From NCBI GenBank assembly GCA_017398945.1, contig JAFQES010000014.1, forward strand, positions 1-64,000: a DNA stretch of 64,000 bases, read 5' to 3'. A program made the translations under genes and the position numbers. The notes beneath the pieces were generated by a model that was not told where the DNA came from, did not search any database, and was given only the letters and a program-made list of their open reading frames with translations. How positions within the stretch are numbered: the stretch's first letter is position 1; each line of letters begins with the position of its first letter. Origin of the DNA: Bacilli bacterium. Its GTDB lineage: Bacteria > Bacillota_I > Bacilli_A > RF39 > UBA660. Of this stretch, positions 1 to 64,000 are shown piece after piece.

Positions 1-139
1 GATTCACAATTATATAAAATATTATAACGAAACAAGGATAGTTACTAAATTAAGAACAAGCCCTGTTGATTTTAGAAATAAGTGTTTGAGCAAAGTGTGA
101 GTTGCTTAAATTTATATCCAACTTTTTGAAGTCATTTCA
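1..139 (+). mobile_element. Right end of an IS3-family insertion sequence (left part outside window)
   Basis: The window opens inside the last codons of an IS3-type transposase. About 15-40 bases after its stop lies a stretch (about 113-139) of the form TCCAACTTTTTGAAGTCATT, which resembles the terminal inverted repeat of many IS3/IS150 elements and ends in CA. The left end and any target duplication lie outside the window, so the boundary is inferred from resemblance only. Confidence 0.6.
2..100 (+). CDS. IS3-family transposase OrfB, C-terminal fragment
   Basis: The open frame runs from the window edge to TGA at 98-100. The 32 visible residues contain YIKYYNETRI, then TSPVDFRNK, then the stop. 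This is the typical C-terminal tail of IS3-family OrfB (YI.YYN..RI....G.SP..YR). The DDE catalytic core would lie upstream and is not visible. Whether the full element is intact cannot be judged. Confidence 0.72.
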   Translation: MHNYIKYYNETRIVTKLRTSPVDFRNKCLSKV

Positions 140-172
140 ATGTTGCTCAAACTTTTGGAGTTAAATATACTG

Positions 173-207
173 AAAACGCTTGATTTTAAACGGAAAATCA
201 GCGTTTT
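173..207 (+). terminator. Rho-independent terminator
   Basis: AAAACGCTTGATTTT pairs with AAAATCAGCGTTTT around a short loop (one bulge), followed by T residues. The position suits termination of transcripts leaving the insertion sequence. The A-rich 5' side means it could also work on the opposite strand. Confidence 0.65.
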
Positions 208-277
208 TTGATTTTTATAAAATAGTATAATAAATGGGATATAAATAAAGTTAGTAATAAAATAATTCTAAAAAGTA

Positions 278-286
278 TGGTACAAT
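278..286 (+). promoter_or_regulatory. Probable extended -10 promoter for the gene at 312
   Basis: TGG-TACAAT (extended -10) lies 25 bases before the ATG at 312. I see no convincing -35 hexamer, which fits an extended -10 promoter. Confidence 0.4.
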
Positions 287-311
287 AGATGTGTAAGGTG
301 GATTGATACGT

Positions 312-1169
312 ATGGAAAAAGAATTATATGATTATATAACTATAAAATTAAAAAAACTTGCTGAGTTTTCAATATATTATCCTGAAGATAAAATAAAACA
401 AGTATACATTAGCTTATTAAATTTTCCGGGATCACTTGAGGAGAAAAAACAAAGAGTTGATAATATATTTGATAATGCTTTGGAAAAAGAAAAAGAAAGA
501 AAGTTAAATGAACAAGCAAAAAATGGAGAATATTCAAATTTTGATAAAATTAAACACGTTATATCAGTTATAGCACATTCACCACTCGCACCATTTGTTA
601 CTATTTATGGAGGAAATGTTCCATATTTAATTACAGGCAAAACCCCAAAAAGAGTAATTGGAGATGTAGATATGGGGGCAACTATTGAAGATATGCAAAT
701 GATTAGGGAATTTATAACTCAAAATCCAGAAACATTTAAAGTAGTAATAGATTCAAAAGATTATTCTGAAAATGACTATGGTTTGGAATTAGAAGTAAAT
801 GGTATACCAGTTACTATATTTACACATGAATATACACCAAAAGGAAGAATTGTAAGAAATTTTAAAATAAACCCTATTACTGATTCAATTGATGCTAAAG
901 CAATTCTATTTTATGGAATATATGACGAAGAAACGACTATAGAGCAAACTATAGATAATTATAAGATGAGATTGGAATGTCCTGAATATGTATATATTCA
1001 AAAAAGTGTAGCACAAAGAGAAAAAGATTTAATGGATATAGAAATATTAAAAGAGATAATAGATGAAAGAAAACTACAATATTTAAAAAGTAAGTCTGGT
1101 ATGCCTGGTGTTTTAGTCTCAGAAACGTTTGCACTGAAAGAAAAGAAAAATTCTCCAAAAGCTTTATAA
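312..1169 (+). CDS. Nucleotidyltransferase-like hypothetical protein
   Basis: About 285 residues, soluble, with no signal peptide or membrane segment. An in-frame TTG at 303 is only one base from the AAGGTGG ribosome site, so ATG 312 (10-base spacing) is preferred. Around residues 98-120 there is a YGGNVPYLITG...RVIGDVDMG segment, reminiscent of the glycine-rich loop plus D-x-D metal site of minimal nucleotidyltransferases (AbiEii/DUF1814-like). The match is by motif shape only. The C-terminus is charged and helical. It sits between an insertion-sequence end and a convergent gene, so it is accessory. Substrate and role are unknown; an antitoxin- or toxin-like NTase is possible but not shown. 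Confidence 0.45.
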   Translation: MEKELYDYITIKLKKLAEFSIYYPEDKIKQVYISLLNFPGSLEEKKQRVDNIFDNALEKEKERKLNEQAKNGEYSNFDKIKHVISVIAHSPLAPFVTIYGGNVPYLITGKTPKRVIGDVDMGATIEDMQMIREFITQNPETFKVVIDSKDYSENDYGLELEVNGIPVTIFTHEYTPKGRIVRNFKINPITDSIDAKAILFYGIYDEETTIEQTIDNYKMRLECPEYVYIQKSVAQREKDLMDIEILKEIIDERKLQYLKSKSGMPGVLVSETFALKEKKNSPKAL

Positions 1170-1189
1170 AAAATAAACAAGAAAGGTGT

Positions 1190-1298
1190 AAAAATAAAAA
1201 TTAGGAATTGCCTTTAAAATCGTGCCATTGAGATTTAGTCGAACCAATGTGTTCGTTAATATGAGACTTGGTGCGATAAGCATCAAGTTTTTATTTTT
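1190..1298 (+). ncRNA. Candidate small structured RNA with its own terminator
   Basis: This stretch between the end of the + gene and the shared terminator is less AT-rich than its surroundings. ATCGTGCCA (near 1217) can pair with TGGTGCGAT (1269-1277) using two wobbles. CGAAC/GTTCG forms an internal hairpin. The last arm alternatively forms TTGGTGC-GATAA-GCATCAA (1268-1286) followed by a T-rich tail. Two mutually exclusive folds suggest an RNA element, but there is no downstream gene on this strand for it to control. It may be a decayed remnant. Confidence 0.25.
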
Positions 1299-1301
1299 AA
1301 C

Positions 1302-1343
1302 AAAAAATGTAGAATATATCTTTTTATATATCTACATTTTTTT
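1302..1343. terminator. Bidirectional terminator between convergent genes
   Basis: AAAAAATGTAGA-ATATAT pairs with ATATAT-CTACATTTTTT around a small loop, with A and T tracts on both sides. It serves the + gene ending at 1169 and the - gene ending at 1359. Confidence 0.75.
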
Positions 1344-1358
1344 ATCATTTCATAATGT

Positions 1359-3020
1359 CTATTTTTTGTTGTTGGGTTTTATGGTGCCGTATTCAGGATC
1401 ATATTCTATAACAATTCCTTCTCCGTTATAATCAGGATCAAATCTTGAGTGATATTGATCAATAAACTCAACTTCATCAAAATTTGGTTCTGGATTGTTA
1501 TAACTATTTAGATATTTCTTAGAATTATCCATTCTAATTTTTTTTATTGTACTTTTATATCTATTATAATAAATTTGTTTTATATTATTATCTTGAAATA
1601 ATAAATTCATAATTGTAACTAATTTTTCTTCCATGGATAAACTATTATCTTGTAGTTTTATTTTTAGGTTTAATAAACTCTGTTCTTCGCTAGATAGGTA
1701 ATCCTTTTCCATCATGTCAGCTAGTCTTTTTGATACTTCCATCATTTTGCCAAATAGCCTAATATTATCAATCCAGGTTCTATAATTGCATCCACCATTA
1801 GGTATTCTAAATTCTAATCGATAATCTTTGCTATTTGTTCCTCTAAGACAAACTGAATTCTTTTTATATTGTAATCCGTCAATTGCATTATCGTTAGAGT
1901 CATAACGATTATTAAATAACTTAATAGCCTCATCCCTTGGTAATTCTTCATCTAAAATACGTTTTCCAATTATTTCTGAAATAGGTTTTATCCGACTATT
2001 AGCATAAACATCTTGTCTGAAAAGCTGTCCTTCTTCATTGCTAATGTAATATAATAATTCTTCACAATTACTGTATATTTCATAAAAATTTAAAATTGCT
2101 TCCTTAGTATCTAAGTAATCAAGTCCTAAATTAATTTGTCCACTAGCATTTTGACTAACTTCACTATAATAATATCCTATATCTTTCATCGATTCGCATA
2201 AACCGCAAAATTTAGCAATATCCTCCTTCGTATTATGAAAAGGCTGTCTAGTAGCAACTTCAATGCCGTTTGGGACGGTTGCTTCATTATGTATTTCATA
2301 TTCTGCAAATCCTTTTTGGCTCGATGGATCTATTTTAAAATTAAAATCATTATTAGCTTCTATTTCAGGTCCAATACTAATTCGAGGATCAATCCCTATA
2401 TCAATATCTTCATTCATAAATTGTAAGCTTTTTTTGTAAATATATTCATGATCCTGTTTCATTTTTAAAAAGTTTTTGTAGGCATTGGGTAAATAGATAT
2501 AGTATTCATTTATTAGATTATTATATATTTCTTCATAATGTTTAAGGTGTTCAATAATATTTACTAAAGTAGATTTGTCAGAATATTTTTTTATTAAATC
2601 TAGAATATTTGTAATCATGGAATATTCCCATTTACTATCACCAACTTTATTAAGCAAATCTATGAAACTTGTAATATCAGAAAAATGATATCTAATAGTA
2701 TCTTCATTGGATATATATTTAGTAACTATTGAATTAAATTCTCTCTCTAAAAACATTTTTATTTCATCGCTACTAAATATATCTAAACTTTGTTCTATAC
2801 CATTGAAATATATTCCGTTTTCCATAACTAAATCAATTAGCTTTTTCTTCATTTTAATTTTCAAATCTTCATTAGTTATTTCTTGAATAATTTTATTAAT
2901 GTCAAATAAATAGATGTTATTGTTATTTAGAGTTTCAGCTGTTGCATCTAAAAATTTCCAATAATCGCCTTCAGGCTCTTCAGATTCTTTGTTGTGAAAT
3001 GTAAAATTATAAATATGCAT
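1359..3020 (-). CDS. Amidoligase-like protein
   Basis: 553 residues, cytoplasmic by appearance. A GTG at 3029 overlaps the AAGGTG ribosome site, so ATG 3020 is taken as the start. The first ~200 residues are helical and unrecognised. The middle has GPEIEANND, then a G-IEV-A-R segment, then a GQINLGLDYL segment. This order resembles the putative amidoligase fold (GxExE, G-E-x-S, H/NxNLG) of the ATP-grasp-like COOH-NH2 ligases. If right, it would join a carboxylate to an amine, perhaps on a peptide. It is monocistronic and ends at a shared terminator. The assignment rests on motif spacing and needs a profile search. Confidence 0.4.
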   Translation of the reverse strand: MHIYNFTFHNKESEEPEGDYWKFLDATAETLNNNNIYLFDINKIIQEITNEDLKIKMKKKLIDLVMENGIYFNGIEQSLDIFSSDEIKMFLEREFNSIVTKYISNEDTIRYHFSDITSFIDLLNKVGDSKWEYSMITNILDLIKKYSDKSTLVNIIEHLKHYEEIYNNLINEYYIYLPNAYKNFLKMKQDHEYIYKKSLQFMNEDIDIGIDPRISIGPEIEANNDFNFKIDPSSQKGFAEYEIHNEATVPNGIEVATRQPFHNTKEDIAKFCGLCESMKDIGYYYSEVSQNASGQINLGLDYLDTKEAILNFYEIYSNCEELLYYISNEEGQLFRQDVYANSRIKPISEIIGKRILDEELPRDEAIKLFNNRYDSNDNAIDGLQYKKNSVCLRGTNSKDYRLEFRIPNGGCNYRTWIDNIRLFGKMMEVSKRLADMMEKDYLSSEEQSLLNLKIKLQDNSLSMEEKLVTIMNLLFQDNNIKQIYYNRYKSTIKKIRMDNSKKYLNSYNNPEPNFDEVEFIDQYHSRFDPDYNGEGIVIEYDPEYGTIKPNNKK

Positions 3021-3144
3021 ATTCTTCACCTTGTTTATTATATCATATTTTTATAATGGTATATTATTTTTACAAAATGGTAATGTGTATAGAGAAGTAT
3101 GTTATTTTGTGATTTTTTTTATATTGATTTTGATAAAATATTTT

Positions 3145-3914
3145 TTATTTTCTTGAATTATTTTTGAGATATTCGTTTTGAATGTCTCCTTCATGTTTAG
3201 CAGTTATGTATCCTTTTAGTTGAAATGAATATTTTTCTGTTAATAGTTCTAATTTTTCTTGGTTTGGTTCATCCAATATTGTAGCATTAAATATTTCTAA
3301 ATCTTTCAATGATTCAAAGCGTAAAATGGGTGAAGTGAAATCACCATAGTAATATTGTTTCCCTAAAACCATTGTTTTTGTTGGCTCAGAAGTATAATAA
3401 TATATTGCATAATTATAGTTTTTTAAATCAATATATTTAACATCATAAATAAAAGGAATTTTTCTCTCGTTAAGTATATTTGCTAACTGTTTGTTGACTA
3501 ATATTATAAATTCTCTTGGAAAGCTTAAATTATATCTAATATATTTGACGTAACTATATCGTAATCCATCTCAATATCTATTTGAATTTTCTTCTTACTA
3601 GTATTGAAAGATAAGATATTAGCATTTTTGTCTAAAACAAAAGAAAAGCAAAAGCAATCTTTTTCGTTTCTTTCAGATAAACCATAATTTCTAAAATAGT
3701 CTTTTATAAGAATTGAATTTGCACCGTTATTAGACATGTATAATCTAGTGATATTATCTATTATTTTTTGATTATTGGTTATAGGGTCAGAAATATAAAT
3801 GTTTGCAATGTAATTGCCTTTTTCATCAATATCAACGGAAAAAGCATCTTCTCTTACTTTTGTGCCTGGTTTATCTATACTTAGTATTTGTCCTAAATAA
3901 CTATTACGTTTCAA
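3145..3914 (-). pseudogene. RNB (RNase II/R-like) domain gene, frameshifted and catalytically degenerate
   Basis: Two frames together give one RNB-like protein. The first (3914 to 3525, TTG start with a GGGGAGG ribosome site) begins ILSIDKPGTKVREDAFSVD, matching the RNB N-terminal block. The second (open before 3525, ending 3145) contains FIILVNK, then KIPFIYDV, then DFTSPILRFESL, matching FMLLANE, KIPFLYR and HFTSPIRRYPDL. A one-base loss near 3527-3529 explains the break. The catalytic aspartates of the D-x5-DxDD site are mostly replaced (K-V-R-E-D), so the ancestor may already have lacked nuclease activity. The cold-shock and S1 RNA-binding domains of RNase R are absent. Confidence 0.65.
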
Positions 3915-4081
3915 TGTAATCCTCCCCTATCTTTCCTCTATCTTTTTTCTTTTTAGTGATTATTTTTTCTATCTTTTAAAATTATTGATTTGATTATAAA
4001 TCATTATATATATTTTTACAAGTAATTTGTTTTTATGATATTTTACTATTAGTAATTAATACATTTGAATTTTTATGGTTG

Positions 4082-4108
4082 TTAGCACATAATATTGACA
4101 AGTGCTAA
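4082..4108. promoter_or_regulatory. CIRCE operator (HrcA binding site) upstream of htpG
   Basis: TTAGCAC (4082-4088) and GTGCTAA (4102-4108) are inverted with the 27-base total length of CIRCE (TTAGCACTC-N9-GAGTGCTAA). Only the two innermost positions of each arm deviate. It overlaps the -35 of the htpG promoter, where HrcA would block RNA polymerase. Confidence 0.85.
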
Positions 4109-4123
4109 TTATTTTGGTATACC
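4095..4123 (+). promoter_or_regulatory. htpG promoter
   Basis: TTGACA (4095-4100), 17 bases, then TATACC (4118-4123) preceded by TGG as an extended -10. It lies inside and just after the CIRCE operator, giving a leader of about 15-20 bases before the ATG at 4146. Confidence 0.7.
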
Positions 4124-4145
4124 ATTATTAGAAAAGAGTGATAAT

Positions 4146-6029
4146 ATGAAAAAGAAAGAATTTAAATCTTCATCAAAAAGAGTATTAGATTTAATGATTA
4201 ATTCTATTTATACAAACAGGGAAATATTTTTAAGGGAACTTTTATCAAATGCTAGTGATGCAATCGATAAACTTTACTATCAAAGCTTAACAGATAAAAA
4301 TATTGCTATTGAGAAAGATGAATTAAGAATATTGATTGAAGTAGACAAAGAAAAGAGAACTTTATCTATCATTGATAATGGTTGTGGAATGAGCGAAAAG
4401 GATTTAGAAGAGAACTTGGGAACTATAGCTGAATCTGGATCATTAAGATTTAAAGAAGAAAATGATGGTCAAAAAGATGTTGATATCATTGGTCAGTTTG
4501 GAGTTGGTTTCTACTCAGCTTTTATGGTGGCCAAAAAAGTAGAAGTTTTAAGTAGAAACTATGCGAGTGAAGAATCTTACCTTTGGGCTAGTGATGGAGC
4601 TGATGGATATACAATAGAGAAAAAAGCTAAAGAAGAAGTTGGAACCAAAATAACTTTATATTTAAAAGATGATACTGAAGATGATAATTTTAGTGAATAT
4701 TTAGAAGAGTATACAATTAGAAACTTAGTGTCTAAATATAGTGATTACTTAAGATATCCAATTATGATGGAAGTAGAAAATTCTCAGTTAAAAGATGGCT
4801 CTGATAGTGAATATGAAACTGTAAAAGAGATGGCGACTTTAAATAGTATGGTACCACTATGGAAAAAAGATAAAAATAAAATAACTGAAGATGAATATAA
4901 CAATTTTTATACTGGTAAATTTATGGATTATGAGAATCCATTAAAAGTTATCCACACAACTATGGAAGGATTAACTACTTATAAAGCATTACTTTTTATT
5001 CCAAGTCATGCACCATATGATTACTATATTAAAGAATATAAAAAAGGGTTACAACTTTATACTAATGGTGTGTTAATTATGGATAAATGTGAAGAATTAC
5101 TTCCTGATTATTATAGTTTTGTTAAAGGTATTGTGGATAGTGATGATTTAATGCTTAATATATCTAGAGAAACTTTACAAAATGATAAACATGTTAAACA
5201 AATAGCTAAATCATTAGAAACTAAAATTCATAATGAATTATTAGATATGCTTAAAAATGATTTTGAAAAATATAAAGAATTCTTTAAAGCATTTGGTAAT
5301 CAAATTAAATTTGGTGTTTATAACTTATATGGAATGAATAAAGATAAATTAAAAGATTTATTAATATTTTATTCTAGTACTAAAAAAGATTATATAACTT
5401 TAGATGAATATGTTAATAACATGAAAAAAGATCAAACAGCTATCTATTATGCATGTGGTGAAACTATTGATAAAATAGATTTAATGCCTCAAACTGAGCA
5501 AGTTAAAAAGAAAAAGTATGATGTATTATACTTAACTGATTATGTTGATGAATTTGCTTTACAAATGTTAAAAGAATACAATGAAAAAGAATTTAAAAAT
5601 GTAAGTGATGAGTCCCTTGATTTAGATTCGAAAAAAGATAAAGAAAAATTAAAGAAAGTTAATGAAGAAAATAGTGAGTTATTAACATTTATTAAGGATG
5701 CATTAGATGGCGAAGTAGAAGAAGTTAGACTTACTAACAAATTAGTAAATCATCCAGTATGTTTAACTACTCAAGGTGCTGTATCTGTAGAAATGCAAAA
5801 AGTATTAAATGCTATGCCTACTGACGAAAAGATTAATGCTAAGTTGATTTTAGAAATTAATGAAAATCATGATATTTTAAATAAACTAAAGTCATTATTT
5901 AATGATGATAAAGAAACTTTGAAAAGTTATGCTAAGGTTATTTATTCACAAGCTAAGTTAATTGAAGGGTTATCTTTAGACAATCCAACAGAAATCTCTA
6001 ATATTATTTGTGAATTATTAAGTAAATAA
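4146..6029 (+). CDS. htpG: Chaperone HtpG (bacterial Hsp90)
   Basis: 627 residues, the usual HtpG length. Cytosolic ATP-dependent chaperone dimer. The N-terminal GHKL ATPase site is visible: ELLSNASDAIDK (E and N boxes), DNGCGMS (G1) and GQFGVGFYSAFMV (G2). The middle domain has ISRETLQ (catalytic Arg region), and the C-terminal dimerisation domain follows. The longer in-frame start at 4095 would sit inside the CIRCE operator and the -35 hexamer, so ATG 4146 is correct. A CIRCE site on htpG implies HrcA control together with groE/dnaK, unlike Bacillus subtilis, where htpG is outside the HrcA regulon. Confidence 0.97.
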   Translation: MKKKEFKSSSKRVLDLMINSIYTNREIFLRELLSNASDAIDKLYYQSLTDKNIAIEKDELRILIEVDKEKRTLSIIDNGCGMSEKDLEENLGTIAESGSLRFKEENDGQKDVDIIGQFGVGFYSAFMVAKKVEVLSRNYASEESYLWASDGADGYTIEKKAKEEVGTKITLYLKDDTEDDNFSEYLEEYTIRNLVSKYSDYLRYPIMMEVENSQLKDGSDSEYETVKEMATLNSMVPLWKKDKNKITEDEYNNFYTGKFMDYENPLKVIHTTMEGLTTYKALLFIPSHAPYDYYIKEYKKGLQLYTNGVLIMDKCEELLPDYYSFVKGIVDSDDLMLNISRETLQNDKHVKQIAKSLETKIHNELLDMLKNDFEKYKEFFKAFGNQIKFGVYNLYGMNKDKLKDLLIFYSSTKKDYITLDEYVNNMKKDQTAIYYACGETIDKIDLMPQTEQVKKKKYDVLYLTDYVDEFALQMLKEYNEKEFKNVSDESLDLDSKKDKEKLKKVNEENSELLTFIKDALDGEVEEVRLTNKLVNHPVCLTTQGAVSVEMQKVLNAMPTDEKINAKLILEINENHDILNKLKSLFNDDKETLKSYAKVIYSQAKLIEGLSLDNPTEISNIICELLSK

Positions 6030-6059
6030 TTGTTATAATAATAAGAGAGGATAGTTAGT

Positions 6060-6929
6060 ATGGAAAAGAAGAAAGTTTATTTTACAAAAGATATCTCTAG
6101 TAAGTCATTATTAAAAATTTATCAAGCTTTAGATAAAGAATTAACTGGTCCAATTGCAGTTAAAGTTCATTCTGGAGAAGCTGGTAATCAAAATTTTTTA
6201 AGACCAATTTTCTATAAGGACTTAATGGAATATACTAATGGTACAGTAGTGGAATGTAATACTGCTTATGATGGCCAAAGAAATACTTCGGAAAAACATT
6301 TGAAATTGTTAGATAATCATGAATGGACTAAATATTATAAAGTCGACTTATTGGATGAAAAAGGGGAAATGGCTTTAGATATTAATTATGGAAAATATTT
6401 AACAAAGAACTACGTTGGTGAAAACTTAAAAAATTATGAATCATTGTTAGTAGTATCTCATTTTAAGGGCCATCCAATGGGTGGATATGGTGGAGCTTTA
6501 AAAAATATTTCTATTGGTCTTGCTTCATCATATGGGAAAGCTATTATTCATGGAGCAGGGGAACCTGAAAAAATATGGACTGCTGATCATGATAGTTTTT
6601 TAACTAGTATGGCAGAAGCAGCTAAATCCATTGTAGATTATAAAAAAGACAAAATATTATTTATTAACGTTATGACTAATATGTCAGTAGATTGTGATTG
6701 TTGTGCTAAAGCCAGTGATCCTTGTATGCAAGATATCGGTATTTTAGCTAGTGAAGATCCTGTGGCTTTAGATCAAGCTTGTATTGATTTAGTATACAAC
6801 TCAATTGATCCTGGTAAAGATACTTTGATTGAAAGAATTGAATCAAGAAATGGTTTATTAACAATTAAAGAAGCTGAAAAATTAGGCGTTGGTACTACGA
6901 ATTATGAACTTATTAACATTGATAATTAA
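6060..6929 (+). CDS. DUF362 domain protein
   Basis: 289 residues, 30 bases behind htpG with ribosome site GAGAGG, so possibly co-transcribed. The sequence fits DUF362 without an appended ferredoxin domain: KVHSGEAGN near the N-terminus, VSHFKGHPMGGYGGALKNISIG in the middle, and CDCCAKASDPCMQDIGILAS near residue 220. The last block, rich in cysteines, could hold a metal or Fe-S cluster. Family members are often annotated as iron-sulfur or ferredoxin-like proteins, and their reaction is unknown. The end is marked by a strong terminator. Confidence 0.88.
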   Translation: MEKKKVYFTKDISSKSLLKIYQALDKELTGPIAVKVHSGEAGNQNFLRPIFYKDLMEYTNGTVVECNTAYDGQRNTSEKHLKLLDNHEWTKYYKVDLLDEKGEMALDINYGKYLTKNYVGENLKNYESLLVVSHFKGHPMGGYGGALKNISIGLASSYGKAIIHGAGEPEKIWTADHDSFLTSMAEAAKSIVDYKKDKILFINVMTNMSVDCDCCAKASDPCMQDIGILASEDPVALDQACIDLVYNSIDPGKDTLIERIESRNGLLTIKEAEKLGVGTTNYELINIDN

Positions 6930-6936
6930 CAAATAT

Positions 6937-6966
6937 AACGATAACTAGTGTTGTCGTTTTTTTGTG
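6937..6966 (+). terminator. Terminator after htpG-DUF362
   Basis: AACGATAAC pairs with GTTGTCGTT (one G-T wobble) around a three-base loop, followed by a T run. Confidence 0.8.
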
Positions 6967-6987
6967 AGTCAACATAAATAAATTGCC

Positions 6988-7017
6988 TTGACCCCAAAGC
7001 TGGGAACGTTATATAAT
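6988..7017 (+). promoter_or_regulatory. SigA-type promoter
   Basis: TTGACC (6988-6993), 18 bases, TATAAT (7012-7017), then ribosome site GGAGG at 7036-7040. Confidence 0.7.
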
Positions 7018-7045
7018 TTATTTGTTAAATAGCATGGAGGAATAT

Positions 7046-8248
7046 ATGAATAATCAAAATAATAATGAAGGTAATGATATGGGAGCTATTAATTTAGAAA
7101 ATTTATCATCGGATCTAGAAGAGGTGGAGTTATTACAACCAACTATAAATAATGATAATCAAACTATTTCTAATATGACGGAAATTCCTGTGCAAGTGCA
7201 AAGTGTTAATTCTCAAAATAGTACAATGTTCCAAGGACAAGCTCTGGATAATAACTCGCCAATGAATGCAAATGTTTCTGATAATAATGCTTCAAATCAT
7301 AATGTAAGTTATGATGATGAACGCTTATTAGAAGCTTTTATAGGAAAAAATCAGGAAAAAATCTTAGAAAGTTCTTTTAATTTTGCAGGATTATTTTTTG
7401 GGCAATTTTATTTGTTTTATCGAAAAATGTTTGTTTACGGTATTTTAATTTTTATAATAAATATTATTTTAGTAACTTTTGCGAAAATGATTTTTCTAAC
7501 TTTATTTATTAATTTAGCAGTGGGATTAACTGTTAATAAAATGTATATAAATTTTGCTAAGAAAAAAATCAATAAAATTTTGGTTAATAATCAAAATAAA
7601 AGTCAACACGAATTAGAAACCATTTGTGCTAAAAATGGTGGAACGAGTGTAATTCAATTGTTTTTTGGACTTTTTATCGAATTTGTTATTGCGTTGGTTA
7701 TAGTTGTTATTTCAATCATTTTTGGTTTATCAACAATTTTTGGTAGCTTGGTTTCAAATTTAAATGATTTATTTTCAAATTCTAATTTTGAAAATAGTGC
7801 TTCAAATGGAATTTATGATGGTACTTTTAATTATAATAGTTCAATTATTATTTCTGATGAATTTTCAATAAGTATACCAAGTAATTTTGAAGAAGGAATG
7901 TTTAATGATGAACATATGTATAATTATGAATATAGTTCTAATCAAGGAATGTTTGATAATTGTAGATTTTCTTTAGCTGCTGTTGATAATTTTAGTGATG
8001 CGGAAAATATGGCGGATCAAATATATAATTATTTTAGTAATAGCAATCCGGCGTCGGTATCAAGTATAAAAATTAATAATATCAATTGGTTTTCACTTTC
8101 TTATAGCGATTCTATGGGAACTAACTATTTTTATTTAGCTGAAAAGGATAATAAAGTATATTTATTTGAATATGTAATTGAAGAAAATGCTGATAGTAAT
8201 TGTATTAATTATAAAGATAGAGTTGTTACATCAATAATAGCAAAATGA
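7046..8248 (+). CDS. Membrane protein with DUF2628-like and PsbP-like domains
   Basis: 400 residues. ATG 7046 is five bases after GGAGG; the in-frame TTG at 7022 lies just after the -10 and is rejected. The first ~90 residues are Asn/Gln-rich and disordered. Then comes a DUF2628-like block (about 105-170) with a GLFFGQFYLFYRKM segment and two or three membrane spans, another span at about 220-245, and a C-terminal extracytoplasmic domain (about 275-400) starting DEFSISIPSNF. That last domain resembles the PsbP/DUF1795-like domains of the proteins at 30915 and 32573. It has its own promoter. Function is unknown. Confidence 0.6.
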   Translation: MNNQNNNEGNDMGAINLENLSSDLEEVELLQPTINNDNQTISNMTEIPVQVQSVNSQNSTMFQGQALDNNSPMNANVSDNNASNHNVSYDDERLLEAFIGKNQEKILESSFNFAGLFFGQFYLFYRKMFVYGILIFIINIILVTFAKMIFLTLFINLAVGLTVNKMYINFAKKKINKILVNNQNKSQHELETICAKNGGTSVIQLFFGLFIEFVIALVIVVISIIFGLSTIFGSLVSNLNDLFSNSNFENSASNGIYDGTFNYNSSIIISDEFSISIPSNFEEGMFNDEHMYNYEYSSNQGMFDNCRFSLAAVDNFSDAENMADQIYNYFSNSNPASVSSIKINNINWFSLSYSDSMGTNYFYLAEKDNKVYLFEYVIEENADSNCINYKDRVVTSIIAK

Positions 8249-8290
8249 TTATTTCTAATAATGTTTTTGTAAAATTAGTTCAAAATTAAG

Positions 8291-8318
8291 TTGCAAAGGC
8301 ATAATTTTATGATATAAT
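8291..8318 (+). promoter_or_regulatory. rpmE promoter
   Basis: TTGCAA (8291-8296), 16 bases, TATAAT (8313-8318). The leader of about 50 bases contains a small TTGC...GCAA hairpin and ends at the AAAGGAG ribosome site. Confidence 0.7.
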
Positions 8319-8374
8319 ACTTTTGCGTGTAAGCAACTATGTTATGGATTTAGCATGGCGAAAGGAGATTAGTA

Positions 8375-8593
8375 ATGAAAGCAAATATTCATCCAGAAGT
8401 TAAAGATTGTACTGTTACTTGTGCTTGTGGAGCAACATTTACTACAAAATCAATTAAAGATAAAATTGATGTAGAAGTTTGTAATGAATGTCATCCATTC
8501 TATACTGGTGCACAAGGAAGAGCAAAGAAAACTGGTAAGATTGAAAAATTCAATCGTAAATATGGTTTAGATAAAGACGAAAAAGAAAATTAA
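8375..8593 (+). CDS. rpmE: 50S ribosomal protein L31 (zinc-binding form)
   Basis: 72 residues. The family opening MKANIHPE is present, and the four zinc cysteines are visible as CAC (residues 16-18, CACG) and CNEC (about 36-39), so this is the C+ RpmE type and not YtiA. HPFYTG and the C-terminal KFNRKYG block match L31. The C-tail is slightly acidic. It is a single-gene unit between its own promoter and a perfect terminator. Confidence 0.96.
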
Positions 8594-8599
8594 TAAATT

Positions 8600-8623
8600 G
8601 ACATACGTAGGTATGTCTTTTTT
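8600..8623 (+). terminator. rpmE terminator
   Basis: GACATAC-GTAG-GTATGTC, a perfect 7-bp stem with a 4-base loop, followed by TTTTTT. Confidence 0.9.
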
Positions 8624-8677
8624 CTTTGTTTATTTTTCTTTTTTGATATATTATAATTAGAGTAGGAGATGATAAAG

Positions 8678-9142
8678 ATGAAAGTTTATATTGGATCAGA
8701 TCACGGTGCTAAAAATTTAGAGAAAGATTTATATGATTATTTAAAATCTAAAAATATTGATGTTGAAACAATTACTTTAGAAGTAATGGATGATAATGAT
8801 GATTATACTGATTATGCATACCTACTTGGAAAAAAAGTATTAGAAGATAAAGATAATTTAGGTATTTTAATTTGTCGTGATGGAATTGGTATGAGTATTG
8901 TTGCTAACAAAATAAAAGGATTATTATGTGCTCGCGTTTTAAGCGAAAAGGAAGCTGTTAAAGCAAAAAATCATAGTGGTGCTAACGTAATAGCTTTAGG
9001 TAGTGAAAATGGCTTATCATTAGAAGAAAATTATAAAATAGTAGATGCTTTTATAGAAAATGAATATCCGACGGAAGAAAGAAGAATAAGAAGAAAAAAT
9101 AAAATCATACAAATAGAAGCTGGAACATATAATGAACTATAG
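8678..9142 (+). CDS. rpiB: RpiB/LacAB-family sugar-phosphate isomerase
   Basis: 154 residues. ATG 8669 overlaps the TAGGAG ribosome site, so ATG 8678 is chosen. The fold markers of ribose-5-phosphate isomerase B are present: GSDHGA at the N-terminus, DYTDYAYLLGKKV, CRDGIGMSIVANK, and HSGANVIALGSE. The family normally reads CGTGIG. Here the catalytic-region Cys is kept but GT has become RD, which could alter the substrate from ribulose-5-P to another ketose phosphate. It overlaps ywzB by 11 bases and leads into the sporulation genes. Confidence 0.82.
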   Translation: MKVYIGSDHGAKNLEKDLYDYLKSKNIDVETITLEVMDDNDDYTDYAYLLGKKVLEDKDNLGILICRDGIGMSIVANKIKGLLCARVLSEKEAVKAKNHSGANVIALGSENGLSLEENYKIVDAFIENEYPTEERRIRRKNKIIQIEAGTYNEL

Positions 9143-9314
9143 GATATATATTTATGTTATTTGTATTTTTATAAGTGCTTTTGCTATTTCTGGAGCCAAC
9201 TTTGAAAGTTTATTTAGAAAAAATAAAGTAATTGAAGCAAGAACTTTTTTAATGCTTTGTAGTTTAGCATTGGGTTATCTTGTAGGAAGTTTAGTGATTG
9301 AATTTATTAGTTAG
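9132..9314 (+). CDS. ywzB: DUF1146 membrane protein (YwzB family)
   Basis: 60 residues with two membrane spans (about 4-20 and 40-57) joined by an ISGANFESLFRKNKVIEAR segment, the family signature of DUF1146/YwzB. It begins 11 bases before the end of rpiB. In Bacillus ywzB also lies close to spoIID. The role is unknown; the size and gene context are as expected. Confidence 0.85.
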   Translation: MNYRIYIYVICIFISAFAISGANFESLFRKNKVIEARTFLMLCSLALGYLVGSLVIEFIS

Positions 9315-9334
9315 TATTTAAATAAGGAGGCATT

Positions 9335-10240
9335 ATGAAAAACAAAATATTGCTTTTAATTATTTTAGTACTTAGTGTTATTGCAGTAATTAGTTTCAAA
9401 AATAATGGAACTAATTTTAATTTGGGTAAAAATAGAGTTACTTTAAATTTAAAAGATTCGGATACTGGAACGATTTCTAATGTTGAGTTAGAAAACTATA
9501 TCATAGGAGTTGTAGCAGCCGAAATGCCAGCTTCATTTAATGAAGAAGCATTAAAAGCTCAAGCGATTGCATCAAGAACTTATGCTATGTATAAAATTAA
9601 TAATTCTAAGGGAGAATATGATTTGGTAACAGACGTTTCCAATCAATCTTATATTACGATAGAAGAGATGAAAGATAAGTGGAATGATGATTTTGATAAG
9701 TACTATACTAAAGTAGCTAGTGCAGTAGATGAAACAAAGTCATTAGTAATGAAGTATGATGATGAAATTATTTCGGCTTACTATTTTGCGATGAGTAATG
9801 GTTATACAGAAGATGCTAGTTTAGTATTTAATGAAAGTAAACCGTATTTAAAAAGTATCGAATCTAAATGGGAAGATGAATCTATCAACAATTTCTCTGT
9901 TACTAAGACATTTAATCTTTCAGAATTTTGTATATTATTAAATGTTTCCGAGGAAAATATTGTTATTACAGATGTAATAAGATCTGATACTAATAGAGTT
10001 AACCAAATAACAATTAATAACCAACCTTTTTCTGGTACAGAGGTAAGAAAACTACTTGGACTGCGTTCAACTGATTTTGAAATTACCGTAACCGAAACAG
10101 AAGTGTTAATAACTACTAATGGCTATGGGCATGGAGTAGGTATGAGTCAATATGGGGCAAATTATATGGCTAAAGAAGGATATACATATGATGAAATCCT
10201 AAAGTATTACTATGATGGTATAGAAATTGGTAAAATTTAA
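9335..10240 (+). CDS. spoIID: Stage II sporulation protein D (SpoIID/LytB lytic transglycosylase)
   Basis: 301 residues with an N-terminal membrane anchor (about 4-21). In sporulators SpoIID sits in the mother-cell membrane and cuts denuded glycan during engulfment with SpoIIM and SpoIIP. The SpoIID core is clear: LENYIIGVVAAEMPASFNEEALKAQAIASRTYA, with the catalytic Glu in AAEMP, and the C-terminal GYGHGVGMSQYGANYMA...YYYDGIEI. It is followed by spoIIQ and spoIIID, the same order as around the B. subtilis gene. Confidence 0.93.
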   Translation: MKNKILLLIILVLSVIAVISFKNNGTNFNLGKNRVTLNLKDSDTGTISNVELENYIIGVVAAEMPASFNEEALKAQAIASRTYAMYKINNSKGEYDLVTDVSNQSYITIEEMKDKWNDDFDKYYTKVASAVDETKSLVMKYDDEIISAYYFAMSNGYTEDASLVFNESKPYLKSIESKWEDESINNFSVTKTFNLSEFCILLNVSEENIVITDVIRSDTNRVNQITINNQPFSGTEVRKLLGLRSTDFEITVTETEVLITTNGYGHGVGMSQYGANYMAKEGYTYDEILKYYYDGIEIGKI

Positions 10241-10263
10241 TAGTATAAAAACCACATATTTAT

Positions 10264-10297
10264 CCACACTTTAAATAGAAAGGAAGGATAAGTGTGG
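10264..10297 (+). promoter_or_regulatory. Hairpin enclosing the spoIIQ ribosome site and start codon
   Basis: CCACACTT (10264-10271) is perfectly complementary to AAGTGTGG (10290-10297). The 18-base loop holds the AGGAAGG ribosome site and the closing arm contains the GTG start, so translation could be gated by this 8-bp stem. Inferred from sequence only. Confidence 0.45.
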
Positions 10298-10923
10298 TTA
10301 AAAGAAAATTAAAAGGATATGTTTTACCGAGTCTATACTTATTAACTGTAATAACAGTATTTTTAGGAGTAAATTATTTAGTTAAGTTTTTTAATAATGA
10401 TTATTCTAATTATGTATTTGCTACTAAAACATTAAATAAAGATAGTGTATCAGTTGTTTCAACTGAAGGAGAAAAAGATACGATAATAAAACCATTCTTA
10501 GAAGATAGAGCAGCAATTTCTAAAAATTATTATGATATGAATGATGATGCTGAAACTCAACAAAAATCTTTAATCTATTACGAAAAAACTTATATGGAAA
10601 ATACCGGGGTATTATATTCGGCTGATGAAACCTTTGATGTAGTTGCTGTATTAGATGGAACTATTAAAGATGTAAAAAGCGATGATATTTTAGGAAATGT
10701 TGTGGAAATAGAACATTCATCTAATTTGATTACTGTTTATTACAGTTTAGGTGAAATTTCTGTTAAAAAAGGAGATAGAATAACTCAAGGGGAAACTATT
10801 GCTACAAGCAGTTCTAATAAATTAGAAAATGAAAAAGAAAATTGTTTATTATTTGAAGTATACCATAAAGGTAACTTAATAGATCCAGAAAACTTTTATA
10901 CAATGAATCCTAATGAACTTTAA
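10294..10923 (+). CDS. spoIIQ: Stage II sporulation protein Q (degenerate LytM/M23 domain)
   Basis: 209 residues starting at GTG. A membrane anchor (about 12-30) is followed by an extracytoplasmic LytM-like domain (about 105-200): DGTIKDV, NVVEIEHSSNLITVYYSL, GDRITQGETIATS, and CLLFEVYHKGNLIDPENF. In forespores SpoIIQ docks with SpoIIIAH and forms the channel to the mother cell. The usual HLHFE zinc motif reads CLLFEV and the first metal ligands are not evident, so this copy is probably a scaffold and not a peptidase, as in B. subtilis. The order spoIID-spoIIQ-spoIIID supports the assignment. Confidence 0.87.
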   Translation: MVKRKLKGYVLPSLYLLTVITVFLGVNYLVKFFNNDYSNYVFATKTLNKDSVSVVSTEGEKDTIIKPFLEDRAAISKNYYDMNDDAETQQKSLIYYEKTYMENTGVLYSADETFDVVAVLDGTIKDVKSDDILGNVVEIEHSSNLITVYYSLGEISVKKGDRITQGETIATSSSNKLENEKENCLLFEVYHKGNLIDPENFYTMNPNEL

Positions 10924-10970
10924 CATAAACTAATCTCTTAATAATATAATTATTAGGGGGTTATTTATTA

Positions 10971-11216
10971 GTGGATAGATATATGGCTAGTAGGGCTAAA
11001 GAATTAGGAGAACACTTAGTAAATACTAATAAAACAATAAGAGAAGTAGCAGAAGATTTTAATATTAGTAAAAGTACTGTACATAAAGACTTAAAAGAGC
11101 GTCTACCATTAATTGATAAAGATCTTTATAAAATAGTGGATGAAAAGTTGAATAATCATTTAGCTAGTAGGCACATTAGAGGTGGAGAATCGACAAGATT
11201 AAAATATAAAGGATAA
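10971..11216 (+). CDS. spoIIID: Sporulation transcription factor SpoIIID
   Basis: 81 residues from GTG 10971. Small HTH DNA-binding protein that tunes mother-cell (SigE to SigK) transcription. The helix-turn-helix lies at about residues 23-42 (IREVAEDFNISKSTVHKDL), and the basic C-terminal tail HIRGGESTRLKYKG is typical of the family. Length matches the family (81-95). It is followed 12 bases later by a gene of unknown function where B. subtilis has mbl. Confidence 0.94.
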   Translation: MDRYMASRAKELGEHLVNTNKTIREVAEDFNISKSTVHKDLKERLPLIDKDLYKIVDEKLNNHLASRHIRGGESTRLKYKG

Positions 11217-11228
11217 CGAGTTGATAAT

Positions 11229-11816
11229 ATGAAAACAAAGGATGTTATAGTCTTTATTTTAAATAACAATTTAGTTGTAAAGAAAGATGAGAAGATAGAA
11301 AAATTAGAACTAGATTCCAAAATTATGAAGTATGGAAGAATCAATGACATAAAAGAATTATTTAAGTTATTTAATAAATCTTCTATCTTAAAAGCGAGTA
11401 ACAAAAAAATATTTAGTGATAATTTATATTTTATCTATTTTAGTGACTATACAGACTTAGAACTTAATACTTTAAAAACAACATTTAATGAATATGGTTT
11501 TGATAAAGTAAACCTAATTTGCTTTGCTAATTTATTAAAGTATCCAAGATTAACTATGTATCTAGTAAATGATATATCAAAATATTGTATTTATACTGTG
11601 GATAACTTTGAAGTTATTAACAGTGAATTATTTAAAAATATAGATGATTTAGTTCAATTCTTATTAAGAAAATATAAGTTTAAAGAGTTAATTTTAATAG
11701 ATAATAATCACTTGGATTATTTTAAGGAAGTAGAACAAAAATATAAGATAAAATGTTATGTTTTAGATAATGATGAAAATTACATTTTTAAATTATTTAT
11801 GGAGCGCAATTCTTGA
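11229..11816 (+). CDS. Hypothetical protein downstream of spoIIID
   Basis: 195 residues, no signal peptide or membrane span, rich in Lys, Asp and Asn. Short beta-strand-like runs alternate with helices (DVIVFILNNNLVV at the start, FKELILIDNN near 160), but no motif is recognised. It starts 12 bases after spoIIID and ends inside a terminator, so it is in the sporulation unit. The position equals that of mbl in B. subtilis, but no actin-type nucleotide site is visible, so equivalence should not be assumed. Confidence 0.6.
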   Translation: MKTKDVIVFILNNNLVVKKDEKIEKLELDSKIMKYGRINDIKELFKLFNKSSILKASNKKIFSDNLYFIYFSDYTDLELNTLKTTFNEYGFDKVNLICFANLLKYPRLTMYLVNDISKYCIYTVDNFEVINSELFKNIDDLVQFLLRKYKFKELILIDNNHLDYFKEVEQKYKIKCYVLDNDENYIFKLFMERNS

Positions 11817-11827
11817 TTGCGTTTTTT
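11805..11827 (+). terminator. Terminator overlapping the end of the spoIIID-linked gene
   Basis: CGCAAT-TCTTG-ATTGCG with a following T run. The TGA stop (11814-11816) lies in the loop. Confidence 0.8.
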
Positions 11828-11839
11828 CATGATTTTCGA

Positions 11840-11845
11840 TATAAT
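11840..11845 (+). promoter_or_regulatory. -10 element of the agrA-agrC promoter
   Basis: TATAAT at 11840-11845, about 30 bases before the first plausible agrA start. No clear -35 is visible, consistent with activator dependence. Confidence 0.45.
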
Positions 11846-11874
11846 TGCTATTAGTTAATATAGAAGAGTGGTTG

Positions 11875-12603
11875 GTGAAAAGTGTGATTAAGTTTGTAGT
11901 GGTTGACGATGAAGAAAGTTGTTTAAATAATGTCAAAGACATAATTAGAGAAGTAACCTTTAATTTGGAAGAAGAAGTTAAGATAGAAACTTTTACAAAG
12001 TATTCAAAAAAGTTAGAAAAAGAAATAAATAATGTTTCCGAAAGAAAAATTTATATTTTAGATATTCAACTAGACGATAAGTTCTCTGGAATTCAAGTGG
12101 CAGAAATGATTAGAAGTGTTGACTGGGAAAGTGAAATAATCTTTATGACTTATCATGATAAAATGTTTGAAACTGTTTACCGAAAGGTTTATGAAGTTTT
12201 TAGCTTTATTGAAAAATTTCACGACTTTCGCGAACGACTTAAAAAAGATTTAAAAACTATATTAAAGAAAAATTGTGATAACAAATTATTTGTTTATCAA
12301 AGTAGAAATGTTGATTTAAAAATTTATTTAAAAAATATTTTGTATATCTATCGAGATAAAGAAGAGCGAAAAGTTGTCATTGTAACTGATAATAATAAAT
12401 TTACGGTTGGACTTGGAGTTCAAGAAATATTAGAGTTTTTAGATTCATCGTTTGCTGTGGTTCATCGAGCTTGTATTGTTAATAAAACAAGAGTACAAAA
12501 GTATCATTGGACTGATAAATATTTTGTTTTGGATACAGGTGAAGAAGTAAATATGTTATCAAAGAAGTATAAGAAAGAAGTGTTATGTGGTAATGAGTGT
12601 TGA
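11875..12603 (+). CDS. agrA: LytTR response regulator, AgrA type
   Basis: 242 residues. Starts before 11875 would lie in or beside the -10, so GTG 11875 (or GTG 11884) is preferred. Receiver domain: VVVDDEE at the start, the phospho-acceptor Asp in YILDIQL near residue 60, and the conserved T/Y region IIFMTYHD. The LytTR DNA-binding domain (about 145-240) has SRNVDLKIYLKNILYIYRD and FAVVHRACIVNKTRVQKY. The family binds paired direct repeats and in agr systems activates agrBD. agrC follows with an 11-base overlap. Confidence 0.9.
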   Translation: MKSVIKFVVVDDEESCLNNVKDIIREVTFNLEEEVKIETFTKYSKKLEKEINNVSERKIYILDIQLDDKFSGIQVAEMIRSVDWESEIIFMTYHDKMFETVYRKVYEVFSFIEKFHDFRERLKKDLKTILKKNCDNKLFVYQSRNVDLKIYLKNILYIYRDKEERKVVIVTDNNKFTVGLGVQEILEFLDSSFAVVHRACIVNKTRVQKYHWTDKYFVLDTGEEVNMLSKKYKKEVLCGNEC

Positions 12604-13867
12604 GTTTGTGTTGTATAGTTTAGCAACTAGTGTTTGTTATTTTTGTACAAATTGGATATATGGGATATTATCAAAACAAAAGTTTAAACTTAATTTACCT
12701 ATAATTATATTAATTTTTCTTATGGGTACATTAAATACATATATTAATATGCATTTTTCTGTTTCTATTAAAATAGTATATAATTTAATATGTTATTGTA
12801 CTTTAACAAAATTGATTTATAAAGATGATATTAAAACTTGGTTATTTTATAGTTTGTTAATTTGGTCTGCTGGTAGTATGTTAGATATGTTATTTATGTC
12901 TGCAATTTCAGCACTATTGTTTTTTGTTTTAGATAGTATGCCTACAATAGCGATTCCATTTATAACTTTGTTATTACAAGTTGTATATAATTTTTTGTTT
13001 AGAATAAAATTTGTACAAAATTGGATAAATAAATTGAAAGAAAAAATTGAAAAGATTCCTAATATTGGGTGGATATATTTTATAGTAATAATTCTTTTGG
13101 TGTTATTTAGTACTTTAGCATTCAATAATATGAAAAATTTAACAAATGAAATAATGATATTATTTTTAGTTTTAATTGCAATCTCCATTAGTGTGCATTT
13201 AATACATTCTATATATTCAGAAAAAATATATAATGAAGCTTTAAAAAATTTGTTAAATAATAACTTGTATTATGTTGATCTAAATTCTAAAAACAGAATA
13301 TTTAAGCATAATATAATTCATAAATTAGATGGCGTTAAAACTGTTGCTAATGATAAGGTAAAGAAATTAGTTAACGATATTATAAAGGAATATAACTTAT
13401 CAAGTTTGCCAAATAAGGAAATAGATAATTTGCCTAATGGAATTAATGGTTTGATTTGTCAGAAAATTTATAGTAATAAAAGTAAAAAACTAAATTTTGC
13501 TATAAATAATTATTTAAAAAGTGATTTGTTTGAAATTTTAACCCCTAAAAATTATAATAAATTATGTGAAACTTTAGGTATTTGTCTAGATAATGCTATT
13601 AATGCATCCTTAAAGACAAAAGATAAGGTATTACAAATTGTTATTTTAGAAAATGATGATAACATTTTTATTAAAATCATCAATACTTTTAAATCGGAAA
13701 TAGAAATAGATAATTTAGGTACACTTAACTATACTACAAAGCGTGAAGGTCATGGTTTAGGACTATATTCGATTTTTATGAAAAAAGGAGTTAAAATTAA
13801 AACTTCCATTATTAATAATTTGTTTGAGAATCAGCTTATTATAAAAAAAAGAAAAGTTAAAGCATAA
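12593..13867 (+). CDS. agrC: Peptide-sensing histidine kinase, AgrC type
   Basis: About 424 residues. The start is ATG 12593 (GTG 12587 is possible), overlapping agrA. Six or seven membrane spans fill residues 1-205 and form the peptide sensor. The kinase part has a phospho-acceptor His in FKHNIIHKLDG (about 240) and a GHKL ATPase: N box LCETLGICLDNAINAS (about 327) and G box TTKREGHGLGLYSIF (about 385). This architecture, next to an AgrA-type LytTR regulator and a convergent agrBD, identifies an AgrC receptor. Confidence 0.9.
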   Translation: MSVEFVLYSLATSVCYFCTNWIYGILSKQKFKLNLPIIILIFLMGTLNTYINMHFSVSIKIVYNLICYCTLTKLIYKDDIKTWLFYSLLIWSAGSMLDMLFMSAISALLFFVLDSMPTIAIPFITLLLQVVYNFLFRIKFVQNWINKLKEKIEKIPNIGWIYFIVIILLVLFSTLAFNNMKNLTNEIMILFLVLIAISISVHLIHSIYSEKIYNEALKNLLNNNLYYVDLNSKNRIFKHNIIHKLDGVKTVANDKVKKLVNDIIKEYNLSSLPNKEIDNLPNGINGLICQKIYSNKSKKLNFAINNYLKSDLFEILTPKNYNKLCETLGICLDNAINASLKTKDKVLQIVILENDDNIFIKIINTFKSEIEIDNLGTLNYTTKREGHGLGLYSIFMKKGVKIKTSIINNLFENQLIIKKRKVKA

Positions 13868-13870
13868 AAA

Positions 13871-13900
13871 AATAATCACATTTATCGTGATTATTTTTTT
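13871..13900. terminator. Bidirectional terminator between agrAC and agrBD
   Basis: AATAATCAC pairs with GTGATTATT around a seven-base loop, with A and T runs on both flanks. It lies between the convergent ends of agrC (+) and agrD (-). Confidence 0.85.
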
Positions 13901-13909
13901 GACATTATA

Positions 13910-14026
13910 CTATAATAATTCTTGTGGACATTCAGGTTCGTCAAAAGCAAACATACATGTTTTGCTTGTTCCAGTTGATGCAACACCAGTAAATAGATTA
14001 GCTAATAAATTTGCAAAAAAACTCAT
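13910..14026 (-). CDS. agrD: Autoinducing peptide precursor AgrD
   Basis: 38 residues, found by translating the gap between agrC and agrB; ATG 14026 follows an AAGGAGG ribosome site. Residues 1-16 form the amphipathic leader (SFFANLLANLFTG). Residues 20-28 read TSKTCMFAF, and the acidic C-terminal recognition part reads DEPECPQELL, matching the D/E-x-P-E-x-P-x-E-L tail of AgrD families. By analogy with staphylococcal AIPs the signal would be a five-residue thiolactone ring, Cys24 to Phe28 (CMFAF), with a short N-terminal tail. A second Cys (33) in the tail is unusual. It lies 37 bases downstream of agrB. Confidence 0.93.
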   Translation of the reverse strand: MSFFANLLANLFTGVASTGTSKTCMFAFDEPECPQELL

Positions 14027-14063
14027 AATTACCTCCTTTTATTCTAGTTTAAATATATTTAAA

Positions 14064-14669
14064 TTAATTTAAACCTTTTTTATAGTTTATATAATTATTA
14101 AATGGTGTTTTTGTTATCTTATAAAGAAGTGGACATATGCAACTTCCTTCTAACACCAAACTTAAAAATAATGCATTTAGTATAGTTGTATCATTCGAAA
14201 AATAGATTATTGGATAATACATAGCAATGATTACTAATGATTTAATCTTTAATTTTCTTCTTTTTTCTACTTTGATAATTGGCCTTTTAGGAGTATCAGC
14301 TGGTGCCCATAAAATAAAGAATACTGCAGTTATCATCCATGTGATTGCAATTATAAATTTAGGAATTGCTAGGTATTTTATAAATATTGAGCCGCCGATA
14401 TATATTGTTATAGTTGATATCCAGCATGCTATATTGCTTGAAGCGTGAATACCGAATGCATATGTTCTAAGTAATGCATAAAATATTAACAATAGTAAAA
14501 ATTCTTTTGTAGTACCTATAATAATGGATATTAAAAATACAACTAATGTTTTAGTGATTAATGTATATATGCATTCCATTCCATAACGATATATTTTTAA
14601 ATCTGTTTCACTACATACTTTATTCTTTTTTATTAAAGTAACTGTATTATTTATGATTTGCTCTTTCAT
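14064..14669 (-). CDS. agrB: Accessory gene regulator B, AgrD-processing membrane protease
   Basis: 201 residues with about five or six membrane spans. AgrB is a cysteine endopeptidase that cuts the AgrD C-terminal tail and helps export the thiolactone peptide. The catalytic His-Cys pair is visible in FGIHASSNIACW (about residues 74-83), with the usual six intervening residues. The N-terminal helix and length fit the family. The ribosome site is GGAGGT. agrD follows on the same strand. An inverted repeat sits in its leader. Confidence 0.93.
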   Translation of the reverse strand: MKEQIINNTVTLIKKNKVCSETDLKIYRYGMECIYTLITKTLVVFLISIIIGTTKEFLLLLIFYALLRTYAFGIHASSNIACWISTITIYIGGSIFIKYLAIPKFIIAITWMITAVFFILWAPADTPKRPIIKVEKRRKLKIKSLVIIAMYYPIIYFSNDTTILNALFLSLVLEGSCICPLLYKITKTPFNNYINYKKGLN

Positions 14670-14698
14670 ACTACCTCCGCAAACTAAATAATTTATTT

Positions 14699-14722
14699 AT
14701 CAAAGTTTTTGTTTACTTTGAT
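14699..14722. repeat. Inverted repeat in the agrB leader
   Basis: ATCAAAGT-TTTTGTTT-ACTTTGAT, an 8-bp perfect stem with an 8-base spacer, 30 bases upstream of the agrB start. A TATAGT-like -10 (reading on -) lies just upstream. It could be an operator or an RNA hairpin in the leader. Confidence 0.5.
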
Positions 14723-14898
14723 GAACTAACTATACAACATAAAATAATTTAATAACCAAAAATTTCCTTTAAAGATTATTTTTGTATTTGAAACTTGTAA
14801 TTAATAATTTTGGGTTATGTTAAAAAGTTGTTTTAGACATAAAACTGATATTTTGAAACAATTTAACTTGAAATTTTTTTGTCATTCGTTATTATGGT

Positions 14899-15010
14899 AA
14901 AGTCCCCTGCAGACAGGATGTAAGAAGCGAATTTTGTCGACTGGTATTATTTGCTTCTTAAAAAGTAGTTGTGGTAAGTTATAGATGTAAGAAGAAGGAG
15001 AGGTGGAATT
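14899..15010 (+). promoter_or_regulatory. Structured 5' leader of the cold-shock gene with alternative pairings
   Basis: The segment GATGTAAGAAG occurs twice (14917-14927 and 14984-14994). GCTTCTTA (14953-14960) can pair with the first copy (TAAGAAGC, 8 bp) or with the second (TAAGAAG, 7 bp), which runs into the AAGGAG/AGGTGG ribosome site. The two pairings are mutually exclusive, so the leader could switch between ribosome-site open and closed states, as E. coli cspA does with temperature. A separate CCTG-CAGA-CAGG hairpin lies near 14905. Confidence 0.6.
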
Positions 15011-15223
15011 ATGCAAGGACGCGTTAAGTGGTTCAATAATGAAAAAGGATATGGATTTATTGAATATGAAAACTTAGAAGATATTTTCGTTCACTATTCA
15101 GCTATAATAAAAGATGGCTACAAGACTTTGAAAGAAGGATCAATAGTAGAATTTAAATTAATCGAAACATCAAAAGGTCTTCAAGCAATTGAAGTTAAAG
15201 AAGCTGCATTAACTACTGTATAG
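15011..15223 (+). CDS. cspA: Cold-shock protein, single CSD domain
   Basis: 70 residues. OB-fold RNA chaperone that melts mRNA structure. The two RNA-binding motifs are intact: RNP1 KGYGFIE at about 13-19 and RNP2 DIFVHYSA at about 25-32. N-terminal GRVKWFN is the family opening. The long structured leader supports post-transcriptional control. A second AGGTGG lies only four bases from ATG, giving a strong ribosome site. Confidence 0.93.
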
Positions 15224-15288
15224 TAGTTTTTTTAAACTTTAAATTACTTAATATATATGTTATAATCTAATTGGAGGATGATGGAAAA

Positions 15289-15822
15289 ATGCAAATAAAT
15301 TATAGAGGAGATAAAATTACGGTTACACCAGCGATTAAAGACTATGTAGCAGAAAAATTATCTAGATTAGATCGCTACTTTGAAAACGCTGAAGGTATTA
15401 CTGCTTATGTGCTTATAAAAGTAAAATATAAGTTACAAACTATTGAAGTAACTGTACCAACAAGTAGATTTACTTTAAGAGCTGAGGTAAGTCATGAAGA
15501 TTTATATGCTGCAACAGATTTAGTAACGGATGTATTAGAAAGACAAATTAGAAAGAATAAGACAAGACTTAATAAGAGATATAAAGATTCGGCTGTTATG
15601 GAATTTAAATTTGATTATGAAGTAGAAGCTGGAGAAGAAGATAAAAATAAAATTGTTAAACGTAAAAATATTGAAATGAAACCAATGGATGAAGATGAAG
15701 CTATTTTACAAATGAGTTTAATAGATCATGATTTCTTTGTATTTAAAAATCTTGATGAAGAATGTGTTTCTGTTATTTATAAAAGAAAAGATGATAGCTT
15801 TGGTATCATTAACGTAAAATAA
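15289..15822 (+). CDS. hpf: Ribosome hibernation-promoting factor, long form
   Basis: 177 residues. TTG 15271 overlaps the TTGGAGG ribosome site, so ATG 15289 is used. The N-terminal Hpf/YfiA domain (MQINYRGDKITVTPAIKDYVAEKLSRLDRYF) binds the 30S decoding region. After a charged linker, the C-terminal dimerisation domain (about 125-177: KPMDEDEAILQMSLIDHDFFVF) drives 100S ribosome formation, which only long Hpf has. TATAAT at 15261-15266 gives a short leader. The next gene is secA, the same neighbour order as in B. subtilis (yvyD-secA). Confidence 0.95.
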   Translation: MQINYRGDKITVTPAIKDYVAEKLSRLDRYFENAEGITAYVLIKVKYKLQTIEVTVPTSRFTLRAEVSHEDLYAATDLVTDVLERQIRKNKTRLNKRYKDSAVMEFKFDYEVEAGEEDKNKIVKRKNIEMKPMDEDEAILQMSLIDHDFFVFKNLDEECVSVIYKRKDDSFGIINVK

Positions 15823-15847
15823 TAATTATTAACTATTGTATAAAAAG

Positions 15848-15870
15848 GAGTGAAATGTCACTCTTTTTTT
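15848..15870 (+). terminator. hpf terminator
   Basis: GAGTGA-AATG-TCACTC followed by TTTTTTT. Confidence 0.88.
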
Positions 15871-15898
15871 GTTATAATAATAAAATGGAGGTATGTAT

Positions 15899-18385
15899 AT
15901 GGGACTTTTAAAGAAGTTGTTTGATACAGAATACAAAGAATTAAAAAGGTTTAATGAGATAGCTAATAAGATTGTAGCTATGGAAAGTGATATAGAAAAA
16001 TTATCTGATGAAGAATTAAAAGCTAAAACCGAGGAGTTTAGAAAAGAATTAGCTGAAGGAAAAGATTTAGATGAATTGGTTATTCCAGCTTTTGCAGTTG
16101 CTAGAGAAGCTTGTTTTAGAGCAATTGGAGAAAAACCTTATTTAGTGCAGTTAATTGGTGGACTTGCCATTCATTATGGTAATATTGCGGAAATGAAAAC
16201 TGGTGAAGGTAAAACTTTAACAACAGTGTTACCTGCTTATTTAAATGCGTTAAGCGGTAAAGGTGTTCATGTTGTTACGACGAATGAATATTTATCAAGT
16301 AGAAATGCTGAATGGATGAAACCAATTTATGATTTATTAGGAATAACTGTTGGAGTTAACTTAAGAGAATTAAGTCCGAAAGAAAAAAGAGAAGTTTATA
16401 ATAAAGATATTACTTATTCTACGAATAATGAAATTGGATTTGATTACTTAAGAGATAATATGGTTGTTAAAGCAACTGAGCGTGTTTTAAGACCACTTAA
16501 CTTTTGCATTATCGATGAGGTTGATTCAATACTAATAGATGAGGCTAGGACTCCGTTAATTATTTCTGGCGGACAACTTAATTCAGTTAATTTATATGTT
16601 AATGCCGATAGAGCTGCTAAAATATGTAAGGAAGATATTGATTATACAATTGATGAAAAAACTAAATCTGTGTCTTTAACAGAAGACGGCGCTAAGAAAA
16701 TGGAAAAACATTTTAAATTAGATAATCTTTATGATATGGATAATACAGCTTTAGTTCATTGTTTAAATCAAGCTTTAAAAGCTAACTATGGATTTAAAAA
16801 AGATGTTGATTATGTGGTTAATGAAGATGAAGTAATTATTGTTGATCAATTTACAGGAAGATTAATGCATGGTAGACAATTTAGTGATGGACTTCACCAA
16901 GCTTTAGAAGCTAAAGAAGGTGTGACTATTAATGCCGAAACTAAAACTATGGCGACGATAACATTCCAAAATTTATTTAGAATGTATAATAAATTATCTG
17001 GTATGACTGGTACAGCTAAAACCGAAGAAGAAGAATTTAGAAACATTTATAATATGTATGTTATTCAAATTCCAACTAATAAACCAGTTGTAAGAGAAGA
17101 TTTGGCTGATTTAGTTTATGCTAATGCTAAAGGAAAATATAAAGCAATTATAAATACAGTTAAACAAATTCATGAAACAGGACAACCAATCTTAATTGGT
17201 ACTATTTCCGTAGAAGCTAATGAATATTTAAGTGGTTTGCTTAAAAAAGCGGGATTAAAACATGAAGTTTTAAATGCTAAGAACCATGAAAGAGAAGCAG
17301 AAATTATTGCAAAAGCTGGTGAAAAGGGAGCTATCACTTTAGCAACTAATATGGCTGGTCGTGGTACTGATATTAAATTAGGTGAAGGAATTAGAGAACT
17401 TGGTGGTTTATGTGTTATTGGAACAGAACGTCATGAATCTCGTCGTATTGATAATCAGTTAAGAGGACGTGCTGGAAGACAAGGCGATCCTGGTATGAGC
17501 CAATTCTTCGTATCTTTTGAAGATGATTTAATGCGTCGTTTTGGAACTGATAGAATTAAAATGATGCTTGAAAATATGGGAGTTACCGATGAACAAGCAA
17601 TTCGTTCTAAGGTTTTAACTAAGAGTATTGAAACCGCTCAAAAGAAAGTTGAAGGAAATAACTACGATATTAGAAAAAGCTTACTTGATTATGATAATGT
17701 TTTAAATGAGCAAAGAGAAATAATTTATAATCGTCGTAATGAAATTTTAGATGAAGAAAGTATTCATGATAAAATATTAGTATCATTTAAAAATACAGTT
17801 GAAGATTTAGTTAATGCTCATATTGAACCAGAAGGTTATTTAACAGATTATGATTTATCTGAAATCGCTGAATATATGAATACTAATTTCTTGAAAAATA
17901 AAGAAATTAAACTAGAAGAATTAAAAGATAAAAAAGAAACAGATGTTACCGATTGCTTGTATGATTTAGTTGTGAGTGATTATGAAGCAAAAATTAAAGA
18001 TATTCCATATACAGATGAATTTGAAAAAGCAATATCATTAAGAGTAATTGATTCAAGTTGGGTTGACCATATGAACGATATGGAACATTTAAAAGAAGGT
18101 ATTGGACTTAGAGGATATGGTCAAGTAAATCCAATTCAAGCTTACACTATGGAAGGATTTGAAATGTTTGATAATCTACTTAGTAAGATAGATAGTACAA
18201 TTGCTAAATTCTTACTTAAAGCAGAAGTAAAACAAAATATTGAAAGAAAACAAACTTTAAAAGGAAATGCCTCTGATGGAAAAGAAACTATTAAGAAATC
18301 TCCTAAGAGAAGTGTAAAAGTTGGAAGAAATGATGCTTGTCCATGTGGCAGTGGTAAAAAATACAAGCAATGTTGTGGAAAATAA
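15899..18385 (+). CDS. secA: Preprotein translocase ATPase SecA
   Basis: 828 residues. ATG 15893 is one base from TGGAGG; ATG 15899 has seven-base spacing and is chosen. SecA pushes unfolded preproteins through SecYEG. Visible: Walker A EMKTGEGKTLTT near residue 100, DEAD-type FCIIDEVDSILIDEA near 205, TGTAKTEEEEF, AGRGTDIKLGEG, motif VI QLRGRAGRQGDPG, and the C-terminal zinc finger CPCGSGKKYKQCC. The zinc tail (SecB/ribosome contact) is intact. Length is normal. Confidence 0.98.
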   Translation: MGLLKKLFDTEYKELKRFNEIANKIVAMESDIEKLSDEELKAKTEEFRKELAEGKDLDELVIPAFAVAREACFRAIGEKPYLVQLIGGLAIHYGNIAEMKTGEGKTLTTVLPAYLNALSGKGVHVVTTNEYLSSRNAEWMKPIYDLLGITVGVNLRELSPKEKREVYNKDITYSTNNEIGFDYLRDNMVVKATERVLRPLNFCIIDEVDSILIDEARTPLIISGGQLNSVNLYVNADRAAKICKEDIDYTIDEKTKSVSLTEDGAKKMEKHFKLDNLYDMDNTALVHCLNQALKANYGFKKDVDYVVNEDEVIIVDQFTGRLMHGRQFSDGLHQALEAKEGVTINAETKTMATITFQNLFRMYNKLSGMTGTAKTEEEEFRNIYNMYVIQIPTNKPVVREDLADLVYANAKGKYKAIINTVKQIHETGQPILIGTISVEANEYLSGLLKKAGLKHEVLNAKNHEREAEIIAKAGEKGAITLATNMAGRGTDIKLGEGIRELGGLCVIGTERHESRRIDNQLRGRAGRQGDPGMSQFFVSFEDDLMRRFGTDRIKMMLENMGVTDEQAIRSKVLTKSIETAQKKVEGNNYDIRKSLLDYDNVLNEQREIIYNRRNEILDEESIHDKILVSFKNTVEDLVNAHIEPEGYLTDYDLSEIAEYMNTNFLKNKEIKLEELKDKKETDVTDCLYDLVVSDYEAKIKDIPYTDEFEKAISLRVIDSSWVDHMNDMEHLKEGIGLRGYGQVNPIQAYTMEGFEMFDNLLSKIDSTIAKFLLKAEVKQNIERKQTLKGNASDGKETIKKSPKRSVKVGRNDACPCGSGKKYKQCCGK

Positions 18386-18428
18386 CTCGCAAACCCAGAT
18401 AATATAAGGGAAAACGCGAGTTTTTTCT
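18384..18428 (+). terminator. secA terminator
   Basis: AACTCGC (18384-18390) pairs with GCGAGTT (18416-18422). An inner CCC/GGG pairing extends the stem, and T residues follow. Confidence 0.75.
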
Positions 18429-18480
18429 TTGCTAAAAAATTGCGAGTTTATATGCTCTGAGCGACTTTAGATACCTTTTT
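18427..18480 (+). repeat. 54-base dispersed element, copy 1
   Basis: Begins CTTTGCTAAAAAATTGCGA and ends TTTAGATACCTTTTT, with a variable middle. A second copy at 19118-19170 has the same ends and nearly the same length. This copy ends 57 bases before the CYTH gene start, in its probable 5' region. Confidence 0.6.
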
Positions 18481-18537
18481 CCGTTATTTTTGAAAGATAA
18501 AAAAATATGATATAATTATTTATAGGAGTTGATAATA

Positions 18538-19116
18538 ATGAAAATGGAAACAGAAATTACTGTATTAGTTAAGAGTACTTATAATGACCTAAAAAAGGAA
18601 TTAGAAAAGAATGGCTTTCAAATAAAAGAAGAATATGAATTAAGGGATGACTATATGATTAATAATGATATTGACTTATCAAAATTATCAAAATTAGAAA
18701 TTCTTCAAAATTGTATTCTGGTTAGAGATATAGTTAATATAAAAAAAGAATTACTTTATAAATATAAAAAGTATGCTTCTAATGGAGATATATTAGAACA
18801 AGGTAAAGTAGAATGTCCTGTTACGGATATTGATAAAGCTGTCAAATTTATGGAATCAATAAATTATAAAAAAATATTTAATGTATATGATAAATGCATA
18901 GTGTTTGCAAATAGAGAAACTGAGCTAGTAGTGCAATTAGTAAATAATAAATATATTTTTATAGAAATGGAATCTGAATGTGAACATATAGATAGAAAAT
19001 ATGAATCTGCTGAAGAATTAATGAAAGATTTAAGTAGGTATAATTTACCAATTGATAATTCCAATTATTTTGTAAAAAAAGCTGAATTAATATTAAGTGA
19101 AACATTAAAAATATAG
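18538..19116 (+). CDS. CYTH-domain protein (adenylate cyclase/thiamine triphosphatase-like)
   Basis: 192 residues. ATG 18538 lies 10 bases after AGGAG; the TTG at 18529 is too close. The N-terminus METEITVLV gives the E-x-E-x-K-like opening of CYTH tunnel enzymes, with V replacing the usual K at the end. Further charged strands follow (LVRDI, LLYKYKKYA, GKVECPV, FIEMESE, FVKKAELIL). Family members hydrolyse triphosphates such as ThTP or inorganic triphosphate, or act as class IV cyclases. The N-terminal ExExK is incomplete, so substrate is open. It is flanked on both sides by the repeat element. Confidence 0.65.
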   Translation: MKMETEITVLVKSTYNDLKKELEKNGFQIKEEYELRDDYMINNDIDLSKLSKLEILQNCILVRDIVNIKKELLYKYKKYASNGDILEQGKVECPVTDIDKAVKFMESINYKKIFNVYDKCIVFANRETELVVQLVNNKYIFIEMESECEHIDRKYESAEELMKDLSRYNLPIDNSNYFVKKAELILSETLKI

Positions 19117-19117
19117 T

Positions 19118-19170
19118 CTTTGCTAAAAAATTTCGAAAAAGTATTAAAAGAGTATTTTAGATACCTTTTT
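19118..19170 (+). repeat. 53-base dispersed element, copy 2
   Basis: Begins CTTTGCTAAAAAATTTCGA and ends TTTAGATACCTTTTT. It matches copy 1 (18427-18480) at both ends in the same orientation, while the middle 20 bases differ. It lies 82 bases before the broken acetyltransferase at 19253. Confidence 0.6.
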
Positions 19171-19252
19171 AGAACCATTTTTTTCTAAATTTTTATTAAA
19201 ATAAAAGAGAATGATTAAACATGTGAAATAATTTATATATAGAAGTTGATAT

Positions 19253-19720
19253 ATGGAATATCAATTAGAAAAAGTTACTTTAGATAAAAAAGAGATTTTA
19301 TATAATTTATTATAATTTGCATTATATGATGGAAGTCAATATATAAAAAACGAGTTAAACCAAAAAGGTATGTTTAATTATACTTGGTTTGATAATTATT
19401 TTACTGACTTAGATAGAGAAGCTTATTTTATAAAAAGTAGTAATAATTATTTAGGATTTGTTATGATAAATGAAAATTTAAAGTTTAATAAATCAGGTAA
19501 AAGTGTAGCAGAATTTTTAATAATACCACAATATAGAAGAAATCATATAGGTAAAAAAGTAGCTATTGAAATTTTTGATAAGTATAAAGGTTATTGGGAA
19601 GTTGAACCAATAGAAGGTAGTGAACAGGCATATTATTTTTGGAAAAAAACTATTGAGGAATATACAGAGAATAATTATGAAATAAAAGATAACCAAGTTT
19701 TTGTATTTGAAAAACTGTGA
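19253..19720 (+). pseudogene. GNAT acetyltransferase interrupted by an early nonsense codon
   Basis: The frame starts MEYQLEKVTLDKKEILYNLL, meets TAA at 19313-19315 (codon 21), then continues FALYDGSQYIKNEL into the open region from 19370. The usual family reading at the stop is LLQFALYD, so a single C-to-T change (CAA to TAA) explains it. The rest is a plausible GNAT core: AEFLIIPQYRRNHIGKKVAIEIFDKY (acetyl-CoA loop R-R-x-x-I-G-K) and YYFWKKTIEEYT. Re-initiation at ATG 19370 could give a 116-residue piece that keeps the CoA loop. Confidence 0.75.
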
Positions 19721-19738
19721 AATGATAGGAGGTGTTTC

Positions 19739-20308
19739 ATGACTTTAGAGGAAATAGATAAACAAATACATAATTGTAATTTGTGTGAGGGCATGGTAGA
19801 AAAGTTTCCAAATAGTAAAACTGTATCTAAAGGTCGAAAAAAGGACATAGTAATATTAGGAGAAGCCCCTGCTAATAATGGATGGAGAAAAAGTGGTATT
19901 GCTTGGTATGATGTAAATCATAAATTATTACCATCAGGAGTAGTTTTGCAGAAACTATTAGATATAATAAATTTAACAATAGAAGATACATACTTTTTAG
20001 AGGCAATTAAATGTTTTCCTAAAGACAGAAAATATTTAAAGAAATGTAATAATAATTGTAAAAAATATTTACTACAACAATTAAGTGTTATTAATCCTAA
20101 AGTAGTATTAGCTTTAGGTGATTCAGCAACTAAGGCTATTTTAGACATTAAATATAATAAGTTTAGTGAAATTGTTGGAAAAAAATATTGTATTAATAAT
20201 ATTGTGATTATACCAATATATCATCCTAGCCCTATATCTCCAAAAAGTTATAATGGTAATGTAGAAATTTTTGAAAATATAAAAAAGTACATAGGAGAGA
20301 TTTATTAG
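19739..20308 (+). CDS. Uracil-DNA glycosylase superfamily protein (family 4-like)
   Basis: 189 residues with an AGGAGG ribosome site. An N-terminal CNLC (13-16) plus later CF and CNNNCKKYLL cysteines suggest the Fe-S cluster of family 4/5 UDGs. Motif 1 is GEAPANNGWRKSG, where family 4 has GEAPGxxE; the distal IPIYHPSPIS segment corresponds to the HPS motif. It would remove uracil or a related base from DNA. A second, unrelated family-1 Ung is encoded at 61273. It lies between two broken GNAT genes in an accessory patch. Confidence 0.75.
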   Translation: MTLEEIDKQIHNCNLCEGMVEKFPNSKTVSKGRKKDIVILGEAPANNGWRKSGIAWYDVNHKLLPSGVVLQKLLDIINLTIEDTYFLEAIKCFPKDRKYLKKCNNNCKKYLLQQLSVINPKVVLALGDSATKAILDIKYNKFSEIVGKKYCINNIVIIPIYHPSPISPKSYNGNVEIFENIKKYIGEIY

Positions 20309-20323
20309 TTGAATTAGAAGAAT

Positions 20324-20573
20324 ATATTTTCAATTAATAAAGATAATTTAGCTCAACTACATCCAGAATATAGAGAAAAGATGGCTATATTAGATTTGTA
20401 AGAGGTAAATAATTGTAATGTCAAATGCTATTTGGCTATTGAAAATAACAAAGCTATTGGTCTTATCATGGATTGATGTATTTGCCTATAATGAAATAGG
20501 TAAGAATTTTTATTCTAAAAATAATTATCATACAAGAGGCGAAATAAGAGTAAAAAATAACAGATTAATATAA
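20324..20573 (+). pseudogene. Decayed GNAT acetyltransferase with stops and an internal deletion
   Basis: Translation gives KDNLAQLHPEYREKMAILDL, a TAA, then EVNNCNVKCYLAIENNKAIGLIMD. After a jump in the reading, IDVFAYNEIGKNFYSKNNYH is followed by TRGEIRVKN and a stop at 20571. The two ends are those of a GNAT protein (N-terminal LHPEYR, C-terminal FAYNEIGKNFYSKNNY), but the central acetyl-CoA-binding part is missing. This is a remnant, not an active gene. Confidence 0.65.
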
Positions 20574-21046
20574 AAAAACATGGTGGGGATTGGACAATGT
20601 TAAAAATTATAAAATTATGTTCTGGAGCTACAATAATATAAATTTTCCCATAAGATTTTATATCATTTTCGTTTTTTGTAGATAAGAACATGCTAATTTC
20701 ATGAAATCTTTTGATGAGTTTTAATTTTTAATAAGCTTCTACTTTTAATGGACTGGTCTATAATGTTAGGTTTTTATTTGCTTTTTGTAAAAAAAACACC
20801 TGTTACCTTTTTGAAAGATTGGCAATTATTGATAATAAAACCCAACTTATTGTTTCGATAATATTATTTATTAAACTTTAGTGGAGACAATGTAAGTGGC
20901 TAAAGATACATAATAGAGTAATCTTACAAAGTTTGGCAATGTTTGTTTATGAAATTCATTAATTAAAAAAATAATAATAAGATTAATTGTTTATTTATTT
21001 GTTTTTTGTGTTAAAATAAGTTTAGTATTGGGTAGAAGGTGTGATT
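20574..21046. other. Gene-free, decayed stretch
   Basis: About 470 bases with no supportable ORF, RNA or clear repeat. Frames are broken by many stops. A segment near 20795-20825 (TGTTACCTTTTTGAAAGAT) loosely resembles sequence beside repeat copy 1. A weak TTAAAAT -10-like sequence just before 21020 may serve the downstream operon. Confidence 0.5.
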
Positions 21047-21979
21047 ATGAATTTTTTAAATGAAAATAGCGAAAAAGATTTACATTTAGTTTGTTCAGCT
21101 GATATAGGTTTAATTAGTCAATTAATCGATGAAGCTATATCTAATAATGTTAAATCCTTTTATATAAAAGTTTTGTGTGAGGAAAATATATTTTTAGTAG
21201 GATATAAAATGTTAGAAGATAGAATTGATTATTCTATTCGTTGGGATGATTTAGCTTCATTAGGGTTTGCTGCTGCAGAACATATTAGACGTAATAGTAA
21301 AAATGAAATTTTAAGTTGTTTAAATTTATATGCTCAATCAAATAAATTTATTCTTTTAAGTTTTATGACTGGTGAAAGATCTGTAGAATATTCACTTAAA
21401 AATAGTAATTTATTAGTTAATAGATTATGTATGAGAACATTTACGGAATATGAAAAGCATTCTATAAAAAAATGCGTGATTCAACAGAATATTACTTCTA
21501 TTTCCCTTACAATGGTATTTTCTGTTATATTTTTGGGGTTGGCTATATTTATAGAAGTTTGTGCATTTATACATGACAAAATTATGTGGGATTATATTTT
21601 GGGAGGCATTATTTTTCTTGCTTTGGGAATTATTTTATTAATTATGTATTTTAATTTTAAAAATACTACGGTAGAATTTTGCGATAAAAAAATAGTAAAA
21701 AATACATTTTCTAAAAAAAGAATTATATATAATATAACGGATATAGCTAAAATTGTTAACTATTATGTTGATGGAAGATTAATTAAATGCTACATACATT
21801 TGAAAAATAATAAAGTAATAAAGTGTTATATTACGATTTCTCGAGGAAGTGTTTATAAACCACATCTTGATGTTCTAAGAAATATATTAGAAACAGTTAG
21901 ATTTATTGAGTGTCTAGTCAGAATTAACAATGGAATCGTAGAAAATTTAAATACTGTTTCGTTAGTAAATTATAGATAG
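21047..21979 (+). CDS. Two-span membrane protein, first gene of the MoxR/VWA operon
   Basis: 310 residues. ATG 21047 follows AGAAGGTG. A soluble N-terminal part (1-140) is followed by two membrane spans (about 150-173 and 180-202) and a C-terminal beta-rich region (about 205-290: VEFCDKKIVKNTFSKKRIIYNITDIAKI) resembling a bacterial PH-like domain. The family is not recognised. The next gene, also with two spans and a similar C-terminal domain, starts 11 bases downstream. The pair may form a membrane complex linked to the AAA+ and VWA proteins. Confidence 0.6.
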   Translation: MNFLNENSEKDLHLVCSADIGLISQLIDEAISNNVKSFYIKVLCEENIFLVGYKMLEDRIDYSIRWDDLASLGFAAAEHIRRNSKNEILSCLNLYAQSNKFILLSFMTGERSVEYSLKNSNLLVNRLCMRTFTEYEKHSIKKCVIQQNITSISLTMVFSVIFLGLAIFIEVCAFIHDKIMWDYILGGIIFLALGIILLIMYFNFKNTTVEFCDKKIVKNTFSKKRIIYNITDIAKIVNYYVDGRLIKCYIHLKNNKVIKCYITISRGSVYKPHLDVLRNILETVRFIECLVRINNGIVENLNTVSLVNYR

Positions 21980-21990
21980 GTGGTATATTT

Positions 21991-22509
21991 ATGGAAAAAA
22001 TTTTTAAAAGAGCTACTCGTGATATAAAAAGAGCTTATACTACTGATGTGATAAATAAAATGACATACGATGAAGGAAAATATTGTGGTGGAGATGTTGT
22101 AGAATTTAAGTTTTCAAAAAGTATTTATTTGTTTTTTTTAGGATCTGCTTTGTTTTTCTTTCTTTTTCCTCCGCTAGTTATTTTTACCGGGGCTTTGAAG
22201 GTTGAATCCCCTAAAGATGGTTTTTATCTTCTTGCAATGTTTTTTGGAATAGCAATCATATGTTTAGTGTGTACTATTATCTTCTTAAAGAAAATTATTT
22301 ATATAAAAAGTCAAAAGGTGTTTGTAATTAGTAATATCTTCAAAAAAAAGACTTTTTATATGTATGACATAGATTATGTGAAAAGTAATCCGGGCGATGG
22401 ATATATATTTTATATCAAAGGAAAGAAAGTGTTTAAAATAGGACTTCTGTTGGAAAATTCGGGAGAAGTATTGTTTCTTTTAAAAGAAAACAGAAAAAAA
22501 ATAGTATAA
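21991..22509 (+). CDS. Small membrane protein with PH-like C-terminal domain
   Basis: 172 residues. Two membrane spans (about 45-66 and 80-102) precede a short beta-rich segment (KIIYIKSQKVFVISNIFKKKTFYMYDIDYVKS) of the DUF304/PH-like type. The ribosome site is TAGGTGG and the gene lies 11 bases after its upstream neighbour and 17 before the MoxR gene. It has no catalytic motif. A role as partner or anchor of the downstream complex is inferred from context only. Confidence 0.55.
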   Translation: MEKIFKRATRDIKRAYTTDVINKMTYDEGKYCGGDVVEFKFSKSIYLFFLGSALFFFLFPPLVIFTGALKVESPKDGFYLLAMFFGIAIICLVCTIIFLKKIIYIKSQKVFVISNIFKKKTFYMYDIDYVKSNPGDGYIFYIKGKKVFKIGLLLENSGEVLFLLKENRKKIV

Positions 22510-22526
22510 AATAGGGAGATATTGTT

Positions 22527-23519
22527 ATGTTAAATGAAAATGTGAACATATCACAAGAAGAACTTTTAAAGTCAACTAATTTATTAAAGTTGCTTGATAA
22601 TTATTTTAACGAGAAGATAGTTGGACAAAAGAATCTTGAAATTTCTTTATTAACAGCGTTGTTAGCTAATGGTCATATTTTATTGGAATCAGTTCCAGGC
22701 CTTGCTAAAACTACAGCATCCAAAGTAATGACAGATGCTGTCGCTGGAAAATTTTCAAGAATTCAATGCACTCCTGATTTGTTGCCAAGTGATATAATTG
22801 GAACTCAAGTATATAATTATTCTTCTAGTGAATTTGAAACCAAAACAGGACCTGTTTTTGCTAATTTTGTTTTATTAGATGAAATAAATCGGTCTAGTTC
22901 TAAGACTCAAAGTGCTATGTTAGAAGCAATGCAGGAAAAACAGGTAACAATTGGCGGGGAAATTTATAAATTACCCGAGGTATTTATTGTTATAGCTACA
23001 CAAAATCCAATTGAACAAGAAGGTACATATTTATTATCTGAAGCGCAATTGGATAGATTTTTAATTAAAGAAAAATTAAATTATCCAACTATATCTGAAG
23101 AAATAGAAATATTAAATAGAATTGAAAAAGAAATATTCGATTCTAATAATGCAATTATGAGTTTAGAAGACATAATTTTTTTACAAAACATTAGAAAGAA
23201 AGTTTATATTGATAATAGTATAAAAAAATATATTGCTGATATTATTTATACTACAAGATTTCCTAAAGGAATAATCCCTGATAATTTAGCAGAGTATATT
23301 GAGGCAGGGGCAAGTACGAGAGGAGCTATTGCTTTTATGGAGTGTGCTAAATCAGTTGCTTTACTTAATGGCAGAACTCACGTAATACCAGAAGATATAA
23401 AAACTTTAAGATATAGTGTTTTACGACATAGAATCGCTCTTACTTTTACTGCTTTAGCTGACAATGTATCAGTAGAAAGTATTATTGATGCTATTTTTGG
23501 AGCTATTCAAACACCATGA
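22527..23519 (+). CDS. MoxR-family AAA+ ATPase
   Basis: 330 residues. AAA+ chaperones of this family act with VWA-domain partners to mature or insert metal or protein complexes. Walker A is ESVPGLAKT (near 55), Walker B FVLLDEINRSSSKTQSAMLEAMQE (near 115), sensor 1 IATQNPIEQEGTYLLSEAQLDRF, and sensor 2 is in GASTRGAI. These give a full active site. The DUF58 gene starts inside its stop (ATGA overlap), showing tight coupling. This is the core of the 21-28 kb operon. Confidence 0.95.
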   Translation: MLNENVNISQEELLKSTNLLKLLDNYFNEKIVGQKNLEISLLTALLANGHILLESVPGLAKTTASKVMTDAVAGKFSRIQCTPDLLPSDIIGTQVYNYSSSEFETKTGPVFANFVLLDEINRSSSKTQSAMLEAMQEKQVTIGGEIYKLPEVFIVIATQNPIEQEGTYLLSEAQLDRFLIKEKLNYPTISEEIEILNRIEKEIFDSNNAIMSLEDIIFLQNIRKKVYIDNSIKKYIADIIYTTRFPKGIIPDNLAEYIEAGASTRGAIAFMECAKSVALLNGRTHVIPEDIKTLRYSVLRHRIALTFTALADNVSVESIIDAIFGAIQTP

Positions 23520-24391
23520 AAAAAAGTTATATCAATAGGATAAAAAATAATGTTTCAATTTTTTCTAAAAAATATTCAAAAAACATACTAGATGGCAATT
23601 ATCGGTCAGTTTATAAGGGAAAAAGTTTAAATTTTGATGATTTGCGAGAATATGTGGTTGGAGATAATGTTAGAGATATTGATTGGAAAGCTAGTGCTAG
23701 AAGTAGAAAATTTTTAATTAAGCAGTATATTGCTGAAAAAAAACATAACATAATTATAATTATGGATGCAGACAAGAAAATGTTAGCTGAGTCAAAAGAT
23801 GGGGACGAAAAAAAAGATATATCATTAATGACTGCAGGTACAATTGCTTATTTAGCAATAAAAAATGGTGATGAGGTGGGTAGTATTTATAATTTAAATA
23901 ATAAAATAGAATACTTTCCCTTTAAAAATAGTTTTTATCATTTAGAATTAGCTTTAGCCAGGTATGATTTAGATACAAATATTAATAGCACTTCAAATAT
24001 AAATGATACAATTAATTTCTTACGAAATCATATTCAAAAAAATTTAATAGTATTTATAATAACGGATATTGATGGGTTAAATAGAATTGATCAAAAATAT
24101 ATTAAGGAATTATCAATGAGACATGATTTAATGATAATCACTATATCAGATGGCTTTATTTATGGAGATGAAACTTACGATATAGATAGCAATGAATACA
24201 TACCATTATTTATTTCGAAAAATAAAGAACTGTTAAAACTAGAAGAGAAGATTCATCAAGACGTATATTCAACCTTTGTAAATAAATCTAGTGGGTATAA
24301 AATTGGGATGACTGTAATAAATAGTAATGCTGAAATCCCTATGAAAATTATATATTTATTGGAGAGTTATAAGTATGCAAATAGAATTTGA
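23516..24391 (+). CDS. DUF58 protein
   Basis: 291 residues, soluble. The diagnostic DUF58 block is present at about 40-70: GKSLNFDDLREYVVGDNVRDIDWKASAR (D-x-R-x-IDW-x-SAR). A VWA-like Rossmann half follows (IIIIMDADKKM...). DUF58 proteins nearly always accompany MoxR and VWA genes. Here it overlaps both neighbours (4 bases with MoxR, 17 with the next gene), so translation is likely coupled. Confidence 0.93.
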   Translation: MKKSYINRIKNNVSIFSKKYSKNILDGNYRSVYKGKSLNFDDLREYVVGDNVRDIDWKASARSRKFLIKQYIAEKKHNIIIIMDADKKMLAESKDGDEKKDISLMTAGTIAYLAIKNGDEVGSIYNLNNKIEYFPFKNSFYHLELALARYDLDTNINSTSNINDTINFLRNHIQKNLIVFIITDIDGLNRIDQKYIKELSMRHDLMIITISDGFIYGDETYDIDSNEYIPLFISKNKELLKLEEKIHQDVYSTFVNKSSGYKIGMTVINSNAEIPMKIIYLLESYKYANRI

Positions 24392-24827
24392 GTTACAACC
24401 TTTATTTTCTTTTTCAATAATCCCCGTGTTAATAATTTTAGCTATTTTTTTGAGTATGACTGCTTTTTTTATAAAGAAATTTTTAAAGCCTAAAGTAGTT
24501 GAAAGTAAAAAAACTGTTAAAAATGTTAGCTTAATTAAGTCACAATTTTTAGAAAAAATTAGTGACTTAGAAACAAAATTTGAAAATAAAAAATTAACTA
24601 GTCGAGAAGCTTATCAAGAACTAAGTTTGTTAATTAGGTTATTTGTTTATGAGCTAACCAGTTTAGAAGTTCACAAATATACTCTTAGAGAAATAGAAAA
24701 AATAAATATTCCTGTTCTTACAGAACTAATTAAAGAATATTATGATCCGGAATTTTCAAAATTATCAAGAGGAAATATAAAAAATTCGATTGTAAAAACA
24801 AAAGAGGTAATTGAAAAATGGAATTAA
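24375..24827 (+). CDS. Single-span protein of the MoxR/VWA operon (DUF4381-like)
   Basis: 150 residues. One membrane span (about 13-35), then a basic, helical cytoplasmic part: LTSREAYQELSLLIRLFVYELTSLE and a C-terminal YYDPEFSKLSRGNI. In length, position (between DUF58 and the first VWA gene) and the LIRLF...EL pattern it resembles the DUF4381/BatD-tail proteins of other MoxR operons. The match is by layout only. GGAG at 24361 sets the start. Confidence 0.6.
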   Translation: MQIEFELQPLFSFSIIPVLIILAIFLSMTAFFIKKFLKPKVVESKKTVKNVSLIKSQFLEKISDLETKFENKKLTSREAYQELSLLIRLFVYELTSLEVHKYTLREIEKINIPVLTELIKEYYDPEFSKLSRGNIKNSIVKTKEVIEKWN

Positions 24828-25825
24828 GATATAAGTTTGTTTTTGTAATTGGTATAATCTTATTAGTTATATTATGCATTATAAATTTTAAAAACAAAAA
24901 ATATTCATATAAAACAGGCAAAAAAATAGCCAATACAAAGTTTGTTAAAGAGAATAAACAATTTAAAAAGATAGCAAAAAAATATAAACTTTTTAATTAT
25001 ATGATAACAGGTTTATTTATATTAACAATTTTATTGGGTTTGGTATTATTATCTCGACCAACTTCTATAAAAAAAGTTAAAGAGAATGAGTATACTAGAG
25101 ATATTTTTTTGTGTATGGATGTATCAATGTCTGTTGTGGAATTAAACGGAAAAATTGTAGATAACTTAAAAGAGACTGTGAAGAATTTAAATGGAGAGAG
25201 ATTTGGTATATCAATATTTAATACTAGTTCAGTTACTTTAGTTCCCTTAACTAATGATTATGAATATATTTTGGCTATTTTAGATAAGATTAGTGTTTCA
25301 ATAGAAGCCAATCTTAATGCAGATTATTCGTCATTAACAGAGGCTGACTATATAATGGCAGGAACTTTGGAGGGAAATGAACAATATGGTTCTTCGTTAG
25401 TAGGAGATGGGCTTGCAAGTTGTGTAAATAGCTTTCCGGATTTAAAAAATGATCAAGGAAGAACTAGAATAGTTATATTTACTACTGATAATGATGTTGC
25501 TGGTACACCAGTATTTTCTTTGGAAGAAGCTGGTAATTTTGCAAAGAAAAATAATGTTTTAGTGTATGGGGTTGCTACTCAAAATATTACTTCTACTAAT
25601 TTAAGTTTATTTGAAAAGTCTATGAATATCACTGGAGGAAAGCTATATCATGAGGCTTCCGATAATGTTGATAATATTGTAAAAGATATAGAGAAAACTA
25701 GTAAAAGTAAAATTGAAGGAACTGAAAGAACAATTAAAACAGATATTCCATCTATTCCATTTATTCTACTTTTATTTTCATATTTAGGTGTAATATTTCT
25801 TTTTAAGAAGGTGATATACAGATGA
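24818..25825 (+). CDS. VWA-domain membrane protein, BatA type
   Basis: 335 residues. N-terminal membrane spans (about 8-24 and 62-82), a VWA domain (about 92-295) and a C-terminal span (about 312-331): the BatA arrangement. The MIDAS metal site is complete: DVSMS near 98-102, SS in GSSLVGDGL, and TDND near 220. It would bind partners through a Mg ion on the outer face of the membrane. It overlaps the gene before by 10 bases and the second VWA gene by 4. Confidence 0.9.
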   Translation: MELRYKFVFVIGIILLVILCIINFKNKKYSYKTGKKIANTKFVKENKQFKKIAKKYKLFNYMITGLFILTILLGLVLLSRPTSIKKVKENEYTRDIFLCMDVSMSVVELNGKIVDNLKETVKNLNGERFGISIFNTSSVTLVPLTNDYEYILAILDKISVSIEANLNADYSSLTEADYIMAGTLEGNEQYGSSLVGDGLASCVNSFPDLKNDQGRTRIVIFTTDNDVAGTPVFSLEEAGNFAKKNNVLVYGVATQNITSTNLSLFEKSMNITGGKLYHEASDNVDNIVKDIEKTSKSKIEGTERTIKTDIPSIPFILLLFSYLGVIFLFKKVIYR

Positions 25826-26763
25826 TTATTAGTCCAATTATACCTATATGGCTAATTATATTTATATTTCCTTTGTATTGGGTTATACGAAGTAAAAATA
25901 AAGTTGCTTTTGTTCGGCATTTTATAATATTATTATTAATGTTTTTAATAAATCTAAGAATAATGACTCCTAAAAATGAAACAAGTATTATGACTAATAA
26001 TTTAGATGTTTTATTAGTATTTGATACAACTGTTAGTATGTTAGCAGCAGATTCAGAAAAGGATATGCCTAGATTAAACAAGGCTAAGGATGATAGTATA
26101 AAAATATTTGATTATTTTGATGGAGCAAGATATTCTATAATTACTTTTGATAATAAATCAAGAATTTTAGTACCTTTTACGTACGATAAAAAAATGGCTA
26201 TTAGTTCAATTAAGGCATTAAATTCTATTAATAATTTTAATGCGTATGGAAGTTCTTTAAATCTTCCATACGATGATATATATTCCCAAATTCAAAAATC
26301 AAATAAGGAAAAAAGAAAGAATGCTATTTTTATTTTTTCTGATGGCGAAATTACTAATGGGGAATCTTTAAAGTCTTACAAAGAATTAGCAGATTTAATT
26401 GATATGGGATCTGTTCTTGGGTATGGGACTATTTCTGGAGGGGAGATGTTTGTAGAAGACTATTTTACAGGTGAAAAAGAATATGTAGAAGACACTACTG
26501 TATTTCCATATGAAAGGGCTATCTCACGAATTGATGAAAATAATTTAACTAAGCTGGCTACTGATTTAAATATTTCATATATAAATATGAATACTTCTAA
26601 CAACGATATTGATAATAGGTTAGAACAAATGAAAAAAAGTATTTCTTATGATATAAATGAAGTTAACACGATTTCATATGAAGATATATATTATATTTTT
26701 GTTATTCCGTTATTAGGGTTAATAGTATATGAATTTATAGCTTTTAAAAAGGAGTTTAAATGA
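25822..26763 (+). CDS. VWA-domain membrane protein, BatB type
   Basis: 313 residues with two short N-terminal spans, a VWA domain (about 65-285) and a C-terminal span (about 292-308). The MIDAS motif reads DTTVSM, with Thr in place of the usual first Ser, and later GSS and FSDGE are present. It starts inside the stop of the first VWA gene (ATGA) and ends the same way into the next gene. Paired BatA/BatB-like proteins beside MoxR and a TPR protein match the Bat-type module known from Bacteroides and others. Confidence 0.88.
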   Translation: MIISPIIPIWLIIFIFPLYWVIRSKNKVAFVRHFIILLLMFLINLRIMTPKNETSIMTNNLDVLLVFDTTVSMLAADSEKDMPRLNKAKDDSIKIFDYFDGARYSIITFDNKSRILVPFTYDKKMAISSIKALNSINNFNAYGSSLNLPYDDIYSQIQKSNKEKRKNAIFIFSDGEITNGESLKSYKELADLIDMGSVLGYGTISGGEMFVEDYFTGEKEYVEDTTVFPYERAISRIDENNLTKLATDLNISYINMNTSNNDIDNRLEQMKKSISYDINEVNTISYEDIYYIFVIPLLGLIVYEFIAFKKEFK

Positions 26764-27425
26764 AAAAAGGTTTATTAATAATCTATGCTTTTGTAGTTTT
26801 TCTTTTTTTAGAAATAAGTATAACTTTTATTTTAAATACAAAAGTTATACATGATTATAATAGGACAGTATATAACGAAAATCTTTCTAACAATTTGATT
26901 TCTTTTACTTTGTTTGAAAAATATATATCATATTATAATTATGGTAATATTTTGTATAAAAATCAAAAATACTCAGAAGCAAGAATACAATATGAAAAGG
27001 CTTTAGTTAGAAATGTTCCTAAAAATAAAGTTTGTGATATAAGAATTAACTTAGTGTTGACAATTATTAAAGATATTGATACCTTTAATATGACAGTAGA
27101 AAAGCAGTTGGCTACTTTGCAAGAAGCAAGAAAATTATTGTATGAAGATAGTTGTGCAAATATTGACAATGATTTAGGAAATAGTCAAAAAGCAGAAGAT
27201 TTAGAGCAAAAAATTAAGGACTTAGAAAAGTCTTTAGGAAGTTCTTCTGATACTAAAGATGAACCTGAAAATAAAAATGAAGATGAAAAAGAAAATGATA
27301 TAGAGGAACAAAAAAAAGAAGAGTTAGAAGAAAGAAATAGCACTTCTACTCAGAGTAGGCAAGAAGAATTACAAAATTATGAAACATTAGATGATTATCA
27401 TTATTACAATGGAAAGACTTGGTAA
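26760..27425 (+). CDS. TPR protein with charged tail, BatC type
   Basis: 221 residues. A single N-terminal membrane span (about 5-25) is followed by one clear TPR-like unit (about 60-85: YYNYGNILYKNQKYSEARIQYEKAL). The C-terminal 80 residues are low-complexity Glu/Lys/Asp/Asn and end YYNGKTW. It resembles BatC/BatE-type anchors of MoxR operons. It starts with an ATGA overlap from the second VWA gene. Confidence 0.75.
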   Translation: MKKGLLIIYAFVVFLFLEISITFILNTKVIHDYNRTVYNENLSNNLISFTLFEKYISYYNYGNILYKNQKYSEARIQYEKALVRNVPKNKVCDIRINLVLTIIKDIDTFNMTVEKQLATLQEARKLLYEDSCANIDNDLGNSQKAEDLEQKIKDLEKSLGSSSDTKDEPENKNEDEKENDIEEQKKEELEERNSTSTQSRQEELQNYETLDDYHYYNGKTW

Positions 27426-27445
27426 ATAAAAGGGAGAAAATAAAA

Positions 27446-27862
27446 ATGAGTAAAAAATTAGTTATTATATTAATACCATTATTAGTTATTTTAATTGGCA
27501 TAGGAATTGGAACATATATGTATGTTTTGAAACAAGGATTTGATGCTGTAGAATATATAGAACTTGATAAAGAGGTTGTTGTTAAAACTTTAAAATCATA
27601 TAACATTGGTTCTTCAAATGATACTTTTAAAATCACTACCGAAATACAACCTGTAAATTATCCTAAAGGTACCACTGTTTCATTTAGTCAGCATATAAAT
27701 TATGAAATTGTTGTTGATGAGAAGCTATATGCAGGAAAATTTATTTTTGATTCAAATAAAGGAATTTCTTCTGAAAAAGATAATAATACAAAATACGATG
27801 TAGATATTACAGGGTATAATAGCAAAAAATCCACTGTAACAGTAACTATCAGTGATAAATAA
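27446..27862 (+). CDS. Small extracytoplasmic membrane-anchored protein
   Basis: 138 residues. ATG 27446 follows AGGGAG at 9-base spacing; the longer reading from 27419 overlaps the TPR gene and is less likely. One membrane span (about 5-25), then a beta-rich outside domain of about 105 residues (TEIQPVNYPKGTTVSFSQHINYEIVVDEKLY, then repeated TVTVT strands). No family is recognised. It is the last gene of the first operon and possibly the client or surface part of the MoxR/VWA module. Confidence 0.6.
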   Translation: MSKKLVIILIPLLVILIGIGIGTYMYVLKQGFDAVEYIELDKEVVVKTLKSYNIGSSNDTFKITTEIQPVNYPKGTTVSFSQHINYEIVVDEKLYAGKFIFDSNKGISSEKDNNTKYDVDITGYNSKKSTVTVTISDK

Positions 27863-27998
27863 AAAAGATATTAAGGTGAAAAAATAATGTTGAAATTACT
27901 GTGGCTGGTGAACAATATTATTGTTTTATGTTATATGATGAAAAAATAATTTGGTGTTGGATTATATATAAAAAACAATTTGGTAACTTTTAAAAAGT

Positions 27999-28025
27999 AA
28001 TTAGGTATTCACTAATTATTTTTTT
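27999..28025 (+). terminator. Terminator overlapping the next promoter
   Basis: AATTAG-GTATTCA-CTAATT followed by a T-rich run closes the MoxR operon. The -35 of the following promoter (28008) lies inside this hairpin. Confidence 0.65.
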
Positions 28026-28035
28026 ATGTTATAAT
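28008..28035 (+). promoter_or_regulatory. Promoter of the metalloprotease operon
   Basis: TTCACT (28008-28013), 16 bases, TATAAT (28030-28035), then AGGGTGA as ribosome site. Confidence 0.5.
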
Positions 28036-28060
28036 ATAACAGAATAGTAGGGTGATTGTG

Positions 28061-29203
28061 ATGTATTGTCCAAAGTGTGGAGATAAAGTTGAAGTAAATG
28101 AAAGATTCTGTAATAAATGTGGGGCTTTAATACATACAAAATTAGAACCTAAAGAATCAAAAAAAGATACTAAGCTCATGTTGATTTTGGGGGTTTGCTT
28201 AGGATTGATAGTTACAATTATAATTTTTGTGATTATTATTTTAAATAAAAATAATATTACTTATGTTGATGATCCACCAAAGGAAATTATAACAGATGTT
28301 GATACTCCTCCGGAAAGAAAAGGAAAATATTCAACTATTATAGTAACAGATAACTTTTATGAAGGGGTTTCAATAAAAAACAAAAAAGATATTAACAAAC
28401 TAATTATTGAGGATTCTGTTAAGCAAAAAAAATATTGTCCTGAGGAAATTTTGGAAATTGAAAATACAATAATTAAAAAATTTGATATTACTGCGGTTAA
28501 TTTATGTGAATTAAGCACTGATTTTTCGAAAGAACTTGTTAATGTTTTGCAGGTCATTTATGATGAATATCCAGAAATAAGAGGAAATTTGACTAATTTG
28601 ACGTTAATTAATACTTCAATAAATGAAAGTTATATTGCTGCATTTGCGATGTATTATAATTTTGCTACTGCTGATACAACATCGACTTATCCATGGGGAA
28701 TAAAAACCCAAATATTTCTTAATACAAAATATTTTTTAAACGAATCTTATTTAGATAGTTCAGTTGAGGCAGGGTCGGCATCAGGGCACTTTACTCCAAA
28801 TGCTACTAAATATTCTGTGGTAGCTCATGAATTTGGGCATTATTTATCGTATATGGCATTGTTAAAATCAAAAAATATAGAGTCAACTCTGTTGGTTAAC
28901 GAAAAAAATTTAGATTTAGTATATGAAATAATGGCAAATTATAGCCAAGGAAAATATTCTTTAGATATGATTGAAGAAGCTTATAGAAGATATGTAAGAG
29001 ATACAGGAGATATTATTGGTATTGATGAATGGCGTGGTACTATCTCAAATTATGCTTTAGCTAAAGATGATAGTGGTAAATATATATATGATGAAACAAT
29101 AGCTGAATCATTTGCTGATGTATATGCTAATGGTAGTAATGCAACTGCTGCTAGTCGATATGTTGTTGAAGTATTAAAAGAAAGAGTGTCAGGTGATAGT
29201 TAA
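28061..29203 (+). CDS. Zinc-ribbon membrane-anchored zincin metalloprotease
   Basis: 380 residues, ATG 28061 (GTG 28052 overlaps the ribosome site). Residues 1-25 form a zinc ribbon (YCPKCG...FCNKCG) on the cytoplasmic side. A membrane span (about 42-65) and a linker follow, then an outside domain with HEFGHYLSY near residue 265 (HExxH, with a matching third ligand in ETIAESFADVYANG near 350). This is a complete gluzincin-type active site. A zinc ribbon fused to a surface protease is unusual. It is the first gene of a four-gene operon, sharing one base with the next. Confidence 0.8.
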   Translation: MYCPKCGDKVEVNERFCNKCGALIHTKLEPKESKKDTKLMLILGVCLGLIVTIIIFVIIILNKNNITYVDDPPKEIITDVDTPPERKGKYSTIIVTDNFYEGVSIKNKKDINKLIIEDSVKQKKYCPEEILEIENTIIKKFDITAVNLCELSTDFSKELVNVLQVIYDEYPEIRGNLTNLTLINTSINESYIAAFAMYYNFATADTTSTYPWGIKTQIFLNTKYFLNESYLDSSVEAGSASGHFTPNATKYSVVAHEFGHYLSYMALLKSKNIESTLLVNEKNLDLVYEIMANYSQGKYSLDMIEEAYRRYVRDTGDIIGIDEWRGTISNYALAKDDSGKYIYDETIAESFADVYANGSNATAASRYVVEVLKERVSGDS

Positions 29204-30918
29204 TGAAAAAGATTGGAATACTATTATTAACATTTACTGTTGGATTAATTTCTGTTCTAGCAATTAAGAGTAATTTTAAAATAGAGTTAAATAAACTTTC
29301 TTTTAATAATTCTGAAAAGAAAAATAATGTTTTAAATGACTTTGAACAGCTATATGAACTTAATTATTCTATCAAGGAGGATACTGCTTTAGAAGATACA
29401 ATTACTAAATTGTCAAAAAAAACTACAAAACTATTATTAGGAGATTTTAATAATACAAATGAGAGCAGTGAAGAATATTATAAAAGACGTCAAGAATATA
29501 TGGCGTTAAGATATAATCCTGAAATACCAAAAGATGAAAATAGTTTTACTGGGTTAGATGAGGATAGTGAGGAATACTTAGATGATATTGTATCTGGAAT
29601 GTCTGTTCCTGGAATATTTAATATGCTTAGTGAATTAGGAGTTATATATAACTCATTTGGAAGTATAAGAATTTCTAACGCTAATGGAATAGTAATTAGT
29701 ACTGTAGTTCTACCTAATGTAGGAATAAAAGAAGAAAGTAAAGATAATCCTATGGAATATAAAATGGTAGAAACAAATTTAATAATGTATTATTATTTTA
29801 AAAGTTTAAATGGAGAATATAAATTATATTATCTTTATGGTGAAACAACTGATGAATTGGAAGATTATATGATTGAAACTGAAGAGAATGAAAATGTTAT
29901 GGGGTTAAATGTTGCTACAACATATGATTCTAATTTAAGAGAAATATATGATTTTTCAAAACTAGATTCCTTAACAGAGACTGAGATTAATAATGTTTAT
30001 GAAAAAAATAAAGATAATATTGTGTATTTAAACTCTTATTACAATAGTTATGTTCAAAATGTTGCAAATGGTTTTTTCATTAAGGATAATTTAATTGTAA
30101 CCACATGGAATTTTATTGAAAAATCATTGATTGATTCGCAACAAATAATTATAAAAGATGTTAATGGAATTGTTTATGAATTCGAGGGAATTGTAACACT
30201 TAATCCAAATAGTGATATTGCAGTTTTAAAGGTTAAGGCAGAAAATAAAGGAATTGATATTGGAAACATTGTACCAGAAATTGAAGATGTAGCAATTTTA
30301 CTTGGTTCAAAAATGGGGATTGGTACAACCCTTCAAAAAGGAATTATAATAGCAAATGATGGTTACCTAAAAACAAGTATTCCATTAAGTGAATCTAATC
30401 AAGGAAGTCCTATTTTTGATAGAAGTGGCAATATGATTGGAATGAATACTTCAAAGTTACTAGGAGCAGGTACATCAATTGCTGTAAATAATGAAGCTTT
30501 AAAAGAAGTATATAATAAGTTTGATAATGTTAATACTGAAAATATTAAAGTTGTTACATTTGATGAATTGAAAAGTAAGTATTATTATCAAACATCTAGT
30601 AAAGAAGAAATATTAAATAATATACCAAAATCGAAATGGAATGAATATGCTAAAATTGGAAATATTGAGGAAAGCTTAAATCTAGAATTAGTAAAAGCTA
30701 ATTATAAAAAAGGAATAGTTAGTTTAAGGTATAAAAACAGTGTTGCTAACCTTATAGATAGTATGATGTTAATTTCTTCTTTTAAGGATAACTTGGTAAA
30801 TGATGGTTATAAATTGATATTAAATGAATCCAAAAAGTTAGTATATGAAAATTCTAAATATCAGATTGTTATTATGGAAGAATTTGATTATGTAATAATA
30901 GTGATGGTGAAATTATGA
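29203..30918 (+). CDS. Membrane-anchored HtrA/trypsin-like protein, probably inactive
   Basis: 571 residues with an N-terminal signal/anchor (about 4-22). A unique N-terminal half is followed by a trypsin-like domain (about 275-440). NGFFIKDNLIVTTWNFIE aligns with the His region (usual VTNYHVI), NSDIAVLKV has the Asp, and ESNQGSPIFD stands where GNSGSP would carry the Ser. So the His appears replaced by Asn and the Ser by Gln, leaving only the Asp. A binding or scaffolding role is more likely than proteolysis. It sits directly behind an active-looking metalloprotease and shares its operon. Confidence 0.75.
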   Translation: MKKIGILLLTFTVGLISVLAIKSNFKIELNKLSFNNSEKKNNVLNDFEQLYELNYSIKEDTALEDTITKLSKKTTKLLLGDFNNTNESSEEYYKRRQEYMALRYNPEIPKDENSFTGLDEDSEEYLDDIVSGMSVPGIFNMLSELGVIYNSFGSIRISNANGIVISTVVLPNVGIKEESKDNPMEYKMVETNLIMYYYFKSLNGEYKLYYLYGETTDELEDYMIETEENENVMGLNVATTYDSNLREIYDFSKLDSLTETEINNVYEKNKDNIVYLNSYYNSYVQNVANGFFIKDNLIVTTWNFIEKSLIDSQQIIIKDVNGIVYEFEGIVTLNPNSDIAVLKVKAENKGIDIGNIVPEIEDVAILLGSKMGIGTTLQKGIIIANDGYLKTSIPLSESNQGSPIFDRSGNMIGMNTSKLLGAGTSIAVNNEALKEVYNKFDNVNTENIKVVTFDELKSKYYYQTSSKEEILNNIPKSKWNEYAKIGNIEESLNLELVKANYKKGIVSLRYKNSVANLIDSMMLISSFKDNLVNDGYKLILNESKKLVYENSKYQIVIMEEFDYVIIVMVKL

Positions 30919-32555
30919 AAAAAATAATTGGGTTTTTAAAAAGATATAAATTAATGTTACTTGTCGCACTAGGTATTATAATAATTGGATTAATTGGTAT
31001 GTTTATTTATTTAAGTAAAACTGATAATAGAATATATATAGGTTACAGAAATGATTCATATACTTTTAAATATGACGAAAGATGGAATTTGGTAGAGGAA
31101 ACTGATGATAAATTGGTTTTAAATACAAAAGATAGTGTTTTTAGTATATATTTTAAGTATTTAGATGATGAGTATAAGTATTTAGATTTAGAAGATTTTG
31201 TTGAGGAATTATTATATGATATTGAAAATCAAAACAAAGCTTATAAATTGTTAGCAAGAGATGATGAAGTTTCAACAAAACAAAATTATGAAGGATATAA
31301 ATTTTTGTTTGAAAATAATGATTTACAAGTTATGATAGCAATTATTAAGTCTAGTGACTTATTAACTTTCTTTGTATATGAAAGTTCTAATGAATATTTT
31401 GATATTTTGTTGGATAGTGCTCAAAAAATAATTTATAGTTTTGAATATTTTGATGAAAAGCTAGAGTTAACTTATGAACTTAACTTGGAGACTAGCGATG
31501 TTGAGTGGGATACTAATAATGAAATTGCAACAAATTTGAAAAAACAAATTTCTGATGAAATTGCTAGTAATAATTATTTAGTAAATTATACTATTCCGGG
31601 AAATTTTATCAGAAGTGATTTTAATTCTACTGCAGGGTATTTTAATTATGAGTCTTTAGAGAAAGGAAGTATTACTTTAAGTGCAACTATAAGAAATATT
31701 AATTTATATAAGTTTTTAGATAAAGATGATATTTCTAGTATTTTTAGTAATTATAATTATATTAGAGAAAATAATGAAGCATATATAAATTTAAAGGAAA
31801 ATATTGAAAAAATAGATAATGATAAAGTTATAACTTATTTATATAAAAATAGTTATACAAATAAAGGTGGTTTTGGAGATTATTATTATGAAAATGTAGA
31901 ATTAATTTATGAATTAGATTCTAGCCATATATTTTATGTAAAAATAGCAGCAACAAATGTTAATATACCAAAAGAGTTAATTGAAAAAATTGAAATTAAT
32001 GATTTTAAAAATTATTCCAGTTATATTAATAGAAAAGTTGTAGATGGTTACATAAATGGAGAAATAAAAGAATATACTGATTACTCTAAAGAAAAAATTA
32101 GAAAAATCCAGATTAAATTACCAGAAAAATATAATGAAATTGATAAAGGAAATAATATTTTTTCAGAAAGAAGCTATGGATTAAATTATGATGCAAAGAA
32201 AAATATGTATGAATATGAATTAGATTATAAGATGCAACTTGATTTAGAAACGGCTTTAGAAACTTTACAAATTGGAATAAAACCTTACAGTAATAGAAAA
32301 AACTATAAGAGTTTAGCCTACGTTAATGATAAAGTGATAGGTAATAAAACCTTTAAAATATATGAAGCTGGCTATACTGATTATAGTGGATCAGTTCTTT
32401 CTTTAAAAAACAAAGAAGAAGTTTATAAAAAAATTACAATTTTAGTCTACCAATTTGGTGAAAAATGTTTTACAATTAAAATAGTGGGTAATGGTTACGA
32501 AATAAGTGATGAATTGTTAAAAGAAGTGACTACTTTTAACATCGTCGAAGAATAG
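30915..32555 (+). CDS. Large extracytoplasmic protein with PsbP-like repeats
   Basis: 546 residues. One membrane span (about 12-33), then a long outside region that looks like three tandem units of about 165 residues, each opening with a short strand and an F-x-x-P/Y-x-x-W-like turn (for example YTFKYDERWNLVEE near 45, VNYTIPGNFIRSDF near 225, IQIKLPEKYNEID near 400). The pattern resembles PsbP/DUF1795 domains. It starts in the stop of the preceding gene (ATGA). No catalytic residues are seen. Confidence 0.55.
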   Translation: MKKIIGFLKRYKLMLLVALGIIIIGLIGMFIYLSKTDNRIYIGYRNDSYTFKYDERWNLVEETDDKLVLNTKDSVFSIYFKYLDDEYKYLDLEDFVEELLYDIENQNKAYKLLARDDEVSTKQNYEGYKFLFENNDLQVMIAIIKSSDLLTFFVYESSNEYFDILLDSAQKIIYSFEYFDEKLELTYELNLETSDVEWDTNNEIATNLKKQISDEIASNNYLVNYTIPGNFIRSDFNSTAGYFNYESLEKGSITLSATIRNINLYKFLDKDDISSIFSNYNYIRENNEAYINLKENIEKIDNDKVITYLYKNSYTNKGGFGDYYYENVELIYELDSSHIFYVKIAATNVNIPKELIEKIEINDFKNYSSYINRKVVDGYINGEIKEYTDYSKEKIRKIQIKLPEKYNEIDKGNNIFSERSYGLNYDAKKNMYEYELDYKMQLDLETALETLQIGIKPYSNRKNYKSLAYVNDKVIGNKTFKIYEAGYTDYSGSVLSLKNKEEVYKKITILVYQFGEKCFTIKIVGNGYEISDELLKEVTTFNIVEE

Positions 32556-32572
32556 GAAAGAGGTCAAAAAAA

Positions 32573-33499
32573 ATGAATTGTAGAAATTGTGGATATTTAT
32601 TATCTAATGAAGATCAATTTTGTAAAAATTGTGGCGCTCCAGTTGCTGGAGAACAAGCGCCAGCTGTTTCTTCTTTTAAAACAGTAGAAACTGAATCTGA
32701 AACTCCAAATGTTAGTCAACAAGGGTTTCAACAACCTATGCAAATGCAGCAACCTGCTATGAGTCAACAACAGATGTCTGCTTCGCAACCATTTATGTCT
32801 GGGCAACAATCATATAATGGAAATCAAATGAATCCATTTAATAGTCAATTTCCAAAAAATGATAATTCAAAATTTATTATTCTTGGAATACTAGTAACGG
32901 TAATTGTTGCGATTATAGGTATAGTAATTGTTTTAGTTTTTAAAAAGGATGGCGGAAATAATGTAGATCCTAATAGTGGAACAAATATTCAAGCAACTCC
33001 GACTACAGATAAAAAAAGTTATGATGTAACTGTAGGTGATTTTACTTTTTCTGTTCCTGAAGATTTAGTTACCGATGAAGGATATGAAGATGGTTCTGAA
33101 TATTTATTGATAGGTGATAAGGATGAAACTTGGGTTTCAAAGGTAGTGGTTCTTGAAGGAAGCTATGATATATTAAAAGCAAATAAGGATGTATTACAAT
33201 CAGAACTTATTAGTAAGGGATATAGCGTAGCACCAGTAAAAGTTGCTAGTTATGCTGGATATGAAATGATTACTTTTGAAGTTCAATTTAATGGTGTTAA
33301 TCAAATAGGTGGTTATGCAAAAGCTAATTCTAACTATACATTTGTTTTTGAGTTACTTACTGCAGATAATTCTGCTAATTATAAATTATTAGATGTTTTG
33401 GCTCCAGTATTTAAATCTGCAAAATATAAAGCAAATACAAGTAATATGGAAATTAATTCAGGTATAAATTTTAAAGAAGCTTTTGAAGCTTTAAAATAA
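32573..33499 (+). CDS. Zinc-ribbon membrane protein with Gln-rich linker and PsbP-like domain
   Basis: 308 residues. N-terminal zinc ribbon (NCRNCG...FCKNCG, 2-22), a Gln/Met/Pro-rich low-complexity linker (about 45-95), a membrane span (about 100-122), and an outside PsbP/DUF1795-like domain (about 145-290, DFTFSVPEDLVTDEGY...). It has the same layout as the metalloprotease three genes upstream, with the protease domain exchanged for a PsbP-like one. It closes the operon before a bidirectional terminator. Confidence 0.65.
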   Translation: MNCRNCGYLLSNEDQFCKNCGAPVAGEQAPAVSSFKTVETESETPNVSQQGFQQPMQMQQPAMSQQQMSASQPFMSGQQSYNGNQMNPFNSQFPKNDNSKFIILGILVTVIVAIIGIVIVLVFKKDGGNNVDPNSGTNIQATPTTDKKSYDVTVGDFTFSVPEDLVTDEGYEDGSEYLLIGDKDETWVSKVVVLEGSYDILKANKDVLQSELISKGYSVAPVKVASYAGYEMITFEVQFNGVNQIGGYAKANSNYTFVFELLTADNSANYKLLDVLAPVFKSAKYKANTSNMEINSGINFKEAFEALK

Positions 33500-33511
33500 T
33501 AAAATAAATGA

Positions 33512-33546
33512 GGTAGCTGATATCTATGATATTAGCTACCTTTTTT
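33512..33546. terminator. Bidirectional terminator
   Basis: GGTAGCTGATATC pairs with GATATTAGCTACC (wobble and small loop), followed by TTTTTT. It overlaps the 3' end of the convergent cysE frame at 33532. Confidence 0.85.
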
Positions 33547-34067
33547 GCTTTTTACGTGTGATTTTGGTTTAGTAGTATGACCAGGAAGTCCTACAACTGT
33601 GGTATTTTCTTCAACATTTTTTAATATAACAGCATTGGCTCCTATTTTAACATTATCTCCAATGGTGATATTTCCAAGTATTTTAGCTCTACTACCTATA
33701 AAAACGTTATTACCAATAGTAGGATGTCTTTTACCTTTTTCTTTACCGGTACCACCTAGAGTTACGCCGGGAAATGAAACCACATTATCTCCTATTTCTG
33801 CAGTTTCTCCAATTACTACGCCTATGCCATGATCGATAAATAGATATTTACCAATCTTTGCTCCTGGATGTATTTCTATTCCGGTTTTTCTTTTAGCTTT
33901 TTAATAATATATCTAGCTATTATGAATCTTTCTTTTTGATAGAAATAATGAGCTATTTTATAATAAATTTGCGCTTTAAATGAGGGATATAAAAATATTT
34001 CTATAGTGGATTTTATTGCAAGGTCATTGTCTTTTATATTTTTAATTTGTTCTTTAATAAAATACAT
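33532..34067 (-). pseudogene. cysE: Serine O-acetyltransferase CysE, single-base frameshift
   Basis: The N-terminal frame (34067 downward, AGGAGGT ribosome site) reads IFLYPSFKAQIYYKIAHYFYQ and ends KKLKEKPE-stop. In another frame the rest follows: [52 protein letters not shown] and more hexapeptide turns. Adding one A to the A5 run (33885-33889) gives [12 protein letters not shown], exactly the family reading. CysE makes O-acetylserine for cysteine synthesis; the His-Gly active site (IDHG) is present downstream. Either a recent mutation or an assembly error. Confidence 0.88.
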
Positions 34068-34278
34068 AAGTACCTCCTGAAGTTTATTTGTAATAGTTTA
34101 TAAAAAAATATATTTTTTGTATAATGGTTTTATCATGTAATGTTTTATCAAATCTAATAAATTATGTTATTTATGCACTATAAATAATGTATGTATTCCG
34201 TTATTATCGGCCGAATTTATTGTATGCTAATATTTGTTTATAGAATACGGTAACGTTTGTTATTTTTGTGTTAAAAAT

Positions 34279-34323
34279 AAAAAATCTAAGAAGTAGTTAG
34301 TTGTTACTTTTTAGATTTTTTTT
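34279..34323 (-). terminator. Terminator of the LysR gene
   Basis: Near-perfect 16-bp stem: AAAAATCTAAGAAGTA against TACTTTTTAGATTTTT (one wobble), overlapping the last codons of the LysR gene. T runs occur on both strands. Confidence 0.8.
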
Positions 34324-35196
34324 AAGTAAATCAATGAATTTCTTTACTTTAATATCATTATTGTTTCTTTGAACGCATTTAATATATCTTTTTTCAATAT
34401 TAAAATTAACATTTAATTCAACTAATTCGTTATTGTCAAAGTAGGGTTGAACATATTGTTTAGTAGCAAAACCAATTCCCAAACCAGCTTTAACAAATTC
34501 AATAATTAGGCTGTGTCTGTCTAATTCAATAGTTGGTTTAAGTTGAATGTTGTTTTTTAAACAGATTAAATTAAGAAAGGTTCTTGTGTCATATTTTTCG
34601 TTTTGAACAATTAGTGATTCAGATAATATTTGTTTTAAATTAGTAATATTTTTAATTTTATTATAGTGGGTTGGAGTAGTGAAAAAACAATCTTCAATAC
34701 TCAGTAATTTAAAACTAGGATATTTCTTCTCGTTAATAACGATTGTTGAGTTAATAAAGATTAAATCGACTTTGCCATATCTTAGATAATTATATAATTC
34801 CTCAGAACTTAAATTTAATATTTCTATTGCAATCCCTGGATGAAGTTTTTTATAATCAATAATGGTTTGTGCTAAAATATTTTTGGTAACTGATTCACCA
34901 GCTCCAATACGTAGTTTGCCGACTTCAATTAAGTTAATGTTTTTTGCAAGTAATTCAACATTATCTAAGGTATTAATTGAATCTAAAATATAACGATATA
35001 GATTTTTTCCTTGGTCAGTTAAGAGGACTCCCTTTTTCTCGCGAACAAATAAAGTCATATTAAGTAGGTCTTCTAATTTTTTTATGGACTTTGTAATGGA
35101 TGGTTGAGTAACACACAATATTTTAGCGGCTTTGCTAATGCTTTCATATTGAGCCACTATTTTAAATGTTCTTAAAAGATCAAAGCTAACATTCAT
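34297..35196 (-). CDS. LysR-family transcription regulator
   Basis: 299 residues. An upstream in-frame start (35349) would add 51 residues lacking any LysR feature and run into the neighbour, while ATG 35196 has AGGAGG and begins MNVSFDLLRTFKIVA, the standard opening. The winged HTH is at about 17-60 (SISKAAKILCVTQPSITKSIKKLEDLL), and the effector domain follows (about 90-295). It is divergent from the PfkB kinase gene, the common layout for a LysR regulator and its target. The ligand is unknown. Confidence 0.93.
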   Translation of the reverse strand: MNVSFDLLRTFKIVAQYESISKAAKILCVTQPSITKSIKKLEDLLNMTLFVREKKGVLLTDQGKNLYRYILDSINTLDNVELLAKNINLIEVGKLRIGAGESVTKNILAQTIIDYKKLHPGIAIEILNLSSEELYNYLRYGKVDLIFINSTIVINEKKYPSFKLLSIEDCFFTTPTHYNKIKNITNLKQILSESLIVQNEKYDTRTFLNLICLKNNIQLKPTIELDRHSLIIEFVKAGLGIGFATKQYVQPYFDNNELVELNVNFNIEKRYIKCVQRNNNDIKVKKFIDLLKKNLKSNN

Positions 35197-35208
35197 ATAT
35201 TCCTCCTG

Positions 35209-35247
35209 GTTATAACATGTATAATAAATATTCATACTAATTATAAC
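35209..35247. promoter_or_regulatory. Possible LysR operator pair
   Basis: GTTATAAC (35209-35216, itself a palindrome) and ATTATAAC (35240-35247) are 31 bases apart between the divergent LysR and kinase genes. Symmetric AT-rich boxes at this place fit LysR binding. Confidence 0.35.
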
Positions 35248-35318
35248 TTTTTTTAAGGCTTTTGTATAGATTAAGTTTTTTAATAATGTTAACATGAGTT
35301 TGGAAAGGAGGAAAAGAA

Positions 35319-36254
35319 ATGAAAATAGCTTGTATTGGAAATGCGACATTTGATTGTACTCTTAGTAAGGAAGGATTTATCATTGAAGATGCTAGAAATA
35401 GTTTTGATAATATTAGCTTTACTCCAGGGGGGCCAGCTTCAAATGCTGCCAGTGTTATTGCAAAATTTGGTAGTAAGGTGGATTTTTACAGTCAACTTGG
35501 AAATGATGTATTTGGTAATTTTGTTTATGAGAGCCTAATTGCAGAAGGTATCAATGTTGAAAATATATCTTTTTCTAAAGCTGTCCATACTCCTTATAGT
35601 AATGTTTTGATAAATACCTTGGAAAGTACAAGAACAATTTGTACAGCAAGATCTAAAGTAGATTATGTCAGTCCTAAATTAGAAAAGTTTAATTATCAAA
35701 CTGATTATGATTTTATTTTAACAGACGGTAAATATGCTGAGGATTCTATTGAATTAATTAGAGCAAACCTTAATGCAATATCAATAATTGATGCCGGACG
35801 CGCTAATGATAATGTTATAAGTGTGTGTAGAGAAGTTGATTATATTATCTGTTCTCAAAACTTTGCTGAGGAAGTAACTGGATGCGTTTTAACAGAGGAT
35901 TATCAAAATAATGTGATGGTTTATCAAAAATTATGTTCTTTATTTCCAAATGCTAAAGGAATCACTATTACTGTTGGTAAAAGAGGTTATATTTGTGCTA
36001 AAGATAATGAAGTATTAATAAATTCATCATATGATAGTGGACTTCCTGCAATAGATACAAATTGTGCTGGAGATATATTTCATGGAGCATTTACTTATGC
36101 AATAGCGAATGGATATGATTATTATGAAGCATTAGAGTTTGCAAATGTTACGGCTTCGTTGTCTACAACTAAAACCGGAGGAAGAAATTCTTGCCCTAAT
36201 TTAAGTGAAGTAAATAAAGTTATGAATAATTATTCTAGAAAACGTATTAATTAG
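35319..36254 (+). CDS. PfkB-family carbohydrate kinase
   Basis: 311 residues with an AAAGGAGG ribosome site. Ribokinase-like fold: N-terminal GNATFDCTL, substrate loop PGGPASNAASVIAKFG (about 35-50) with the GG-x-x-x-N motif, and the C-terminal catalytic DTNCAGDIFHGAF (about 248-260), where the family has DTxGAGD and the last Asp is the base. Likely phosphorylates a sugar or nucleoside, possibly under the divergent LysR regulator. Substrate cannot be told; ribokinase, fructokinase or a nucleoside kinase are all possible. Confidence 0.9.
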   Translation: MKIACIGNATFDCTLSKEGFIIEDARNSFDNISFTPGGPASNAASVIAKFGSKVDFYSQLGNDVFGNFVYESLIAEGINVENISFSKAVHTPYSNVLINTLESTRTICTARSKVDYVSPKLEKFNYQTDYDFILTDGKYAEDSIELIRANLNAISIIDAGRANDNVISVCREVDYIICSQNFAEEVTGCVLTEDYQNNVMVYQKLCSLFPNAKGITITVGKRGYICAKDNEVLINSSYDSGLPAIDTNCAGDIFHGAFTYAIANGYDYYEALEFANVTASLSTTKTGGRNSCPNLSEVNKVMNNYSRKRIN

Positions 36255-36315
36255 TTGAGATTTAAACTTAAATTTTATATAATGAATTTGAGTTTAATGA
36301 AAGTAGTCGGTTAAT

Positions 36316-37437
36316 ATGAAGAAAAAGTGGATTATTGGATTATTATTATTTTTAGTTATTATTTCTTTTGGAATTATACTTTTACATTTTTACCAAAAAA
36401 GAAATAAAAATAATTTAAAAGACAATAATCCTCTTTTTAATTATAGTAATTTTAAGTCCAAAGATTTATTTTTTGAGAACTTTGGTAAAATAAAAAATGT
36501 ATTAGATGAATTTGAATTACAAACTAATGTAACAATTTCTGCTGTTGGCGATTGTACAATTGGTTATGATGATGATTTTGGTTATAACAATAGTTTTAAT
36601 CATGAGTATGATAAACATGGTGCTGGTTACTTCTTTGGCGGAGTAAAAAGTATTTTTGAAGAAGATGACATTACAATTGCTAATTTGGAATCTACATTTA
36701 CGGAGTATAATGTAAAAAGAGAAAAAAAGTTTAATTTTAAGGCGCCTACTGGTTATGTGGAAATATTAAATGAAGGGGACATTGAAGTAGTTAATATTGC
36801 AAACAATCATAGTCATGATTATGGTGATATAGGGTATCAAGATACATTAAACACATTAAGTGATGCTAACATAAATTATTTTGGAAATAGTGAATATTAT
36901 ATTTATGAGAAAAATGATGTAAAAATTGGTTTTGCTGGAATTTTTTGTATTGAATATAGGTGTACAAAGTTGGTGGATAAAGCTATTTCTAATTTAAAAA
37001 GTTATAATGTAGATGCGATAGTATTATCTTTTCATTGGGGAATTGAAAAAGATTATCAACAAAGTAGTACTCAAGAATATGTTGGAAGATATGCGATAGA
37101 CCAAGGAGCTGACTTGGTTTTAGGTCATCACCCTCATGTCCTACAAGGAATTGAAAAATATAAAGATAAATATATAGTTTATAGTCTAGCTAATTTTTCT
37201 TTTGGGGGAAATAAAAATCCGGCTGATAAAGATACGATGATTTATCAGATTCGATTTACTTTTAAAGACGGAAATATTGTAGATGATGCTATAAAAATTT
37301 ATCCTGTAAGTGTATCCAGTACAAATAAGCGAAATGATTATCGTCCGACCTTATTAAATGGGGATGATGCAACTAGAGTGTTAGAAAAAATACAAAGATA
37401 TAGTACTGGAATTAATTTGTATGAAACATTTAAATAA
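36316..37437 (+). CDS. CapA/PgsA-family protein (metallophosphatase-like)
   Basis: 373 residues with an N-terminal membrane anchor (about 5-25) and an outside CapA domain (about 75-350). Signature blocks: SAVGDCTIGYDDD, IANLESTFTE, NIANNHSHDYG, LSFHWGIEKDY, and LGHHPHVLQGIEKYKDKYIVYSLANFSFGG. The metal-binding Asp, Asn and His residues of the calcineurin-like fold are present. CapA proteins support poly-gamma-glutamate export, but no capB/capC genes lie nearby, so the role here is unclear. Confidence 0.9.
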   Translation: MKKKWIIGLLLFLVIISFGIILLHFYQKRNKNNLKDNNPLFNYSNFKSKDLFFENFGKIKNVLDEFELQTNVTISAVGDCTIGYDDDFGYNNSFNHEYDKHGAGYFFGGVKSIFEEDDITIANLESTFTEYNVKREKKFNFKAPTGYVEILNEGDIEVVNIANNHSHDYGDIGYQDTLNTLSDANINYFGNSEYYIYEKNDVKIGFAGIFCIEYRCTKLVDKAISNLKSYNVDAIVLSFHWGIEKDYQQSSTQEYVGRYAIDQGADLVLGHHPHVLQGIEKYKDKYIVYSLANFSFGGNKNPADKDTMIYQIRFTFKDGNIVDDAIKIYPVSVSSTNKRNDYRPTLLNGDDATRVLEKIQRYSTGINLYETFK

Positions 37438-37508
37438 TTTTAAATATTTTTTCTTGATTTGAAATGTTTAATAAAATATACTTATATCCAGAAAGTGAAG
37501 TAATTAGT

Positions 37509-38216
37509 ATGAAGCATTATTTTGGACAAACAAGTAATTTTTCCTTGAGTTTTTTTGGGCCTGTTCATTTATTGTTGATATTAGGAACAATATTAGCAAT
37601 ATTTGGTATATATAAATATCGTGATAAGTTAAAGAAATATAAAATAGTAAAAACTATAATTCCCATTATTTTATTTAGTAATATGGTTATTTATATTGCT
37701 GGGGCAATGTTAGCAGGTATTTATGATATAAAAATTCATTTACCAATTCATTATTGCTATATTACGGGTTTTGCTTTTATGTATATGTTAATCAAAGATA
37801 AAAAGAATTGGTTTAATATGTTATATTACGCTATTTTCTTTTGTACTATAACTGTAATTATATTCCAAGACCCAAATATTACTTATGATAGATATGAATT
37901 TTTATTGTTAGTAATTAGTCATCATTTTTTGTTGTTAAGTAGTTTCTATACTTTATATGTTTTAGATTATCCTGTCAATAAAAAAGGTTATAAGCCATTC
38001 TTAATTTATACTTTAATTGTTTATTTAGTGGTATTTGGATTAAATAGAATTTTAGGAACTGATTATATATTTAATGATTCTTTTCCGTTATTCATATATG
38101 ATTGTTTTCCTTTTATAAAAATGTTTCCACCAATAGTATGGCTATTTTTATTAAGTATTCCGTTACTTATTTGTGCTTATATGCCAGTAAGGTATAAAAA
38201 TAGAAATGTTAACTAA
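37509..38216 (+). CDS. YwaF-type integral membrane protein (TIGR02206)
   Basis: 235 residues with about six or seven spans. ATG 37509 gives MKHYFGQTSNFSLSFFGPVHL, the usual family opening; a start at 37464 would add 15 atypical residues. LPIHYCYITGFAFMY and a C-terminal YMPVRY are the other conserved regions. Function is unknown across the family. It lies behind the CapA gene with no strong terminator between. Confidence 0.8.
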   Translation: MKHYFGQTSNFSLSFFGPVHLLLILGTILAIFGIYKYRDKLKKYKIVKTIIPIILFSNMVIYIAGAMLAGIYDIKIHLPIHYCYITGFAFMYMLIKDKKNWFNMLYYAIFFCTITVIIFQDPNITYDRYEFLLLVISHHFLLLSSFYTLYVLDYPVNKKGYKPFLIYTLIVYLVVFGLNRILGTDYIFNDSFPLFIYDCFPFIKMFPPIVWLFLLSIPLLICAYMPVRYKNRNVN

Positions 38217-38222
38217 ATTTAG

Positions 38223-38251
38223 TTGACTTTTTTTGTTATTAATGATATTTT
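38223..38251 (+). promoter_or_regulatory. Promoter of the leader-peptide/ABC exporter unit
   Basis: TTGACT (38223-38228), 17 bases, TATTTT (38246-38251) with a TGA extended -10. Transcription would start about 25 bases before the leader ORF. Confidence 0.55.
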
Positions 38252-38283
38252 GTAAGTGAATTTAAAGAGAAAGGAGTGGAAAT

Positions 38284-38373
38284 ATGAAGAAGTTAAATTC
38301 AAAAGTTTTTAATAATATTATGGTAGCTGATAATAGAAATGTGAGGAAACTTCTTTGTTTTTTCACTAACTAA
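38284..38373 (+). CDS. 29-residue leader peptide of the ABC exporter
   Basis: ATG 38284 follows an AAAGGAGTGG ribosome site, stronger than many gene starts here. The peptide starts MKKLNSKVFNN and ends LCFFTN; it has no signal or domain. A terminator and the exporter gene follow on the same strand. Its coding sequence includes ATGGTAGC (38320-38327), which can pair with the terminator's first arm. This layout matches translational attenuators such as bmrB-bmrCD. The ORF is small, so coding is inferred from the ribosome site and context. Confidence 0.6.
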   Translation: MKKLNSKVFNNIMVADNRNVRKLLCFFTN

Positions 38374-38400
38374 ATACTCTGACTTTTAATTATTTTGAGG

Positions 38401-38430
38401 CTACTATTTATTATAGTAGTTTTTATTTTA
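38401..38430 (+). terminator. Attenuator terminator before the ABC exporter
   Basis: CTACTAT-TTATT-ATAGTAG, perfect 7-bp stem, then TTTTTATTTT. Its first arm plus the preceding G (GCTACTAT, 38400-38407) is complementary to ATGGTAGC inside the leader ORF, so an anti-terminator form is possible. The exporter's AAGGAGGT ribosome site follows at once. Confidence 0.75.
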
Positions 38431-38442
38431 TAAGGAGGTCAT

Positions 38443-40173
38443 ATGAAAAATTTAAAAGAATTTAAACCTCTAATAAAATTGATTGATAAAGATAAATATA
38501 AACTTATTATTGCTAGTATTTTAATTTTTATCTCCGGAATTTTTGGGATATTTACAGGATATTTAAATGGAGCAGCTGTTGAAGCAATTACTAAGTTACA
38601 CGTTAAAATGGCTTTAATTTATTTAGGTATTTATTTTGTAATTGAAATATCATTTTGTGGAGCTATTCAACATATTGCAACCTCAATGCTTCATAAAGTA
38701 GAAAGTGCTTTAACTAGAAAGTTAGGCTATTTCACTTATAAAAAAGCCCTTAATTTACCAGCAGCAGCATTTGAAAAAATGTCTTCTGGAGAAATTATTA
38801 ATCGAATTACAAACGATGCTGATTCTATTAGCTTTGCATTTGGTAGATTATTAAATATGTTTTCATCATTAGTGGCAGCAATAATTATAATTTTTTATAT
38901 TTTTTTAAATTCTTGGATTATAGGATTAGAGATTATTATTTTATTATTAGTGCTTTTCTTAGTAATAAAAAAATATAGTCCTAAATTAAAAAATATTCAC
39001 AAAGAAAGAAAAGTGGAGCAAGATAAATTTACATCTTTATCAACAGAATCTATTAGAGGTATTAGAGAAATAAAAACTTTAGGAATTAAATCTAGTTTAA
39101 TTCATGATATAACAGATATTATAAAATTAATTTATAATAAATCAGAAAAAGAAATAAATATCCAAAAAGAATTCAACATTATTACAAGATTTTTAAAAAC
39201 TTTGTTAGAAGTTGGTGTATTTGTTACATGTATAATATTATTATATTATAATCAAATTACTTTAACTTTTTTTATCGCAATGACTTATTATGTTTATAGA
39301 TACATGTGGTTAATAGAAAATATAAATGATTTAACCCAAACTTATCAAAAAGTAGTGGTTGCTATTACGAGGGTTAATGAAATATTAGAAAATAGACTTT
39401 ATCAAGATGAATATTTTGGGAAGGAAAAAATTAAAAATATTCAGGGAGTTATTAAATTTGAAAATGTAGTTTTTTCGTATCCAGATGAGTCTGTAACATT
39501 AAATAATTTTAGTTTAACAATTGAACCTAATAAAAAGCTTGCTATTGTAGGAAAGTCTGGTCAGGGAAAATCAACTTTATTCAATTTAATTACAAGAATA
39601 TTTGATGTTGATAAAGGAAGTATTACATTAGATAATATTAATATAAAAGATTTAAGCGAAGAAGAGTTAAGAAAGCATATCTCAATTATTAGACAAGAGC
39701 CTTTTATTTTTAATAAATCAATTAAAGATAATTTTAAGATATTAAATAATAAAGTAACACTTAAAGAAATAAGAAAATATGCTAAAATGGCTTACATAGA
39801 TGATTATATAATGTCATTACCTAAAAAATATGATACTGTTTTAGGTGAAGGCGGAATTAATCTAAGCGGAGGTCAAAAACAAAGGTTGGCTATTGCTAGA
39901 ACCTTTTGTAAAAAAAGTAAAATAATCTTATTTGATGAAGCAACAAGTGCTTTAGATAATGGGTCACAACATTATATTAAAGAAGCAATTGATAATATTG
40001 TGAAAGATCATACAGTTGTTATTGTCGCACATCGATTGTCAACTATTATGGATGCGGATATTATTCATATTGTTGATGAAGGGAAATTAGTTGCTTCTGG
40101 CAAACATGAAGAATTATTAAAAAACAATGAAATTTATAAAACTTTATATGAAACTGAATCTTTAAATTCATAA
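38443..40173 (+). CDS. ABC exporter half-transporter (membrane and ATPase domains fused)
   Basis: 576 residues. Six membrane spans (about 20-285) and a C-terminal ATPase: Walker A GKSGQGKST (about 370), Q-loop IIRQEPF, signature LSGGQKQRLAIARTF (about 478), Walker B IILFDEATSALD and switch His VAHRLST. This is a full type IV (multidrug/peptide exporter) half-transporter, probably a homodimer. No partner half lies nearby. Being behind a leader-peptide attenuator suggests induction by a ribosome-targeting drug or by translation stress. No peptidase (C39) domain is present. Confidence 0.95.
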   Translation: MKNLKEFKPLIKLIDKDKYKLIIASILIFISGIFGIFTGYLNGAAVEAITKLHVKMALIYLGIYFVIEISFCGAIQHIATSMLHKVESALTRKLGYFTYKKALNLPAAAFEKMSSGEIINRITNDADSISFAFGRLLNMFSSLVAAIIIIFYIFLNSWIIGLEIIILLLVLFLVIKKYSPKLKNIHKERKVEQDKFTSLSTESIRGIREIKTLGIKSSLIHDITDIIKLIYNKSEKEINIQKEFNIITRFLKTLLEVGVFVTCIILLYYNQITLTFFIAMTYYVYRYMWLIENINDLTQTYQKVVVAITRVNEILENRLYQDEYFGKEKIKNIQGVIKFENVVFSYPDESVTLNNFSLTIEPNKKLAIVGKSGQGKSTLFNLITRIFDVDKGSITLDNINIKDLSEEELRKHISIIRQEPFIFNKSIKDNFKILNNKVTLKEIRKYAKMAYIDDYIMSLPKKYDTVLGEGGINLSGGQKQRLAIARTFCKKSKIILFDEATSALDNGSQHYIKEAIDNIVKDHTVVIVAHRLSTIMDADIIHIVDEGKLVASGKHEELLKNNEIYKTLYETESLNS

Positions 40174-40223
40174 TACTATTGTTATAATTATAAAAAGAAA
40201 TTAAAATGAAGATGGTGAAAAAA

Positions 40224-40736
40224 ATGAAAATTAGAATAAATGATTTGAGATGTATTAATCAAGATATTAATTTGGATAAATATATTGAGTTTAGAACTTT
40301 GGTAAAGAAATCTATGCCTTTTCCTGAGTGGCTAGGAGATTTTAGTAAAGAAGAATTAAATGATAATATTATAAATAATGATGGAAAAATATGGGTATAC
40401 TATGATGATGAAATTCCCGTTTGTTCGATGATGCTTATTCCTAGCACAGAAAAGTCAATAAAAAAATTTGAACTTAGTTTAGATTTTAAGGATGTTATTG
40501 ATTATGGACCTATGTTTGTTAATCCAGAATATGTTGGAAACGGATTACAATATCAAATGTTAACAGAAATTGATAATTATGCTAGGACGTTAGGATATAA
40601 ATATGCTGTTGGTACTATTCACCCTGATAATATTTATTCTATTAATAATTTATTAAAAGATAATTTTGAATTACATGGTACAAAAGTATTTAATCGAGGT
40701 TTAAGAAATATATATATTAAAGATTTGAGAGGTTAA
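40224..40736 (+). CDS. GNAT acetyltransferase
   Basis: 170 residues from ATG 40224; the upstream ATG at 40206 has a weaker ribosome site. The GNAT core is seen in VIDYGPMFVNPEYVGNGLQYQMLTEIDNYAR (about 98-128), where V-x-x-x-Y-V-G-N-G-L replaces the usual R/Q-x-x-G-x-G/A loop, followed by HPDNIYSINNLLKDNFELHG. It likely transfers acetyl from acetyl-CoA to a small molecule or peptide. It is a short unit with the rhodanese 3 bases downstream. Confidence 0.8.
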   Translation: MKIRINDLRCINQDINLDKYIEFRTLVKKSMPFPEWLGDFSKEELNDNIINNDGKIWVYYDDEIPVCSMMLIPSTEKSIKKFELSLDFKDVIDYGPMFVNPEYVGNGLQYQMLTEIDNYARTLGYKYAVGTIHPDNIYSINNLLKDNFELHGTKVFNRGLRNIYIKDLRG

Positions 40737-40739
40737 ATA

Positions 40740-41075
40740 ATGAAAAAATTTATATTATTTATTCTTATTTTAACAATAAGTGGTTGTCATACTAAGCAAA
40801 TTATTGATTATAAAGAATTAATGAAAGACAATGAATATGTTATTATTGATGTAAGAACTCTAGAAGAATATAATGAATCTCATATAGTTGGGGCAATAAA
40901 TATACCTTATGATCAAATAGATAACAATGTTGATCTAGATAAAGAAAAAATAATATTGGTTTATTGTAAAAGTGGAAATAGAAGTGGTATAGCAGCTAAA
41001 ATGTTAACTAATTTAGATTATAAAGTTTATGATTTAGGAGCTTTTGCTAAAATAGATTTACCAAAAGAAATATAA
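40740..41075 (+). CDS. Rhodanese-domain lipoprotein
   Basis: 111 residues. A lipobox ISGC at about 13-16 ends a hydrophobic signal, so the protein should be lipid-anchored outside. The rhodanese domain (about 22-105) has the active-site loop YCKSGNRSG with catalytic Cys near 78 and the conserved IIDVRTLEEYNESHI at 33. It would carry sulfur (persulfide) transfer at the cell surface. It is 3 bases after the GNAT gene. Confidence 0.9.
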   Translation: MKKFILFILILTISGCHTKQIIDYKELMKDNEYVIIDVRTLEEYNESHIVGAINIPYDQIDNNVDLDKEKIILVYCKSGNRSGIAAKMLTNLDYKVYDLGAFAKIDLPKEI

Positions 41076-41096
41076 CAATAGTAATTTATAATAAGT

Positions 41097-41131
41097 CACT
41101 ATTTCATAATGAAATAGTGGTTTTCTTTTTA
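41097..41131 (+). terminator. Terminator before prfB
   Basis: CACTATTTCA-TAA-TGAAATAGTG, perfect 10-bp stem, followed by a T-rich tail. Confidence 0.9.
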
Positions 41132-41169
41132 TAGACGTGTTAAAATAGATTAATGAAAGGAAACTTTTT

Positions 41170-42256
41170 ATGAACAAAGATAATTTAATTATTGAATTAG
41201 AAAATTATAAACAAAGAATTGAAGAATTAGGGAGGTCTCTTTGACTTATCCTCAAAATTAAAAGAAGTAGAAAGTTTAGAGTTAGAAGTTAATAAAGATG
41301 ATTTTTGGCAAGATATAACTAATGCTAACAGTATTAATAAAAGATTGGCAAACTTAAAAAAGGAAATCAATGATTATAATATTATTAGAAGTCAAGTGTT
41401 GGATGGTTTAGAATTGTTACAATCTAGTGATGATGAAGAGTTAATAGCTATAGTTATTGATGAAATGAATAGTTGGAAAGAAAGATTAGAAGATTTAGAA
41501 AATTTAGCTTTTTTGAGTGGAGAGTTTGATTTATCTAATTGTTATTTAGAAATCCATCCAGGAGCTGGAGGTACAGAATCTTGTGATTGGGCTGCGATGT
41601 TGTATCGGATGTATACAAGATTTGCCGAAAAATATGGTTATGATTATGAAGTTGTTGATGAATTAAAAGGTGAAGAAGCAGGTATTAAAAGTGTTACTTT
41701 AAAAATAATTGGTGATAAAGCCTATGGCTATTTAAAACGCGAAAATGGTGTTCATCGCCTTGTAAGAATATCTCCATTTGATTCCAATAAAAGAAGACAC
41801 ACCTCATTTGCTTCTGTAACTGTAATCCCTGAAATTAATAAAGATATCAACATAGAAGTTAAAGAAACTGATATAAAAATAGATGTTTATCATAGTAGTG
41901 GAGCGGGAGGACAATCAGTAAATACATCTAATTCAGCGGTAAGAATTACCCATTTGCCTACGAAAACAGTTGTTACCTGTCAAAATGAACGTAGTCAATT
42001 AAAGAATAAAGAACAAGCTATGAAACTTTTGAAAAATAAATTATATTTGTTAGAGTTAGAAAAACAAAATAGTGAGATTAATTCTTTAAAAGATAATAGT
42101 GTTAGTATCAATTTTGGCAGTCAAATAAGAAGTTATGTTTTAGAACCATATAAATTGGTAAAAGACAATCGTAATAATTATGAAGATACTGATCCAGAAA
42201 AGATATTAGATGGTGAAATATTAGAACTTATCAAATCTTTGTTGAAAGTTAAATAA
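41170..42256 (+). CDS. prfB: Peptide chain release factor 2, with programmed +1 frameshift
   Basis: 361 residues as the join of 41170-41241 and 41243-42256. The first 24 codons end CTT-TGA. A ribosome at the in-frame TGA can shift +1 (CTT TGA C read as CTT, then GAC), guided by GGGAGG three bases before CTT. When RF2 is low the shift is favoured, giving auto-control. The RF2-specific stop-recognition tripeptide SPF (VRISPFDSN) and the catalytic GGQ (SGAGGQSVN) are present. RF2 reads UGA and UAA, which shows UGA is a stop in this organism. Confidence 0.97.
41230..41245 (+). promoter_or_regulatory. prfB programmed frameshift site
   Basis: GGGAGG (internal ribosome-site mimic), TCT spacer, then CTTTGAC. 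The 3-base spacing equals that of the E. coli and Bacillus sites. Confidence 0.95.
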
Positions 42257-42288
42257 AAATGAGTAAAATATTACATTGAGGAATAATT

Positions 42289-43608
42289 ATGCAAAGTTGT
42301 AAGAAAATAATATTAGAAAATGTAAAAAAGGGATCAACTGTAATTGTATCTTGTTCGGGTGGTCCTGATTCAATGTGTTTGTTAAAAAATGTTATCGATT
42401 TAAAAGATAAATTAGATTTAAAAATTATTGTTGGACATATTAATCATAATGTAAGAGAAGAGTCATTAGAAGAAGAGCTTTTTGTTAAAGATTATGTTTT
42501 AAAAAATAATTTAATTTTTGAGAGCATGACTATCAAAAAATATACGAAGGAAAACTTCCATAATGAAGCTAGAATTATACGTTATGATTTTATGAAAGAT
42601 TTGATTAAAAAATATCAAGCTAGCTATTTGTTTACAGCTCATCATGGTGATGATTTAATGGAAACTATTTTGATGAGAATTGCTAGAGGAAGTAATTTAA
42701 AAGGATATGCCGGATTTAGAATGGTAATGCCTCAAGACAGATACGTTGTAATTCGTCCTTTGATATTAACTACTAAAGAAGAAATTATCAAATATAATAA
42801 TGAAAATGGTATTTTGTTTGCTATTGATAAAACTAATGCTAGTGATGATTATACAAGAAATCGTTATCGTAATCATGTGTTACCTTTTTTAAAAGCCGAA
42901 AATAGTGATATTCATTTAAAATATTGGCTATATAGTGAAAGGTTAAATGAAAATAACGAATTTGTCGAAAAATATGTTCAAAATATTGAACAAAAAATAA
43001 TTGTGGATAACAAGTTAATAATTAAAGGTTTTAGAAATTTGGAGCCACTAATTCAAAAAAGAATTATCGAAAATATGCTCTATAAAATTTATTTAGATGA
43101 TTTATATACAATTGGTTTAAAACATGTTAGTATAATAATTGAGTTTATTTTAAAAAATAAAAATGGATCTTTAAATTTACCTGGTAATTATATGGCGGTG
43201 TGTGAGTATGGCTATTTTTATATCAAAGTATTTAAAGAAAATAAAGAATATTGCTATGAAATAGAAAATGTTGTATATTTACCAAATAATTATAAATTAA
43301 GTTTAACTAATGAAGTTGGTAATAGCAATTATTATTTAAAATTAAATTCTAAAGAAGTTAAACTTCCCTTATATGTGCGTAATAAAAAAGAGGGCGATAA
43401 AATAGAGGTAAAACATTTAAATGGAACTCAAAAAGTAAAGAAAATTTTTATTGATTATAAGATTAATAAAGATAATAGAGTTAGTTGGCCAATTGTAGTT
43501 GACAGTAGTGATACGCTTTTATGGGTTCCAGGACTTAAAAAGTCAAAATTTGATAAAGAAAATAATGAAATATATGATATAATAATAAAGTACGAGGAGG
43601 AAAAATAA
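42289..43608 (+). CDS. tilS: tRNA(Ile)-lysidine synthase TilS
   Basis: 439 residues. Adds lysine to C34 of tRNA-Ile(CAU), so that AUA is read as Ile. The PP-loop [12 protein letters not shown] is at about 21-32, with the [11 protein letters not shown] and [15 protein letters not shown] blocks behind, and the C-terminal TilS domain (about 365-435). Ile AUA codons are abundant here, so the enzyme is essential. It shares one base with ftsH (TAATG), the same order as in many Bacilli. Confidence 0.96.
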
Positions 43609-45578
43609 TGAATAACAAAAATCAAGGATATTTAAAAAATTCATTTCCATATTTAATATTAATGTTCATAGTTGTAGGAACTTTACTATTATTAAATTTA
43701 TCTGGAAATAAAGTTAATGAATTATCAACAGGTGATTTATTAAAAGAAATAAAAAATCAAACTGTTACAGAAATTACTGTAACACCAAAAAGTAGCGAAA
43801 GTGTTTATTATATTGAAGGTAAGTTAAAAGATTATAAAGAAAATGAATCTTTTAAAACTAAAGTTGTTGAAGCTGAACTTAATTCAATTATAGAATATGC
43901 TGATGCTAATGAATTAAAAGTATATGAAACAGAAAGTGATCCAGGAAGTAGTGCGTTTTTATATATTTTAGTTAATGTATTACCATTTGTTTTAATGATT
44001 GTAGCTTGCTATTTCTTTTTGGCCAAGATTTCAAATACTAATAAAGGTAGTATGGATTTTGGAAGAAGTAGAGCTAAGCTTAGTGATGGTAATTTTAAAG
44101 TTAAATTTAAAGATGTTGCTGGATTGAAAGAAGAAAAAGAAGAAGTTGCAGAACTTATTGATTTCTTAAAAAGCCCAAAGAAATTTCAAAAGTTGGGTGC
44201 TAGAATTCCAAAGGGAGTTTTATTAGTAGGACCTCCAGGAACGGGTAAAACATTACTTGCTAAGGCTGTTGCTGGAGAAGCTAATGTACCTTTCTTCTAT
44301 ATCAGTGGTTCTGATTTTGTTGAATTATTTGTTGGTGTAGGAGCAAGCCGTGTACGTGATATGTTCAAAGAAGCTAAAAGAAACGCACCTTGTCTAATTT
44401 TTATCGATGAAATTGATGCTGTAGGACGTCAAAGAGGTACTGGTTTAGGCGGAGGGCACGATGAACGTGAACAAACATTAAATCAGTTATTAACAGAAAT
44501 GGATGGATTTGGAGCTAATGAAGGTATTATAATTATTGCTGCGACAAATAGACCTGATGTATTAGATCCAGCTTTACTTCGTCCAGGAAGATTCGATCGT
44601 CAAGTTACAGTTAGTCTTCCGGATTCGAAAGAAAGAGAAGCAATTTTAAAAGTTCATGCTAGAAATAAAGTTTTAGCTAAAGAAGTAAACTTAACTAATG
44701 TTAGTAAACGTACTCCAGGATTTAGTGGAGCAGATTTAGAAAACTTATTGAATGAAGCTGCCTTACTAGCTGTAAGAAGAAATAAAGAGGCTATTTCAAT
44801 TGATGAAATTGATGAAGCTACTGATAGGGTATTAATGGGACCTGCTAAAACTAGTCGTAAGATTACCGAAAAGGAAAAACGTTTAGTTAGTATTCATGAA
44901 GCAGGCCATGCTGTAATTGGATTAAAATTAGAGCACGCTAATGAAGTTCATAAAATAACTATCATTCCTCGCGGAGTTGCTGGTGGTTATACAATGATGT
45001 TACCTAAAGAAGAAAAAATAGGTATTATGACTAAGAATGAATTAGAAGCAGCTATAGTAGGTTTATTAGGTGGCCGTGTAAGTGAAGAATTATTTTTAAA
45101 GGAACTTACTACAGGTGCATCAGATGACTTTAAACGAGCTACAAATATAGCTAGAAGTATGGTTACAGAATATGGTATGAGTGATTTAGGGCCAATGCAA
45201 TATGAACAAAAAAGTGAAGGAGTATTCTTAGGTAGAGATTATGCTAAGAGTAAAAATTTCTCTGATCATGTAGCTCATGAAATTGATCAACAAACTCGTA
45301 AAATTATTGAAGATTGTTATGCTAAAGCTAAAAAGATAATTAAAGAAAATGAGGATTTGGTTAAATTGTTAAGTGATTCTTTAATGGAAAATGAGACTTT
45401 AACAAAAGAACAAATTGAATGCTTAGTTAAAACGGGAAAAATAACAGAAGATATTGATGATGTTGATTTAAAGGATTTAAGAAGTAAAGCAAAAGAATTA
45501 AAGATTAAAGGTTATACTAAAATGTCTAAAGAAGAACTTGATGCTGAAATAACTAATTTAGAAGAAAAAGGTGAATAG
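43608..45578 (+). CDS. ftsH: ATP-dependent zinc metalloprotease FtsH, with extra C-terminal motif
   Basis: 656 residues. Two N-terminal spans (about 12-28 and 122-141), AAA+ domain with Walker A GPPGTGKT (about 205) and Walker [13 protein letters not shown], second region of homology [20 protein letters not shown], and the peptidase motif HEAGH (about 430). It degrades membrane and regulatory proteins. The last 35 residues ([24 protein letters not shown]) match a Rho-N/SAP-like helix pattern not normally part of FtsH. A terminator follows directly. Confidence 0.97.
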
Positions 45579-45592
45579 TCACCTTTTTTTGT
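45567..45592 (+). terminator. ftsH terminator
   Basis: AAGGTGA-ATAG-TCACCTT followed by T residues; it begins within the last codons of ftsH. Confidence 0.88.
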
Positions 45593-45606
45593 GGGTTAAT
45601 TTTAAC

Positions 45607-45630
45607 AAAAAAAATAGCCTTTTGGCTATT
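45607..45630 (-). terminator. Terminator of the WXG100 cassette
   Basis: Read on the - strand: AATAGCC-AAAA-GGCTATT, perfect 7-bp stem, followed by a T run. Confidence 0.85.
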
Positions 45631-46012
45631 AATTTTGTCCATCTAAAATGGCTTTAACACTTTTACAATAATCAGCTAATAGTTTATCAATGCATTCTTC
45701 TTCTAAGGAAGATAAAGTACCTTCTTTTAGATCAATTCCCTTTTGTTTAGCTGATATTTCAATGCTACCGCCTGATGCTTTATAATAATCTTTTACCATG
45801 CATTGTAATAATTTAATATGTGTTCTTGTTAAAACTCCTGGCTCTTCTGTTTGGTCAACGTTTTTTAATATTTCTTCAGTAGAAGGCATTTTTAATTTTG
45901 CTAAATAATCATTTATCATTCTTTGTAACATATAATTAGTTTGTTTATCATTGGTCATTGTAGCAATTTTTTCAAAAGTTTCATCACTATTTAATATATT
46001 GTCAGTTCCCAT
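45629..46012 (-). CDS. Small helical protein of the WXG100 cassette
   Basis: 127 residues, predicted all-helical, no signal or span, acidic. A central low-similarity stretch (LTRTHIKLLQCMVKDYYKASGG) lies between charged helices. No known family. It is the last gene of a three-gene unit with a WXG100 protein and a larger helical partner, ends at a strong terminator, and may be a chaperone or immunity-type partner. This is inference from position only. Confidence 0.55.
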   Translation of the reverse strand: MGTDNILNSDETFEKIATMTNDKQTNYMLQRMINDYLAKLKMPSTEEILKNVDQTEEPGVLTRTHIKLLQCMVKDYYKASGGSIEISAKQKGIDLKEGTLSSLEEECIDKLLADYCKSVKAILDGQN

Positions 46013-46032
46013 TATTATTCTCCTTTACTAAA

Positions 46033-46746
46033 TTAACTATTTAAGAATCCTGCTAGTTCTGAAAGTCCATTACCAAAAGCGTTAAAAATTGTACTTATTG
46101 TTGTACTTGAACTATTATCACCAGCATATCCAAATAACGTTTTAATAGTACCTACAGCTTGGTTAGTAACATCAGCACCGATTTCTGATAGGTTTTTTCC
46201 TGTTGTACTTTTTATATATGTTCCAGTATTTCCAAACATTTTTGCAGTTTCGCCAACTATGGTTCTTGTTGCTCCAGAAATATTTAGTGCTGAAGATTTT
46301 ATATCATTTATATAACTTGAAGTGTCATATGATCCTTGTTTAGCTTGTGAATTAACTCCTTCATTGATTTGTGTTACAACTCCTTTTACTGTTGCTCCCC
46401 ATGCTGTAATTTCTTGATTCATTTGGCTATCAGCTGAAAGGAATGCTTGTGCGACATTTATCAGGAATCCTCCTAAGTTTGTAATGCTTGTTTGATATTT
46501 TTCTAAATATCCTTTAATATCGTCCATGCCTGTTATTAAAGCAGTACCGGCTTCGCTATCAAATCCGGCATTATTATGAAGGTCTTTAACGGTGTTATAT
46601 ATTATAGTTAGAGAATCCATAATAGCATTAGCGATTACTTTTGTATTTTCTCCTAATTGCTCCATAGCTGCAGTATCAACTAAAGTGCCATCACCAGCAG
46701 CTTCAGCTAATAATTGGATGTTTAATTTTAATAAATTTTCTTTCAT
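46033..46746 (-). CDS. Helical WXG100-associated protein, possible type VII substrate
   Basis: 237 residues, without a Sec signal or strong membrane span. The N-terminal half (1-130) is a long helical pair like an ESX/LXG module, with a turn at AGFDSEAGTAL near 63. The C-terminal third is Ser/Thr/Gly/Asn-rich and ends SELAGFLNS. It starts in the stop of the WXG100 gene (one shared base), so the two products likely pair. No toxin domain is seen, unlike classical LXG toxins. Confidence 0.55.
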   Translation of the reverse strand: MKENLLKLNIQLLAEAAGDGTLVDTAAMEQLGENTKVIANAIMDSLTIIYNTVKDLHNNAGFDSEAGTALITGMDDIKGYLEKYQTSITNLGGFLINVAQAFLSADSQMNQEITAWGATVKGVVTQINEGVNSQAKQGSYDTSSYINDIKSSALNISGATRTIVGETAKMFGNTGTYIKSTTGKNLSEIGADVTNQAVGTIKTLFGYAGDNSSSTTISTIFNAFGNGLSELAGFLNS

Positions 46747-47039
46747 TATAAATTACCTCCGTTTTGAGCTGCGTTTTGACTGTTAGTATCAATACTATTA
46801 GCACATTTGTCTAGAATATTTGCTAAATTATCCATTTGTTCAACTAATTTAGCTACATTTAATTTTTTTTCTTCAACTTTTTGAATATATTTGCTGGTAG
46901 AGCTATCTTTCCAAGAAGATTGAACATTAGTACAAAGTTCATTCAGCTTTGTTATATTACCATTAATATTTGCTATTTCGGTTCTAATAGTACTAGCAGC
47001 ACTTCTTATTTTTGAACTGTTATATTTTAAAGTTGCCAT
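46746..47039 (-). CDS. WXG100-family protein (ESAT-6-like)
   Basis: 97 residues. A helix-turn-helix hairpin: the first helix is about 8-40, the turn carries SSWKDSSTSKY (W-x-D where W-x-G is usual), and the second helix is about 50-90. These proteins are secreted as dimers by type VII systems (EssC/YukB). A TATAAT (47060-47065, read on -) lies upstream. No EssC, EsaA or EssB gene is in this window, so the export machinery must be elsewhere. Confidence 0.85.
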   Translation of the reverse strand: MATLKYNSSKIRSAASTIRTEIANINGNITKLNELCTNVQSSWKDSSTSKYIQKVEEKKLNVAKLVEQMDNLANILDKCANSIDTNSQNAAQNGGNL

Positions 47040-47219
47040 TTTTCATTTTCCCTTCTACTATTATATTCATATGTATAATAACATTTTGGTAACTATTTAG
47101 CAATATTTTTTGAATTAAAAATTTAAAAAACTAAAAAAGTAAAAATTAGTAAAGACAAAACATTTTTATTATGTTAAAATAATTTTGACATTAGATTGAG
47201 TAATAAGAGGTGGCTATAT

Positions 47220-48005
47220 ATGGCAAAAGTAATTTCGTTAGTAAATCAAAAGGGTGGAGTTGGTAAAACTACTACCAGTATAAATTTAGCTGCCGCTTTG
47301 GGTAAAGAGGGAAAAAAGACTCTTTTGGTGGATCTTGATCCTCAAAGAAATGCTACTACTGGTTTAGGTTTTAGTAACGGAGATTATAAACATGATGTTT
47401 ATGAAGTTATGACTGGTAGATGTGAAATAACTGAGGCTATCGTAAAAACAAAATTTACGAATTTATCTATTTTGCCTTCTACAATTAATTTAGCGGGAGT
47501 AGATGTTGAATTTGTTAAAAATATGTTAGATAATACAGAATTTAAACAAAATGAACAATTAAAGCTAGCTATAGATCAAATCCGTAGTAAATTTGATTAT
47601 GTTATTATAGATTGTCAACCTGCTTTGGGAATGGCTACAATGAATGCTTTAGTTGCATCAGATTCAGTTATTATTCCTGTGCAATGTGAATTTTTTGCAT
47701 TAGAAGGAATCACTCAACTTTTAAATTCAATAATTATGGTTCAAACAAGTTTAAATCCAAATCTTCGAATTGAAGGAGTTTTGCTAACTATGTTAGATGG
47801 TAGAACTAATATTGGTTTAGAAGTTATTGAAGAAGTAAGAAAATATTTTAAAGATAAGGTATTTAATACATTAATACCAAGATTAGTAAGGTTAGTAGAA
47901 GCTCCTTCTCATGGAAAACCAATTAATGAATATGATCCAACTAGTAGAGCGACACTAGCATATGCTAATTTAGCAAAGGAAGTGATAAGTCGCGATGGAA
48001 ACTAA
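47220..48005 (+). CDS. parA: Chromosome partition ATPase ParA (Soj)
   Basis: 261 residues. ATG 47220 has the GAGGTGG ribosome site; the upstream TTG at 47196 is rejected. Deviant Walker A: NQKGGVGKTTTSINLA (residues 8-23), Walker A' LLVDLDPQRNATTG, and DYVIIDCQPALG. MinD/ParA-type ATPase without a DNA-binding N-terminus, so the Soj form. Overlaps parB by 11 bases. With Spo0J it places origins and tunes DnaA. Confidence 0.96.
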   Translation: MAKVISLVNQKGGVGKTTTSINLAAALGKEGKKTLLVDLDPQRNATTGLGFSNGDYKHDVYEVMTGRCEITEAIVKTKFTNLSILPSTINLAGVDVEFVKNMLDNTEFKQNEQLKLAIDQIRSKFDYVIIDCQPALGMATMNALVASDSVIIPVQCEFFALEGITQLLNSIIMVQTSLNPNLRIEGVLLTMLDGRTNIGLEVIEEVRKYFKDKVFNTLIPRLVRLVEAPSHGKPINEYDPTSRATLAYANLAKEVISRDGN

Positions 48006-48882
48006 GAAAAAAGCATTAGGGAAAGGTTTAGAACAATTATTTTCTAATTCCGTAATTGATTTTAATAATTTTGAGAAAGAAGTTACAGAGGAAGCTCAAA
48101 ATAATGGTGATGTTACAGAAATTGAATTAGGTAAAATAATAAGTAATCCTTATCAACCGAGAAAAGTTTTTGATGAAGAAGCTTTAGAAGAATTAGCTGC
48201 ATCAATTAAAGAGTATGGAATAGTTCAACCTATTATTGTTAAGAAAAGTGTTTCAGGGTATGAATTGGTTGCAGGAGAACGCCGTACAAAAGCAGCTAGG
48301 CTTGCTGGTTTAAAAACTATTCCAGCAATTATAAAAGAATTTAATGATCAAGAAATGATGGAGATAGCTTTAATTGAAAATATTCAAAGAGAAAATTTAA
48401 ATCCGATTGAGGAAGCTATTAGTTACGAAAATATTATTAAATTGCGTGGATATACTCAAGAAGAATTTGCTAAGAAATTTGGTAAAAGCAGAAGCCATGT
48501 AACCAATTTATTAGGATTATTATCTCTATCAGAAAAAGTAAAAGAAATGGTTGCTAAAAAACAACTTACAATGGGACATGCTAGAGCTTTAAGTAAAGTA
48601 GCTGACGAAGAAAAGGTTATTGAATTAGCTAACAAAATAGTTAACGAAGGCTTGAGTGTAAGAGAAATTGAGAAAATTTTAACTAATCAAGATATGCCAA
48701 AAAGAAATAAAATAAAGACTAAAGAAGTAGATTATCATTATACAATGTATGAAAATATTTTAAGAGAGAAAATTGGGACAAAAGTTAAAATTGCCAAAAA
48801 CAAAGTGGAAATACCGTTTGATTCTCTAAAAGATTTAGAAAGAATATTGGAAATTATAAATATAGATTTAGATAATGATTAA
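47995..48882 (+). CDS. parB: Chromosome partition protein ParB (Spo0J)
   Basis: 295 residues. ParB/Srx CTP-binding N-terminal domain (VQPIIVKKS, ELVAGERRTKAARLAGL with the GERR box near 90-97, and ENIQRENLNPIEEA), a central HTH (about 150-170, QEEFAKKFGKSRSHVTNLLGLL), and the C-terminal dimerisation part. It loads at parS and slides as a clamp. I saw no parS consensus in the window. Confidence 0.95.
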   Translation: METKKKALGKGLEQLFSNSVIDFNNFEKEVTEEAQNNGDVTEIELGKIISNPYQPRKVFDEEALEELAASIKEYGIVQPIIVKKSVSGYELVAGERRTKAARLAGLKTIPAIIKEFNDQEMMEIALIENIQRENLNPIEEAISYENIIKLRGYTQEEFAKKFGKSRSHVTNLLGLLSLSEKVKEMVAKKQLTMGHARALSKVADEEKVIELANKIVNEGLSVREIEKILTNQDMPKRNKIKTKEVDYHYTMYENILREKIGTKVKIAKNKVEIPFDSLKDLERILEIINIDLDND

Positions 48883-48896
48883 TTATAGGGGATATA

Positions 48897-49088
48897 ATGG
48901 AAAAGAAATATAAATTAAATGATCAAGTGATTTTAAAAAAACCACACGCTTGTAAAACAAATCTATGGACAATAATCAGATTAGGTGTAGATATAAAATT
49001 AAAATGTGTAGGTTGTAATCATGAAGTTATGTTAGATAGATTAGTTTTCGAAAAAAAATTAAAGAAAATTGTTGGAGATGACAAATGA
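48897..49088 (+). CDS. DUF951 protein
   Basis: 63 residues. Typical DUF951: KYKLNDQVILKKPHACKTNLWTIIRLGVDIKLKC followed by CVGCNHEVMLDR. The three conserved Cys (near 19, 38 and 41) suggest zinc. This small protein is often found between parB and ychF in Bacilli, as here. Its role is unknown. It overlaps the AbgT transporter by 4 bases. Confidence 0.9.
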   Translation: MEKKYKLNDQVILKKPHACKTNLWTIIRLGVDIKLKCVGCNHEVMLDRLVFEKKLKKIVGDDK

Positions 49089-50626
49089 AAAAAAGTTTAA
49101 AAGAAAGAATGACTCTTCATCCGATAATGACAATACTTATAATGGTTTTAATTACAATTGTTTTAAGCGGTTTTTTATCATTCTTAGGGATTAGTTCGAC
49201 TTATAATACAATTAATGAGGGGATTTTAGATTATAGTCCGGTGACTATATCTGTTAAATCCTTATTTAGTTTAAGCGGACTTAAATATATTTTTACGAAT
49301 ACTGTTAAGAATTTTGTTAATTTTGTGCCTTTAAGTAGTTTGATTATTATCTTAATTGGTATAGGAGTTATGGAGAAGAGTGGTTTTTTAAAGACTGCTA
49401 TAACCTTATTAACAAAAAAAGCAAAGAAAAATACGGTTACATATTTTATTGTTTTAATTTCAATGATTGCAAGTATCGTAGGAGATTTATCTTACGTTGT
49501 ATTAATTCCAATTAGTGCATTAATATTCTTGTATGGAAAAAGGAATCCAAGTTTAGGTATAATTGCATCATTTGCGGGTCTTACATGTGGTTCAGGGCTC
49601 AGTATTTTAATAACTAGTATTGATAGTTCGATGTTATCACTAACAGCTTTAGCTGCTTCAGTTATTGATAAAAGTTATTCTATTTCCAATTTTAGTTTTT
49701 TAGTAATTATGTTGTTTGCAATAATTATTTTGTCTTTTGTTATAACTAAAATAACCGAAGAACACATTGCAAAAAAACTACCTAAATATGAATTTGAGGA
49801 AAGTTCTTTAGAAGAGGATATATCAATCGGAAAAAAAGAATTACGAGGTTTAGTTATTAGTTTAGGAATGGGGATTATTTATTTATTAATCTTTATTTAT
49901 AATATAATTCCTGGACTTCCTTTTTCAGGTAATTTATTAGATTATAGTCAAAATTTCTATATTGATAAACTTTTTAGTTATAATTCATTTTTTAGTAATG
50001 GATTCGTCTTTATTGTGACAATGCTTTTTATAATTTTAGGTTTGTTTTATGGAATTGGAGCAAAAACAATAAAGAACAATAAAGACTTTTGCGAAGATTT
50101 AGGTCATTCTTTAGATGGCGTAGGAAATATTATGGTGTTAATTTTCTTTGCTTCTCTCTTTATAAGTGTTTTTAAATATACGCAAATTGGTACTTTGATA
50201 GTTAGTGCTTTAACAAGTATATTAAGTTCTTTTGAATTAACAGCGTTTCCAGCAATTATAGTACTATTTATTATAGCAGCTCTATCAACAATTTTTGTAC
50301 CGTCATCATTATCAAGTTGGAGTATTACTTCAGGCGTGGCGGTGCCAGTTTTAATGAATAGCGGGATTAGTCCAGCATTTACGCAGGTGATTTATCGCTT
50401 TGGAGAGTGTATGACATTAGGTTTAACTCCATTGTTTGCATATTTTGTTATTTATTTAGCATTTTTAGAAAAATATAATCAAAAGAAAAAACCAATAAGT
50501 TTATTTACAACTTTAAAATATCAATTACCATATGCTTTGGCGGCTGGAGCTATACTATTAATTTTATTAATTATATGGTTTATAATTGGGGCACCAATAG
50601 GTATTGGAGCTTATCCAAAAATTTAG
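49085..50626 (+). CDS. AbgT-family transporter
   Basis: 513 residues with about 11-13 spans. AbgT (p-aminobenzoyl-glutamate or folate-catabolite/antibiotic) transporters share the N-terminal LHPIMTILIMVLITIVLSG and the middle GDLSYVVLIPISALIF and GLTCGSGLSILITSIDSS blocks seen here. It is placed between DUF951 and ychF, which are usually adjacent, so it appears to have been inserted into the housekeeping order. The substrate is unknown. Confidence 0.85.
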   Translation: MKKSLKERMTLHPIMTILIMVLITIVLSGFLSFLGISSTYNTINEGILDYSPVTISVKSLFSLSGLKYIFTNTVKNFVNFVPLSSLIIILIGIGVMEKSGFLKTAITLLTKKAKKNTVTYFIVLISMIASIVGDLSYVVLIPISALIFLYGKRNPSLGIIASFAGLTCGSGLSILITSIDSSMLSLTALAASVIDKSYSISNFSFLVIMLFAIIILSFVITKITEEHIAKKLPKYEFEESSLEEDISIGKKELRGLVISLGMGIIYLLIFIYNIIPGLPFSGNLLDYSQNFYIDKLFSYNSFFSNGFVFIVTMLFIILGLFYGIGAKTIKNNKDFCEDLGHSLDGVGNIMVLIFFASLFISVFKYTQIGTLIVSALTSILSSFELTAFPAIIVLFIIAALSTIFVPSSLSSWSITSGVAVPVLMNSGISPAFTQVIYRFGECMTLGLTPLFAYFVIYLAFLEKYNQKKKPISLFTTLKYQLPYALAAGAILLILLIIWFIIGAPIGIGAYPKI

Positions 50627-50642
50627 AAAGCGGGGGATTTAG

Positions 50643-51743
50643 ATGGCTTTAAAAGCAGGAATTGTTGGACTTCCTAATGTTGGTAAGTCAACACTATTTA
50701 ATGCAATTACGAAAAAAAATATTTTAGCAGCTAACTATCCATTTGCAACAATTGATCCTAATGTGGGGATGGTTACTGTTCCAGATTCAAGATTACAATT
50801 TTTAGAAGATTTATATATTCCTGAGAGTACTGTTCCAACATCATTTGAATTTACTGATATAGCCGGATTAGTAAAAGGAGCTTCTCGTGGTGAAGGACTA
50901 GGAAATAAATTTCTATCTCACATTAGAGAAGTAGATGCTATTGTAGAAGTAGTTAGATGTTTTGATGATGTTAATATTACTCATGTTGAAGGAAAAACAG
51001 ATCCAATTAGAGATATCGAGATAATTAATTTAGAACTTATCTTTGCTGATTTAGAAATAGTTGAAAATAGACTTTCTAAAATTGAAAAGAAAGCCCAAAC
51101 AACTAAAGATAAAGAGAGTTTAATTGAAGTAAGTGCTCTATCAAAGAGTAAGGAAGCTTTGATGGCAAGTAAGCCGCTTCGTTATGTTGATTATACCGAT
51201 GAAGAAAAAGCAAGCATAAAAGCTTTTAACTTCATTACTTTAAAACCATTAATTTATTTAGCAAATGTTGATGAAGAAAGTTTTATTCATGGGGAAAATG
51301 AGTATACTAAAAAAGTAAGTGAATATGCAGAGGCTGAAAATTCTGGGGTAGTTGTAATGTGTGCTAAGCTAGAAAGTGAATTATCAGAAATGAATATTGA
51401 TGATAAGAAACAACTATTGAGTGAATTAGGAGTAAACTCTAGTGGAATGGATAGATTGATCTTCCAAACATATAATTTATTAGGACTAGCAACGTTTTTT
51501 ACTGCTGGTCCGAAAGAAGTTAGAGCGTGGACATTTAGAAAAAATATGAAGGCTAAAGAATGTGCGGGAATTATTCACAGTGATATTGAACGAGGATTTA
51601 TTAAAGCTGAAGTAATGAAATTTGATGATCTTGAAACTTATAAAGATGAGAAAAAAGTTCAAGAAAATGGTAAATTAAGATTAGAAGGAAAAGATTATAT
51701 TATGCAAGACGGTGATATAGTTTATTTCCGTTTTAATGTTTAG
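50643..51743 (+). CDS. ychF: Redox-regulated ATPase YchF (OLA1 type)
   Basis: 366 residues. G1 GLPNVGKST (9-17), switch region FEFTDIAGLVKGASRGEGLGNKFLSHI, and a central G domain whose NKxD box is replaced by YLANVDEE (about 205), the hallmark of YchF, which prefers ATP. The C-terminal TGS domain ends DYIMQDGDIVYFRFNV. It acts on ribosome and stress responses. Normal length. Confidence 0.97.
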   Translation: MALKAGIVGLPNVGKSTLFNAITKKNILAANYPFATIDPNVGMVTVPDSRLQFLEDLYIPESTVPTSFEFTDIAGLVKGASRGEGLGNKFLSHIREVDAIVEVVRCFDDVNITHVEGKTDPIRDIEIINLELIFADLEIVENRLSKIEKKAQTTKDKESLIEVSALSKSKEALMASKPLRYVDYTDEEKASIKAFNFITLKPLIYLANVDEESFIHGENEYTKKVSEYAEAENSGVVVMCAKLESELSEMNIDDKKQLLSELGVNSSGMDRLIFQTYNLLGLATFFTAGPKEVRAWTFRKNMKAKECAGIIHSDIERGFIKAEVMKFDDLETYKDEKKVQENGKLRLEGKDYIMQDGDIVYFRFNV

Positions 51744-51756
51744 AAAGGAGTAAAGA

Positions 51757-52398
51757 GTGTATATGAATAATAATATTTTGTCTAAATCATTTTTGTGGAT
51801 GTTTATTGGACTATTAGTAACATTTGTTACTGGATATGCAGTATGTACAAATTATGAAATCATGTATGCGATTTTTGCTAAGAATGGCTATATCTTCTTA
51901 ATGATTGCTGAACTTATATTAGTTATATTTTTATCAGCAAGAATCTTTAAGATGAAACCAACGACAGCCAAGGTAATGTTTTTACTATATTCGTTTGTTA
52001 GTGGGTTAACATTCTCATCTATATTTGTGGCATATAAACTATCATTTGTAATGTATGTGTTCTTAATAGCAGCAGCCGTATTTGGATTATTTGGTTTCTT
52101 AGGATATGTAACAAAAGCTGATTTATCTAAAATTGGAACATTTTTAATGATGGGACTTTTAGGTGTAGTAATCTGTTCAATTGTCAATATCTTTATTGGT
52201 GGAGATGCATTTAGTTTAATTATCTCAATAATTTCATTAATTGTATTCTTAGGAATTACAGCTTTTGATGTTCAAAAAATCAAAAATTTGCCAATAGATA
52301 ATGATAATGGTGCAATATATGGAGCATTACAACTATATTTAGACTTTATTAACATTTTCTTAGATTTATTAAGAATATTAAGTAGAAATAGAGATTAG
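51757..52398 (+). CDS. Bax inhibitor-1 / YccA-family membrane protein
   Basis: 213 residues with seven spans. GTG 51757 has six-base spacing from AAGGAG; ATG 51763 is possible. The BI-1 core is seen in MLLYSFVSGLTFSSIF-like (about 75-90) and the C-terminal FLGITAFDVQKIKN, with Asp in the last spans that form the Ca2+/H+ leak gate in the family. Ends in a terminator before the rpsF unit. Confidence 0.9.
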   Translation: MYMNNNILSKSFLWMFIGLLVTFVTGYAVCTNYEIMYAIFAKNGYIFLMIAELILVIFLSARIFKMKPTTAKVMFLLYSFVSGLTFSSIFVAYKLSFVMYVFLIAAAVFGLFGFLGYVTKADLSKIGTFLMMGLLGVVICSIVNIFIGGDAFSLIISIISLIVFLGITAFDVQKIKNLPIDNDNGAIYGALQLYLDFINIFLDLLRILSRNRD

Positions 52399-52420
52399 AA
52401 ATTAATTTCTATTTTTTTTT
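52397..52420 (+). terminator. Terminator before rpsF
   Basis: AGAAAT-TA-ATTTCT, then A and TTTTTTTTT; it overlaps the stop codon of the BI-1 gene. Confidence 0.75.
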
Positions 52421-52462
52421 AGATAATAATATAGTTTATTATGTAGTCTTTTAAATTTATTA

Positions 52463-52491
52463 TTTACACTTTAAAATAAATTTGTTATACT
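52463..52491 (+). promoter_or_regulatory. rpsF operon promoter
   Basis: TTTACA (52463-52468), 17 bases, TATACT (52486-52491). Confidence 0.7.
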
Positions 52492-52497
52492 ACAAGA

Positions 52498-52560
52498 CGA
52501 GTAAAGAAATTACTCCTTGCTTCTTAAGTGAAGCCAATAGACCATAAGGAGGTGGAATGA
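52498..52560 (+). promoter_or_regulatory. S6:S18-type leader RNA before rpsF
   Basis: A leader of about 60 bases carries two adjacent hairpins, GAGTAA-AGAAA-TTACTC and GCTTC-TTAAGT-GAAGC, followed by CCAATAGACC and the AAGGAGGTGG ribosome site. The known autoregulatory leader of rpsF-rpsR operons, bound by the S6-S18 complex, has hairpins and CCG/ACC-like bulges near the ribosome site. The match is by layout, not a covariance model. Confidence 0.55.
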
Positions 52561-52851
52561 ATGAGTAAATACGAAATTATGTTTATTGTTAAAGCAACTA
52601 TGGAAGCTGATATGGTAGCTAGTACTGCTAAAGATATGCAAGCTTTAATCGCTGACAATAAAGGTAAAGTATTAGAATTCAAGGAATTAGGTGAAAAAAA
52701 ATTAGCTTATCCAATTAAGAAAGAACTTAATGGATATTACTATGTAATGCAAGTAGAAGCTAATCATGAAACAGTTTCTGAGTTTGATCGTAAAGCTTTA
52801 CTAAATGAAAATGTTTTAAGACATTTAGTAATTAGAATTGATGAGGATTAA
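52561..52851 (+). CDS. rpsF: 30S ribosomal protein S6
   Basis: 96 residues. Family opening KYEIMFIVKATMEADMV, middle ELGEKKLAYPIKKELNGYYYVMQVEA and C-terminal NVLRHLVIRIDED. Binds the 16S central domain with S18. ATG follows GGAGGTGG. The stop is 1 base before the ssb start, so translation is coupled. Confidence 0.97.
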   Translation: MSKYEIMFIVKATMEADMVASTAKDMQALIADNKGKVLEFKELGEKKLAYPIKKELNGYYYVMQVEANHETVSEFDRKALLNENVLRHLVIRIDED

Positions 52852-52852
52852 T

Positions 52853-53305
52853 ATGAATAAAGTTATATTAGTTGGAAGACTTACAAAAGATCCTGAAATG
52901 AGAACAACTGGTTCAGGAGTTGCTGTTACATCATTTACAGTTGCCGTAAATCGTCCTTACTCTGATCAAAGTGGAGAAAGACAAACTGATTTTATCAACT
53001 GTGTTATATGGCGTAAACAAGCAGAAAATGTAGCTAGATACTGTAATAAAGGTAGTCTAGTTGCTGTAGAAGGTCGTATTCAAACTAGAAGTTATGATCA
53101 TCAAGATGGATCAAAAAGGTATGTAACAGAAGTTGTTTGTGATAATGTAACTTTCTTATCTTCTAAAAATAGTGGTTCAACTAGTGAACCAATGAGTTTT
53201 GGGGGAAATATGAGTGAAGATATTGCTACTACAGATGTTACAGATGATCCTTTTAAAGATTTTGGTGATGAAATCGCTTTAAGTGAAGATGACCTACCAT
53301 TTTAA
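52853..53305 (+). CDS. ssb: Single-stranded DNA-binding protein
   Basis: 150 residues from ATG 52853; earlier in-frame ATGs lie in rpsF. OB fold MNKVILVGRLTKDPEMR, TSFTVAVNRPY, FINCVIWRKQAENVARYCNKGSLVAVEGRIQTRSY. The C-terminus ends DDLPF, the acidic tip that recruits repair and replication enzymes. Its place between rpsF and rpsR is the normal one. Confidence 0.97.
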   Translation: MNKVILVGRLTKDPEMRTTGSGVAVTSFTVAVNRPYSDQSGERQTDFINCVIWRKQAENVARYCNKGSLVAVEGRIQTRSYDHQDGSKRYVTEVVCDNVTFLSSKNSGSTSEPMSFGGNMSEDIATTDVTDDPFKDFGDEIALSEDDLPF

Positions 53306-53320
53306 TAAGGAGGAATAATA

Positions 53321-53536
53321 ATGGCAGAATTTCATCGTAAGAAAAAGAAAATATGTCAAATGTGTGCAGGAAAAAGCGTTGATTATAAAGACGTTATGAT
53401 TATAAATAAATATATTACTGAAAAAGGTAAAATTATGCCTCGTCGTATGACAGGTGCTTGTGCAAAACATCAAAGACATATTGCTCAACAAATTAAATAC
53501 GCAAGATTTATGGCTTTAATACCATATGTTAAGTAA
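53321..53536 (+). CDS. rpsR: 30S ribosomal protein S18 (zinc-type)
   Basis: 71 residues. ICQMC near 11-15 plus a later Cys and His (TGACAKHQRHI) give a C+ zinc-binding form. The rest (VDYKDVMIINKYITEKGKIMPRR) is standard S18. Strong GGAGGA ribosome site, and a terminator follows, closing the rpsF-ssb-rpsR operon. Confidence 0.97.
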   Translation: MAEFHRKKKKICQMCAGKSVDYKDVMIINKYITEKGKIMPRRMTGACAKHQRHIAQQIKYARFMALIPYVK

Positions 53537-53559
53537 TCACAAAAGTGGTTACTTTTTTA
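53531..53559 (+). terminator. rpsR terminator
   Basis: AAGTAATCAC-AAAA-GTGGTTACTT (one wobble) followed by TTTT; it overlaps the rpsR stop. Confidence 0.88.
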
Positions 53560-53560
53560 T

Positions 53561-53589
53561 TTGATATTATCCTTCTTATTAGATATAAT
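53561..53589 (+). promoter_or_regulatory. Promoter of the repeat-protein gene
   Basis: TTGATA (53561-53566), 17 bases, TATAAT (53584-53589), then AGGAGGG. Confidence 0.75.
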
Positions 53590-53609
53590 AAGAATAATTA
53601 GGAGGGTTT

Positions 53610-55469
53610 ATGGGAAACGAAGAATTAAAAAAATTGATGAAAATTTTAGAAAGACACGATTTAATATATTGGAAAAATATTTTATCAAAATATAACATAA
53701 GTTATGAAGTGTTACAAAAAATACTTTCTTTAGATAAAGAATTAACTGACAGAAAAATAATGTGGTTTGGTAAATTTATAGAAGATATTAGTAAATATAT
53801 TGAGCTTGATAATGATATTTTAATTACTTTTTTAGAACATTATCCAAATGGTAATCGGTATAATATTTTAATATCTAAAATAGAGACTCTTAAAAATGAG
53901 TATACATTAGAGAAAAAAGATGTAATTATGTTAACAAAATGTCCTTTTGGTTTTTTAGAGATGAATGAATTTTTTAATTATATGTACATACATTATAATC
54001 AAAACTCATGTTCAGATTTGCTAAAAGAATATGTAGAATTTGCTTGCTCTGGTAAATGTATTTGTTCATATTTAACTCTTGAATCTCTTTATCGTAATAA
54101 GTGTCCATTTAATTATCTAAATTTATTGCAAAAAGTTGATATTTATTTTCTGCGTGAAGTTTTAACTTTTATAAAAGCTAAAATTGAATTATGTTATTTG
54201 GAAAAGATTGTTGATAAGTTAATAAAATTTCCGCAAGAGGAAAAGTATAGATCAAAATTAAGATATATTGTTTCTCGTGGGTTAACCGGAGAAGAAATAT
54301 TAGTATTATTAAACCATCATTTTACCGATGAACAAATAATTTATTTAAGAAATTTAATACAAGATAAATTAGATTTGTCTATTGTTCAAATAATAGCTCG
54401 TCCTAAATACTCTTTGGAAAAAATGCGTTATTTAGTAAAACTTTTTCATATGGGATATGATATAAATAAATATAAGAAATTTAATCAAGAACAATTAAAA
54501 TATATTATATTAGGTTTGGATAAGAAATTGGATGTATCTATATATGTTAATTCGCATTTTGATGCTAAACAAATGGAACTAATATATTATGGATTATTAA
54601 ACAACGATGACGTTTCAAAAGTAGCTAATACTAATTATAGTTATGAACAAATGGAATTCTTATTGATGGTTGAAAACTTTAAAAAGGAAAATAAAACTTT
54701 AAATGTTTCATTTGAAAAACTTTTTAATCCTAGTTATGATTTAAAATACATGGAAACCATGTTTTCGATTCTTTCTGATTACGAATTAACAAAAAAAGAA
54801 CAGGATTTTATATTTAACCCTAAATTTGCACCGTTTGTAAATATGAGTTATAAAAGTGATTCTTATATGAATTTATTAGTTAGAGCTCTAAAACTTAATG
54901 GTTTATCTAAATTAAGAGAACTTATAACTGACAAAAAATCTAATAAAATAATTAGTTTGTTAGTGCTTGGATTAGCAAATGGTTTTAATGATGAAAAAAT
55001 AGAATTTTTACAACAACATCATTATTTGTTGGAAGAACAACTTAATGAGATAGTTAGTGGATTAATTGAAGGTTTGAGTGTATCACAGGTTTTTGTATAT
55101 GCTAAACTACATGTTGATGCTAAAAAAATGAATATTATAAAAAAATTATTGCTTAATGGAGTAGATAATAATTTAGCTGGAATTTTAATTCAAAGTGGGC
55201 TTAGTCATAATAATATTTATGAATTACAAAATTATATCAATGCAAACTATACTTATGATCAGCTTAATTGTTTAGCTAGTTATATGCGAACTGGTTGGTT
55301 TGAAGATGATATTAAACAAGTGAATAATCTACTTAATGCTGGTGTAGATGAGGAAGTAATCCAAAATTTAGTCAATCCTAATGAAAGGTTACAATATTCT
55401 CAAAGTACTATTTATCAAGAGGTTTTAATGGATGATTTTCAAGCTTTGTTATTAGCAAAAAAACAATGA
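53610..55469 (+). CDS. Helical-repeat protein with Q-M/L repeats
   Basis: 619 residues, no signal or span. Two repeat arrays are visible: about residues 237-355 and about 458-590. Each unit of about 33 residues follows the pattern F-x-x-x-Q-M/L-x-x-I-x-x-G-L-x-x-x-x-D/N-V-S-x-Y/V, as in NSHFDAKQMELIYYGL, TNYSYEQMEFLL and ANYTYDQLNCLA. This is a solenoid-type helical repeat, often seen in large gut Firmicutes proteins. The N-terminus (1-230) is helical with several Cys. Own promoter and terminator. Likely a binding scaffold; partner unknown. Confidence 0.6.
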   Translation: MGNEELKKLMKILERHDLIYWKNILSKYNISYEVLQKILSLDKELTDRKIMWFGKFIEDISKYIELDNDILITFLEHYPNGNRYNILISKIETLKNEYTLEKKDVIMLTKCPFGFLEMNEFFNYMYIHYNQNSCSDLLKEYVEFACSGKCICSYLTLESLYRNKCPFNYLNLLQKVDIYFLREVLTFIKAKIELCYLEKIVDKLIKFPQEEKYRSKLRYIVSRGLTGEEILVLLNHHFTDEQIIYLRNLIQDKLDLSIVQIIARPKYSLEKMRYLVKLFHMGYDINKYKKFNQEQLKYIILGLDKKLDVSIYVNSHFDAKQMELIYYGLLNNDDVSKVANTNYSYEQMEFLLMVENFKKENKTLNVSFEKLFNPSYDLKYMETMFSILSDYELTKKEQDFIFNPKFAPFVNMSYKSDSYMNLLVRALKLNGLSKLRELITDKKSNKIISLLVLGLANGFNDEKIEFLQQHHYLLEEQLNEIVSGLIEGLSVSQVFVYAKLHVDAKKMNIIKKLLLNGVDNNLAGILIQSGLSHNNIYELQNYINANYTYDQLNCLASYMRTGWFEDDIKQVNNLLNAGVDEEVIQNLVNPNERLQYSQSTIYQEVLMDDFQALLLAKKQ

Positions 55470-55474
55470 GTTAA

Positions 55475-55508
55475 AAGGTAATCGCTTAACTTGGCGGTTA
55501 CTTTTTTA
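55475..55508 (+). terminator. Terminator of the repeat-protein gene
   Basis: GTAATCGC (55478-55485) pairs with GCGGTTAC (55494-55501), with wobble, and is followed by TTTTTT. Confidence 0.85.
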
Positions 55509-55588
55509 GTTTATAAAGTACTATTATTTACTATCTTTTTTTTATGATAACTGATATAATATAAATTGTATTTAAGGAGGTTTATATA

Positions 55589-56029
55589 ATGAAAGTAATT
55601 CTACTTAAAGATGTAAAAAAACAGGGGAAGAAAGATGATATAATTGATGTATCAGATGGTTACGCAACTAATTATCTAATAAAAAATAAGTTGGCTGTTG
55701 CATATTCAAAGAAAAGTGCTGAAGTATTAGATAGTCAAATTGAAAAAAGAAATGACGAAGAACAAAAATTAGTTGATAGCTATAATGAAATAAAGAAAAA
55801 ATTAGAAGATAAAGAAGTAGTTTTTCAAGTAAAAACTGGTAAAGATGATAGAGTATTTGGAACTATTTCTAGCAAACAAATATCTAGTGAATTAGAGAAA
55901 ATGGGCTATAAAATAGATAAAAAGTGTATTTTATTAGATCATGCTATTGATTCATTAGGAACGCATAATGTAATGGTTAAATTACATAAAAAGGTGGAAT
56001 TTAAAATTAAAGTATTACTTAAAAAGTAG
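55589..56029 (+). CDS. rplI: 50S ribosomal protein L9
   Basis: 146 residues. [37 protein letters not shown] is the L9 N-terminal signature. The long linking helix (about 42-75) and C-terminal domain ([14 protein letters not shown]...) follow. TATAAT at 55555-55560 and TAAGGAGGT precede it. Followed by dnaC after 8 bases, the usual Bacilli order. Confidence 0.96.
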
Positions 56030-56037
56030 GTGATAGT

Positions 56038-57381
56038 ATGGCTTCAAGAAGTATGCCCCAAAATAATGATGCTGAAATGAGTGTTTTAGGTGTTGCTTTT
56101 TTAGACGAAAGGCTAATAAGTAAGATATGTGAAGAAGTTAACAAAGATATGTTTTTTAATGAAAAAAATCAACATATTTTTGATGCAATAGTTAATCTTT
56201 ATAAAAATAAAATACCTATTGATATAATGACTATTAAAGATGAACTGGATAAAAAGAAAGCTTTGAAGTCTATTGGGGGAATTGAGTATTTAAGCGAGAT
56301 TATTGATTCGGTTGTTACAACAGCTAATTTAGAATACTATATCAAAATATTAAAAGAGAACGCAATTAGAAGAAATTTAATCGATACAGCAACTAATATA
56401 GTTACAGAAGCTTATGATGAAGAAGATATAAATTCTTTACTTGATAATGCGGAAAGAAATATTTTAAATACGATAAAGGTACGTCAAGCTAGTGAGTTTT
56501 TACCAATTGGAGAAGTATTAAGAAAAGCGCAAGAAAATTTGGAAATGCTTGCTAAAAATAAAAGACCTGTTACAGGTTTATCAACAGGATTTTATGATTT
56601 AGATAAAATCACAGCAGGACTTCATGGTGGTGAAATGATTATCTTAGCAGCTCGTCCAGGTATGGGAAAAACAGCTTTTGCTTTAAATATTGCTACTAAT
56701 GCAGCTAGTACGACAAATAAAGCTATTGCAGTATTTAACTTGGAAATGTCAGCAGAAATGTTAGTGAATCGTATGATTTCGTCAGTTGGGCAAATAGATT
56801 CTTATAAATTACAAACTGGTCGTTTAGAAAATAATGATTGGAAAAGATATAACGAAGCATTAAGTCAACTTGCTGAAACTAATATTTATATTGAAGATAA
56901 CGCTGGTATTACAAGTTCCGAAATTAGAGCAAAATGTCGTCGCTTAGCACAAAAACCAGAAGGACTAGGCTTAGTTGTAATCGACTATTTACAGCTTGTT
57001 ACAACTGGTAACAAACGGGTTGAATCAAGACAAGTTGAAGTATCAGAAATTTCCCGTAGTTTAAAGACAATGGCTTTAGAATTAGATGTTCCAGTAATTG
57101 CGTTAGCGCAATTATCACGTAGTGCAGAAAAACGTGAAAACTCTCAACCAATGCTAGCTGACTTACGTGAGTCAGGATCGTTAGAACAAGATGCCGATAT
57201 GGTTTTATTTATTAATCGTAAAGACTATTATGAAGCCAAAACAGATAAAAGGGAAAATATTGTTCCAGCTGAATTAATAATCGCAAAACATCGTAAGGGT
57301 TCAACGGGATTAGTAAATTTAATATTTGAACTTAATATGAGTAATTTTAGAAATTATATGAAAGCAGATAATGAGAATTAA
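56038..57381 (+). CDS. dnaC: Replicative DNA helicase (DnaB type; DnaC of Bacillus)
   Basis: 447 residues. N-terminal DnaB domain (MPQNNDAEMSVLGVAFLD...), RecA-like core with Walker A ARPGMGKTAFALNIA (about 215), Walker B LVVIDYLQLV, arginine-finger region and C-terminal AKHRKGSTG. Opens the fork as a hexamer. No intein. Bacillus names it dnaC; other genomes use dnaB. Confidence 0.97.
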   Translation: MASRSMPQNNDAEMSVLGVAFLDERLISKICEEVNKDMFFNEKNQHIFDAIVNLYKNKIPIDIMTIKDELDKKKALKSIGGIEYLSEIIDSVVTTANLEYYIKILKENAIRRNLIDTATNIVTEAYDEEDINSLLDNAERNILNTIKVRQASEFLPIGEVLRKAQENLEMLAKNKRPVTGLSTGFYDLDKITAGLHGGEMIILAARPGMGKTAFALNIATNAASTTNKAIAVFNLEMSAEMLVNRMISSVGQIDSYKLQTGRLENNDWKRYNEALSQLAETNIYIEDNAGITSSEIRAKCRRLAQKPEGLGLVVIDYLQLVTTGNKRVESRQVEVSEISRSLKTMALELDVPVIALAQLSRSAEKRENSQPMLADLRESGSLEQDADMVLFINRKDYYEAKTDKRENIVPAELIIAKHRKGSTGLVNLIFELNMSNFRNYMKADNEN

Positions 57382-57393
57382 AAAGGAGATATT

Positions 57394-58884
57394 ATGAATA
57401 GTAAACAAAAAATAATTACATTTTTGTTAGTTGCAATTACTGTTGTAATACTATTTTTATATGGATTAGTTGATAAAGAATACAATATAGCTAAAGAAGT
57501 TTATCAAGTTTATTTAAATGGTGAAGCAATTGGTACAATAGCTGATGAAGATAAATTATATGATTTAATTGATAATAATCAACAATTAATAAAAGAAAAG
57601 TATAATGTTACTAATGTATATCCACCTAATAACTTTGAGATTATAAAAAAATATACTTATGATGAAAAGTTAACTACTGCAGAGGATATCTATAATAAAA
57701 TTGAACAATTGGAAGATTTTACAATAAAGGGTTATGTGATTACAATTAATCCAAATGATCCTGAAAAAGAAGCGTTTACGATAAATGTTACAGATAAAAA
57801 AATATTTGAAAGTGCAATAAATAAATTTATTAATACATTTGTTGATGAAGAAGTTTTTATTGATTATATGAATGGTACGCAAAAAGATATAGTTGATACT
57901 GGTAGTATCATTGAAAATATGGGATTTAATGAGACTTTTAAAATTAAAGAATCTTTAATTAGTGTTAATGAAAAAATATTTACAGATGAGATTTCGTTAA
58001 GTCAATATTTGCTCTTTGGGGATCAAGAAGAAACGAAGTATTATACCATTAAAGCAGGAGATACGATAACAAGCGTTTCTGAAGAAAATAAACTGAATAC
58101 GGAAGAATTTTTAATTGCTAATCCAAAATATGAAAGTGAAGATAGTTTGCTGGCAATTAATGATCAAGTAAATGTTACCTTGATTAAACCGATGATTTCT
58201 TTAACTTATCAACTTTATAGTGTTAGTGATGAGGAACAATACTTTGAAAAGAAAATTGTTTACGATAAATCTAAACCATCATCATATAGTCAAATAACAC
58301 AATCTGGAGTTACTGGTTTAACAAGACTTACAGAGCGTTATACTGTTACTAATGGAGAACAAAGTCAAGGTTCAGAAGTTATTAGTAAAGAAGTACTAAG
58401 AGAAAAAGTTGACCAAATTACTACTAAAGGACGCAGATATTATGGTGTAACAGGAAATTATATTGATGCTGGTACAGGATGGGCATGGCCAACTAACAGT
58501 GGTTATAGAATTACAAGTCCATATGGATATCGTTGGGGTGCTATGCATAATGCTATTGATATTTCTGGTACTGGATTTAATTCACCAATATATGCTGCTA
58601 ATGATGGAGAAGTTGTTGTAGCCAATAAACAATGTAAAAATTGTTCATATTGGTCACTAGGACACTATGTTGTTATTAAACATGCTAACAATTATTATAC
58701 TTTGTACGCTCATATGAATAGTTTAAATGTTTCAGTAGGACAGACGGTTTCTAAAGGGACAATTATTGGAAAGATGGGGGAGACTGGACGAGCAACAGGT
58801 GTTCACTTACATTACTCAGTTTCAATTGGGCAACCTTATTCTGAAAGTTATAGATATATTAATCCTCTAAATTTATATCGCTAA
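57394..58884 (+). CDS. M23 peptidase with LysM and G5-like domains
   Basis: 496 residues. Membrane anchor (about 7-24), an unrecognised outside region, LysM (about 216-262, YYTIKAGDTITSVSEENKL), a G5-like segment (about 270-350) and C-terminal M23/LytM (about 368-496) with H and D in MHNAIDISG, the HLH motif in GVHLHYSV, and TLYAHMNSL. All zinc ligands are present, so it should cut peptidoglycan peptide bonds. In B. subtilis this place holds yycH/yycI near walJ. Here the wall peptidase precedes walJ directly. Confidence 0.9.
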   Translation: MNSKQKIITFLLVAITVVILFLYGLVDKEYNIAKEVYQVYLNGEAIGTIADEDKLYDLIDNNQQLIKEKYNVTNVYPPNNFEIIKKYTYDEKLTTAEDIYNKIEQLEDFTIKGYVITINPNDPEKEAFTINVTDKKIFESAINKFINTFVDEEVFIDYMNGTQKDIVDTGSIIENMGFNETFKIKESLISVNEKIFTDEISLSQYLLFGDQEETKYYTIKAGDTITSVSEENKLNTEEFLIANPKYESEDSLLAINDQVNVTLIKPMISLTYQLYSVSDEEQYFEKKIVYDKSKPSSYSQITQSGVTGLTRLTERYTVTNGEQSQGSEVISKEVLREKVDQITTKGRRYYGVTGNYIDAGTGWAWPTNSGYRITSPYGYRWGAMHNAIDISGTGFNSPIYAANDGEVVVANKQCKNCSYWSLGHYVVIKHANNYYTLYAHMNSLNVSVGQTVSKGTIIGKMGETGRATGVHLHYSVSIGQPYSESYRYINPLNLYR

Positions 58885-59648
58885 TGAAAATTTGTGTTTT
58901 AGCTAGTGGTTCTAAAGGGAACGTAACATACGTAGAAACTAAAAAACATAAGATTTTGCTTGACGTTGGAAAAAATTATAAATATATAAAAGAGCAATTA
59001 CAAAGTATAGATGTTGATATAAAAGAAATTGATTATGTACTTATTAGTCATTTACATGATGATCATATTTCTGCTTTAGAAACATTGGTAAGAAGAGTTA
59101 AACCAACTATTTGTTTAACTAGACCAATGTTTCTTGAACTTCCAGATTTAAATGCTTATGAAAGAATATTGATTTATGAAGATGATATTTATTTAGATGA
59201 TGTAGTCGTAAAAAGTATAAAATCTTCTCATGATGCAACCGATTCAAGAAACTTTCTTATTGAAGAAGGAGATTCATCGGTTGTATATATAACAGATACA
59301 GGATATGTTAAAGCTAAGAATTTTGCAATAGTAGCTAACAAAAATATTTATTTAATGGAAAGCAATCATGATATTGAAATGCTAAATAATGGTCCATATC
59401 CAAAGTGGTTGAAGAAAAGAGTATTAAGCGATTATGGCCATTTATCTAATAATGCTGCTAGTTTTTACTTAACAAAATTAATTGGCCCTAATACCAAAAA
59501 AGTTGTATTAATGCACTTAAGTGAAACTAATAATTCTAAAGATAAATCTTTATTGACTTTAACCGATACATTTAAAGAATATGAAGTTGATTTTAAAAAT
59601 GTTATTATAAGTGATCAAAATGAAAAGTCGGAAGTGATTGAAGTATGA
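58884..59648 (+). CDS. walJ: WalJ (YycJ) metallo-beta-lactamase-fold protein
   Basis: 254 residues. N-terminal VLASGSKGNVTYVE, the metal motif SHLHDDHISAL (HxHxDH) and GHLSNNAASF and LMHLSE blocks of the YycJ family. It is linked in Bacilli to cell division/DNA replication coordination and the WalKR region, yet no walKR gene is seen here. It starts on the last base of the M23 gene and overlaps rlmH by 4. Confidence 0.93.
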   Translation: MKICVLASGSKGNVTYVETKKHKILLDVGKNYKYIKEQLQSIDVDIKEIDYVLISHLHDDHISALETLVRRVKPTICLTRPMFLELPDLNAYERILIYEDDIYLDDVVVKSIKSSHDATDSRNFLIEEGDSSVVYITDTGYVKAKNFAIVANKNIYLMESNHDIEMLNNGPYPKWLKKRVLSDYGHLSNNAASFYLTKLIGPNTKKVVLMHLSETNNSKDKSLLTLTDTFKEYEVDFKNVIISDQNEKSEVIEV

Positions 59649-60079
59649 TTACAATAATTTGTGTTGGTAAAATAAAAGAACATTATTTAAAAGATATGAT
59701 AGATGATTATTTAAAAAGAATTAGTAAATATCATAAAATTAACATTATTGAGCTAAAAGACTCTAATATTAAAAATGAAGAAGGGGAAATATTAAAAGTA
59801 TTAAAGCCTAATGCGTATAATATAGCTTTAGATATAAATGGAAATAGTTATAGCAGTATAGAATTAGCAAGTAAAATTGATCGTTTATTTACAATAAATA
59901 GTAATATATGCTTCATAATTGGAGGCAGTGATGGTATAGGAGAAAAAGTTAAGAAGTCATGTCAAGAACTACTGACATTTTCAAAACTTACTTTTCCTCA
60001 TGGGTTATTTAGGGGAATACTATTAGAACAAATTTATCGAAGTTTTAAAATTATCAATAATGAAACTTATCATAAGTGA
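59645..60079 (+). CDS. rlmH: 23S rRNA pseudouridine-1915 N3-methyltransferase RlmH
   Basis: 144 residues (usual 155-159). SPOUT-type knot: MITIICVGKIKEHYLKDMIDDYLKRISKYHK at the start, FIIGGSDGIGE near 98 and the C-terminal LTFPHGLFRGILLEQIYRSFKIINNETYHK. It methylates the H69 pseudouridine in the intersubunit bridge. The neighbourhood walJ-rlmH is conserved. Confidence 0.96.
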   Translation: MITIICVGKIKEHYLKDMIDDYLKRISKYHKINIIELKDSNIKNEEGEILKVLKPNAYNIALDINGNSYSSIELASKIDRLFTINSNICFIIGGSDGIGEKVKKSCQELLTFSKLTFPHGLFRGILLEQIYRSFKIINNETYHK

Positions 60080-60088
60080 GGTTAAATT

Positions 60089-61276
60089 ATGAATAAACAA
60101 GTAAAATTAATACTATTATCATATATCTTTTTTTCTTTATCTTGTGGAATATTTTATAATTTTCAAGAGTTATGGATGGCATCAAATGGCTTAAGTCTTA
60201 AAACAATTGGAATAGTTTATTCTTTGTGTGCATTGCTGTCTGTGTCTATAATTTTTTTGTTTTCTAATTTGATTGGTCAAGAAAAGTTAAAAGATTTTAC
60301 CTGTTTATTGTTAGTTTTAAAGTTTTGTACATTATTTTTGTTATTTATTTTAAATAATTCTAATAATTTATTTTTAATTAAGTTTATTGTAATGATTGAT
60401 TATGTCTTAAAAGTTGTTGTTTCTGCATGTATATATCCTCTTCTTAGTATTTTTGATAAAAGTGATAAATTATTTGCTGCTAAGACTTTAATTTATAGTT
60501 GGTTATATTATTTAGGAATATTTTTTACAAGTTTTCTTTTAGGCAAAACTTTAGGAAATGTAAAAATTGAATACAATTCTTTTTGTTTGATTGGGGCTAT
60601 TTTAATAACTATTAGTTTTTTAATTTTAAGAAATGTAAAAATCGATAAAAAAACAAGAAATAAAATAGATAATAATGTAATGTTTAAAATTACAAATAAA
60701 ATCAAAAATGATAAAATTACTTTGAATTATTTAGGATATTTATTTACTAATGAAATTGCATATTCATGTGTTACAAGATTAATTATAACAATATTTGTAA
60801 CTACAATGGGATTTTCTGATATCCAGGCTTCTAATTTAAATTTAGCGTTATGTGTTTTATCTGCTTTTTTAGGAACAATAATATTAGCTAAATTTACTAT
60901 GAAAAACAATTATATTAATTTTGCCATAAAATACTTTGGTAGATGTTTATTTTATTTTTTAGCGTTTTTATTTGGTACTAAATTGTTCATGTTAATTGCT
61001 ACAATATACACTATGATATTATCTGATTCATATGTAAATGTAACTGATGCTCCGTATGTAAATCGTTTTTCTAAAGAGGAACAATTAGCTTTTTCTAACT
61101 TAAAAGAAATGATTTCATACATAGCTGTTGCTATTGGCATGTTAATATGTTCTATAACGCTTCAATTTAACTTTAAATACAATTTTTTAGTAGCAACCAT
61201 ATTTATAGTAATCGCTACTTTATTTGGCTTTAATGCGATACGATTACATAATATTGAAAAGGAAAATGAGAAATGA
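60089..61276 (+). CDS. MFS-like 12-span transporter
   Basis: 395 residues with about 12 spans. The opening YIFFSLSCGIFYNFQELWMASNGLSLKTIGIVYSL resembles MFS carriers of the 3-phenylpropionate/sugar (LacY-like) type, including the N-terminal loop G-L-S. DAPYVNRFSKEEQLAFSN in the C-half is a loop between spans. The substrate is unknown. It overlaps ung by 4 bases (ATGA). Confidence 0.7.
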   Translation: MNKQVKLILLSYIFFSLSCGIFYNFQELWMASNGLSLKTIGIVYSLCALLSVSIIFLFSNLIGQEKLKDFTCLLLVLKFCTLFLLFILNNSNNLFLIKFIVMIDYVLKVVVSACIYPLLSIFDKSDKLFAAKTLIYSWLYYLGIFFTSFLLGKTLGNVKIEYNSFCLIGAILITISFLILRNVKIDKKTRNKIDNNVMFKITNKIKNDKITLNYLGYLFTNEIAYSCVTRLIITIFVTTMGFSDIQASNLNLALCVLSAFLGTIILAKFTMKNNYINFAIKYFGRCLFYFLAFLFGTKLFMLIATIYTMILSDSYVNVTDAPYVNRFSKEEQLAFSNLKEMISYIAVAIGMLICSITLQFNFKYNFLVATIFIVIATLFGFNAIRLHNIEKENEK

Positions 61277-61932
61277 TAGGTAACGATTGGGATAATATAT
61301 TAGGGAATATTTGGAATAGTTCTGGATTTAAAAATTTTTACAATATCATTTTAAATGAATATAAAACTAAAACAATCTATCCTTTATTACCAGATATATT
61401 TAATGCACTTAAATTAACACCTTTTAAAGATGTTAAAGTAGTTATTGTGGGACAAGATCCCTATCATGGAGAAGGGGAAGCACACGGACTTGCTTTTTCG
61501 GTTAATGATGGAGTTACTATTCCGCCATCTTTAAAAAACATTTATAAAGAACTTCATAATGATTTGGGAATAGAAATTCCTAAGTCTGGTAATTTAACTA
61601 AATGGGCTCAAAATGGAGTGCTTCTTTTGAATAATTCATTAACTGTGGTAAAAGATACTCCTAATTCTCATCAAAAGATCGGGTGGCATTTATTAACAGA
61701 TTATATAATAAAGAAAATTAATGAAAAAGATGAGCCAGTAGTATTTATTTTATGGGGAAATAATGCTAAGCAAAAGGTTCCTCTAATAAATAGTGATTTT
61801 CATAAAATTATAACTAGTTCTCATCCATCACCGTTTTCGGCTAATTATGGATTTTTTGGAAGTAAGCCATTTTCTCGGGCTAATAAATTTTTGTTAGAAA
61901 AAAAACGCCTTCCCGTAGATTGGCGTCTATAA
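61273..61932 (+). CDS. ung: Uracil-DNA glycosylase, family 1
   Basis: 219 residues. Catalytic water-activating GQDPYHGEGEAHGLAFSV (motif with Asp, near 61-78), NNSLTV, and the DNA-intercalating HPSPFSANYGFFGSKPFS. Removes uracil from DNA to start base-excision repair. It overlaps the end of the convergent lemA by 6 bases. The lemA terminator lies within its last codons. Confidence 0.97.
   Translation: MIGNDWDNILGNIWNSSGFKNFYNIILNEYKTKTIYPLLPDIFNALKLTPFKDVKVVIVGQDPYHGEGEAHGLAFSVNDGVTIPPSLKNIYKELHNDLGIEIPKSGNLTKWAQNGVLLLNNSLTVVKDTPNSHQKIGWHLLTDYIIKKINEKDEPVVFILWGNNAKQKVPLINSDFHKIITSSHPSPFSANYGFFGSKPFSRANKFLLEKKRLPVDWRL
61899..61926 (-). terminator. lemA terminator inside the ung coding end
   Basis: On the - strand: ACGCC-AATCTACGGGAA-GGCGT followed by a T run, starting right after the lemA stop. 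On the + strand it is the last codons of ung, so both constraints act on one sequence. Confidence 0.7.
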
Positions 61933-62463
61933 TTTAAAATCATCGATTATATCATCTTGCATATCTTTTCCATCAAAGTAAGGCTTAATTTTATAATTTA
62001 GCAATTTAGCTACAATAGTTGATGGGAATTTTCTGATTAGATGATTAGATTCAGTAGTGTTTTTATTATAATAGGTTTTTCCAGACACTAACTTTTCATC
62101 GTAATCTTTTATTTGATATAACAATTCAGTTATATCTTTATTTTTAATTAGAACATCATGATCATTAACTAAATCATTAATAATATTCATTGCATCAATT
62201 AAACGACGATCAAAATCAAAATTACTAATTTTTTCATCTTTAATATTAATTATATCTTTTAGATATTCTTTTTTTGTTTTTAATTCTTTTTTTATGATAC
62301 TATTAATCTTAATTATTACATCATATTTATTTCTTAAAGCTTCATCTATTACGTTTTCTGCTTGTTCTATTTTAGTTTTTAAATATTGTAAGTTATTATA
62401 ACTATTTATATAAACGATTGCTAAAATACCAACGATTACTATTATTATTAAAAATATTGTCAT
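61927..62463 (-). CDS. lemA: LemA family protein
   Basis: 178 residues. N-terminal membrane span (about 3-20) and the LemA helical bundle: SYNNLQYLKTKIEQAENVIDEALRNKYDVIIKI (about 25-55), and the C-terminal FPSTIVAKLLNYKIKPYF. The role is unknown across the family; many members sit in the membrane with an outside helical domain. No HtpX partner gene is adjacent. Confidence 0.9.
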   Translation of the reverse strand: MTIFLIIIVIVGILAIVYINSYNNLQYLKTKIEQAENVIDEALRNKYDVIIKINSIIKKELKTKKEYLKDIINIKDEKISNFDFDRRLIDAMNIINDLVNDHDVLIKNKDITELLYQIKDYDEKLVSGKTYYNKNTTESNHLIRKFPSTIVAKLLNYKIKPYFDGKDMQDDIIDDFKL

Positions 62464-62528
62464 TTCTTATTCACCTATATATAAATATAACAAATTTGAA
62501 TTTATTACGCAACTAAAGGTAGGTTAAT

Positions 62529-62556
62529 TTGACATATTTAAAAAACGTGCTATAAT
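62529..62556 (+). promoter_or_regulatory. Promoter
   Basis: TTGACA (62529-62534), 16 bases, TATAAT (62551-62556); GAGGGGTTG follows before the ATG at 62581. Confidence 0.8.
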
Positions 62557-62580
62557 ATTTACTCAATTTGAGGGGTTGCT

Positions 62581-63399
62581 ATGGAAAAACTATATAATGA
62601 AATTTATAAGGTTGTTTGGGATTATGAAAACCAAAGTAAAGAAATTGATATACACTTTGTTGAAAAAATTAAGGAGATTTATGTAACATATAATTCTTTA
62701 AGTAACTATGTAAAAAGAATTTTTTTTGGACATATTGATGGAAAAATTGTAGCGAAATATAATTCTCTTAATTCATCAATAACAGTAGATATTGAACGTT
62801 GGTATAGTTACTATAACAATATAGTTAAGCTATATAATATTAATGAACCTTTTTATAAATATTTATTGTTTGTACGTATAATAGTTCACGAATTAGAACA
62901 CGCAAATCAACGTAATACAGCTTGGCATAAAGAAGGAATTGAATCTGATATTATTTTTAATACAGATTATTTATATTATGTGTTTTCTGATAAAATAAAA
63001 GATGAAGATATAAAACAAGCATTTATTCGTCAAAAGCAAGTTTATTTTAAATATTATAATTATTGTCCAGTGGAAAGATTAGCAGAATATAGTTCTAATT
63101 TGTTATGTGAAAAATGTGCTAATATTTATGCAAATGAAACTGGAAATCATATTCAAAAAATAGAAGATTATTTTGGTTTTAAACGATTAAGTGTGTTAGC
63201 TGATGCTTATTTAAAAATGGATTTTCCAACAAAGTTTTATATGGAACAGTTAGGAACAGGTGATTGTTATCCAATGATTGAGTCGCAAGCAGAAAAACTA
63301 TCTTTAGTGGATAAGGCTCGATATGGTTTTCCTTTATGTGATGAAGAAAAAAATTATTTAGTAGAACAAAAAGAAATAATAAGAGCAAGATTGCAATAA
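62581..63399 (+). CDS. Zincin-like hypothetical protein (HExxH)
   Basis: 272 residues, cytoplasmic by appearance. FVRIIVHELEHANQ near residue 96-109 gives an HExxH site, and PVERLAEYSSN near 161 is a likely third Glu ligand about 60 residues on, as in gluzincin-type proteases. No signal or span, so it would act inside the cell; similar proteins occur in phage and mobile elements. Own promoter. Substrate unknown. Confidence 0.65.
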   Translation: MEKLYNEIYKVVWDYENQSKEIDIHFVEKIKEIYVTYNSLSNYVKRIFFGHIDGKIVAKYNSLNSSITVDIERWYSYYNNIVKLYNINEPFYKYLLFVRIIVHELEHANQRNTAWHKEGIESDIIFNTDYLYYVFSDKIKDEDIKQAFIRQKQVYFKYYNYCPVERLAEYSSNLLCEKCANIYANETGNHIQKIEDYFGFKRLSVLADAYLKMDFPTKFYMEQLGTGDCYPMIESQAEKLSLVDKARYGFPLCDEEKNYLVEQKEIIRARLQ

Positions 63400-63419
63400 A
63401 TTAAATGTTTTGTTATAAT
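63391..63419 (+). promoter_or_regulatory. Promoter of the thioredoxin-like gene
   Basis: TTGCAA (63391-63396, in the end of the gene before), 17 bases, TATAAT (63414-63419), then GAGGAGAAG. Confidence 0.7.
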
Positions 63420-63441
63420 AGTTTGTTGAGGAGAAGATGTT

Positions 63442-64000
63442 ATGAAGAATGTTTTAAAAGGATTGTTAGTAACTTTAATTTCTTTTGTGTTAATAAATGC
63501 AAATGTTAATGCGATTGAAAAACCAGAGGTTACTGATCATGAAAAAATCAATGTTTATATATTTAGAGGAAATGGCTGTGGACACTGTCATAATGCAGTT
63601 ACTTATTTTTATGGCTTAGGTGATGAATTTAAAGATTATTTCAATGTTGTTTTGTATGAAGTTTGGTATAATGAAGCTAATGCTTCACTTGGAAAAGCCG
63701 TAGCAACTGAATTAGGTAAAACATTTAGTGGAGTACCTTTCATTGTTGTAGGTGATACAAGTTTTGGTGGCTTTGGAGAAGGAACTGGTTTAGAAATTAT
63801 TGAGGAAGCATTAGAGTCTTATCAAGATGATAAGTATAAAGATATTGTAGCTAAAGTTCAAAAAAGTAAAAAATTTGATATAAAGGAAGAAACCATTGAA
63901 GAAGCTGCTTACAATGAAGGAATTACTGATGTAGAACCAACTATTATTGAAGAGGAAAGTTCAAATGATACAGTGGTTGTAATTGTAATATTTTTAGTAT
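63442..64000 (+). CDS. Thioredoxin-like membrane protein (runs off the window)
   Basis: About 186 residues visible from ATG 63442. A signal peptide (about 1-27, ending VNA), then a thioredoxin-like domain with the redox motif GCGHCH near residue 45-50 and a cis-Pro loop SGVPFIVVG near 97-105. An acidic Glu-rich stretch follows, then the start of a C-terminal membrane span (VVVIVIFLV) at the edge. It would form, break or isomerise disulfides outside the membrane. Confidence 0.8.
   Translation, partial: MKNVLKGLLVTLISFVLINANVNAIEKPEVTDHEKINVYIFRGNGCGHCHNAVTYFYGLGDEFKDYFNVVLYEVWYNEANASLGKAVATELGKTFSGVPFIVVGDTSFGGFGEGTGLEIIEEALESYQDDKYKDIVAKVQKSKKFDIKEETIEEAAYNEGITDVEPTIIEEESSNDTVVVIVIFLV

What the first reader, a model, noticed from the sequence alone, without database searches (positions are those of the whole stretch)
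11840..14722. Complete agr locus in convergent halves with an uncatalogued-looking AgrD
All four agr parts are present, but split: agrAC on + and agrBD on -, meeting at one bidirectional terminator. In Staphylococcus the order is a single agrBDCA operon. AgrD (38 residues) lies in a gap and could be missed by gene callers. Its predicted signal is a Cys24-Phe28 thiolactone ring CMFAF. A second Cys in the DEPECPQEL recognition tail is odd, because it could compete in processing.
Basis: partly seen in the sequence, partly recalled or inferred. Interest (0 to 1): 0.7.

Follow-up and report, generated by a model that had tools for sequence, protein, structure and literature searches.

The report
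Convergent agr quorum-sensing locus, family-wide
This is a complete, apparently working bacterial cell-to-cell signalling system of the agr type whose two halves face each other, an arrangement (and a spare cysteine in the signal precursor) shared by a whole family of small-genome, mostly uncultured bacteria, so it is a lineage-wide variant of a known system and not a one-off oddity.

Summary
agrA-agrC (+) and agrB-agrD (-) converge on an A/T-rich hairpin; AgrB, AgrC, AgrA and AgrD all match known families, and the catalytic residues are intact. The AgrD is not uncatalogued: it scores 41 bits against TIGR04223 (cut-off 19). The two "odd" features are ordinary for the lineage. In 120 of 120 related loci with agrD and its adjacent agrC visible, the halves converge, usually beside csp-hpf-secA. 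The tail Cys recurs at the same position in 43 of 124 relatives. Between the window and its sister species (flanks 94-99% identical) divergence is confined to the AgrC sensor (39% amino-acid identity), AgrB and the AgrD ring codons. AgrA, the promoters and the AgrD leader are 97-100% identical. This is the signature of agr specificity groups and supports a live signal-receptor pair. The ring needs a caveat. Relatives place the nucleophile (Cys 100, Thr 9, Ser 6) six residues before the tail; that position is Thr23 in the window. Thr23 (ring TCMFAF) cannot be excluded, because the window's clade repeatedly has Thr there with no ring Cys. Best reading: new variant of a known kind.

The parts
11840..11845 (+). 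TATAAT, candidate -10 of the agrA-agrC promoter (no good -35); just downstream of the hairpin and T-run that end the preceding gene
   Evidence: sequence; the stretch is 100% identical in the sister species
11884..12603 (+). agrA: response regulator with LytTR DNA-binding domain, 239 aa from GTG 11884 (longest ORF starts TTG 11845)
   Evidence: Pfam Response_reg and LytTR over cut-off; phospho-acceptor Asp (residue 73 of the 252-aa ORF) invariant in 103/103 relatives
12593..13867 (+). agrC: sensor histidine kinase, 424 aa from ATG 12593 (GTG 12587 also possible); N-terminal half is the divergent sensor
   Evidence: HATPase_c_5 over cut-off; S. aureus AgrC 4bxi/6e52 match; His241 (426-aa numbering) invariant 109/109
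13865..13901 (.). 15-bp A/T-rich hairpin with A/T runs on both sides, candidate bidirectional terminator between agrC and agrD
   Evidence: fold z -5.5 (+) and -4.6 (-); stem kept in sister species
13910..14026 (-). agrD: 38-aa signal precursor MSFFANLLANLFTGVASTGTSKTCMFAFDEPECPQELL
   Evidence: TIGR04223 41.2 bits, cut-off 19
13943..13957 (-). codons of Cys24-Phe28 (CMFAF), most likely thiolactone ring
   Evidence: spacing to DEPE as in S. aureus AIP-1 (PMC12312760); Cys24 kept in sister species
13958..13960 (-). codon of Thr23, the family-aligned ring-nucleophile position; alternative lactone ring TCMFAF
   Evidence: column is Cys/Ser/Thr in relatives with six-residue spacing; nine relatives have Thr here and no ring Cys
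13928..13930 (-). codon of Cys33 in the DEPECPQELL recognition tail
   Evidence: Cys at the same tail position in 43 of 124 relatives
14064..14669 (-). agrB: membrane cysteine protease that trims and cyclises AgrD, 201 aa
   Evidence: PF04647 122.6 bits; His75 and Cys82 invariant in 125/125 relatives
14699..14722 (.). inverted repeat ATCAAAGT-N8-ACTTTGAT upstream of agrB; unproven operator or leader hairpin
   Evidence: arms identical in sister species while the loop differs by one base; fold z only -1.5

Best explanation
This is a functional agr-type peptide quorum-sensing system. AgrB cuts the DEPECPQELL tail off AgrD and lets a ring nucleophile, most likely Cys24, attack the resulting acyl-enzyme to give a thiolactone ring CMFAF with a short N-terminal extension. 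After the leader is removed, the exported peptide binds the sensor half of AgrC, which phosphorylates AgrA to change transcription. The signal-making operon (agrB-agrD) and the sensing operon (agrA-agrC) have separate promoters at the outer ends and stop against each other at the hairpin. Signal production and sensing can therefore be set independently, which a single agrBDCA operon does not allow. The agrC-agrD-agrB block forms one contiguous specificity cassette flanked by constant agrA. The layout is ancestral to the sampled family. Shown: gene content, layout, intact catalytic residues, family-wide conservation, localised divergence. Inferred: cleavage site, ring chemistry, terminator, separate promoters, autoinduction and regulon.
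For: Family matches for all four proteins. Catalytic AgrB His/Cys invariant in 125/125, AgrA Asp in 103/103, AgrC His in 109/109. Convergent layout in 120/120 family loci with agrD and adjacent agrC visible, with the csp-hpf-secA and spoIID-M23-spoIIID flanks widely shared. Window versus sister species: AgrC sensor 39% aa identity, pN 0.35; AgrB 88.6%; AgrD ring codons 71% nt; against AgrA 99.2% aa, AgrD leader 100% nt, agrA promoter 100% nt and flanks 94-99% nt. Synonymous divergence is raised in agrC/agrB (pS 0.50-0.55) over neighbours (0.01-0.26), which fits exchange of old alleles. This parallels the S. aureus agr hypervariable region (PMC12312760).
Against: No expression, peptide or reporter data. 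No AgrA binding site was identified, so autoinduction is assumed. The five-residue ring is found only in the window and its sister; 115 of 124 relatives have a six-residue spacing. The hairpin was not called by the terminator scan.
Confidence: 0.85

Rival explanations
1. The peptide ring is a six-residue lactone closed by Thr23 (TCMFAF), with Cys24 a free thiol inside the ring, as the family alignment would place it.
For: Across 124 relatives the residue six before the tail is the nucleophile in 115 (Cys 100, Thr 9, Ser 6) and is Thr in the window and its sister. The same-genus species G002 has Thr there and no ring Cys (STETFLFSW|DEPECPDELI, L074), as do the other non-Cys members of the window's 17-row AgrB clade (SH-aLRT 96). 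Six-residue rings exist in clostridia (PMC12312760).
Against: S. aureus AIP-1 has the same Thr-Cys order (YST[CDFIM]) and cyclises on Cys (PMC12312760). A thiol is the better nucleophile, and Cys24 is kept in the sister although neighbouring ring residues changed.
Confidence: 0.2
2. The tail Cys33 matters in processing, for example by competing for the acyl-enzyme or by pairing with an AgrB cysteine.
For: It recurs at one column (43/124) and co-occurs with Thr ring residues (10 of 11 Thr rows).
Against: The column also holds Met, Ala and Thr freely and the Cys state changes at least 17 times on the AgrB tree. No AgrB Cys column clearly tracks it. The Thr association is mostly one clade; independent pairs are too few to test. 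The tail leaves with the C-terminal cut.
Confidence: 0.1
3. The locus is a decayed or silent remnant, and the convergence is an assembly or rearrangement accident.
For: It comes from a draft genome in 35 contigs; no expression data.
Against: All genes open; identical layout and place in many independently assembled genera; strong constraint on AgrA and localised variation in the signal and sensor.
Confidence: 0.03

Closest known systems
Staphylococcus aureus agrBDCA
   Same: Same four protein families, AgrB His/Cys pair, AgrD plan (amphipathic leader, ring, acidic tail), Thr-Cys at the ring start as in AIP-1, and a hypervariable agrB/agrD/agrC region.
   Different: One operon in S. aureus; here two convergent operons with agrA before agrC; an RNAIII equivalent was not looked for; tail carries Cys; the AgrC sensor end lies more than 0.6 kb from agrD with the kinase part between, so a matched exchange must span all of agrC.
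Clostridioides difficile agr2 (written agrACDB or agrB2D2C2A2)
   Same: Gene order A-C-D-B with agrA and agrC reported as one unit and agrA first (PMC3754575).
   Different: The text read does not state the direction of agrDB; its authors favoured a single transcript. Its reported ring starts with Ser (PMC12312760).
Clostridium acetobutylicum agrBD + agrCA
   Same: Signal and sensor genes in two transcription units; six-residue ring [CVLVTL], the spacing seen in most of this family (PMC12312760, PMC3754575).
   Different: Written with agrC before agrA. Its strand arrangement was not checked.
TIGR04223 AgrD family cyclic lactone autoinducer peptide
   Same: The window AgrD matches over almost its whole length, 41.2 bits, cut-off 19.
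   Different: Tail Cys and the Thr/Cys choice at the ring start are features of this lineage; the non-family AgrDs read lack the tail Cys.

Membership tests
agr quorum-sensing locus | AgrB membrane cysteine protease with catalytic His and Cys seven residues apart | tested here: met
   PF04647 122.6 bits; His75 and Cys82 invariant in 125/125
agr quorum-sensing locus | AgrD precursor with amphipathic leader, ring nucleophile and acidic Pro-containing tail next to agrB | tested here: met
   TIGR04223 41.2 bits, cut-off 19; PF05931 22.5 bits, just under 22.7
agr quorum-sensing locus | AgrC histidine kinase with membrane sensor and GHKL ATPase | tested here: met
   PF14501 over cut-off; S. aureus AgrC structures match; His invariant. 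Sensor membrane topology not predicted
agr quorum-sensing locus | AgrA response regulator with LytTR DNA-binding domain | tested here: met
   Response_reg and LytTR over cut-off; phospho-acceptor Asp invariant
agr quorum-sensing locus | Secreted cyclic peptide activates the cognate AgrC | not testable with these tools
   Only indirect support: divergence confined to ring, sensor and AgrB
Staphylococcal-type agrBDCA operon | Four genes in one direction in the order B-D-C-A | tested here: not met
   BD on -, AC on +, agrA first
NCBI staphylococcal equivalogs (quorum_RR_AgrA NF046049, HisKinAgrCStaph NF046015) | Score over the curated cut-off | tested here: not met
   35.5 of 400 and 30.6 of 500 bits: homologous, not staphylococcal orthologues by that standard

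The most novel reading that the evidence does not exclude
The lineage that includes the window makes autoinducing peptides closed as threonine lactones: nine relatives, including a species of the window's own genus, have Thr and no Cys at the ring position with an intact AgrB. The window's own Thr23-Cys24 pair sits at the switch between a six-residue Thr lactone and a five-residue Cys thiolactone.
Probability: 0.45. Interest if true: 0.6.

Novelty: new variant of a known kind. Interest (0 to 1): 0.45.

Why it matters
About 64% of sampled genomes of this family (123 of 193) carry AgrB despite genomes of about 1-1.5 Mb, so peptide signalling appears to be a widely kept trait in a mostly uncultured lineage. 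The fixed convergent layout separates sending from listening, and it turns agrC-agrD-agrB into a natural specificity cassette whose exchange can be followed between species. The Cys/Ser/Thr switching at one ring position is a set of natural experiments on AgrB ring chemistry; a Thr lactone would widen the known AIP chemistries beyond Cys and Ser.

Tried and rejected
Tail Cys as a lineage oddity: rejected by its frequency and free alternation with Met/Ala. AgrB cysteine partner for it: Fisher tests over AgrB columns gave only weak, clade-confounded associations. Tail Cys with Thr ring as a functional link: not testable, too few independent pairs. AgrA-binding motif upstream of agrB: k-mer enrichment found instead TTCGACA, the reverse complement of the Spo0A box, lying nearer to csp; no AgrA motif was found. 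Selection bias from choosing loci by AgrD: checked by also fetching loci chosen by AgrB alone, among 40 more; same layout. Assembly accident: rejected by 120/120 loci. One extra, codirectional agr locus exists in G077 (L096), so the rule is for the family-type locus. Literature: no Thr-ring AIP and no described convergent agr locus in the papers searched and read; the library is partial, so absence is weak evidence. C. difficile agr2 strand orientation could not be settled from text.

Full report
What is there. The window holds a complete agr locus: agrA and agrC on +, agrD and agrB on -, tail to tail. All four proteins match their families, AgrC's nearest solved relatives by sequence are S. 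aureus AgrC kinase structures, and agrB and agrD have clear ribosome sites. agrA most likely starts at GTG 11884, not at the TTG of the longest ORF, because a TATAAT lies at 11840-11845 and overlaps that TTG. The 37-base hairpin between the halves folds well on both strands (z -5.5 and -4.6) and keeps its stem in the sister species. Calling it a bidirectional terminator is reasonable but inferred, since its stem is A/T-rich and the consensus scan did not list it.

Is the AgrD uncatalogued? No. It misses the staphylococcal Pfam model by 0.2 bit but exceeds the cut-off of the NCBIfam model TIGR04223 by 22 bits, so standard annotation has a model that finds it.

The layout is the family rule. Searching the window's family (193 genomes, 148 genera) gives AgrD in 91 and AgrB in 123 genomes. 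I fetched loci chosen by AgrD and then loci chosen by AgrB alone, and called the four genes with iterated HMMs. In all 120 loci where agrD and the neighbouring agrC are both visible, agrC points at agrD; where agrA is visible it is normally upstream of agrC on the same strand. Most loci lie beside csp-hpf-secA, and where the contig reaches far enough many have spoIID, an M23 peptidase and spoIIID on the other side. This points to vertical inheritance of one ancestral locus. Loci sampled from other families of the class that show an agrC near agrD are codirectional (11 of 11 by my reading). One relative (G077) has a second, codirectional agr locus (L096).

The tail cysteine. Cys occupies the same tail position (DEPECP) in 43 of 124 relatives, alternating mainly with Met and Ala, and changes at least 17 times on the AgrB tree. 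No AgrB cysteine clearly tracks it. It is therefore a tolerated tail residue in this lineage.

Evidence that the system is live. At the agrA/agrC border identity drops abruptly from about 96% to 60%, stays low through agrC (sensor 39% amino-acid identity, kinase 77%), recovers to 100% over the AgrD leader after falling to 71% over the ring codons, and is 85% in agrB before returning to 97% in its promoter. AgrA is 99.2% identical. Both replacement and silent changes are raised in agrC and agrB, which suggests exchange of long-separated alleles under diversifying pressure, not only fast point mutation. This is the pattern of agr specificity groups known from S. aureus (PMC12312760). Because the sensor end of agrC is far from agrD in this layout, the variable block spans all of agrC, agrD and most of agrB.

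The ring. Aligning on the acidic tail, relatives carry the nucleophile six residues before it: Cys 100, Thr 9, Ser 6; seven have Cys one residue earlier; only the window and its sister have Cys one residue later, preceded by Thr. All 124 have Cys, Ser or Thr available there, which argues that the Thr forms are functional and not decayed. AgrB His/Cys are intact in all of them. The window sits in a 17-row clade (support 96, quick tree) where Thr and Cys alternate, next to a Thr-only species of its own genus (L074). Ser lactones and six-residue rings are known (PMC12312760); I found no report of a Thr lactone AIP in the library searched, which is partial.

Caveats. The AgrB tree is a quick tree with many weak branches, so clade statements are provisional. 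Cleavage site, ring size, leader removal, autoinduction and regulon are inferred. Host, habitat and formal family name of the window are not known; the sister record is titled Bacilli bacterium from goat rectum. Whether a convergent agr locus has been described elsewhere could not be settled; C. difficile agr2 has the gene order A-C-D-B (PMC3754575) with strand not stated in the text read.

Verdict. What looked peculiar is a family trait. The points of real interest are the fixed convergent layout in a small-genome lineage, the clean specificity cassette between two sister species, and the Cys/Ser/Thr switching at the ring position.

Noticed in passing
window 14670-15010 and homologous agrB-csp gaps: TGTCGAA (Spo0A-box-like) sites are about 25-fold enriched in the agrB-csp gap of relatives (1.66 versus 0.067 per kb), sometimes in tandem at 10-bp spacing and about 85 bp upstream of csp; the window has TTTTGTCGAC (6 of 7) there, and its genome encodes Spo0A. 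They may control csp-hpf more than agrB.
   Followed up: partly
window 11229-11816 +: A 195-aa gene between spoIIID and agrA with no family match over cut-off, found only in the sister species among fetched loci, and with almost no silent divergence there (pS 0.01 against 0.13-0.26 in most neighbours).
   Followed up: no
L066, L070, L100, L116, L126, L182, L184, L065: Several family loci carry two or more tandem agrC genes or fragments facing one agrD; others have two agrD genes (L041, L050, L177). Possible multi-signal or multi-receptor variants.
   Followed up: no
L074, L117, L125, L127, L174, L183, L188, L197, L200: AgrDs with Thr and no Cys at the ring position, eight of nine with the tail Cys.
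   Followed up: partly
upstream of agrA in many relatives: A recurring TATGGTAATAT-like -10 and a TTAAC-N5-GCAAA element just after it; function unknown.
   Followed up: no
L096 (G077): A second agr locus with B, A and C on one strand and a high-scoring AgrD, so some members appear to have an additional, codirectional system.
   Followed up: no
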